Source: an uncultured Clostridia bacterium
GTDB lineage: Bacteria; Bacillota; Clostridia; Oscillospirales; Ruminococcaceae
Direction of reading: 5' to 3'
DNA: 34,117 bases
Assembly: GCA_947624345.1 (NCBI GenBank)
Contig: CANQJW010000008.1
Span: forward strand, 1-34,117
This document shows, piece after piece, positions 1 to 34,117 of this stretch; the first letter of the stretch is position 1, and the number at the start of each line of letters is the position of its first letter. The notes under the pieces are model-generated. The model searched no databases, had not been told where the DNA came from, and saw only the letters and a list, made by a program, of their open reading frames with translations. The position numbers and the translations under genes were made by a program.

Positions 1-7
1 TCCTCTT

Positions 8-35
8 CCCCAAAAAGTCTTTTGACTTTTCGGGG
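8..35. repeat. Palindromic hairpin at the window start
   Basis: CCCC-A-AAAAGTC and GACTTTT-C-GGGG form an 11-pair stem with one internal A.C mismatch around a TTTT loop. It could end a gene left of the window or be one of the short intergenic palindromes also seen near 32.5 kb. No T-run follows on the + strand, so terminator function is uncertain. Confidence 0.4.
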
Positions 36-136
36 ACCCCGGTTATCGCAAAGTCATATCCCATTCGGACGGTCATTTAGTTTTAGAAAATTAAATTTAT
101 CACAATTTAGATTTGCGAATTTATTATAGCTGTGTA

Positions 137-165
137 TTGACACGAAGGCAATACTTTTATATAAT
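137..165 (+). promoter_or_regulatory. Consensus sigma-A promoter of the DUF6076 gene
   Basis: TTGACA at 137-142 and TATAAT at 160-165 are separated by 17 bases, a perfect housekeeping promoter. It lies about 70 bases upstream of the start codon at 234, and no other gene lies between. Confidence 0.8.
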
Positions 166-233
166 GTTGTTTGGAGTTATGTTAATTGTCTAAAACTGTT
201 CAAAAACTGATTTTCTAAAATGAAGGCGAGAAA

Positions 234-1727
234 ATGAAGAAAGATTACTCTGAATACAAGCCCACCAAAAACGAGATTTACAACCTGAACCGTTCCGACA
301 GGGAAAATGTCAGGTTAAAATATTTCTATAACTACGCCGGTTTCAGCAAAGATGACAAGCGAATTCGTATAACGGTCGATGAAGGAAATGAATATTTTTC
401 TATGAATCCTCTCATTGAGGAATATACGGGAGAAGAAATCACCGCAAAAAACTTTGCTAACGATACAGAATTGCCTGAATACATAGAGCGCAATAAAAAG
501 CAACGAGATGTGTTTGCAAGCAGATTTCAAATAGATTTTGAAGGCGCCGAATACAGAGAACAGCAATATCTTTGGGATAAAGATAAAGGTTTTCCGGAAT
601 TGCCTTTTAATAATGTTCTGAGCGGTGCAAGAATTAACTTGCAGTACGGCGAGGGCATATTGGATTTCATATATGCGGATTTCAAATCGGCAATTCAGGA
701 ACAACTTAAATTGGTTGAGATTGAAAACCTGCTTTACAAGTTCGCACAGCAAGAAGGCATGAAAAAAGAAAAATCTCCGATTCATAAAGACGAACCGGAG
801 AAAATTTACAGTCAATTGCAGGAGCGAGTGGAAGAATACTACGAATATTCCGAAACCATAATCAGTATCAAAGACATAATCTACGCCTCTTTATATTCCG
901 CTATCTGTCCCCCTGTTTTCAAAAAAGGAGGCGATAAAAAGAAGCAAACATTATGGTACGGCAATTATCTTTTGAGACTCCAACAGGAATATCGTGAGAT
1001 GATTGAATTTTGCTTTGACGAAGATTATTATCCCGAAGCTTTGGCGGACAGATTGCCGTCGGAAAGGTTTTATATTTACCGTTCTCTAAAAGGTTTGTCA
1101 CCGTTCTTGGAGAGGACGGAAGAAGTGGCTTTCTCAAATACAATGAGCGGAAAAGAAATGCCTTACGGTATGGATATTGAAGGGCTGAAAGAAAGATTTT
1201 CTCAAAGTTCGGTACCGAATGATGCACACAAGGAGCTTGCCGAAAAATTCGGAACAACTCCCGAAAAAGTTGTGGCTTTGATAAATTTGCCGCATTTTAT
1301 CAGCCGCCAATATGTGTTCGGCTCGGTCGCTGAAATTCTTGAAATGGAATTTACTAAAATGCTCGAACACAATGTCCGATTCAGAAAGTGCAAACGCTGC
1401 GGTAAGTATTTTATTATGAAAGGCAACTATGACACCAATTACTGCAACCGCATTGCCGATGGTGAAGCCCGCAACTGCCAGGACTTAGCCGCACAAGAGA
1501 ACTATAAAAGGAAAATGGCGGACAATGCCGCCATTCCGTTATATCAAAAGTATTACAAGCGCTATGCCGCCCGTGTGCGTGTAAGGCAGATTAAAGAGCC
1601 CGATTTTAAGAAATGGAAATATCAAGCGCTGACAAAGCGTGACGAATGCTTCGACGGTAAAATAACCCTTGCGGAGTTTGAAACATGGCTTGAGGGTAGT
1701 TTTCCGAATAGGAAGAAGAAACAATGA
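234..1727 (+). CDS. DUF6076-type protein with C-terminal zinc-binding cysteines
   Basis: This is a 497-residue soluble protein without signal peptide or membrane segments. Near the C-terminus is a cysteine cluster that looks like a zinc ribbon: C386-K-R-C389, C404 and C415, followed by a basic, tyrosine-rich tail. I recognise the arrangement from DUF6076 proteins, which occur widely in clostridial accessory regions and have no known function. The start follows AAGGCGAG. The gene has its own perfect promoter and its own terminator, so it is separate from the defence operon that follows. Zinc binding is inferred from the cysteines; the role in the element is unknown. Confidence 0.8.
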   Translation: MKKDYSEYKPTKNEIYNLNRSDRENVRLKYFYNYAGFSKDDKRIRITVDEGNEYFSMNPLIEEYTGEEITAKNFANDTELPEYIERNKKQRDVFASRFQIDFEGAEYREQQYLWDKDKGFPELPFNNVLSGARINLQYGEGILDFIYADFKSAIQEQLKLVEIENLLYKFAQQEGMKKEKSPIHKDEPEKIYSQLQERVEEYYEYSETIISIKDIIYASLYSAICPPVFKKGGDKKKQTLWYGNYLLRLQQEYREMIEFCFDEDYYPEALADRLPSERFYIYRSLKGLSPFLERTEEVAFSNTMSGKEMPYGMDIEGLKERFSQSSVPNDAHKELAEKFGTTPEKVVALINLPHFISRQYVFGSVAEILEMEFTKMLEHNVRFRKCKRCGKYFIMKGNYDTNYCNRIADGEARNCQDLAAQENYKRKMADNAAIPLYQKYYKRYAARVRVRQIKEPDFKKWKYQALTKRDECFDGKITLAEFETWLEGSFPNRKKKQ

Positions 1728-1759
1728 TCGTTCTTTGCCAATAAACAACCAATTTTCCC

Positions 1760-1793
1760 AAGCGGAACTGTAACAAAAGCAGTTCCGCTTTTA
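1760..1793 (+). terminator. Intrinsic terminator after the DUF6076 gene
   Basis: AAGCGGAACTG and CAGTTCCGCTT pair over 11 bases around a nine-base loop and run into T's. It lies 32 bases after the stop codon and insulates the next operon. Confidence 0.8.
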
Positions 1794-1834
1794 TAATATT
1801 TTCTTGCCTTTCCTTTATAAATCCGCAATAATCC

Positions 1835-1863
1835 TTGATTTTAAGCTTAAAATATGCTATACT
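1835..1863 (+). promoter_or_regulatory. Promoter of the defence operon
   Basis: TTGATT at 1835-1840, a 17-base spacer and TATACT at 1858-1863, with an upstream TGC that makes it an extended -10 promoter. It lies just before the small HTH gene at 1906. No equally good promoter or terminator was noticed between here and 14943, so it may drive the whole 13-kb gene set. Internal promoters cannot be excluded, the gaps before 4392, 6295 and 10660 being the largest. Confidence 0.65.
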
Positions 1864-1905
1864 AAAATTGTATAAATATATCTACCCGAAAGTGAGGATA
1901 ATTTA

Positions 1906-2094
1906 ATGGATTCCAACATCGAGCGCTGGTACTCAATGAAAGAAATTTGCGAATATCTCGGAGTCAGCCGTGACACCGTACTCGCTTGGATAGAAAAAAG
2001 AAATATGCCCGCCGCAAAAATCGGTCGCCTTTGGAAATTCAAGGTCAGCGAAGTAGACGCTTGGATGAAATCCGGCGTTGCGGCAGATAAGTAA
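1906..2094 (+). CDS. Small excisionase-family helix-turn-helix DNA-binding protein
   Basis: This 62-residue protein is a single winged helix-turn-helix of the excisionase / HTH_17 type. It has a YSMKEICEYLGVSRDTVLAWI recognition unit at about residues 9-28, a K-I-G-R-L-W-K-F wing, and a final helix that reads EVDAWM. The start follows GAGGAT at normal spacing. It is the first gene of the long operon and lies directly behind the promoter. Excisionase-like proteins of this size commonly sit at the head of clostridial restriction and defence operons, so operon regulation is as likely as a role in excision. The true excisionase could be the gene at 15534-16115 beside the att site. Confidence 0.8.
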   Translation: MDSNIERWYSMKEICEYLGVSRDTVLAWIEKRNMPAAKIGRLWKFKVSEVDAWMKSGVAADK

Positions 2095-2112
2095 GTTTCG
2101 GAGATGTACAAT

Positions 2113-2598
2113 ATGGGTTTTATTGAATCGTATAAACATCTTGAAAAACTATGCGGTGAGGTATTGAATGACGATAGGCGTATATCCGCTTATATTGATG
2201 AAATGATAAATACTCCCCGTGGTTCTTATCTTGTAAGAGGTTGGGATGACGACTTAAAACAACTGAAACACTACCGTTGGGTTAGAAATCAAATAGCACA
2301 TGAACCTGATTGCACCGAGCAAAATATGTGCGAACCGAGTGATACTGTGTGGCTTGATGATTTTTATTCACGCATAATGAATCAAACCGATCCTCTCGCT
2401 CTGTATTCAAAAGCCACCAAACCTCGCCCGACTCAAAAACCGGTACAAGCTCATAAGCCGGAATCCCCTACATACACATATTCTCAGCCGACTTCTAACC
2501 ATAGGAAATCATCCCCACAGGTTGCCGGTTGTATGACATTTTTAGTAGGTATTCTAATTATTGTAGTTGCAATCGTTTTAATTTCAGGAATATTATAA
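2113..2598 (+). CDS. Small C-terminally membrane-anchored protein (DUF6548-like)
   Basis: The 161-residue product has a helical, acidic N-terminal part (about 1-95) with the pattern LKHYRWVRNQIAH. R-N-x-I-A-H recalls HEPN and abortive-infection helices (R-x4-6-H). A Pro/Lys/Ser-rich linker (about 100-140) and one C-terminal transmembrane helix of V, I and L residues follow. I chose the ATG at 2113 because GGAG at 2100-2103 is nine bases upstream; the ATG at 2104 touches it. The family name is from memory. The position between a regulator and a Fic gene suggests a role in the same cargo. RNase activity through the R-x-x-x-H-like motif is only a guess. Confidence 0.6.
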   Translation: MGFIESYKHLEKLCGEVLNDDRRISAYIDEMINTPRGSYLVRGWDDDLKQLKHYRWVRNQIAHEPDCTEQNMCEPSDTVWLDDFYSRIMNQTDPLALYSKATKPRPTQKPVQAHKPESPTYTYSQPTSNHRKSSPQVAGCMTFLVGILIIVVAIVLISGIL

Positions 2599-2618
2599 TC
2601 TGATTTTGGAGGTGCGCT

Positions 2619-3224
2619 ATGGCACTTGAAAATAAATTAGGTCTGACAAGTTCTGCCGACCTTGCCCGTGAAGAAGAGCGCATAAGCAAGAAAAAGGCTG
2701 CGGAGCTTTTTGAAAAGGGTATTTTAGATAACCTTCCTGTCGGCAAGTTTTCTACATTGCAGGCAATCCATAAATACCTCTTTGAGGACATTTACGACTT
2801 CGCAGGTGAGCTCAGAACCGTCAATATTGCAAAGGGTAATTTCCGTTTTGCCCCTTTAATGTACTTGCAAGCGGCGCTTGAGAACATTGATAAAATGCCC
2901 CAATCTAACTTTGACGAGATCGTTGAAAAGTATGTTGAGATGAATATCGCCCACCCGTTCCGCGAGGGTAACGGTCGCAGCACCCGCATTTGGATCGATC
3001 ACATCTTGAAGAATGAAATCGGCAAGGTTGTTGACTGGAGCAAGGTGGATAAGGAAGATTATCTGCTTGCAATGGAGCGCAGCCCGATTAAAGATGTAGA
3101 AATCAAAGTGTTACTAAAAGGTGCGCTTACAGACGAAATAAACAGCCGTGAGGTCTATATGAAAGGCATCGACCACAGCTACTACTACGAGGGATATACA
3201 ACCTTCAAAACGGAAGAATTATGA
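2619..3224 (+). CDS. Class III Fic protein (AMP-transferase) with C-terminal inhibitory helix
   Basis: The 201-residue protein has the full Fic catalytic motif HPFREGNGRSTR at 112-123: catalytic His112, Glu116 for Mg2+, and both arginines. Fic proteins transfer AMP from ATP to target hydroxyls. At the C-terminus, S187-Y-Y-Y-E191-G192 matches the (S/T)xxxE(G/N) inhibitory motif, in the place used by class III proteins such as NmFic, where the helix blocks ATP binding until removed by autoadenylylation. The protein should therefore carry its own brake and need no separate antitoxin. The start follows GGAGGTG. It lies 20 bases after the previous gene and 20 bases before a second Fic gene. The target is unknown (gyrase and topoisomerase IV for some relatives). 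Confidence 0.9.
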   Translation: MALENKLGLTSSADLAREEERISKKKAAELFEKGILDNLPVGKFSTLQAIHKYLFEDIYDFAGELRTVNIAKGNFRFAPLMYLQAALENIDKMPQSNFDEIVEKYVEMNIAHPFREGNGRSTRIWIDHILKNEIGKVVDWSKVDKEDYLLAMERSPIKDVEIKVLLKGALTDEINSREVYMKGIDHSYYYEGYTTFKTEEL

Positions 3225-3244
3225 TAACGAAATGAGGTACAAAT

Positions 3245-4327
3245 ATGCCCGACAAGAATTGGCAATTTGAACTTGAAGAATATATAAGGCAGGGCGAGCC
3301 TGAAAGAGCCGAAAAAAGTGAAGCTTGGCAAACTGCTATCGGTCTGCAGGCGGTTGACGGGCTAAAAACCTCCGAATATTTGCTGGATACTGCAAAGGAT
3401 CACATCGAGGGCAAAATTACCATCGATGAGGCTCAGAAGCGCATCCACAGCTATTACGAGCAGAGAACTACCCGCACCGAAACCGAAAACGAAACCAAAG
3501 AGGCAGATATTGTATCTGCAAGAATAACGAAGCTTTTGGGCGAAAAGGCGTTTCAATTTTCTCCTGCTGAGTGGATAACCATTCACCGCAGATTGTTTGA
3601 GGGCGTATTTGACCACGCCGGACAAATCCGTCAGTATAACATTTCCAAAAAGGAATGGATACTGAACGGCGAAACGGTTATCTACGCCGATTTTAACAGC
3701 ATAAAAGACACCTTGGATTATGATTTTGCCACCGAAAAGAATTTCTCTTATGATGGACTGTCGGTTGAAGCGTCGGTAAAGCATCTTGCAAAATTTGCAT
3801 CGGATATTTGGCAGATTCATCCCTTCGGCGAGGGTAATACAAGAGCCACCGCCGTGTTTATGATTAAGTATATGAAAACATTTGGGTTCCGTGTCAATAA
3901 CGATGCGTTCCGTGAAAACTCTTGGTATTTCCGTAATGCATTGGTTCGAGCAAACTATAACGATTTGCAAAAAGGTATTCATTCCACCACAAAGTTTTTG
4001 GAACTGTTTTTCTCAAACCTTCTGCTCGGGACCAATTACGAACTGAAGAACCGCTATATGCATGTTGATTTTGTGGATGAAAACGCTTCCCAAAGTATCA
4101 ATCCAAAAGTTTCAAAGTATCAATTTGATACTTTAGACTGTACTTTAGAAGAACTTGCGGTTTTAGAATTGGTTGCAAAGAATCCGACGATGAAACAGCA
4201 AGATCTCGTTGAAGCAACCGGAAAATCGATTGCAACCATCAAGCGAATTATGAAATCGCTACAGGATAAAAATTATATCCGCCGTGAAAGCGGAAAAAGA
4301 TACGCGAAATGGGAAGTTATGGTTTGA
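3245..4327 (+). CDS. Fic protein with fused N-terminal VbhA-like antitoxin domain and C-terminal winged helix
   Basis: The 360-residue protein has three parts. Residues 28-72 resemble the VbhA antitoxin domain (GLQAVDGLKTSE, then a GKITIDEAQKRI helix), but the inhibitory S-x-x-x-E-G reads L34-Q-A-V-D38-G39, so Ser is lost and Glu is Asp. Residues 95-260 are the Fic core with HPFGEGNTRATA at 192-203. His192, Glu196 and the first Arg200 are kept, but the second Arg of the canonical motif is Ala203 and the Gly/Lys after Asn is Thr199. Residues 300-358 form a winged helix. The start follows GAGGT. The combination suggests AMP transfer with weakened self-inhibition, or a different phosphotransfer as in Doc, coupled to DNA binding. 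The domain calls are firm; the consequences are inferred. Confidence 0.85.
   Translation: MPDKNWQFELEEYIRQGEPERAEKSEAWQTAIGLQAVDGLKTSEYLLDTAKDHIEGKITIDEAQKRIHSYYEQRTTRTETENETKEADIVSARITKLLGEKAFQFSPAEWITIHRRLFEGVFDHAGQIRQYNISKKEWILNGETVIYADFNSIKDTLDYDFATEKNFSYDGLSVEASVKHLAKFASDIWQIHPFGEGNTRATAVFMIKYMKTFGFRVNNDAFRENSWYFRNALVRANYNDLQKGIHSTTKFLELFFSNLLLGTNYELKNRYMHVDFVDENASQSINPKVSKYQFDTLDCTLEELAVLELVAKNPTMKQQDLVEATGKSIATIKRIMKSLQDKNYIRRESGKRYAKWEVMV
4114..4134. repeat. Perfect palindrome inside the second Fic gene
   Basis: AAAGTATCAA (4114-4123), one T, then TTGATACTTT (4125-4134). An extra direct copy of AAAGTATCAAT lies at 4092-4102. The palindrome lies in the linker between the Fic core and the winged helix. 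The same TTTGATAC core forms a palindrome upstream of the TnpV gene at 15390-15412. It may be a protein-binding site or simply a repetitive linker. Confidence 0.5.
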
Positions 4328-4391
4328 TCAATCTGCAGGTGATATACAATTTTTCAATCAACGCCCGGAACAAATATACGGAGGAGTTATT

Positions 4392-6239
4392 ATGGCTAAG
4401 AATATTGAACCTAAACTTAAGAAGATAGGTGATTATTTAAAACTTGAGGAAGATACTGTTTTCACTATACCAGAATACCAACGTGCGTATTCTTGGGGTG
4501 TTGATAATTGTGATAAACTGTGGCAGGACATAAATGATTTTGTTGAAAGCGAAAGCAAGGACAGATATTTCTTTGGAACGATTATAGTCAACTGTCAGGA
4601 CAATGATACAAAGTACGGTCTTATTGATGGTCAGCAAAGAACAACCACTTTCTTGTTACTGTTAAAAGCCTTACTTATAAGAATCAATGTCGCAATTAAT
4701 AGAACTGCCAGTGATGAGGATTCTGCCAGTTTGTGTCGCGGCTTACAGGAACGCAGAAGGAGAATCATGGGAATTCTGTATAAAGCAGAAACAGAAGATA
4801 TTTCCGATAAGCCTGATGCAACCAAAGATGCCGAGATCTGCCGTCGGGAGATTATTCTTGAAAACTACTCAATTAATGAACAGTATAAAACTGAGTTAGC
4901 CACAATACTTCAAGCAACTGATTTTGATTCAGCAGAAGCAAGAGTTACTAAAATTAAATACAAACAAAAAGACAATAGATACACTAATTTCTTTAGAAAC
5001 TTTAAATTTTTCTACAACAAAATCAGTGAATTGTCCGATTCGCAATTAAACAGCATTGCTAAAGCTGTTACAGATAACTGCGAAGTAATCGAAATTAAGA
5101 GTTGGCAAGTTGAACAGGCAATCACGATGTTTAACTCTCTTAACTCCGATGGCCTTCCTCTTTATGATTCTGATATTATCTCTGCGAAATTGTATGCAGC
5201 CGCAGAAAAGAGAGGTGAAGAAAAGCAATTTGCAAGTTTATGGAAAGAGTTAAATGACATCATCAATGAATTGGAAAGTGTTCATATTGCTGATATTAAT
5301 TCTATTTTGATGCAGTATATGTATTACATACGTACTATCAATAAGGAAACGATCAGCGATACCGGTGCAATTAATGTTACTACTCCCGGTTTAAGACGAT
5401 ATTTTACTGAGATTAATAAAATACCAATTTCCAATCCTATTACAATGTGTTCGAATATGATTAGATTAGCTAAGATATGGAAAAAGGTTTCCAGCTATTC
5501 TCAAATGAAAATCTTGCAGAAATTTAACGAGAATACCAAACTGTTTTTGGCAAGCTATTTTTATAGATTCAGTGAAGATGTTATCACCGAAGAGGTTATA
5601 GGTCCCATCTTTGAATGTATGCTTCGTTTGTTTGCCCTTCTCGAACTCGTTGATGTTGGCTATTCCAGTAAATATTTCAAAACTTTTTTGTTTGGAGAAG
5701 AAGCCAAATTTGTAAACTCAAGTGTTACTATTGATGAAATTGTCAAAGATTTCAGTGAGCATATTGTATCTAACTGGGATTTAGAAAGCATCGAAACAGC
5801 GTTGCATGATTACGACGGAAATGTGCTTGTTTATTTAAACGAGTATCTCTTTGCGAGAGAAAAAGGGGTTGGTTTTACTCTTGGAAGTAAATATGATATC
5901 GAGCACATCATGCCATATAGCGGGTATAACTTACAAGAGATTCGAAAAGACGCAGAAATTGATAGTGAAGATGAATTTTACGGAATAGTAAATAAGCTGG
6001 GAAACAAGATTCTTCTCGAAGAAAAAATCAACCGTGCAATTGGAAATGAATGGTTTAGAACCAAAGTATCAACTGAGCTTGAAAACAAGACAGGATATAT
6101 CAATAGTGAATATCCGATTGCTCAAGCATTGGTGGATAAATACCGTGACACTAATAAGCCATATTGGAAAAAGGATGATATTATCGATGCTACCAATAAA
6201 GCAAGTAATAGAATCATTAAGTTTATCTTTAGTAAGTAA
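4392..6239 (+). CDS. DUF262-DUF1524 nuclease, GmrSD-like
   Basis: The 615-residue protein has an N-terminal DUF262 domain with IPEYQRAYSW (26-35), an FGTI strand and D79-G-Q-Q-R83, the ParB-like NTP-binding motif of GmrS. Its C-terminal DUF1524 domain has a degenerate HNH site: I503-E-H505-I-M-P, then LGNKILLEEKIN. In GmrSD enzymes the first half uses NTPs and the second cuts DNA that carries modified cytosines; SspE and BrxU share the layout. I use ATG 4392 behind GGAGGAG rather than an earlier in-frame start lying inside the Fic gene. The 64-base gap before it is the largest in the operon, and its codons are more AT-rich than the Fic genes, so it may mark a separate acquisition. Confidence 0.88.
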   Translation: MAKNIEPKLKKIGDYLKLEEDTVFTIPEYQRAYSWGVDNCDKLWQDINDFVESESKDRYFFGTIIVNCQDNDTKYGLIDGQQRTTTFLLLLKALLIRINVAINRTASDEDSASLCRGLQERRRRIMGILYKAETEDISDKPDATKDAEICRREIILENYSINEQYKTELATILQATDFDSAEARVTKIKYKQKDNRYTNFFRNFKFFYNKISELSDSQLNSIAKAVTDNCEVIEIKSWQVEQAITMFNSLNSDGLPLYDSDIISAKLYAAAEKRGEEKQFASLWKELNDIINELESVHIADINSILMQYMYYIRTINKETISDTGAINVTTPGLRRYFTEINKIPISNPITMCSNMIRLAKIWKKVSSYSQMKILQKFNENTKLFLASYFYRFSEDVITEEVIGPIFECMLRLFALLELVDVGYSSKYFKTFLFGEEAKFVNSSVTIDEIVKDFSEHIVSNWDLESIETALHDYDGNVLVYLNEYLFAREKGVGFTLGSKYDIEHIMPYSGYNLQEIRKDAEIDSEDEFYGIVNKLGNKILLEEKINRAIGNEWFRTKVSTELENKTGYINSEYPIAQALVDKYRDTNKPYWKKDDIIDATNKASNRIIKFIFSK

Positions 6240-6294
6240 GTTCCATTAATCTCATTTAACTTCTTGATGAGTTTTATAATTCGGAGGAATAGTT

Positions 6295-7155
6295 TTGAGC
6301 GTGCTTTCATTTATCGAAAAGCAAACGATTTGCCGATTGTTTGGAATAAGTGATGGGTTTATATTTAAATACTGGAGCGACAAGGGAGCCCACAACAAAA
6401 GCACAACTAAAGAGTTGATTTATGACTCTTGTGGGATAAACATTTTTGAAGATGTGGGTTACAAGGGCTTATCACAGCAAAAATGTATACAGAAGATTTG
6501 GGATGAGTGTAGCCCGCAAATCATTGCAAAACTCTTAAAAACGTTATCAGATTATTTCTGCTTTAAGATGGGGACAGATTGGTGGTCTGATGAGGATAAT
6601 TATGATTATCAACAAGTTCAACATATTATAGAGCGATTGCAAACTCTCCAAACAGTTGAACTTCCAAAAGAAGAGAACATTAAAAATCTCAAACTTCTTT
6701 TAGAAGATATTGAAGAAAACATTAAAAACGACAAGCCAGAATTGGTTGTTGACCGACTTCATACGTTCGCATCAGAATATTTGCGCAATTTGTGCCATAC
6801 CCACTCAATTGAAACAACCGACTCTAAAGGTAACGAGTATCCGCTTCATTCACTCGCCGGAATGCTCAAAAAATGGTATGTGGATAATGCTTATTTTGAT
6901 TCCGAATTTGCAGTTGTAGCTATTCAAAATTCCATTAACTTGTTTGATAAATTTAATGGTATACGAAATGACAATAGCGCTGCACATCCCAATGATTTGC
7001 TTTCAAAAGCAGAGGCAGAATATGCTGTTAGAATCATTGCGAATACATTAACTTTTCTTGATAAATGTGAAAAAAGTAAAATTAAAAAAGTTCAAACGCT
7101 TCCTTGGGATGGCGGCGTATTATACATAGCGCCCGACGAAGAATTACCTTTCTAA
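6295..7155 (+). CDS. Abortive infection protein with Abi_C-type C-terminal domain
   Basis: The 286-residue protein begins at TTG 6295, chosen because GGAGG lies seven bases upstream; GTG 6301 is an alternative. The N-terminal half is novel to me. From about residue 150 it follows the Abi_C pattern: a helical LHTFASEYLRNLC segment, then PLHSLAGMLKKWY, then FNGIRNDNSAAHPNDLL with an R-N-x-x-x-x-x-H core. That spacing (R-N, five residues, H) is a HEPN-like RNase signature found in many abortive-infection proteins. It lies between the GmrSD-like nuclease and the methyltransferases. I infer that it cuts RNA or causes dormancy when the neighbouring DNA-level defence fails. Confidence 0.75.
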   Translation: MSVLSFIEKQTICRLFGISDGFIFKYWSDKGAHNKSTTKELIYDSCGINIFEDVGYKGLSQQKCIQKIWDECSPQIIAKLLKTLSDYFCFKMGTDWWSDEDNYDYQQVQHIIERLQTLQTVELPKEENIKNLKLLLEDIEENIKNDKPELVVDRLHTFASEYLRNLCHTHSIETTDSKGNEYPLHSLAGMLKKWYVDNAYFDSEFAVVAIQNSINLFDKFNGIRNDNSAAHPNDLLSKAEAEYAVRIIANTLTFLDKCEKSKIKKVQTLPWDGGVLYIAPDEELPF

Positions 7156-7176
7156 TTGTGCTGGAGGATAAAGAAT

Positions 7177-8325
7177 ATGGCAGGAAACAAAAGTTTAGGA
7201 GCTGCTAGAGTTGCAAAGGAAGATGAGTTTTATACTCAGCTTACAGATGTGGAAAAAGAAATGCGTCATTATCGCAAACACTTCAAAAACAAAACAGTAT
7301 TCTGTAATTGTGATGACCCGTTTGAAAGCAACTTTTTTAAGTATTTTGTGTTAAATTTTAATCGTCTCGGTTTACGAAAACTGATTGCTACTTGTTATGT
7401 TTCCTCTCCGATTGCAAACACCCAACTTTCTTTATTCGATGTTATCGGAGCTGAGGAAAGCAAGCAAAACAAACCATACAAAGCTGTTGTGACAAAAGTG
7501 TACGACAAAACAGGAGATGGCGGCATTGATATGTTTGATGTCGCCGAACTGTTCAAGTCTGGTGAGAATCAACTTTGCGAGCTTGATGGGGATGGAGATT
7601 TTAGATCCTATGAGTGTTTAGCTTTACTTGATGAATCCGATATAGTTGTAACAAATCCTCCCTTTTCACTTTTTCGTGAGTATATAGCGATTCTTCAGGA
7701 ACACCGCAAGAGTTTTATTGTCATTGGTAATCAAAACGCTATCACATACAAGGAAATCTTCCCTCTGTTGCGAGATAATGAAATATGGCTTGGAGACAAA
7801 TCCGGAGATATGGCATTTATGGTACCAGAATATTACGAGGCTCGTGAAACTCGTTATTGGGAAGATGAGAATGGACAAAAATGGCGTTCGCTTGGTAATA
7901 TTTGTTGGTTTACAAATCTTGACATCAAGAAAAGACACGAAGAGTTGATTTTGGTTAAGCGATACGACCCGGATGTTTATCTGCACTATGTAAATTATGA
8001 TGCAATAAATGTTGACAAAGTAGCAGATATTCCTTGTGACTATGCCGGGGTAATGGGCGTTCCGATTACTTTTATGGAAAAATACAATCCCGACCAGTTC
8101 GAGATATTGGGAACGAGCGACAACGGTATTGTTCCAGATGAGTATAAAACAACTCCCGGTCTATCAAAAGAATTTGTTGATGACTATTATAAAGCCGGAG
8201 GAAAAGGCTCTTATAAAGAAGGTAATCCTACCGCTGGTGTTTATAAAAATGGAATTGCATCAATGGTTTATAAGCGAATTTTCATTCGCAATAAACACCC
8301 GGAGGTGAATTTAATTGCCAAGTAA
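7177..8325 (+). CDS. EcoRI-family N6-adenine DNA methyltransferase, copy 1
   Basis: The 382-residue protein has the catalytic N160-P-P-F163 and the CNCDDPFESNFFKYF block (43-57) typical of M.EcoRI relatives. They transfer a methyl group from S-adenosylmethionine to N6 of adenine in a short site. I use ATG 7177, which follows GGAGG. The downstream paralogue has the same register: I count 14 differences in residues 16-170. The two diverge just after the catalytic motif (about 198-235) and between QFEI(L/I)G and the shared IRNKHPE end, presumably the DNA-contacting parts. No EcoRI-like endonuclease gene accompanies it. Family call firm; the recognition site cannot be read from sequence. Confidence 0.9.
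   Translation: MAGNKSLGAARVAKEDEFYTQLTDVEKEMRHYRKHFKNKTVFCNCDDPFESNFFKYFVLNFNRLGLRKLIATCYVSSPIANTQLSLFDVIGAEESKQNKPYKAVVTKVYDKTGDGGIDMFDVAELFKSGENQLCELDGDGDFRSYECLALLDESDIVVTNPPFSLFREYIAILQEHRKSFIVIGNQNAITYKEIFPLLRDNEIWLGDKSGDMAFMVPEYYEARETRYWEDENGQKWRSLGNICWFTNLDIKKRHEELILVKRYDPDVYLHYVNYDAINVDKVADIPCDYAGVMGVPITFMEKYNPDQFEILGTSDNGIVPDEYKTTPGLSKEFVDDYYKAGGKGSYKEGNPTAGVYKNGIASMVYKRIFIRNKHPEVNLIAK
8301..8308 (+). promoter_or_regulatory. Ribosome binding site that decides a TTG start
   Basis: GGAGGTGA lies six bases before TTG 8315, inside the end of the upstream methyltransferase gene. It supports the TTG as start of the second copy, so the two genes overlap by 11 bases and are probably translationally coupled. 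Confidence 0.8.
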
Positions 8326-9493
8326 ATCCGAACTGGCTTTAGCAAACAAAGCTAAAAAAGACGAATTTTATACACAACTTTCGGATATAGAAAAGGAAAT
8401 GCGATATTACAGAAAGCATTTCAAAGACAAGGTTGTATTTTGTAATTGCGATGATCCTTTTGAAAGCAATTTCTTCAAATATTTTGTGTTGAATTTCAAT
8501 CGTCTTGGTTTGAAGAAGTTAATTGCCACTTGTTATGCTTCCTCACCGATAGCGAATACCCAACTTTCTTTATTCGATGTCATCGGAACTGAGGAAAACA
8601 AGCAAAATAAACCATATAAAGCTGTTGTAACAAAGGTATATGACAAAACTGGTGATGGCGGCATTGATATGTTTGATGTGGCTGAACTTTTTAAGTCGGG
8701 AGAAAACAGTCTTTCAGAGCTTGAAGGAGACGGTGATTTTCGAAGCAAAGAGTGCTTGGAATTACTTGATGAATCGGATATTGTGGTTACAAATCCGCCG
8801 TTTTCATTATTTAGAGAATATATTTCTGTATTGTTCGAGCACAAAAAACATTTCATTGTTATAGGAAATGTTAATGCCATTTCTTATAAAGAAATTTTTC
8901 CTTTGCTTATGAACAATAAAATGTGGATAGGTGCCAGTATTCATTCCGGTGATAGAGCATTTTATGTTCCGGATAATTATCCATTAGATGCTTCGGGATG
9001 TGGTATTGATGATGACGGAAGAAAATATATCCGTGTCAAAGGAGTACGTTGGTATACAAATTTGGATATAAGTCAGCGTCACGAAGAACTCATACCATTC
9101 AAAAGATATAACAGCGAAGACTATCCTCGATATGACAATTATGACGCCATTGAAGTGGGAAGCGTTTCAGATATACCTTGTGATTATCCTAATGTTATGG
9201 GTGTTCCTATTACTTTTATGGACAAATACAATCCTGACCAATTTGAAATTATTGGATTAACACAAGGTTGGGACGATTTACATTCGAAACGATACGGGCA
9301 ACAAGTACAAGTATCGAAAACCGGTAAACAGTCAAAAGTAATGAAACTTAACGACGGGCCAGCTATCGAGGTCATTGAAGCACCAAAAGATAAAACATAT
9401 TACATTGTTGATGATCATTTCTATATTAAGATGTATGCCAGAATACTTATCCGCAACAAACATCCTGAGAAACCAAAAGGAGGAAAGCAATAA
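8315..9493 (+). CDS. EcoRI-family N6-adenine DNA methyltransferase, copy 2
   Basis: The 392-residue paralogue of the preceding gene keeps the same CNCDDPFESNFFKYF block and N160-P-P-F163. Its two variable segments differ: SIHSGDRAFYVPDNYPLD and following residues after the catalytic motif, and a longer, unrelated stretch (TQGWDDLHSKRY onward) before the shared C-terminal IRNKHPE. Both copies look intact, so they are not a gene and its decaying duplicate. Diverged target recognition, giving two methylated sites or strand-specific modification of an asymmetric site, is the likeliest reason to keep both; this is inference. It overlaps the gene before by 11 bases and the nuclease gene after by one base (TAATG). 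Confidence 0.9.
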   Translation: MPSKSELALANKAKKDEFYTQLSDIEKEMRYYRKHFKDKVVFCNCDDPFESNFFKYFVLNFNRLGLKKLIATCYASSPIANTQLSLFDVIGTEENKQNKPYKAVVTKVYDKTGDGGIDMFDVAELFKSGENSLSELEGDGDFRSKECLELLDESDIVVTNPPFSLFREYISVLFEHKKHFIVIGNVNAISYKEIFPLLMNNKMWIGASIHSGDRAFYVPDNYPLDASGCGIDDDGRKYIRVKGVRWYTNLDISQRHEELIPFKRYNSEDYPRYDNYDAIEVGSVSDIPCDYPNVMGVPITFMDKYNPDQFEIIGLTQGWDDLHSKRYGQQVQVSKTGKQSKVMKLNDGPAIEVIEAPKDKTYYIVDDHFYIKMYARILIRNKHPEKPKGGKQ

Positions 9494-10611
9494 TGCATAT
9501 AGAGGAAAGAAAAATAACCGTTAGAGAAGTTACGGAAGGCTATTTTAATGATGCCGAGGAAGGCGTAGTCGGTTACGATGAACAACTTGATATTCGACCG
9601 AAATACCAGCGTGAGTTCGTATATAAGGACGAACAGCGCAATGAAGTTATCCGCACTGTGATGAAAGGTCTGCCACTTAATGTGATGTATTGGGTTGACC
9701 GTGGTGAAGAATTTGAAGACGATCCCGATACGCCACGTTATGAAGTTATGGACGGACAACAGCGTACAATTTCGCTTTGTGAGTATGTGGACGGCAATTT
9801 TTCAGTTGATGATATGCTGTTTAATAACTTACCAAAAGACAAGCAGGATGAAATTCTTGATTATGAACTTTTTATCTACATATGCAACGGAACGGAGTCG
9901 GAAAAGCTCGATTGGTTTCGTATTATCAACATTGCGGGAGAACAGCTTACCGACCAAGAACTTCGAAATGCGGTATATGCCGGAAGTTGGACTTCCGATG
10001 CTAAACGCTATTTTTCAAAATCCGGTTGTGCAGCAGATAGATTGGCCGGAGACTATTTGAAGGGTTCAAGTATCCGTCAAGAGTATCTTGAAACTGCTAT
10101 ATTTTGGGCGGCTTCTGCCGAAGGAAAAACTATCGAAGGTTATATGTCGGAACATCAGCACGATCCAAGTGCCGTAACTCTTTGGAATTATTTTCGTTCT
10201 GTGATAGATTGGGTACAAGCAATATTCCCGAAAAAACGCAAAGAAATGAAAGGTTTACCTTGGGGACTGTATTACAACGAACACGGCAAACGCACCGACC
10301 TTGATCCTAAAACACTTGAATTAGAAATTCAACGTCTTATGGGTGATGAAGATGTAACGAAGAAATCCGGCATTTACGAGTATTTACTGACCGGAGAAGA
10401 AAAGAAACTTTCAATCCGTGCTTTTGACCGTCGTGACGCTCTTGCGGCGTATGAAAAGCAACACCATAAATGCGCAATCTGCGGAGAAGGGTTTGAATTC
10501 GAGGATATGCACGCTGACCATATTAAAGCTTGGTCAAAAGGTGGACATACTACCCCTGAGAATTGCCAAATGCTGTGTAGGGATTGTAATCTCAAAAAAG
10601 GAAAACAATAA
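9493..10611 (+). CDS. DUF262 protein with C-terminal HNH nuclease domain
   Basis: This 372-residue protein starts with a DUF262 domain: IRPKYQREFVY (34-44) and D87-G-Q-Q-R91, the NTP-binding signature shared with GmrS. It ends in a canonical HNH nuclease: C327-x2-C330, H340-A-D342-H343, N357, then C362-x2-C365-N366. Zinc and catalytic residues are intact. Its ATG overlaps the stop of the second methyltransferase, and AGGAGG lies within that gene, so the three genes should be made in fixed ratio. I infer that it is the restriction partner of the methyltransferases: an NTP-dependent nuclease in place of an EcoRI-type enzyme. A modification-dependent (type IV-like) role is the alternative. Confidence 0.85.
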   Translation: MHIEERKITVREVTEGYFNDAEEGVVGYDEQLDIRPKYQREFVYKDEQRNEVIRTVMKGLPLNVMYWVDRGEEFEDDPDTPRYEVMDGQQRTISLCEYVDGNFSVDDMLFNNLPKDKQDEILDYELFIYICNGTESEKLDWFRIINIAGEQLTDQELRNAVYAGSWTSDAKRYFSKSGCAADRLAGDYLKGSSIRQEYLETAIFWAASAEGKTIEGYMSEHQHDPSAVTLWNYFRSVIDWVQAIFPKKRKEMKGLPWGLYYNEHGKRTDLDPKTLELEIQRLMGDEDVTKKSGIYEYLLTGEEKKLSIRAFDRRDALAAYEKQHHKCAICGEGFEFEDMHADHIKAWSKGGHTTPENCQMLCRDCNLKKGKQ

Positions 10612-10659
10612 ATCCTTGTTTGCAAAACACTTAAGTTTTACGCTATAGGAGGCAAAAAA

Positions 10660-13600
10660 ATGAACTGGTCTACTTTTCAAACTTACAATGATTCTCTCGA
10701 GAGAGCATTTGAGGTTTTATGTAACCAATTGTTTGAAAACTGGAATAAGAGAGAATACAATGATAAACTTGCCTCTTTCAGCGTTGTTAATGGATCTGGC
10801 GGCGATGGCGGTGTAGAATCTTATTCTACTCTAACCGATGGAAAAATCGTTGGATTACAGGCAAAATGGTTTCTTTACAGTCTTTCTGATAATCAAATCC
10901 AACAAATAAAAAAATCAATTGAAACTGCTGTCAAAATTCGTCCGCAGATATTCCGATATATTGTATGTATACCTCGTGACCTAGCATCCGACACCGGAAG
11001 AGGTACTAATACAGAAAGCAAACGTTGGGAAGCTTTATTGAAAGATGTTAAATCAAAACATCCTGATCTAATTGTTGAATTGTGGAACGAAACTCGTATA
11101 GTAAAAGAATTACAAGAAGACTCATCAGCCGGTATCAAGAAATATTGGTTTGAAAATTCTGAAACATCTGAAGATTCTTTCATTTTTGCTTTTAGAAAAA
11201 GCAAAGGAAGTTGGTTAAAAACAAAATATGTTCCCGACCTAAATGCGTATGGAAGTATCGACAATTATATTTCATTAACTTTGGGTGAAGTAAACAAACG
11301 AGGAGAATTAGCCGATACATCCTTGAAGGTTGCTGTTCTGTGTGAACAATTAGATAAAGCAATACTTGAATTTCAAGAAGTATTAAAGGATAAAGATGCA
11401 GAATTAAAAGCTGAATTAGATAATATTTTTGCAAAAGCAAGCTTGCTTAGTAGCACCTGTAGGACTATACACGCTTGGTGTATACAAGAATCTGTTTCTA
11501 TTTGCGACATCGATAGAAGTGCGTTTAGTTTTGACTTTGAAAGTAGCCGTGAAACTATAAATAGAAGTCACGGAACAGTGCATCATCACTTTCACCTATC
11601 AGAAGTAACAAAAGTTCTTCGCAGATTATCTTCTATTGATATATACCGAATTCTTGATGAATTCGACTCTAGTTTATGTACGAACCCAGTTTTATTTTTA
11701 GGTGAACCGGGGACAGGAAAAACACACGGAGTTGCAGCTTCATCAGAAAAGTTATTTGGTAACTGTATTCACACTCCATTAGTTATACAGGCTCGCAATA
11801 TTTCTCCGAGCTCGAATTGGAAAGATATAATTAGTTCTGCTCTTGGGTTATCCTCAAATTGGAGCGAAGATGAAATATGGCAAGCAATGATTTCAATGGT
11901 GAATAGACATCGTTTTTCTTCTGCATACATAGATTCTAATATTAAAATCGTTCCTAAGATTCTTTTAATTGTGGATGGAATAGATGAATGTGCTCCGTAT
12001 GAAATTTGGAATGACCGAATAAAAGAAGCGGGCATAATAACAAAAAGATATCAGCAAATCAGATTCTGCTTTACATCTAGACCATTTGTATTTCCTAAGA
12101 AACTAAGTGGTGTTACAACAAAACGCTTGGGCTCTGCTGGCGACGTACCTACTCACACTTTGTTTGAACGTTATATGGAAGCATACAATATTAACGCTCA
12201 AAATTACGGATGGTTAAAATTCGCTTTAACCACACCTTTGTCATTAAAAGTGTTCTGTGAGCTAAACGAAGGAAAAGCTGTAGAATATACAAAAAATACC
12301 GATGTTTCTTTAACAAATTTATTGCGCAGTAAAATTGACCTTATTGAAAACGAATTTGCCAAAGAAGAAAAAATATCCATTAAGAATCAGTATATTCTAA
12401 GAGCTATATTAGAGCTTTCAAACCTGTTTTTAAAGAGCAAATCCATTGAATATAGCGATGTCATTTCATATCTAATTAGTAACCTTGGTACAACTCAACA
12501 ACAATGCGAAAGAGTTCTACAGTATTTGGAAAACTATGGAATTCTCTCGTCTTTTTGTAAACACGGAGAAGGTTTGAATCCGGATTTGCATTTCTATATC
12601 CCGGGAATACAAGGTTATTTCGATTATGCAATGGCATTAAAATTGTTGGAGTCATATGATCATCCGCAAAATATAGATTTTGAACAGTGTTCTGCAATAG
12701 AAAATGAGGCTTTGTATGCATTGTCCGTAATGGCGATGCAAAACCATAATTATTTAATTACCAGAAATAAGACTATTGATCATGCTATTGATGAATGGTC
12801 TAAACAAGATCTGCAGTTTTTTGCTTTGAGGCACACCTCTCACGAAAATGGAGCATTGTTCAAAGAACGTTCATTAGAAATAATGTCTGAAAATGCAGAT
12901 GGACTAATGACTATTACAAACAACCTTATTTTACCGCTTTGCAGAGATGTCGATCATCCTCTTGGTGTTAAAATGTTGGATGAGTTTCTCTTTTCCTTTG
13001 ACTTACCCGCACAACGCGATCTGTTTTGGTCTGTGCCCAGCTTTCTCAGAGATTCTGATGGCTATAAGTGGCATACTTTGCAGTCGATTAGTTTAGATGA
13101 AGAAGAGTATGTACTGACTAAGGAAGATGTTTTTAACGGATGCCCTTCTGTATATGCGTGGTCACTTTCGACATTAAATAATACTTTACGAAAAGAATAC
13201 CGTTCCAACCTTATGCGTTGGGCAAAATACAATCCTTGTGAATTCTATAACTTGTTTATAAAATTTTCCACTATAAACGATCCGCAAATTAGAAGTGATC
13301 TATTTTCAATCCTTGTATGCTTAGTATATGACGGTGCTGATAGTGCCCTTATTAAAAAAGCCAGTGATTGGATGATGGATAATATTTTAAGTCCATCAAA
13401 AGTGCTTAATATTATGGATGTATCTATACGATACTACGCTATTGCTATAGTTCATAAGGCAGTTTTAGTTGGACTTTATAATAGTACTGATGTTTCAACT
13501 TATATGCCACCCTATAAGGCTGATAGTTATGATATTCCACTCGACGAAAAAGCGTTATCTGGAACACGGATGAGCGGATATAGTGCTATCGACTATGACT

Positions 13601-14943
13601 TAGCAAGATATGTTTTGATTGATCATTTCGAATCGGCATTTTCACAATATGGTCATAGAGATGGCGATCAAATCACCGATTTAATAAGCAAAGTTGCTCA
13701 ACTTCAACCCAAATTTGCAAATATTAAAAATGAACAATTTATTATATCAGCTGCTTTTGCATATCTTTCGCAAGTAGGCTGGAATGAAGATGAATTTTAT
13801 AATTTTAAACAAAAAGAACAGGGTGATGGGATAATAGGTGGATTAGATGTTGCTATATTAAGAAGGTACACTCCTGCGACACATGGCTCAAAAAGTTCTG
13901 TTATGACAGTATGCGAAAAATACATTTGGCAATTTCGAAATCATATGGGCGGATTTCTTGCAGATAGATTATTATATTGGAATAACTACGAGCCAGAAAA
14001 TATTAGAGATTATGGATTGCTTGATAATTTCATAATACCTATACAGGATGTCGAACAAATTGATCCCGATGAATTGCCCGAGGATAATCCTTGGTATATT
14101 CCCGAACCAAAGACTGCAATCATAGAAGCAGAAAACTGTAGTAAAGAAGAAGTTATCAATAGCGTTATTCACGCCCCAAACTTGAATTGGGATAAATGGA
14201 TTACTATAAATAATGCTGACAAGCAATATAGAATAAATAGCGATACTTTGTTGGCATTGAACAACTATTCTTGTTTTTATGGTTCTGCGGGTGTTGAGAC
14301 CTGTATCTTTATTAGTTCAATAATTATTGATAAGGATGATCTTGATGCATTCGTTGATAAATTGAGCAGCGATAAAGATTTATCTAAAAGAGTATCGAAT
14401 CCTGTCGATTGGCACGGCGGCATTGTTTCCTCCTGTTACATAAACCCCAAAGAGGTTTGTTGGTTCCCGTGGAAAAAAAGATATAATAGTAGTAATGTCG
14501 AAGATTTCCCTGATTTTTCTATACAGTCGGCAGTCGATGGCTGTTGTTATAATTTCCCTGAATACGGTGATGTGTACTATGATATTCCGTCTGAGCCAAT
14601 CAGAAAATTACTTAACATTGTAGATTCTAATGGATATATCTTTTATGACGATAATAAGAAAATCAAAGCACACTATTCAATTTCAGGAGAAAAGTGGAGA
14701 ACGGCTCAAAATTATTTACTTGTCGATAAAAATGAACTGTTGGATGCTCTACAAAATAGCGATAAGTCTTTGATATGGATTATGCGAGAATATCGAAGAG
14801 AAGATGGAAAAGCCAGTGAGCGATATGGGAAGTTCTATGCAGAGAAGGATAGTAGTTATGTGGGATATTTTAGAAACGGAGAATTTGTCGTTAAACAAAT
14901 TAACCGAGAAATCTCACATTCTCCAATCTCCCAAACAAAATAG
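10660..14943 (+). CDS. Avs-like STAND NTPase with N-terminal PD-(D/E)XK nuclease domain
   Basis: This is a 1427-residue protein. The N-terminal domain has GSGGDGGVE (46-53) with D49 and E53, then G-L-Q67-A-K69-W, the PD-(D/E)XK pattern of Mrr/Cap4-like nucleases. A Walker A motif GEPGTGKT follows at 348-355, a Walker B LLIVDGIDE at 435-443 and FTSRP at 471-475, as in NACHT/STAND ATPases. The long remainder (about 650-1427) is helical and should be the sensor. This order (nuclease, STAND, large sensor) is that of AVAST (Avs) proteins, which recognise phage terminase or portal and then degrade DNA. The start follows AGGAGG. It is last in the operon, followed by a hairpin. The Avs subtype cannot be told by eye. 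Confidence 0.82.
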   Translation: MNWSTFQTYNDSLERAFEVLCNQLFENWNKREYNDKLASFSVVNGSGGDGGVESYSTLTDGKIVGLQAKWFLYSLSDNQIQQIKKSIETAVKIRPQIFRYIVCIPRDLASDTGRGTNTESKRWEALLKDVKSKHPDLIVELWNETRIVKELQEDSSAGIKKYWFENSETSEDSFIFAFRKSKGSWLKTKYVPDLNAYGSIDNYISLTLGEVNKRGELADTSLKVAVLCEQLDKAILEFQEVLKDKDAELKAELDNIFAKASLLSSTCRTIHAWCIQESVSICDIDRSAFSFDFESSRETINRSHGTVHHHFHLSEVTKVLRRLSSIDIYRILDEFDSSLCTNPVLFLGEPGTGKTHGVAASSEKLFGNCIHTPLVIQARNISPSSNWKDIISSALGLSSNWSEDEIWQAMISMVNRHRFSSAYIDSNIKIVPKILLIVDGIDECAPYEIWNDRIKEAGIITKRYQQIRFCFTSRPFVFPKKLSGVTTKRLGSAGDVPTHTLFERYMEAYNINAQNYGWLKFALTTPLSLKVFCELNEGKAVEYTKNTDVSLTNLLRSKIDLIENEFAKEEKISIKNQYILRAILELSNLFLKSKSIEYSDVISYLISNLGTTQQQCERVLQYLENYGILSSFCKHGEGLNPDLHFYIPGIQGYFDYAMALKLLESYDHPQNIDFEQCSAIENEALYALSVMAMQNHNYLITRNKTIDHAIDEWSKQDLQFFALRHTSHENGALFKERSLEIMSENADGLMTITNNLILPLCRDVDHPLGVKMLDEFLFSFDLPAQRDLFWSVPSFLRDSDGYKWHTLQSISLDEEEYVLTKEDVFNGCPSVYAWSLSTLNNTLRKEYRSNLMRWAKYNPCEFYNLFIKFSTINDPQIRSDLFSILVCLVYDGADSALIKKASDWMMDNILSPSKVLNIMDVSIRYYAIAIVHKAVLVGLYNSTDVSTYMPPYKADSYDIPLDEKALSGTRMSGYSAIDYDLARYVLIDHFESAFSQYGHRDGDQITDLISKVAQLQPKFANIKNEQFIISAAFAYLSQVGWNEDEFYNFKQKEQGDGIIGGLDVAILRRYTPATHGSKSSVMTVCEKYIWQFRNHMGGFLADRLLYWNNYEPENIRDYGLLDNFIIPIQDVEQIDPDELPEDNPWYIPEPKTAIIEAENCSKEEVINSVIHAPNLNWDKWITINNADKQYRINSDTLLALNNYSCFYGSAGVETCIFISSIIIDKDDLDAFVDKLSSDKDLSKRVSNPVDWHGGIVSSCYINPKEVCWFPWKKRYNSSNVEDFPDFSIQSAVDGCCYNFPEYGDVYYDIPSEPIRKLLNIVDSNGYIFYDDNKKIKAHYSISGEKWRTAQNYLLVDKNELLDALQNSDKSLIWIMREYRREDGKASERYGKFYAEKDSSYVGYFRNGEFVVKQINREISHSPISQTK

Positions 14944-14961
14944 TCTCTAACTTATAACATA

Positions 14962-14999
14962 ATAGAAATGGCACAGAAATTTTCTTGTGCCATTTCTAT
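14962..14999. terminator. Hairpin between converging genes
   Basis: ATAGAAATGGCACA and TGTGCCATTTCTAT form a perfect 14-pair stem with a ten-base loop. It lies between the end of the long operon and the end of the TnpV gene on the other strand. No strong T-run follows on either side, so it may end transcription weakly or only protect 3' ends. Confidence 0.6.
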
Positions 15000-15001
15000 G
15001 T

Positions 15002-15376
15002 CTATTCCACTATTAAGTCTTTATTAATAATTTCTCTAACACGCTCACGGATGTTATTCATCTTCCTCACCCAAGCCATTTGGTCGGTGGATTTGAGTTG
15101 TTCGGTCACACCTTCCTTTTCGGCAAGTTCTTTTACCAGCCGGAGAAAAAGTTGTTGTGCCTGCTCTTCGGTGTCGGCGAGGTGGGAATGGAGCTTGCCG
15201 GATGTGAGCAGATTGTAATACAGAACCTTGTGGTTATGCTTTAAGTATCGTAATCTGCGCTCTCCCCATATGCCAACAGGACGGACATCTTTTTCGGGCG
15301 GTGTCAGATTCGGCAGTAGATAATCGCCTTGTTTCGTGTATGTACCGCCGAATTGTTCAAATAATGTGTCAGTCAT
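15002..15376 (-). CDS. TnpV family transposon-associated protein
   Basis: The 124-residue protein reads TDTLFEQFGGTYTKQGDYLLPNL at its start and WGERRLRYLKHNHKVLYYNLL in the middle, the signature of TnpV, a small protein carried by Tn4451-type and other clostridial transposons. Its function is unknown and it has no transposase motif. The ATG follows AAAGGAGG, a very strong ribosome site, with a perfect palindrome just upstream. It runs in the same direction as the HTH gene behind it and converges on the defence operon. Its presence supports the mobile nature of the region. Confidence 0.85.
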   Translation of the reverse strand: MTDTLFEQFGGTYTKQGDYLLPNLTPPEKDVRPVGIWGERRLRYLKHNHKVLYYNLLTSGKLHSHLADTEEQAQQLFLRLVKELAEKEGVTEQLKSTDQMAWVRKMNNIRERVREIINKDLIVE

Positions 15377-15389
15377 AGTAAAAACCTCC

Positions 15390-15412
15390 TTTGATACTTA
15401 AATTGTATCAAA
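15390..15412. promoter_or_regulatory. Palindromic operator-like site before the TnpV gene
   Basis: TTTGATAC (15390-15397), seven bases, then GTATCAAA (15405-15412). It is directly upstream of the TnpV ribosome site, where a bound protein would block transcription or where the RNA hairpin would affect translation. The same core recurs at 4114-4134. Confidence 0.45.
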
Positions 15413-15533
15413 AGAGGTTCTCTTTTTCGAATGTGCGATTTATGAATTTGCAAATTTTGCCCGTGCCAAAAATTACAGTGAACATTTCAAAATCTGCGCC
15501 ACTTTTTACAGCGAACATAGCGAATATTCACTC

Positions 15534-16115
15534 TTATGTTTTTAATCCTCGTATCACTTGCCAACGAGGGAATTCTTGAAGCACCCGGATATGCCAATCG
15601 GATTTTCGGGTGATAGTGCGAAAGTATTTTGAACAGCAGAATTCTATCAAGTAGATTTTCGGAATGTGATTCATATTGTTTCTTTTGAAGGCTTTAAGAT
15701 GACCGTTATTGCACCAATTATTGATAGATGTCGTGCCGTAACCGATTACTTTTGATATTTCGGTCGCAGTCAGCACATCGGGATACTGTGCAAACAGTTC
15801 CGTGTAATACAGCTTCATATTTTTAAGAGTCTGTTCGGGTACTTTGGCGCTCATTTTGACGGTATAGTTCCCCTTGTACCAACCTGCCGGTGCTGAATAG
15901 GATTCGGGAAATACTTTTCTCTTTTCAAGATATGTAATAACGTCAGCCTTTTTTATTTTGTAACAGCGAGTTTTCTTGCCCGTGTATTCGCACGGAATCT
16001 TTCCGCTTCGAAGCAGATACAAGGCCGTTGATTTACTGATGTGGCAGATTTGATAGAGTTGGTCTTTGGTAATAATATCGGGAATCGAATCCCAGTTGAT
16101 TGCGGTTTCATTCAT
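15534..16115 (-). CDS. Double helix-turn-helix protein next to the attachment site
   Basis: The 193-residue protein contains two excisionase-type helix-turn-helix units. The first, about 14-66 (ITKDQLYQICHISKSTALYLL and a wing ending KKADVITYLEKR), resembles HTH_17. The second, about 115-160, reads LTATEISKVIGYGTTSINNWC with a short wing. The start follows GAGGTG. Its upstream region holds four GTTCTTTCC repeats and then the tRNA attachment core, so it is the best candidate in the window for the element's excisionase or directionality factor. A plain regulator of the element is the alternative. No integrase is beside it, which is unusual. Confidence 0.7.
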   Translation of the reverse strand: MNETAINWDSIPDIITKDQLYQICHISKSTALYLLRSGKIPCEYTGKKTRCYKIKKADVITYLEKRKVFPESYSAPAGWYKGNYTVKMSAKVPEQTLKNMKLYYTELFAQYPDVLTATEISKVIGYGTTSINNWCNNGHLKAFKRNNMNHIPKIYLIEFCCSKYFRTITRKSDWHIRVLQEFPRWQVIRGLKT

Positions 16116-16149
16116 AGCAATACACCTCGTAAATATTTTAGTCGGTGCG

Positions 16150-16231
16150 GTTCTTTCCTGTGTATTGCCGTTGTTGATGTGTTTATTCTGTTCTTTCCGC
16201 AGTTCTTTCCAAAATAGTGCCTGTTCTTTCC
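16150..16231. repeat. Four GTTCTTTCC direct repeats near the att site
   Basis: Identical 9-mers lie at 16150-16158, 16190-16198, 16202-16210 and 16223-16231, all in one direction, between the HTH gene and the tRNA junction. In tRNA-targeted elements this is where arm-type integrase or excisionase binding sites lie. The stretch 16116-16387 otherwise shows no gene. Confidence 0.55.
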
Positions 16232-16387
16232 AAAAACAGCGAAACTGCCGTTATTCGAACTTTCCTTATTTCTCGGGATTTCTGCGGTGCAACCGCCAAA
16301 AAAGCCTTAAATATCAAGCTTTTCGGCAAATACTAAGTCGCCCGAAACCGCCTTCAAAAATCGCTAAACAGCCATTAATCCATAAAA

Positions 16388-16443
16388 CTCGAAATCAGTT
16401 AGGGAGCAATCCCCCGCGAGTTCGAATCTCGCCGTCTGCGCCA
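16388..16443 (+). other. attachment site: 3' half of tRNA-Ser(CGA)
   Basis: The sequence starts with the anticodon loop CTCGAAA (anticodon CGA at 16390-16392), then the anticodon 3' stem TCAGT, a long variable arm with GGG/CCC, the T arm GCGAG-TTCGAAT-CTCGC, acceptor 3' strand CGTCTGC, discriminator G and CCA at 16441-16443. The long variable arm and G73 fit serine. The five bases before the loop (TAAAA) do not pair with TCAGT and no GCAGACG acceptor half precedes, so the gene is truncated at the loop. This is the product of site-specific integration into a tRNA gene. Confidence 0.85.
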
Positions 16444-16449
16444 GTCAGA

Positions 16450-16492
16450 CCTCGCAAGACTATAAATTGGTTTTGCGAGGCTTTTATTTTTT
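16450..16492 (+). terminator. Intrinsic terminator of the original tRNA-Ser gene
   Basis: CCTCGCAA (16450-16457) pairs with TTGCGAGG (16473-16480), followed by a T-rich tract. It lies six bases after the tRNA CCA and so belongs to the chromosomal side. Confidence 0.8.
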
Positions 16493-16640
16493 ATAAAAGT
16501 TTAATGAATTAAATTATTCCGGTTGATTACGCCGTAATAATATAGGAAATAAGTTATTTTTGCTGCCATAATAGTTGTATATTTAAAACTTTTGTGCAAA
16601 CGATAGTATAAAATAAATTTGTTTTATACCAGGAGTTATT

Positions 16641-17636
16641 ATGTATCCTAAAAAAATATACTACGAACCACAGGCACTTGATTACGAGCTGGGAAAAAGG
16701 CTGAAAGAAAAATATTCTGATGTTGAGTGGATTCCTATTAAGAGCCATAACAATATTGAGGAACTGAGAAATAAATGTAACGCTGATTTTGTCGAGATGA
16801 AAAAATACTTGATTATTGGTATTAGAAAGACTCACAAATATGTGGAAAATCAAAAGGTTTCTGACTATCTTGTACCCTTTTCATCATCGGGCTGCAGTGC
16901 TATGTGTTTGTACTGCTATCTGGTTTGCAACTATAATAAATGCTCGTATTTACGTTTGTATATGAATGTTGATTATATGTTGGATAAATTGATAGAGAGA
17001 TCTCATAAAACAGATACGGTTTGTACGTTTGAAATCGGCAGCAACAGCGATTTGATTCTGGAAAACGAAATCACAGGAAATCTTGTAAAGACAATTGAGA
17101 AGTTTGCAGAGTACGGACGGGGATACATTACCTTCCCGACAAAATTCAGTATGGTTGACGATCTTCTTTCTCTTGATCATAAGGGCAAAACTATTTTCAG
17201 AATGAGCGTAAACCCTGAATTTATAATAAAAAAGGTCGAGATAGGAACTTCTCCGCTGAATGATAGAATCGAAGCGATAAACAAAATGTGCGAAGCTGGC
17301 TACAAGGTAGGTCTGCTTATTGCTCCAGTTATATTTGTTGACGATTGGAAAAAGCTATATACAGAGCTGTTAGATACACTTTCAAAACGCCTTACTGAAA
17401 AAGTAAAAAGAGAAATGTTTATAGAAGTTATATTTATGACCTACAGTTATGTTCAAAATGCAATTAACAGTCAGGCTTTTCCCAATGCTTTGAAGATATA
17501 CAATAAAGAGCTTATGACAGGAAGGGGAAGAGGTAAGTATTGTTATAAGCAGGAGTACCGTGACAAAGCAGAAATATTTTTAAGAGAAGAAATCAAAAAG
17601 AGGTTTGACGGTACTGAAATAGTATATGTAGTTTGA
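16641..17636 (+). CDS. splB: Spore photoproduct lyase (radical SAM)
   Basis: The 331-residue enzyme repairs the thymine dimer called spore photoproduct during germination. It uses a [4Fe-4S] cluster and S-adenosylmethionine to make a radical. The cluster cysteines are C85-x3-C89-x2-C92, followed by Tyr93 (a radical-relay tyrosine in studied enzymes), and the rest follows SplB, with length near the usual 340. In the segment FEIGSNSDL the place where Bacillus-type enzymes have the hydrogen-donating cysteine (FEA-A-C-TSD) is Ser134; Cys128 is nearby. The start follows AGGAG. It is the first gene beyond the element and implies that the host sporulates. Confidence 0.9.
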   Translation: MYPKKIYYEPQALDYELGKRLKEKYSDVEWIPIKSHNNIEELRNKCNADFVEMKKYLIIGIRKTHKYVENQKVSDYLVPFSSSGCSAMCLYCYLVCNYNKCSYLRLYMNVDYMLDKLIERSHKTDTVCTFEIGSNSDLILENEITGNLVKTIEKFAEYGRGYITFPTKFSMVDDLLSLDHKGKTIFRMSVNPEFIIKKVEIGTSPLNDRIEAINKMCEAGYKVGLLIAPVIFVDDWKKLYTELLDTLSKRLTEKVKREMFIEVIFMTYSYVQNAINSQAFPNALKIYNKELMTGRGRGKYCYKQEYRDKAEIFLREEIKKRFDGTEIVYVV

Positions 17637-17710
17637 AGCAGATGGTAGCTGTAAGGCAAAGAATAAGATGCAATATTAGAGAATTGTTTTAAGATTAGCC
17701 AAAATATATA

Positions 17711-17738
17711 TTGACTTATTTGAAAAAAATACTATAAT
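17711..17738 (+). promoter_or_regulatory. Sigma-A promoter of the ferritin gene
   Basis: TTGACT (17711-17716), a 16-base spacer and TATAAT (17733-17738), about 70 bases before the ferritin start. Confidence 0.7.
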
Positions 17739-17763
17739 TAAATTAGACAAGCATATGTCGCAA

Positions 17764-17780
17764 TCTGATAAATAATCAGA
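17764..17780. promoter_or_regulatory. Inverted repeat between ferritin promoter and start
   Basis: TCTGAT, five bases, ATCAGA: a perfect 6-5-6 palindrome downstream of the -10 box. Its position fits a repressor site or a leader hairpin. It does not resemble a full Fur box. Confidence 0.35.
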
Positions 17781-17805
17781 AATATACAACAAGGAGTGTT
17801 TAATT

Positions 17806-18315
17806 ATGGATAGTAAAGTATCAAAGCTTATTAACGAACAGGTAAACAAGGAGTTTTATTCAGCTTATTTGTATCTGGATTTTGCAAATTATTTTGCTTC
17901 AGTAGGTCTTGACGGATTTGAAAACTGGTACAAGGTTCAGGCTCAGGAGGAAATGGATCACGCAATGCTCTTTTATCAGTATCTCCACAACAACGGCGAA
18001 AAGGTAACTCTTGAGGCTATTGCAAAGCCGGATATTGAGCTTAAGGAAAATATTGATCCTTTGAAGGCAGGCCTTGAGCACGAAAAGTATGTAACATCAC
18101 TTATCCACAATATCTATGAGGCGGCTTTTTCAGTTAAGGATTTCCGCACTATGCAGTTGCTGGACTGGTTTGTTAAAGAGCAGGGCGAGGAAGAAAAGAA
18201 CGCTGACGATATGGTTACAAAGTTTGAGCTGTTCGGCTCTGACCCTAAGGGGCTTTATATGCTTAATAGCGAGCTTGCTGCAAGAGTACATTCTTCTCCA
18301 TCACTTCAGCTGTAA
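17806..18315 (+). CDS. ftnA: Bacterial non-heme ferritin
   Basis: The 169-residue protein forms the 24-subunit iron-storage shell and oxidises Fe2+. Ferroxidase-centre residues are all present, shifted by one from E. coli FtnA: Glu16, Glu49, His52, Glu93, Gln126 and Glu129. The length is normal and no heme-ligand methionine of bacterioferritin is in place. ATG follows AAGGAG. It has its own promoter and a palindrome in the leader, so the next gene (55 bases on) may be a read-through partner. Confidence 0.93.
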   Translation: MDSKVSKLINEQVNKEFYSAYLYLDFANYFASVGLDGFENWYKVQAQEEMDHAMLFYQYLHNNGEKVTLEAIAKPDIELKENIDPLKAGLEHEKYVTSLIHNIYEAAFSVKDFRTMQLLDWFVKEQGEEEKNADDMVTKFELFGSDPKGLYMLNSELAARVHSSPSLQL

Positions 18316-18339
18316 GAATAGTATCAAATTCAATTCAAT

Positions 18340-18357
18340 TTAGTTAAATTTAACTAA
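18340..18357. promoter_or_regulatory. 18-base perfect palindrome before the phosphoribosyltransferase gene
   Basis: TTAGTTAAA joined to TTTAACTAA with no spacer, ending three bases before the GGAGGAA ribosome site of the next gene. Operator-like; it could also be a weak hairpin at the ferritin mRNA end. Confidence 0.35.
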
Positions 18358-18370
18358 CGGAGGAATAAGA

Positions 18371-19000
18371 ATGGAAAGTAGAATGAGTGAAATATCAGCT
18401 CGTCATAATAAGCATATCAAAATCGGATATATTCCGGGGCATTTTGCAACAAACCATTCGCATGTTAATAATTATATGGATATGACAAGGCTGAAAACTC
18501 AGCACAAGATGGCTAAAGAAACGGCTAAGGAGCTATCCACAAAGCTAATGTCTGTTCACATAGACACGATAATTTGTCTAGAGGGAACAGAGATGATTGG
18601 TGCATTTCTGGCAAGCGAATTATCAAACGGCGGAATGAATGTAGGAACTGATATAAATGTTTTGACACCTGAGCTTAACGCAAACAATCAGATGGTATTC
18701 AGAGACAACACTCAGAAAGCCGTTTGGGGAAAGAACATAATGCTTTTGATTTCATCAGTTTCAACGGGAAAAACAATTAACAGAATGGTTGAGTGTCTGC
18801 AATACTATAACGGACATTTAACTGCTATCTCATCTATCTTTTCAGCAAGAAAGGAAAGCCACGGCTTTGAGATAAATTGCATTTTCTCAGCAAATGATGT
18901 GCCGAATTATGATACTTATCCGGCGGGTGATTGTCCGTTGTGCAAAGTAGGCCGGAAGGTTGACGCTATTATCAACAGCTTCGGATATTCAAAGATTTAG
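18371..19000 (+). CDS. Orotate phosphoribosyltransferase-like protein
   Basis: The 209-residue protein has a type I phosphoribosyltransferase fold: CLEGTEMIGAFLASEL (69-84) and a PRPP-binding loop LLISSVSTGKTI at 125-136, in which the usual two acidic residues (DD or ED) are Ser-Ser. Near the C-terminus is C188-P-L-C191, which may bind metal. It begins after GGAGG. It is a diverged relative of the true pyrE that converges on it at 19096-19752. Loss of the acidic pair argues for altered or no catalysis, perhaps a regulatory role. Family likely, substrate unknown. Confidence 0.7.
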   Translation: MESRMSEISARHNKHIKIGYIPGHFATNHSHVNNYMDMTRLKTQHKMAKETAKELSTKLMSVHIDTIICLEGTEMIGAFLASELSNGGMNVGTDINVLTPELNANNQMVFRDNTQKAVWGKNIMLLISSVSTGKTINRMVECLQYYNGHLTAISSIFSARKESHGFEINCIFSANDVPNYDTYPAGDCPLCKVGRKVDAIINSFGYSKI

Positions 19001-19022
19001 TTTCAGAAAATCAGACAAAATT

Positions 19023-19067
19023 AAAGAGCAAGGCTTAGATTAAAGATCCCAAGCTTTGCTCTTTTTG
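19023..19067. terminator. Bidirectional terminator between converging genes
   Basis: AAAGAGCAAGGCTT pairs with AAGCTTTGCTCTTT with T's following on the + strand and a weaker T-run on the other strand. Confidence 0.75.
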
Positions 19068-19095
19068 TTATGTTTAATTTAAATATGATGAGATA

Positions 19096-19752
19096 TTATT
19101 TAGCACCGTATTTTTCAATATAAGCTACAATATCATCAAGATATTCTTTTCCGCCAATTATGCCTTTTTTTATACATTCTATAATATCGTATATGTTTAC
19201 AATCGAATATACGGGAATGCCGAAGTCATCTGCGGTTTGCTGTACTGCGGATTTCTCACCTGTACCCTTTTCCATTCTATCGACCGAAATAAACATAGCT
19301 GTAACATTTATATCAGCCTGAGCCTTTAACTTAGGAAGCGTCTCACGAAGTGCCTTGCCAGAGGTCATAACGTCCTCAATATAGATAACCTTCTCGCCGT
19401 CCTCGAGATTTTTTCCTACGAACATTCCGCCCTCTCCGTGATCCTTGACTTCCTTTCTGTCAAAGCAGTAGTTGGCGTTGATTCCGAAGTCGTTTGAAAG
19501 AGCAATAGCAGTTGAACAAGCAAGAGGCATTCCCTTATATGCAGGACCAAACAGGGTATCAAATTCAACATCATGCTCTTTGATACACTGAGCATAATAG
19601 TGTCCCAGTTTAACAAGCTGATCTCCTGTGCAATAGCTTCCTGCATTTAAAAAGTAAGGGGCTTTGCGTCCGCTTTTTAGGGTAAACTCGCCGAACTTTA
19701 AAACTCCGCTGTCCTCCATAAATTTTATAAATTCTTCTTTGTAGGTCATCAT
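19096..19752 (-). CDS. pyrE: Orotate phosphoribosyltransferase
   Basis: The 218-residue enzyme joins orotate and PRPP to give OMP in pyrimidine synthesis. It shows the catalytic loop R99-K-E-V-K-D-H105-G-E-G-G and the PRPP-binding motif VIYIEDVMTSGKA at 122-134. The start could be either of two adjacent ATGs; AAAGGA precedes both. No other pyr gene is adjacent, so it appears to stand alone. Call firm. Confidence 0.95.
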   Translation of the reverse strand: MMTYKEEFIKFMEDSGVLKFGEFTLKSGRKAPYFLNAGSYCTGDQLVKLGHYYAQCIKEHDVEFDTLFGPAYKGMPLACSTAIALSNDFGINANYCFDRKEVKDHGEGGMFVGKNLEDGEKVIYIEDVMTSGKALRETLPKLKAQADINVTAMFISVDRMEKGTGEKSAVQQTADDFGIPVYSIVNIYDIIECIKKGIIGGKEYLDDIVAYIEKYGAK

Positions 19753-19812
19753 TTTCAGTCCTTTTACAATATTTTATGTTAATATTTTATCATAAGAAAA
19801 AATCACTGTCAA

Positions 19813-19842
19813 CCGGCGAGCCGACGGTGGCCCTCCACCTTT
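19813..19842. repeat. GC-rich palindromic fragment
   Basis: Two tiny palindromes side by side, CGGC-GA-GCCG (19814-19823) and GGTGG-CCCT-CCACC (19826-19839), in otherwise AT-rich intergenic DNA. Similar in style to the palindrome block at 32.5 kb and perhaps a remnant of a dispersed intergenic repeat. Confidence 0.4.
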
Positions 19843-19933
19843 GAAAAGTTTGATATAAAACTTAGTTTGCAAAACTACGGGTTGAAATAAGTTTAAAAGG
19901 AAATCATTCAAACAATATATGCTATTCTTTATA

Positions 19934-21217
19934 TTATTCGACTTTCTCATCTTCTGCTTCAGGTATTTCAGGTTTGATTGTAACAAAGATTCTTTCAAGC
20001 TTCTGGTCGTTTACCTCAATAGCTTTAAGAGTAAAGTTGCCTATCTGAGCGGTGTTTCCATATTCGGGAACCCTGTTAAGAGCGTCCATAAACCAGCCGC
20101 CGACCGAAGTGCAGTCGCTGTCGATTGTGTCATCGGGAAGCTCAAGCCTGTCCAGAAAATCATTTATCGACAAATCAGCAGATACCTCATAGCTATTTTG
20201 TGAAAGCTGAATGAACGAGGTGTCCTCCTCATCGCTCTCGTCGTATATTTCGCCGACAAGCTCTTCAATAATATCTTCAAGGGTGACAATACCCTTAGTG
20301 CCGCCATATTCATCAATAACAACAGCCATATGGACCTTTTGCTTTTGCATAAGGTTTAATGTGACGGATATTTTCTGATGCTCAGGAATATAAATAGGCT
20401 TTTTCAGAACAGATTTAATATCCTGTGTGTTATCGGGTGCGTTGTTAAAGTAAATTCCAAAGAAATCGCTTTGATGAAGAATACCTATAATATTATCCAT
20501 AGAATCTTTGTAGATTGGAAATCGTGAGTATTGTGTTTCTAAAAACTCGTCTCTTATGCTGTCAAAAGAGCTTTCTATATCAATTGCTGTGACATTAACT
20601 CGGGGAATAAGAATCTCATTGATTGTTATTTCATCAAAATCAAGGGCCGAGCGAACAAGATCAGATTCCTGTTCCTCTAAAACTCCCTCATCCTCGATTT
20701 CATCAATAATATATTTGAGCTCCTCTTCAGTAACAGACGGCTCTTCTTTTTTTGTGCCAAAAAGTCCTGTGATACCGTTTTTAAGCTTTGAGATAAGGAA
20801 TATCAAGGGCTTGAGAACGGTCATAATCGCACTTAGTATAGGTGCCATAAACAGCGACATCTTTTCTGCATTCTCGCTTGCTAAGCTTTTGGGAATTATT
20901 TCACCGAATAAGAGCACTAAAACGGTCATAACAAGCGTTGCCATACCAACGCTTCCTGCGCCGAAATACTTTGTGAACAGGACTGTTGCAAGTGATGCTG
21001 ATAATATATTGACTACATTATTTCCTATCAGAATGGCTGTAAGTGCCTTGTCGAAGTTGTCAATGATATTAAGTGCTAATTTAGCCCTTTTTGCTTTTTT
21101 GGTTTTGTCATCTGCATATGACTTTATTCTTATTCTGTTTACTGACGCAAAGGCTGTTTCTGTTGACGAGAATACAGCGGATAAAGCTACCAGTATAATG
21201 ATAATTGCAATATACAT
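19934..21217 (-). CDS. CNNM/CorC-type membrane protein with CBS pair (hemolysin family)
   Basis: The 427-residue protein has an N-terminal DUF21/CNNM membrane domain with about four hydrophobic segments (residues 1-150, including SSTETAFASVN and LLFGEIIPKSLA). A CBS pair follows (about 205-325, with SRFPIYKDSMDNIIGILH and VVIDEYGGTKGIVTLEDIIEELVGEI), then a C-terminal CorC_HlyC domain. Relatives export or sense Mg2+ (MpfA, CorB/CorC). The hemolysin name is historical. The start is ATG 21217 behind GAGAGGA. It has a good divergent promoter. Function as Mg2+ exporter is by family only. Confidence 0.88.
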   Translation of the reverse strand: MYIAIIIILVALSAVFSSTETAFASVNRIRIKSYADDKTKKAKRAKLALNIIDNFDKALTAILIGNNVVNILSASLATVLFTKYFGAGSVGMATLVMTVLVLLFGEIIPKSLASENAEKMSLFMAPILSAIMTVLKPLIFLISKLKNGITGLFGTKKEEPSVTEEELKYIIDEIEDEGVLEEQESDLVRSALDFDEITINEILIPRVNVTAIDIESSFDSIRDEFLETQYSRFPIYKDSMDNIIGILHQSDFFGIYFNNAPDNTQDIKSVLKKPIYIPEHQKISVTLNLMQKQKVHMAVVIDEYGGTKGIVTLEDIIEELVGEIYDESDEEDTSFIQLSQNSYEVSADLSINDFLDRLELPDDTIDSDCTSVGGWFMDALNRVPEYGNTAQIGNFTLKAIEVNDQKLERIFVTIKPEIPEAEDEKVE

Positions 21218-21273
21218 TTTTCGTCCTCTCGATTTTTAGCAATTCTTTTTTCGGCCTATAAATATTATGATTT

Positions 21274-21302
21274 AGTATAGCATATTTATTTCATAAATGC
21301 AA
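21274..21302 (-). promoter_or_regulatory. Promoter of the CNNM-type gene
   Basis: On the minus strand TTGCAT (21302-21297), a 17-base spacer and TATACT (21279-21274), with TGC before the -10 box (extended -10). Confidence 0.7.
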
Positions 21303-21317
21303 TTATTGGGTTTTGTC

Positions 21318-21346
21318 TTGACTGGTTATATATTTTATTGTATAAT
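21318..21346 (+). promoter_or_regulatory. Promoter of the GtrA gene
   Basis: TTGACT (21318-21323), 17 bases, TATAAT (21341-21346). It is back to back with the promoter of the CNNM-type gene. Confidence 0.75.
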
Positions 21347-21389
21347 TGTTAAACGATTAAAGAGATATTAAGTGTTTGGGAGAATTAAA

Positions 21390-21917
21390 ATGGCTAAGTC
21401 AGACAAGAGCGAAAAAGAAAAATCGCCTGACATATTTGATAGAATAATGCATACTAGACCGTTTTCAGTGTTCGAGGGGTTTTATATCAAAAACAAGTCA
21501 GTGCTTTTATACCTGTTTTTCGGCGGCCTTACAACCTTGGTAAGTATTCTTACCTTCTGGCTTGCTGAACTATTGATTAGGACTGATTTTAATATCTCGG
21601 TCTTTGGAAGTGTTTACAGCACTAAAGTTGTGCTGACCAACGCAATATCGTGGATTTGTGCGGTTTTATTTGCTTTTTTCACAAATAGAATATGGGTTTT
21701 TAATTCTCCGACAGATAGCTTGGGAGGATTTTTCAGGCAAATGTTCGCCTTTTTCGGAGGAAGATTTGCAACCTTTCTTATGGAAACAGCAATACTTGTA
21801 GTGTTTGTATCAGTGCTTAACTTTAATGAGCTGATTATTAAAATTATTGCACAGTTTGCAGTGCTTGTATCAAACTATATAATAAGCAAGCTTATAGTTT
21901 TCAGAAAAAGACGATAG
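21390..21917 (+). CDS. GtrA family membrane protein
   Basis: The 175-residue protein has a charged N-terminus of about 35 residues and four transmembrane helices, with the GtrA pattern FGGLTTLVSILTFWL, ISWICAVLFAFFTNRIWVF and a final LVSNYIISKLIVF. GtrA proteins are thought to flip polyprenyl-linked sugars for cell-wall or O-antigen decoration. I start at ATG 21390 behind GGGAG; an upstream GTG would lie on the ribosome site. No glycosyltransferase gene is next to it, so the partner is unknown. Confidence 0.85.
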   Translation: MAKSDKSEKEKSPDIFDRIMHTRPFSVFEGFYIKNKSVLLYLFFGGLTTLVSILTFWLAELLIRTDFNISVFGSVYSTKVVLTNAISWICAVLFAFFTNRIWVFNSPTDSLGGFFRQMFAFFGGRFATFLMETAILVVFVSVLNFNELIIKIIAQFAVLVSNYIISKLIVFRKRR

Positions 21918-21957
21918 CAGAGTTATTAAATATTTTTAACAGTGAAAATTATGGAAG

Positions 21958-22833
21958 GTGATTAAAATACTTAATACTTTAATTGATGTTTTTTTAGATG
22001 CACTAAAAGATACATTATTTATGATACCCTTTTTATTCGGCGTTTATATACTAATAGAATATATGGAGCACGCTTCATCAAATAAAATTGAAAAGGCTTT
22101 CAAAAAGATGGGGCCATTCGGACCGATTGGCGGAGGGATAGCAGGCTCAATTCCCCAATGCGGAATTTCGGCGGCCGCAGCTAATCTTTATTCAGGAAAA
22201 GTAATTTCTCTAGGCACAATCATTGCGGTGTTTATTGCAACAAGCGATGAGGCAATTCCTATGATGATAGCTAACCCCGAAAAAATTTCGGTACTCTGGA
22301 AGTTTATTATCATAAAAATAGCGGTTGCAGCTGTGGCAGGAATTTTGGTAGATATAATCTATAAGCTTTTTATAAGAAATAAATCGGTGAATAAAGAGGA
22401 TCATATTCATGAGCTATGCGAACACTGCGGCTGCGACGAGCACGGGATTTTATATTCAGCATTCAAGCATACTGTTAATATAGCTTTATTTGTATTTGTG
22501 ATTACACTTTTGCTTAATGCCGCAATCACCTTTGTCGGTGTGGATATAATTGCGGGGGTAATGATGAGCAACAACTTCTTTCAGCCCTTTGTTTCAGCGC
22601 TTGTAGGCTTTATACCGAATTGTGCGGCGTCAGTTATAATCACTCAGCTATATCTCGAGGACGGGATACTGTCATTTGGCTCGGCGATAGCAGGGCTTTG
22701 CACTACTACAGGGCTGGGATTGCTGGTTCTGTTCAAAACAAACAGAAAGCACACCAAGCAAAACCTTTTGATATGCGGAATTTTATATGCAGTGGCTGTG
22801 CTGACAGGCGTTATTATCAATGCTGTGGGTTAA
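21958..22833 (+). CDS. Putative manganese/metal exporter (ArsP_2-like permease)
   Basis: The 291-residue membrane protein has two homologous halves. One carries GPIGGGIAGSIPQCGISAAAANLYSG (about 54-79, shown here only as landmarks GGG, PQCG, AAAANLYSG) and the other carries FIPNCAASVIITQLYLEDG with a following GLCTTTGLGLLVLFK. Between them is a His/Cys-rich loop, DHIHELCEHCGCDEH, which should bind metal. It resembles the family named putative manganese transporter, related to ArsP. The GTG start at 21958 has GGAAGG almost touching it, so the true start is uncertain. It lies 40 bases after the GtrA gene, probably in one transcript. Confidence 0.75.
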   Translation: MIKILNTLIDVFLDALKDTLFMIPFLFGVYILIEYMEHASSNKIEKAFKKMGPFGPIGGGIAGSIPQCGISAAAANLYSGKVISLGTIIAVFIATSDEAIPMMIANPEKISVLWKFIIIKIAVAAVAGILVDIIYKLFIRNKSVNKEDHIHELCEHCGCDEHGILYSAFKHTVNIALFVFVITLLLNAAITFVGVDIIAGVMMSNNFFQPFVSALVGFIPNCAASVIITQLYLEDGILSFGSAIAGLCTTTGLGLLVLFKTNRKHTKQNLLICGILYAVAVLTGVIINAVG

Positions 22834-22858
22834 GAAAATAAAATTTGTTATATAAAAA

Positions 22859-22889
22859 GAGCAGAGGCTTTAATCAGCTTCTGCTTTTC
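22859..22889 (+). terminator. Intrinsic terminator after the metal exporter
   Basis: AGCAGAGGCT pairs with AGCTTCTGCT (one G.T pair) and is followed by TTTTCTT. Confidence 0.75.
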
Positions 22890-22900
22890 TTATAAATAAA

Positions 22901-22922
22901 AACGGAACGACTGCGTTCCGTT
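22901..22922 (-). terminator. Intrinsic terminator of the 50-residue gene
   Basis: AACGGAACG and CGTTCCGTT with a four-base loop; on the minus strand the stem is followed by TTTTATTTAT. It lies ten bases beyond the stop codon. Confidence 0.8.
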
Positions 22923-22931
22923 AAATAGAAA

Positions 22932-23084
22932 TTACATTATTCCACATTCATCATAATCCTGCCATTTTTCATTATAAGCCTTGTTGCTCATGAGCTTATA
23001 TACAAAATATACCGATGAAGCGGCAATGATAACAAGTGCACTTAATATAATCCAGAATCCTCTGCCGTCTGTTTTGCTGCCCAT
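22932..23084 (-). CDS. Small single-pass membrane protein, 50 residues
   Basis: Start ATG at 23084, with AAAGGTTGG upstream, stop at 22932. The product begins MGSKTDGRGFWIILSALV, has one transmembrane helix (about 10-30) and a hydrophilic, acidic tail ending DYDECGIM. It is followed by a clean terminator on its own strand, which strongly supports a real gene. No family was recognised. Ribosome site, hydrophobic pattern and terminator are seen; function is unknown. Confidence 0.65.
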   Translation of the reverse strand: MGSKTDGRGFWIILSALVIIAASSVYFVYKLMSNKAYNEKWQDYDECGIM

Positions 23085-23276
23085 AAAAATACCAACCTTT
23101 CTTTTGCTTTATTGTTGTCCTTTTCATAAACAAAATCTAATATATTTCTCTATGTATTTTATTTGTTTCTAAAGACATTATACACGAATTTTTACAACCT
23201 GTCAACACAGTTATTATAATACTGTTGATAAATTATTTATAAGAGAATATTTTAATTTAATTACAACCAAAAAGGT

Positions 23277-23310
23277 AAAAGACCTGAAGATGTTTCCTCA
23301 GGTCTTTTTT
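23277..23310 (-). terminator. Terminator of the 32-residue gene
   Basis: AAAAGACCTGA (23277-23287) pairs with TCAGGTCTTTT (23298-23308). T-runs occur on both sides, so it can act in both directions. Confidence 0.75.
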
Positions 23311-23326
23311 ACACATTAACTGTTCT

Positions 23327-23425
23327 TTAGTTGCAGCCACAACCGTTGTTGCCAAAGCCGTTATTGCCGCAGCAGAATAAGATAAGGATTAAAACGATAA
23401 TCCATGTGCAGTTTGAGCATCCCAT
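23327..23425 (-). CDS. Tiny cysteine-rich membrane protein, 32 residues
   Basis: Start ATG at 23425 behind AAAAGGAG, stop at 23327. The product starts MGCSNCTWIIVLILILFCC, one hydrophobic helix, then a Gly/Asn/Cys tail (GNNGFGNNGCGCN). It recalls the small YjcZ-type and Gly-rich coat-associated proteins of Firmicutes, but is too short for certain assignment. The strong ribosome site and the terminator support it. Confidence 0.6.
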   Translation of the reverse strand: MGCSNCTWIIVLILILFCCGNNGFGNNGCGCN

Positions 23426-23508
23426 GATACGCACTCCTTTTCAATGTATAAAATTTTATAAAGCATTCTTCAAGCAAGGTTGCCAGGCAGCCATTTAGCA
23501 GAAGTAGA

Positions 23509-23532
23509 TTATTCGGTCTTTCTGCCGAATAA
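23509..23532. promoter_or_regulatory. Hairpin in the region before the Clp ATPase gene
   Basis: TTATTCGG and CCGAATAA form a perfect eight-pair stem around an eight-base loop. No T-run. It is in the 284-base divergent region between the 32-residue gene and the Clp gene; no CtsR heptad repeat (GGTCAAA) was seen there. Confidence 0.4.
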
Positions 23533-23709
23533 CTTTGCTTTATAATACAGTGTATGGTATTTTCAAAAAAGTGTTACAGACAAATATATGATGCATAAAA
23601 TATATAAAGAATAATTTTAACGCTTTTGCCAAAACTTATAAAAAACAGAGTTTTATCTTATGTAAATCGGATTATCTTCAAATAACTATACCAAAAAGGA
23701 GATCGTCAT

Positions 23710-26097
23710 ATGAACAATTATAATCACGAGGAACTGACTAAAAAATGCAAAGAAATATTAGACGACGCTAAATCTATCGCAGGAAGATTAGGACACACCT
23801 ATGTCGGAAGTGAGCATATCTTATTGTCTTTTCTGGAAAACGGAAGCTGTACCGCATCAATTGTGCTTATAAGAAATGGTGTAAACAAAAGCGAAGTATA
23901 TGATAAACTGGAGGAGTTAGTAGGAATAGGAACCCCATGCAGGCTTGAAGACTATGAGGACCTAATGACTCCGACTGCAAAGAAAATAGTAAACGGAGCA
24001 CTTTCTTTATCTAAAAGTCTGGGTTCAAAGCAGTGCGGAACAGAGCATCTTCTGATGCTTATGCTGAGGCAGGGGGGCTCTCAGGCTATGCAGATTTTAG
24101 AGGAGCTTGAAATTCCTATCTCAAAGCTGTATAACGATTGCTCTACAATAGGAAAATCTGATATAGCTTTCTTTAAACAAAACACCGAAAAGCTGAAATA
24201 TCTTTCAAAGTATGGAAGAGAGCTTACCAATAAAGAGGCTTCTGACAGCTTTGATCCGGTCTTGGAGCGTGATAATGAGATAAATCAGGTTATCGCAATT
24301 CTCTCAAGAAGACAAAAAAATAATCCCTGCCTTGTCGGAGAAGCAGGCGTTGGAAAAACTGCGATAGTAGAGGCATTGGCACAAAGAATTTATAAAAAAG
24401 AGGTGCCGTCAGCTTTGCAGGGTAAGAGAATTTTTACTCTAGATATCACTGAGCTTTTGGCAGGAGCAAAATACAGAGGAGATTTTGAAGAGCGTTTGAA
24501 ATCCTGCATCAAAGAGGCAAAACGCTCAAGTGGTATTATTCTTTTCATTGACGAAATTCACAACATCATCGGAGCAGGTGCCGCAGAGGGTGCAATAGAC
24601 GCCGCAAATATTCTAAAGCCTGCTCTTGCAAGAGGGGAAATAAGCGTCATAGGCGCTACTACATTTGACGAATACAGAACACATATAGAAAAGGATTCTG
24701 CATTAGAGCGGCGGTTCCAGACGGTCAAAGTTGATGAGCCTGATGAAAAAACCACTATAAAAATACTAAAAGGGATAATTCCAAAGTATGAGGAGTTTCA
24801 CGGACTAAAAATTACCGATGAGGCGATTTCTGAGGCAGTAAAGCTATCGGGACGATATCTGACAGACAGACATTTTCCAGACAAGGCTATTGACCTTATA
24901 GACGAGGCCTGTGCGTATGTTCATCTGGAGCATAGTGAAAGCGATGATTTCAGCGGCGGTGAGATGTATGAAGTCTTTAACGATTATGTTCTGGGGAAAA
25001 TCAGCAAAGATGATTATCTTGACAAGCTATCGCAGTCATATAGCAATTCACTAAGTGATGACACAAAAAGGCTTTTGAAAATTGATATAGATAAGCGTAT
25101 CTCAAATATCGTATCAATACCTTTGGAAGCGATAAAAAAGAGCGAGAGATTAAAACTTTGCTCACTCAAAGAAAACCTATCTAACAAAATTATCGGGCAG
25201 AACCGTGCCATTGAGGCAGTTTCCTTTGCGATAAAACGAGGAAGAGTAGGGCTTAAGGACGCATCTAAACCAATAGGCTCGTTTGTGTTTTTGGGTTCAA
25301 GCGGAGTGGGAAAAACTGCACTGGCTAAAGAGCTTGCCAATGAAATCTTTGGCGGAGAAAACAATATGATAAGGCTTGATATGTCTGAATTTATGGAAAA
25401 GCACAGCGTATCGAAAATTATCGGCTCACCTCCCGGATATGTGGGCTTTGACAGCCCGAATGGAAGTATGCTAACCGAAAGAGTGAGAAGAAATCCGTAT
25501 TCGCTTGTTTTATTTGATGAGATAGAGAAGGCTCACCCTGATATACTCAATCTGCTTTTACAAATTCTCGAGGACGGTTTTTTGACCGACTCTAAGGGTC
25601 GGAAGGTTTCCTTTAAGAACACAATTATAATTATGACATCTAATATCGGAGCGAGAAAAATTATTAAAGATAGCTCTCTTGGATTTTCTCAGACGGTCAG
25701 AACAAACAGCTTTAACGATAAAGAAGTGAAAGCGGAGCTGAAAAAGATCTTTTCGCCTGAGCTTCTAAACCGCATTGATGAAATAATTACCTTTGATATG
25801 CTTACCGATGAGAATCTGATTGAAATTGCAGGGCTTGAGTTGAAAAAACTAGCTGAGAGGTGCAAGGCTCTTGGAATTAAGCTTTCGTATACCAAAGATG
25901 TTGCTAAAAAACTCAGTCGTGACGGACATTCAAATGAATACGGTGCAAGAGAAATATCACGAATTATCAGACGAAATATAGAAAATCTTATTACAGACGA
26001 ATTTCTTTCAACGATCGAATGTAAGTCGCTCAGGATTTCCGTCGCTAATGATAGCTTTAAGATTGAGAACGAGAGCAGATTAAGGCTGAATGCGTAA
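23710..26097 (+). CDS. clpC: ClpC-type AAA+ unfoldase of the Clp protease
   Basis: The 795-residue protein has an N-terminal double Clp_N repeat (1-145) and a first AAA domain with Walker A GEAGVGKT (210-217) and Walker B LFIDE (278-282). A short middle segment (about 405-455) follows, then a second AAA domain with Walker A GSSGVGKT (529-536) and Walker B LFDE. Leu657-Gly-Phe659, in the loop where ClpC has VGF, should dock ClpP, which separates it from the disaggregase ClpB. I see no UVR motif in the short middle segment, unlike Bacillus ClpC. It is not followed by mcsA/mcsB or preceded by ctsR. The start follows AAGGAG. Confidence 0.88.
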
Positions 26098-26118
26098 AAA
26101 TTATCATTAAAGAAAAAT

Positions 26119-26147
26119 ACCACTCTGAGTAATCAGGGTGGTTGTTT
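26119..26147 (+). terminator. Terminator after the Clp ATPase gene
   Basis: ACCACTCTGA pairs with TCAGGGTGGT (one G.T), followed by TGTTT. Confidence 0.65.
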
Positions 26148-26225
26148 AATTATATATCTAGTCTGATACCGATCTTAACAGTTATGTTTGGTAAAATTAA
26201 CAATTTCAAATAACGCCTTAATCGT

Positions 26226-26254
26226 GCATAATTTTTTATACTGAGGAAATAATA
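26226..26254 (+). promoter_or_regulatory. Possible forespore (sigma-G/F) promoter of ypeB
   Basis: GCATA (26226-26230) and AATAATA (26248-26254) are 17 bases apart, 34 bases before ypeB. They resemble the GCATA / CATnnTA boxes of forespore sigma factors, although the spacer is slightly long and the first base of the -10 is not C. Confidence 0.35.
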
Positions 26255-26287
26255 GTTTCAAATATCTTTAAAAGGGAGAAAACTATT

Positions 26288-27667
26288 ATGAGTTCAAAAT
26301 TAAGCAAACGAGCTATTGCTCGTATAGTAACATTCGCAACAGCTATTTTACTTCTGCTGTTTGCAATCATATTGGTATTCGGAATTAGAGCGAAAAAAGC
26401 AGAGTTAGCTCTTGAGTACAATTATTTAAAGGCGATTGAGGATTTGTCAATATCGGCAGAAAACATCAACACATCACTTCAAAAGGGATTGTATTCGGGA
26501 ACAGCAAATACTTTATCGTCTATCTCGACTGATTTACTCTTGGATTCCGCAGCTGCAAAGACTTGCTTGTCACAGCTTACAGTGTCGGAAGAAAGCCTAT
26601 CCGGTGCAAACAAATTCTTGTCACAGGTAGGAAACTATGCTTCAAGTTTGTGCAAAAAGCTTGAAAGAGGCGAAAAGATCACCGACGAGGAATATGATAC
26701 CTTAGAAAAGCTTTGCGACTATTCAGAGGAGCTTAAAAACAAGCTTTGGGAAATTGAACAGAGCATTAGAGGAAACGGGGATGAGCTTTCATACAAAACT
26801 GTTTCAAAGCTAAGCGAGATATCTGAGGAGGAAATGAAAAAGGGCAGCGGATCCGTACAAGCAGGACTGAACTTAGGCGACATCGGAGAAAAAACAGGGG
26901 AGTATCCAACTCTTATCTATGACGGACCTTTCTCTGACCATATTCTTGATAAAAAACCTGAGATGGTTCAAAATCAAAATGAAGTAACCGAGGCAAAGGC
27001 TAAAAAGCGAGCCGGAGAGGTATCAATTGCACAAGAGAAAAACCTGAAGCTAGTAAATAGCGAGGACGGAAAAATGCCATCATATATTTTTGAATGTAAT
27101 GTAGACGGAGTAAAGACATCTGTTTCGATTACGAAAAACGGCGGATATTGTTCATATATGATAAGAAATCGTAATGTAGAGGAAAACAATATCACAAATG
27201 AAGAGGCAGTAAACTATGCAAAGAGCTATCTTGACGAGCTTGGAATATACAATATGCAGTCGACTTATTATGAAACATCAGGAAAGGTTTGCACAGTAAA
27301 CTTTGCATGCAGAGAAGACGATGTTCTTTGCTATACCGATCTTATAAAGGTCAAGGTTGCAATGGATAACGGGGAAATTCTCGGCTTTGACGCAAGAGGA
27401 TATTTAACAAATCATAAGACAAGAGATTTTGCCGAACCTAAGATAACTGAAGAACAGGCAAGAAAAACTGTATCAAATCGCTTGAGCATACAAGAGGTGC
27501 AAAAGGTAATAATCCCATCTGATGGTGAGATCGAGAAATTGTGTTACGAAATGAAGTGCAAGACAAAGGACGATAAAACCGTTTTGGTTTATATCAATTG
27601 TGAGACAGGTGACGAAGAGCAGATTCTGCTTCTTGTAGAATCCGAAACAGGAACTCTTACCGTGTAA
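26288..27667 (+). CDS. ypeB: Germination protein YpeB
   Basis: The 459-residue protein has an N-terminal membrane anchor (about 10-32), a helical middle domain and C-terminal PepSY repeats. The hallmark LIYDGPFSDHI occurs near residue 215, with the EAKAKKRAGEV and EEAVNYAKSYLDELG PepSY starts after it. In Bacillus, YpeB is made in the forespore, sits in the spore inner membrane and is needed to place and stabilise the cortex lytic enzyme SleB. Usually sleB lies just upstream; here it does not, the upstream gene being the Clp ATPase. The start follows AAGGGAG. Enolase follows after 36 bases. Confidence 0.9.
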   Translation: MSSKLSKRAIARIVTFATAILLLLFAIILVFGIRAKKAELALEYNYLKAIEDLSISAENINTSLQKGLYSGTANTLSSISTDLLLDSAAAKTCLSQLTVSEESLSGANKFLSQVGNYASSLCKKLERGEKITDEEYDTLEKLCDYSEELKNKLWEIEQSIRGNGDELSYKTVSKLSEISEEEMKKGSGSVQAGLNLGDIGEKTGEYPTLIYDGPFSDHILDKKPEMVQNQNEVTEAKAKKRAGEVSIAQEKNLKLVNSEDGKMPSYIFECNVDGVKTSVSITKNGGYCSYMIRNRNVEENNITNEEAVNYAKSYLDELGIYNMQSTYYETSGKVCTVNFACREDDVLCYTDLIKVKVAMDNGEILGFDARGYLTNHKTRDFAEPKITEEQARKTVSNRLSIQEVQKVIIPSDGEIEKLCYEMKCKTKDDKTVLVYINCETGDEEQILLLVESETGTLTV

Positions 27668-27703
27668 ATTTTAGCATATCTGTTTTTGAAAGGAACAAGG
27701 TTT

Positions 27704-28963
27704 ATGAAAATAAAGGATATAGACGGTATAGAGATATTGGATTCAAGAGGAAATCCTACCGTTAAAGCCATTGTCACATTAGAGGACGGAACTGAGGCTA
27801 CTGCCAGCGTTCCGTCCGGTGCTTCAACGGGTAGCTTTGAGGCATATGAGCTTCGTGACGGAAACGATGAAAGATATTTTGGCAAGGGTGTTGTCAAGGC
27901 TATTTCAAACATAACTGATGTTATCAAGCCTGCGCTTATTACCAAAGGGGATTTAGACCAGAAGGAGCTTGACAGCACACTAAAGGCTATTGACGGAACA
28001 CCAAACCTTAAAGCCTTGGGCGCAAATGCAGTGCTGGCAGTATCGTTAGCCTTTGCCCGTGCTTGTGCAAAAGCTAAGAAAACCCCGCTTTATAAATCAC
28101 TCAGCCTTGATGATGAAAAGATACTACCCATTCCAATGCTAAATATTTTAAACGGCGGTGCACACTCAAGCAATAATATTGATATACAGGAATTTATGAT
28201 TATGCCGCTTGGTTTTTCGCATTTCAGCGAGGGATTAAGAGCATCCTGCGAGGTCTATCACACCTTAGGGAAAATCCTCAGAGAAAGAGGCTTGTCAACA
28301 GGAGTAGGCGACGAGGGGGGATTTGCCCCGAATATCGAAAGCGACGAGGAGGCTCTGGACCTAATACTTGAAGCTGTTTTCAAAGCAGGCTTTGATGATA
28401 AAAAATTCAAGCTTGCTCTTGACATTGCCGCAACAGAGTGGGTATACGACGGAGGTTATAAGCTTCCCAAGAGAGGGAAAACGCTTGACACAAACGGTAT
28501 GATTGACTATATCAAGGAGCTTTGCAAGAGCTATCCTATCCGTTCAGTTGAAGATCCATTGGGTGAAAGCGATTTTGTCGGATTTGAAAAGCTGACAAAA
28601 GAAATAGGCGACAAGGTCCAGATTGTCGGAGACGATTTGTTTGTCACCAACCCTGATAGGCTCGAAAAGGGAATCTCACACAGTGCCGCCAATGCAATAC
28701 TGATAAAGGTCAACCAGATAGGAACATTAAGCGATGCTATAAAGGCAATAAGGCTTGCGTATGACAACGGATATAATACTATCATTTCTCACCGTAGCGG
28801 AGAAACTTCAGACAGCTTTATTGCAGATTTAGCAGTTGGGCTTTCGGCAGGGCAGATAAAAACAGGAGCACCCTGCAGAAGCGAGAGATGTGAAAAATAC
28901 AACAGACTTCTGGAGATTGAAAAAGAGCTAGGACCTGATGCAAGATACGGAAGAATGTATTAA
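27704..28963 (+). CDS. eno: Enolase
   Basis: The 419-residue enzyme converts 2-phosphoglycerate to phosphoenolpyruvate. I see SGASTG, GGAH with the conserved His, IQEFMIMP, VGDEGGFAPN, the metal-binding Asp and Glu in LALDIAATE and VEDPLGESD, VGDDLFVTNP, LIKVNQIGTL with the catalytic Lys, SHRSGET and GQIKTGAP. All catalytic and Mg2+ residues of E. coli enolase have counterparts. Diverged points are GGAHSSNN (usually GGEHADNN) and EDPLGE (usually EDGLDE). I use ATG 27704, behind AAAGGAACAAGG. It is slightly shorter than usual (about 430). It may be one of two enolases in the host; this cannot be judged here. Confidence 0.92.
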   Translation: MKIKDIDGIEILDSRGNPTVKAIVTLEDGTEATASVPSGASTGSFEAYELRDGNDERYFGKGVVKAISNITDVIKPALITKGDLDQKELDSTLKAIDGTPNLKALGANAVLAVSLAFARACAKAKKTPLYKSLSLDDEKILPIPMLNILNGGAHSSNNIDIQEFMIMPLGFSHFSEGLRASCEVYHTLGKILRERGLSTGVGDEGGFAPNIESDEEALDLILEAVFKAGFDDKKFKLALDIAATEWVYDGGYKLPKRGKTLDTNGMIDYIKELCKSYPIRSVEDPLGESDFVGFEKLTKEIGDKVQIVGDDLFVTNPDRLEKGISHSAANAILIKVNQIGTLSDAIKAIRLAYDNGYNTIISHRSGETSDSFIADLAVGLSAGQIKTGAPCRSERCEKYNRLLEIEKELGPDARYGRMY

Positions 28964-29013
28964 AAAGCCCATGCAAGAGAGGATAGTCCCTTAAAAGTTT
29001 TTATTTATACAAT

Positions 29014-29046
29014 AAAAAGTAGACACATTTTAGTGCCTACTTTTTT
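29014..29046. terminator. Bidirectional terminator between eno and the YfhO gene
   Basis: AAAAAGTAGACAC pairs with GTGCCTACTTTTT (one mismatch), with A's before and T's after, so it ends both converging genes. Confidence 0.8.
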
Positions 29047-29069
29047 AGTTTCGATAAAGTTTTTGTTTG

Positions 29070-32000
29070 CTATTCATTTTCGTCAGGGTAACTCTCAAGC
29101 TCATAGTTTGCCGGAGATATTTCACCTGATTTTAATTGTGCCTTTAAAGCCTTTTTCTCCGCTTTTTTCTCTGTTTTTTTCTTTCTGCGTTCTTCTTCAT
29201 AAGCGAAATATGGCTCAAAGCTTTTTGGCTTGCGTGTTTTCACAAAAATACTAATCAATATCAACGCCACAAGACCAGCTATTGAAATTATAGTACCTGC
29301 TATAAAACCGGGAGGCGTATATTTAAGTTCAACAGTATGCTTGCCTTTATCTAACTTCACACCAAGCACTGCACCGCAAAGCTTGGTGGTTTCAGCCTTT
29401 TTGCCGTCGACATAAGCAGTCCAGCCCTCAGCAGGGATAGCTGTATACATATATCCGTCAGTTGAAGCGTCAATTTCACCCTTGAAGTAGGTATCGCTAT
29501 GCTCAGTGATATCATAAGTTCCATTTGATTTAAGCTTGTTTAGTCCCTCTTGAAGAAGATCGTCATTGATTTGATATACAAGACAGCTAAGCTGTCCATT
29601 TTCTGTAAGTGGTTCTTTTGACGTTGCTGAGATTGTTATAGTATCTCCTGCTTTTGCATATCCTGCCGGAAAGACATATTCAAGATCGTCCTCAACGGTG
29701 TAATAATAAGTATTATCATCAGAGCTTACCTTTGTGTCGACACTCTCGAAATAAGGACTGTCAAAGAAACAGTAATACATAGAATCCTCCGGAGCTATAT
29801 AATTGAATTTCAGGGTTGAGTTTTCATCACTGCTATCGGTGTCAACAAGTGAAACCTCAGTGATAATTGTTCCAAAGCCCTCAATAGCAAGACCGCTTTC
29901 TTTGATAGCGTCAGTTATCTCAACAGAAAATTCATAAGGTTCGTCAGCTACAAAGCTTTCATCAACACCGTTTAAATCATCAGGATCTGATGGTGCATAG
30001 AAAAACAGTTCAGAGCCGTCCTCCCAGATATCAGCGTCACTCTGATATTTAAAGGTTATCTTAATTTCCTTGTCGTCAAGCTCGTCGGTTATTTCATCGT
30101 CCTTACTCAGACCAATAGACTTTTTAAGATCTTCTATGGTCAGATAATAATATGAATTTGCCTTTACTCCGTCAACCTTTTCATCAGAATCGTTAAGAGC
30201 CATTTTGCCGGAGAAAATCTTATTTTCTTCGGCAGCAGTATAGTCATACAAGCCTGTCATATTATCATCACTTGTAATAGTAGCGTTTTTACTCTCGCTC
30301 TTTGTCATTGAAACATAGGTGTACAAATAATCATCAATGCCCGTTATATTTTTGAATAATTCATTTAAATAATAAACAGGGTTATTAGGGTTACTCAAAT
30401 CAAAATTCTTCATACTCTTATCAACAACAAAGCCAAATGGCAGATATGCCGTGTTTTCATATAGCTTTGCGTCGCCTGCCGAAGCGATTTCCTTTAAATA
30501 AGTATCTGAGTTATCACCTGTTTTTGAAATAACATATTTAAGGTTAAGAAGTGCATTAGTAAACGGACTTGTAACACCGTAATAATATCTGTTTCCCCGT
30601 GGTTGAGATACTATTCCTAGGTTTTCCATATAGTCTGCAACCGACACATCAGACATTGAGCTGAACTGCGAGATACCGTAATATTTATAAAGACAAGGAT
30701 CGTTTATCGTGTACCATTTAGACATTTCTGTACGGTAAAAGTCATCACTCTCAGGATTTGATTTTTCGAGCAATTCCTGAACCTCGTTGTTGCTGTCATA
30801 ATATGTGCTGTAAGTTGAATAGCCTACCTCTTTAACGCCGTTGCGGGCAGAGGCATACATCTCAATAGACATAGGAATAATCATCAGAAAGGCTATTGTT
30901 TTTGTGTTTATATATTTGAATTTTATCATCAAAATAGTTATAAGTGCAAGATATGCAAGAGCCAGAGCAATGTTATTCATAATAACTTTGTTTGAAACAT
31001 CGCTTGTAAGCTTACCTAATACAATTATTCCTGCGGCTGCGACAACAGCACCGATAATGTGAAGCAGTGAGATTTTCTCAAGCTGAGTGAACGCACGATA
31101 TGCAACAATCAAAAGAACAAATGCAAATATAAATGAAAATCTGAAAGGTATCTGGTTTGTGAAATGGAAGCCGTGCCAGATATAGTCTAAGATATTGGTG
31201 TTACAGCTAAAGACCAAAAATGTCAAAAAAATCAGTACAACGATTTTTTCTCTTATTGCAATTTTTTTGGATAATGCGTGAACGCCTATCATAATAACAG
31301 CCAGAAGTGAGCAGTATAAATTCGGCAGTCCCTCAAGGTGAGTAGGTGCCTGAAAAGCAAGAAGATTTGCAAGCACATTCTTGAAATTATCATAGAAGGT
31401 CAGAGTATTCGGGAAATCCGCATTTCCGCTTGAATAGGTTGTTCTTAGTGCAAGATATGCAGGCAGAACCAGAATAGCGGTCAGTGCAATTCCTATAACC
31501 GAGAAAAGCAGAATCTGCCAGAGTCTTTTTAAGATGGTTTTTATACCAATCTTTGAACTGATAACCTCTGCGATAAAATAAAGAGCAACAAATACGCAAA
31601 GGAAAAATCCGATATAGAAGTTAGACAAAAATGCAACTGACAGAGATATTGTATAAAGCTTGAACTTTCCGTCCTTGATAAGATAGTGAACACCAAGTGC
31701 GACAAGCGGCATAAGGGCAACAGTATCAAGCCACATTATATTCCAGTAATATCCCATCAGATATGCACATAAAGCATAAGGAATGGCAAACAAAACGATA
31801 GAAAAGTCGTTTCTCTTAAATACAGATTTTAAGAACATTCCCATAAAAAGACCTGCACAGCCTATTTTGATACATACAAACAAGGCTAAGAAATCACGCA
31901 GATAAGCCTCCGGAATAAGTAATGCAAGGAAGTTAAGCGGACTGGCGGTATAATACGACATTATACCGAGAAAGTTTTGTCCCCAGCCGGAGTGAAGTGA

Positions 32001-32315
32001 ATACAACAAAGACCCTCCGTTTTGAAGCTTGTCCTGCAGTTCGGAAATAAAGGGGAAATACTGATGCCAGAAGTCAATAACAAGAATTTGCTTATCGCCG
32101 GCAGGATGCATATCCGCCTTGATAAAGACAATCAGCATAACTAAAAACGGTATTATAAATGAAAGCACTACAAACAGGTGTCTGATAATAAACTGAATCG
32201 CTTTTGAATTATAAAACCTGTATAATAGAGAATTGTCCCCGAGCAGAGATGTTTCTTTGTCGTTATAGACATTTTGTTTTTGCTTTATGGTATTATCGGT
32301 TTTCCTTTTAGACAT
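29070..32315 (-). CDS. YfhO family multi-pass membrane protein
   Basis: The 1081-residue protein has a charged N-terminus, then about twelve transmembrane helices (roughly residues 45-490) with landmarks DFWHQYFPF, GWGQNFLG, YWNIMWLDTVALMPLVALG and FHFTNQIPFRFSF. A large extracytoplasmic part (about 500-1010), a last helix and a Lys/Glu-rich cytoplasmic tail follow. YfhO proteins are GT-C-like; some glycosylate lipoteichoic acid in Gram-positives, others are of unknown substrate. I use ATG 32315, seven bases after GAGG; ATG 32333 has no ribosome site. It stands alone, converging on eno. Family firm, reaction inferred. Confidence 0.85.
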   Translation of the reverse strand: MSKRKTDNTIKQKQNVYNDKETSLLGDNSLLYRFYNSKAIQFIIRHLFVVLSFIIPFLVMLIVFIKADMHPAGDKQILVIDFWHQYFPFISELQDKLQNGGSLLYSLHSGWGQNFLGIMSYYTASPLNFLALLIPEAYLRDFLALFVCIKIGCAGLFMGMFLKSVFKRNDFSIVLFAIPYALCAYLMGYYWNIMWLDTVALMPLVALGVHYLIKDGKFKLYTISLSVAFLSNFYIGFFLCVFVALYFIAEVISSKIGIKTILKRLWQILLFSVIGIALTAILVLPAYLALRTTYSSGNADFPNTLTFYDNFKNVLANLLAFQAPTHLEGLPNLYCSLLAVIMIGVHALSKKIAIREKIVVLIFLTFLVFSCNTNILDYIWHGFHFTNQIPFRFSFIFAFVLLIVAYRAFTQLEKISLLHIIGAVVAAAGIIVLGKLTSDVSNKVIMNNIALALAYLALITILMIKFKYINTKTIAFLMIIPMSIEMYASARNGVKEVGYSTYSTYYDSNNEVQELLEKSNPESDDFYRTEMSKWYTINDPCLYKYYGISQFSSMSDVSVADYMENLGIVSQPRGNRYYYGVTSPFTNALLNLKYVISKTGDNSDTYLKEIASAGDAKLYENTAYLPFGFVVDKSMKNFDLSNPNNPVYYLNELFKNITGIDDYLYTYVSMTKSESKNATITSDDNMTGLYDYTAAEENKIFSGKMALNDSDEKVDGVKANSYYYLTIEDLKKSIGLSKDDEITDELDDKEIKITFKYQSDADIWEDGSELFFYAPSDPDDLNGVDESFVADEPYEFSVEITDAIKESGLAIEGFGTIITEVSLVDTDSSDENSTLKFNYIAPEDSMYYCFFDSPYFESVDTKVSSDDNTYYYTVEDDLEYVFPAGYAKAGDTITISATSKEPLTENGQLSCLVYQINDDLLQEGLNKLKSNGTYDITEHSDTYFKGEIDASTDGYMYTAIPAEGWTAYVDGKKAETTKLCGAVLGVKLDKGKHTVELKYTPPGFIAGTIISIAGLVALILISIFVKTRKPKSFEPYFAYEEERRKKKTEKKAEKKALKAQLKSGEISPANYELESYPDENE

Positions 32316-32407
32316 TGTTAAACCTCGTTTCATTTTAATATATTCATAAGCTATTTTATCACATTATTATATAAAAGTAAATAAAAAGAATAAAAGTTTC
32401 AAAAATA

Positions 32408-32438
32408 AAAGGTTAAGCTCAAACAGAACTTAACCTTT
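32408..32438. repeat. 31-base terminator hairpin, copy 1
   Basis: AAAGGTTAAG, 11 bases, CTTAACCTTT: ten-pair stem. Every base matches copy 2 at 32745-32775. The T-rich tail after the stem lets it act as an intrinsic terminator in either direction. Confidence 0.8.
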
Positions 32439-32467
32439 CTGGGTGTAGATAAAGCCTTTTTAGGGGC

Positions 32468-32698
32468 AGCCCTCTCTTGCAGGGCTTAACCTGAAAATGC
32501 ATAGCATTTTCAGCTAAAAAATAGACTAACGTCTATTTGCCCATTTCAAAACAGTCCACTGGACTATTTTTTTAGCTAAAACTGCGAAGCAGTTTTAGGT
32601 TACACCCTTGTGCGGAACGCACTCCGTAAAGCATTTCGCTGACTGCGGTCAGCGACAGGGCTCTGCCTTTGACCCGCAAGCCTTTTGAAAAAGGCTTG
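32468..32698. repeat. Cluster of eight short perfect palindromes
   Basis: Successive stems: AGCCCT/AGGGCT (32468-32486), CTGAAAATGC/GCATTTTCAG (32491-32513), AAATAGAC/GTCTATTT (32519-32538), AGTCC/GGACT (32553-32565), CTAAAACTGC/GCAGTTTTAG (32576-32598), GTGCG/CGCAC (32610-32622), CGCTGAC/GTCAGCG (32637-32654) and CAAGCCTTTT/AAAAGGCTTG (32677-32698). No gene fits here. It looks like a dispersed intergenic repeat or a structured RNA; Ruminococcus-like genomes often carry such palindrome strings. The gene-free stretch 32316-33002 holds this block, the two flanking hairpins and the nth promoter. Confidence 0.75.
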
Positions 32699-32744
32699 AC
32701 CGAAAACTTTTAGTTTATTACGCAAAACCTTTTTCGACAGGCTG

Positions 32745-32775
32745 AAAGGTTAAGCTCAAACAGAACTTAACCTTT
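32745..32775. repeat. 31-base terminator hairpin, copy 2
   Basis: Identical to copy 1 at 32408-32438, in the same orientation, 337 bases away. Confidence 0.8.
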
Positions 32776-32941
32776 ATTACTTTAACAAATTTTTATTTTT
32801 TATAGTAAGTATTCAGTACAATCACACCGTGTTCTTTTTAGTATTCTTCAATAAGGTTACGAATTAAAAGCAAAATCTGACTGTGTATTTAATGTTTTTA
32901 ATAAGAGAAAAAGTTTCGGGTTTGTCAATTATTTTCAACCA

Positions 32942-32970
32942 TTGAAAAAAGTATTATTGTGTAGTAAAAT
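32942..32970 (+). promoter_or_regulatory. Promoter of nth
   Basis: TTGAAA (32942-32947), 17 bases, TAAAAT (32965-32970), 32 bases before the nth start. Confidence 0.5.
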
Positions 32971-33002
32971 GTAAAAAGAAAAACCCGAGAGGAGAATAAA
33001 AA

Positions 33003-33641
33003 ATGACAAGAAAGGAAAAGGCATTGCTGATTTGCGATGAACTTGAAAAGCTTTATCCTGACGCTATCTGCTCGCTTGTATATGAAAAGCCTCACGAGCT
33101 TATGATTGCAGGACGGCTTTCTGCTCAGTGTACTGACGCAAGGGTGAATATTGTCACAAAAGAACTCTTTGTTAAATATAAAAGTATAGATGATTTTGCA
33201 AATGCAGATTTAAGTGATATTGAGCGTATTGTAAAGCCCTGCGGACTTTTTAAAACCAAAGCTAAATCAATAGTTGAGATGTGCAGACAAATAAGAGATA
33301 ACTTTGGCGGAGAGATTCCCCGGACAATAGAGGAGCTAACCAAGCTATCGGGAATAGGCAGAAAGACCGCAAACCTTATTATGGGCGATGTTTTTAATGA
33401 GCCTGCGATAGTAACTGACACCCACTGTATAAGAATATGTGGACGGTTAGGGCTTACTAAAAACAAAGAGCCCAAAAAGGTCGAGGAGGATTTAAAAAAG
33501 ATTATCCCTCCTGAAAGGGGCTCTGACTTTTGCCACAGACTTGTTTTATTTGGCAGAGATACCTGTAAAGCAAGAGGAGAAAGGTGCGGAGAGTGCGGTA
33601 TTTCACACTTGTGTAGTTATTACAAGAAAAACAAAAATTAA
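33003..33641 (+). CDS. nth: Endonuclease III (DNA glycosylase / AP lyase)
   Basis: The 212-residue enzyme removes oxidised pyrimidines in base-excision repair. It has the helix-hairpin-helix LSGIGRKTAN with catalytic Lys121, Asp139 in VTDTH, and the iron-sulfur cluster C188-x6-C195-x2-C198-x5-C204. The length is normal. ATG follows GAGAGGAG. It is followed by a terminator and appears to be a single gene. Confidence 0.95.
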   Translation: MTRKEKALLICDELEKLYPDAICSLVYEKPHELMIAGRLSAQCTDARVNIVTKELFVKYKSIDDFANADLSDIERIVKPCGLFKTKAKSIVEMCRQIRDNFGGEIPRTIEELTKLSGIGRKTANLIMGDVFNEPAIVTDTHCIRICGRLGLTKNKEPKKVEEDLKKIIPPERGSDFCHRLVLFGRDTCKARGERCGECGISHLCSYYKKNKN

Positions 33642-33649
33642 AAAGAAAA

Positions 33650-33683
33650 ACCCGCCTGATTATTTTTCAGACGGGTAATTTTC
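33650..33683. terminator. Bidirectional terminator between nth and the small acidic gene
   Basis: ACCCGCCTGA pairs with TCAGACGGGT (one mismatch), with A's before and T's after the stem. Confidence 0.75.
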
Positions 33684-33691
33684 TATTTGCT

Positions 33692-33925
33692 TTATCCCTC
33701 CGGGCTTTCGTCGTCTTCGGTCGTTTCAGTTATATCTACATCAACAACATCCGATTCTTTTTTTGATGTAAAGATTTCTTTTAGTTCGTGTCCGAATTTT
33801 AAGAAAGCTTTTCCAACCAAAGGAGCTTTTTCCTTTGTGTATTTTGCTCCTGACTTTGCCCCTTGAACGATTGCCTCACCTGTTTTTTCAGCAATTTCAG
33901 CAATTTTATCTTTGTCAACGCTCAT
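33692..33925 (-). CDS. Small helical acidic-tailed protein, 77 residues, function unknown
   Basis: The product has an amphipathic helical N-terminus (KIAEIAEKTGEAIVQGAKSG), a basic middle and an acidic tail rich in Asp, Glu and Thr. No family was recognised and there is no signal peptide. The start codon follows GGAGG, a consensus promoter lies upstream and a terminator downstream, so it is very probably expressed. Confidence 0.7.
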   Translation of the reverse strand: MSVDKDKIAEIAEKTGEAIVQGAKSGAKYTKEKAPLVGKAFLKFGHELKEIFTSKKESDVVDVDITETTEDDESPEG

Positions 33926-33957
33926 AATTATGCCTCCGTTTCAATTTCTTTACTATA

Positions 33958-33986
33958 ATTATATAATATATATTTACTCTTGTCAA
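33958..33986 (-). promoter_or_regulatory. Perfect sigma-A promoter of the small acidic gene
   Basis: On the minus strand TTGACA (33986-33981), 17 bases, TATAAT (33963-33958), 33 bases before the start codon. This suggests strong constitutive expression. Confidence 0.8.
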
Positions 33987-34093
33987 TGAATTTATTTATT
34001 TGTTTTTTCTCGACTAAAAATGCTATATTTTACATTTATGTGTATGTGCTAAAATGATATGACCCAATAAAAAAGAGAAGTAACTTCAAAATA

Positions 34094-34102
34094 TGGTATA
34101 AT
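34094..34102 (+). promoter_or_regulatory. Extended -10 promoter reading out of the window
   Basis: TGG-TATAAT at 34094-34102 without a clear -35 box. It would serve a gene beyond the right edge. Confidence 0.35.
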
Positions 34103-34117
34103 GAAAATGCTAAAAAC

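Follow-up and report, generated by a model that had tools for sequence, protein, structure and literature searches.

EcoRI-type methyltransferases as putative guides of a conserved DUF262-HNH nuclease in a gut bacterium

In Type III Mod/Res and Type I HsdS-HsdR systems, the cutter is shared among recognition domains. These domains are described as moving and recombining (PMC3983042), and duplicated specificity genes are described for Type I (PMC7394358). Among enzymes carrying a DUF262 domain, GmrSD and BrxU are reported to be modification-dependent and NTP-stimulated (PMC8565348, PMC12707154), and the DGQQR motif of BrxU has been modelled as positioning the gamma-phosphate (PMC8565348). An architecture combining ParB (DUF262) with HNH is also mentioned in print (PMC3710099, PMC12839542).

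The locus described here, from an uncultured Clostridia bacterium, lies in a window (the whole stretch of DNA analysed) of 34,117 nucleotides, and places a DUF262-HNH nuclease gene directly downstream of two methylase genes. Its features are:

7177..8325, + strand: M1, EcoRI-type adenine methyltransferase, 382 aa (ATG start; PF13651, 478.5 bits; PADLOC MTase_II)
7213..7512, + strand: 300-nt M1 segment repeated at 81% in M2 (8351-8650), by sequence comparison
7789..7908, + strand: block A of M1 (variable; residues about 205-244), a putative recognition region, from identity segments against M2
8107..8277, + strand: block B of M1 (variable; residues about 311-367), a putative recognition region, 16% identical to M2
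8315..9493, + strand: M2, EcoRI-type adenine methyltransferase, 392 aa (TTG start; PF13651, 496.4 bits)
8927..9052, + strand: M2 variable block A (residues 205-246), shared widely
9251..9442, + strand: M2 variable block B (residues 313-376), where the column entropy of the methylase family peaks
9493..10611, + strand: DUF262 (GmrSD_N)-HNH nuclease, 372 aa (ATG start; PF03235 and PF01844; PADLOC PDLC03418 REase_II)
Nuclease residues 33-162, + strand: PF03235 GmrSD_N (DUF262) domain (Pfam)
9751..9765, + strand: DGQQR motif (residues 87-91), the DUF262 nucleotide-hydrolysis motif, invariant in 45 aligned nucleases
10471..10608, + strand: HNH domain (PF01844) with its CxxC, DH, N and N residues (327-372)

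The coordinates confirm an earlier note, made from the letters alone, that M1 and M2 overlap by 11 bases and M2 and the nuclease by one. M2 is preceded by a ribosome-binding site, GGAGGTG at 8301-8307, 7 nt upstream of its TTG, and the nuclease ATG by AAAGGAGG. Both methylases, which are 64% identical to each other, are full-length matches to PF13651 EcoRI_methylase (cut-off 26.4 bits); MTase_II PDLC03297 covers residues 3-318 and 7-324 of the two, and REase_II PDLC03418 covers residues 1-370 of the 372 in the nuclease (E 5.7e-154). The note's description of intact methylases and a nuclease with its metal and catalytic residues is upheld by motifs that are invariant across relatives: NPPF and CDDP-x2-SNF in 42 aligned methylases, and Q39-R40, DGQQR, C327/C330, D342-H343, N357, C362 and N366 in the 45 nucleases. 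A domain scan of the nuclease (P0003) returned DUF262 and HNH only, with no helicase or translocase domain. PDB searches recovered the HNH fold, matched BrxU weakly, and gave weak EF-hand matches for the methylase. The absence of an EcoRI endonuclease, also claimed previously, holds for the ten ORFs scanned between 234 and 14943, none of which matches PF02963. Neighbouring genes were considered as parts of the system and rejected, as they recur too rarely near related loci: in 80 loci (flanking sequence of at most 8 kb, in many cases less; E 1e-10), P0005 and P0006 were found only in L033, P0007 in two loci and P0008 in seven (one partial), with no recurrence of P0004 or P0009. TRF detected no tandem repeat in the window.

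The note had named the lack of a conserved neighbourhood in other genomes as grounds for refutation; the genome co-occurrence check that it proposed found a conserved methylase/DUF262-HNH neighbourhood. In an order-level sample of 295 genomes, an EcoRI-type methylase match precedes the nuclease at all 30 places of 300+ residues (coordinates matched by eye; the methylase at G044 and at G169:C48 is a contig-edge fragment). Of the 398 genomes in a phylum-level sample, seven (one being the genome of the window) have a nuclease match of 300+ residues, each with a methylase directly upstream; with a Fisher p of 2e-13 for genome-level co-occurrence, the arrangement is not due to chance. Under a strict rule applied to loci whose upstream sequence extends for 1 kb or more, and with the partial matches L030-L032 excluded from locus counts, pairing was found in 95/104, and three loci lacked any methylase trace, two of which look damaged, the third being L092; nucleases without any methylase also occur at L271 and L184-186. 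Pairing extends to viral contigs (67/73), one viral scan returned no match, and among 5426 E. coli genomes the Aeromonas nuclease gene, searched as DNA, had a single partial match. The gap between the two genes is at most 5 nt in 70 of 81 loci, 34 of which overlap, and the genes are probably translationally coupled. The conserved unit is the methylase and nuclease pair, with a single methylase as the rule.

The pair survives from the tandem unit originally proposed; two methylases are rare, and the tandem was rejected as a general rule, being found only in the window, L033, L034, G651 and L223. L033 and L034 are near relatives of the window, and G651 and L223 represent two other lineages; in all three lineages the partners differ mainly in blocks A and B. 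In a methylase tree the two enzymes of L223 are sisters and M1 and M2 are not; midpoint rooting of this tree gave no clear position for the EcoRI-partnered enzymes. Compared with the window, L034 has an M2 that is 98% and a nuclease that is 96.5% identical, but an M1 block B of only 18%. The 300-nt repeat shared by M1 and M2 is a possible substrate for recombination between the genes. Simple repeats and alternative recognition ends, resembling those of phasevarion methylases, were seen in relatives, five of which carry a simple repeat that may act as a switch between three recognition ends.

Variation within the methylase is concentrated in two hypervariable, separately exchanged blocks, A and B, whose position and variability mark them as putative target-recognition regions. 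M1 and M2 differ mainly here: block A of M1 is 32% identical to that of M2, between adjoining segments of 71-80%. The same block is 98% identical in L035, where a single methylase 88% identical to M1 lies beside a nuclease 94% identical to the window's, and L035/L004 (one locus) is the only match to M1 block B at 65% identity or more. M2 block B has only L034 at that level, and M2 block A recurs at 65% or more in 27 other methylases of the set (a few being the same locus twice), beside nucleases 52-97% identical to that of the window; by eye, a block very like it is present in L194 too, where the nuclease is 49% identical.

The nuclease is far more conserved than the methylase and has no comparable variable block. 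Nucleases 97-99% identical adjoin methylases only 57-84% identical, and in six such pairs examined the nuclease differences were few and scattered. Among 80 distinct loci, 148 pairs have nucleases at least 90% identical: both blocks differ in 80, exactly one differs in 57 (49 B only, 8 A only), both match in 2, and 9 are intermediate. At 97% or more (17 pairs), both blocks differ in 10, one differs in 5 and both match in none, with one or both blocks at most 40% identical in 15/17. One cluster of 27 nuclease loci holds 22 block combinations. L053 and L056 have nucleases 98% identical (94% at fourfold sites) against methylases of 57%, and the methylases of L007 and L009 are 75-100% identical in every segment except block A (20%). 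As the methylase core itself changes more quickly than the nuclease (its median identity is 76% among pairs whose nucleases are at least 95% identical), part of this contrast may reflect strong purifying selection on the nuclease, which is indicated by synonymous sites far more diverged than the protein, together with the invariant catalytic and NTP motifs.

A matched control is provided by methylases of the same family partnered with EcoRI; a genuine EcoRI endonuclease adjoins a PF13651 methylase at L129. In the control methylases, the mean identity of the two blocks exceeds that of the core by 4 to 14 points in 10/10 pairs, drawn from only five loci and with a block B of only about 22 columns, and the blocks stay 48-95% identical, although block A alone falls below the core in 2/10; the methylase of L203 was missed by the motif filter and that of L204 belongs to another family, so neither locus is among the five. 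DUF262-HNH-partnered methylases, in contrast, give a median block-minus-core difference of -44 (3240 pairs), at or above zero in only 32, and a repeat with viral loci also gave -44 (6/1431 at or above zero). In orthodox DpnII systems, the difference between methylase and nuclease identity lies between -8 and +18 points at all nine loci kept from a set of 12, the adjacent ORF being confirmed as a methylase by Pfam in 3/9; L153 and L158 (adjacent ORF not a methylase) and L163 (none adjacent) were dropped, and a correlation of 0.21 that includes L153 and L158 is uninformative.

These comparisons bear directly on an orthodox Type II explanation, in which the nuclease reads a fixed target of its own and the varied methylase blocks recognise that target through different residues. 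The two-gene layout fits, PADLOC models both proteins as Type II, and of only eight viral pairs with nucleases at least 80% identical, six keep both blocks (one locus being counted twice among these), one retains just B and one neither, so coupling holds in some lineages. Nevertheless, the EcoRI-control blocks, which presumably share one target, never fall to the level of at most 40% seen in 15 of the 17 closest pairs here, and a fixed target would not predict that A and B swap separately; this explanation is considered unlikely. A Type IV-like arrangement, with the nuclease alone attacking foreign modified DNA and the methylase serving separate protection or regulation, would accord with the behaviour of GmrSD and BrxU and with the invariant nuclease expected of it, but leaves unexplained both the near-obligatory, probably coupled methylase and the free block variation confined to the DUF262-HNH partnership. 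The suggestion in the earlier note that the nuclease senses foreign modification found no direct support, as such a partner is unexpected for a Type IV enzyme, and this account appears quite improbable. The idea that the methylases serve chiefly for epigenetic switching, while the nuclease persists as a lesser or decaying partner, draws on the phasevarion-like repeats and ends of relatives and is very improbable given nuclease motifs invariant in 45 relatives under strong purifying selection.

The decoupling of the nuclease sequence from the putative recognition blocks points instead to methylase-directed cutting, and the locus is best read, with reasonable though far from full confidence, as a restriction-modification unit that is mobile and divides its labour in a Type I/III-like manner, comprising a methylase-directed, NTP-gated and sequence-blind nuclease. 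Of the candidate restriction system proposed earlier, the likeness to restriction-modification is supported; its statement on the cutting of unmarked DNA suggests that the nuclease itself reads the site, which is less likely given the decoupling of its sequence from the blocks. In the mechanism envisaged, the blocks would act as target-recognition domains through which each methylase marks an adenine at its own target. The nuclease, blind to sequence, would associate either with the methylase itself or with the complex in which it stalls on an unmethylated target, where binding and hydrolysis of NTP by DUF262 would license HNH cutting, as in BrxU; fully methylated host DNA would form no productive complex and be spared. 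The tandem M1-M2 would give one nuclease two specificities, making phage escape by loss of one kind of site harder.

More broadly, an even chance is given to a restriction class in which a DUF262-HNH nuclease, constant and blind to sequence, takes an EcoRI-type methylase as its interchangeable guide. Such a class would be diversified by two-block swaps, by second methylases as in the window and, for some relatives, by changes in repeat length that select one of three C-terminal recognition domains, with all three frames open. The pairing itself is not new, as PADLOC models the nuclease as a "Type II restriction enzyme" and plasmid records already annotate the same gene pair; what is new here, as judged by sequence comparison, is the decoupling of the nuclease from the recognition blocks, of which the parts of the literature searched gave no account for the PADLOC REase_II and MTase_II families. 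If correct, what is now catalogued as an ordinary Type II pair would be a small restriction machine of about 760 residues guided by its methylase, with a constant cutter that changes target when recognition blocks are exchanged or a further methylase is gained. This would explain how a two-gene unit changes specificity without killing its host, and would allow re-targeting to be tested with natural alleles. Comparison with EcoRI-partnered relatives also offers a general, computable test of which protein reads the DNA in uncharacterised restriction systems.

Relative to known systems, the window proteins belong to the families catalogued by PADLOC (PDLC03418 and PDLC03297) as ordinary Type II, and resemble orthodox Type II systems in that methylase and endonuclease genes adjoin. 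With the EcoRI system (PF13651 and PF02963) they share the methylase family, at 46-50% identity to five EcoRI-partnered enzymes, but the partner is DUF262-HNH and the blocks are hypervariable, whereas those beside EcoRI are conserved. With the Type IV enzymes GmrSD and BrxU (DUF262 and DUF1524) the nuclease shares a DGQQR-bearing DUF262 domain and a nuclease domain of the His-Me-finger type that has a DH motif; it differs in its C-terminal PF01844 HNH domain in place of DUF1524, its near-constant methylase partner, and its size (372 aa against 587 for BrxU). The likeness to Type III Mod/Res and Type I HsdS-HsdR lies in putative recognition domains that are exchangeable within the modification part beside a constant restriction part. 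The window unit departs from these in having an HNH cutter rather than a helicase-type restriction subunit, and in a single methylase polypeptide that holds both catalysis and the two blocks.

The earlier note described two overlapping EcoRI-type adenine methylases (M1 and M2) joined to a DUF262-HNH nuclease, and both the positions of the three genes and their overlaps, 11 bases for M1/M2 and one base for M2/nuclease, were confirmed. With their neighbours they are arranged as follows:

2619–4327: two Fic-domain genes, matching PADLOC PDC-S04 and PDC-S72
4284–6239: GmrSD protein (DUF262 and DUF1524), separate from the DUF262-HNH nuclease
6295–7155: 286-aa Abi_C-domain protein, directly 5' of M1
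7177–8325: M1, EcoRI-type methylase, PF13651 over nearly its full length
8315–9493: M2, EcoRI-type methylase with a TTG start, PF13651 over nearly its full length
9493–10611: nuclease, PF03235 (DUF262) and PF01844 (HNH)
10660–14943: 1427-aa protein, PADLOC Avs2 profiles over residues 1–968 (E 5.5e-67)

M1 and M2 are 64% identical. GGAGGTG precedes the TTG start of M2 and AAAGGAGG precedes the ATG of the nuclease, so translation probably couples the three genes into a single unit. The M1 frame also holds an alternative TTG start at 7156. Residues about 108–122 of M1 and M2 (VYDKTGDGGIDMFDV) form a loop like an EF-hand calcium site, with G115, D118 and D121 unchanged across 42 methylases, and the methylase profile weakly matches secretagogin and calbindin (E 3e-4 and worse). 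Given the GmrSD protein, the window carries two DUF262 nucleases less than 7 kb apart. The Avs2-matching protein is likely an NTPase phage sensor adjoining the restriction unit. Homologues of the first Fic gene lie near seven of 80 related nuclease loci (the best 80 of 183), one of them partial. In its fragmented genome assembly of 1.70 Mb the window is contig C8; its nearest named records among the best 80 of 183 relatives are two Clostridia metagenome assemblies, L033 and L034.

The earlier note had proposed searching genomes for this pairing, and the neighbourhood proved to be conserved. Among 295 genomes of the order, all 30 nuclease places of at least 300 residues have a same-strand EcoRI_methylase match upstream (matched by eye), including two where it is a fragment at a contig edge (G044 and G169:C48) and one where about 520 bases of cassettes separate the genes (G266). 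Methylase places lacking this nuclease comprise four at contig ends, one below the cut-off and one paired with a true EcoRI endonuclease (G169:C41, L129 1468–3377; PF13651 methylase, then PF02963 at 385 bits), which belongs to the window's order. Among 398 genomes of the phylum, two of them common to both samples, the methylase exceeds the cut-off in eight and a nuclease of 300 or more residues occurs in seven, all seven with the methylase upstream; G555 has a methylase remnant only, G452 a broken nuclease only, and four further matches are partial DUF262 hits.

A wider set of 116 loci (26 from the order sample, the best 80 of 183 relatives and 10 plasmid or phage regions, several loci being present twice) includes 104 whose upstream sequence extends for 1 kb or more; a strict rule for adjacency is passed by 95 of them. 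L044 and L095 fail though adjacent, as the alignment stops short; a cassette array intervenes in L024; the methylase is distant or fragmentary in L063 and L068; in L144, an Enterococcus dispar plasmid, the optrA resistance gene separates the DUF262 gene from the EcoRI-type methylase; and no methylase was found in L091, L092 or L106. On viral contigs (81 loci: 80 of 133 matches, plus L187), the methylase adjoins the nuclease in 67 of 73 testable loci, with gaps of 358 and 939 bases in L254 and L259, and no methylase found beside the nuclease in L271 and L184–186.

The pairing itself is not new, since it is both modelled and annotated. PADLOC MTase_II matches both methylases and REase_II matches nuclease residues 1–370 (E 5.7e-154), and plasmids of Aeromonas, Mammaliicoccus, Lactiplantibacillus, Arthrobacter, Enterococcus faecium and Rhodococcus carry an ‘adenine-specific methyltransferase EcoRI family protein’ with a ‘DUF262 domain-containing protein’; the nuclease is labelled ‘hypothetical’ on a Moraxella plasmid, as are both proteins on an Apilactobacillus plasmid. 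The unit belongs to a genuine and widely distributed restriction-modification family that is already listed as Type II. A literature search of titles and abstract openings, with subscription papers and REBASE outside its scope, found none on DUF262-HNH proteins with EcoRI-type methylases. The available portions of PMC4619093, PMC12707154, PMC4437046, PMC12839542, PMC3710099 and PMC8565348 do not describe the pairing; those of PMC3710099 and PMC12839542 mention proteins that combine ParB (DUF262) with HNH and are encoded close to restriction or BREX genes.

Within the family, the nuclease does not vary in step with the methylase. Across 87 aligned nucleases mean entropy is at most 1.63 bits in every 15-residue block, whereas in 88 aligned methylases it reaches 3.32 bits, with variation concentrated at residues 205–246 (block A) and 313–376 (block B; M2 numbering), the putative target-recognition regions. 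L005 and L073 have nucleases 98.9% identical, with block A at 19%, block B at 9% and the remaining core segments at 71–75%. The blocks also move separately, as shown by L007/L009 (strong change in block A alone, 20%), L005/L040 (A 30%, B 100%) and L089/L090 (A 95%, B 29%). Calling blocks different at 40% or less and same at 65% or more over 80 distinct loci, the 148 pairs with nucleases at least 90% identical divide into 80 with both blocks different, 49 with only A the same, eight with only B the same, two with both the same and nine intermediate. At 97% or more (17 pairs from 14 loci, methylases 57–84% identical) the corresponding numbers are 10, three, two, none and two. One 27-locus nuclease cluster (single linkage at 90%) holds 22 block combinations. 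The nuclease genes of L053 and L056 share 96.9% DNA identity, and 94% at fourfold sites, beside methylases 57% identical; in other nuclease pairs of at least 95%, fourfold-site identity is 44–89%, which argues for strong purifying selection on the nuclease. M2 block A recurs, with an identity of at least 65%, in 27 further methylases of the set whose nucleases are 52–97% identical to that of the window, so blocks travel across nuclease lineages.

The control comprised five methylases adjoining a true EcoRI endonuclease (E. coli, Raoultella, Leuconostoc, Staphylococcus and the Clostridia assembly L129), with block A 48–95%, block B 68–91% and core 54–87% identical. Their two-block mean is 4 to 14 points higher than the core in 10/10 pairs; block A alone falls under the core in two of the ten, and their block B is short. 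With a DUF262-HNH partner the median block-minus-core difference is -44 points, reaching zero or more in 32/3240 pairs, and an independent viral set gives the same median (zero or more in 6/1431). In DpnII systems of the same order, methylase identity differs from nuclease identity by -8 to +18 points at the nine comparable loci. Counting against a methylase-guided reading, six of the eight viral pairs with nucleases at least 80% identical keep both blocks (two being one locus twice); of the remaining two, one retains B alone and the other has both blocks different. Decoupling is therefore not seen everywhere.

The tandem methylases repeat this pattern within single units. Identity between M1 and M2 is 32% in block A, 16% in block B and 60–92% elsewhere, and the two do not pair as sisters in the core tree; the nearest relative of M1 is a methylase that stands alone at L035 (88%), beside a nuclease with 94% identity to that of the window. 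L034 keeps M2 (98%) and the nuclease (96.5%), its first methylase matching M1 at 77% overall, 68% in block A and 18% in block B. An unrelated tandem in G651, both PF13651 with one nuclease, has blocks at 38% and 30% and 68–84% elsewhere, and a third, viral tandem (L223) has blocks at 37% and 13% and core at 81%. Across three lineages, then, it is mainly in the putative recognition blocks that a second methylase departs from the first, and the window is, by its sequence, a rare form with two putative specificities. In the close relative L033 (5664–7998) each methylase has one in-frame stop (TAG 6063 and TGA 7372), and the nuclease frame is open; either the stops are assembly errors or the nuclease is harmless without its methylases.

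In five relatives the C-terminal part of the methylase contains or adjoins a simple repeat, with two further block-B cassettes (2 and 3) between repeat and nuclease:

L194, 5990–6560: 19 copies of a four-base repeat, in the window's genus
L196, 3010–3760: 13 copies of a five-base repeat
L029, 1–600: two-base repeat near the contig start
L064, 1–480: contig begins inside a four-base repeat
L074, 1–550: contig begins inside a four-base repeat

In all five, the three post-repeat frames are each open to a C-terminus: the first soon reaches the native end, the second reads cassette 2, and the third passes through cassette 2 in another frame to reach cassette 3, with short extra tails in L064 and L029. 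The chance of an open crossing frame per locus is 0.002–0.009 with random synonymous codons and 0.06–0.59 under permutation of the codons within each cassette. Because L064, L074 and L196 have cassettes that look related, about three of the cases are independent. In this set of one genome per species, no difference in repeat length between strains was observed. With each frame closing in a different putative recognition region, these loci could possibly form a three-state specificity switch with no off state, for which a title-level literature search found no precedent; the window itself has no such repeat-driven switch. In the genome of L029, a methylase (L197) runs into a contig end within the same kind of repeat, and may be the other half of that locus or a second one. 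On viral contigs, an 11-base poly-G tract splits a methylase into two frames (L249 1900–3005) and 12 copies of CGGCA lie 5' of a methylase start (L240, about 1865), both possible cases of on/off phase variation.

These methylase-nuclease units combine gene coupling, two exchangeable methylase blocks, and invariant DUF262 and HNH motifs. PMC8565348 reports for BrxU that the DGQQR motif serves nucleotide hydrolysis, that cleavage follows nucleotide binding and hydrolysis, and that the DH motif is needed for cleavage; PMC4437046 reports D, H and N all to be required at the Eco94GmrSD HNH site. The evolutionary signature, unreported as far as our literature search reached, suggests methylase-guided cutting, in which the methylase would scan DNA and an unmethylated site would license the nuclease. 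Because protection and attack would shift together, a host could change specificity by a methylase block swap alone. Type I and Type III systems, as described in PMC3983042 and PMC7394358, diversify by comparable movement of recognition domains; here, it is the methylase that carries the exchangeable blocks.
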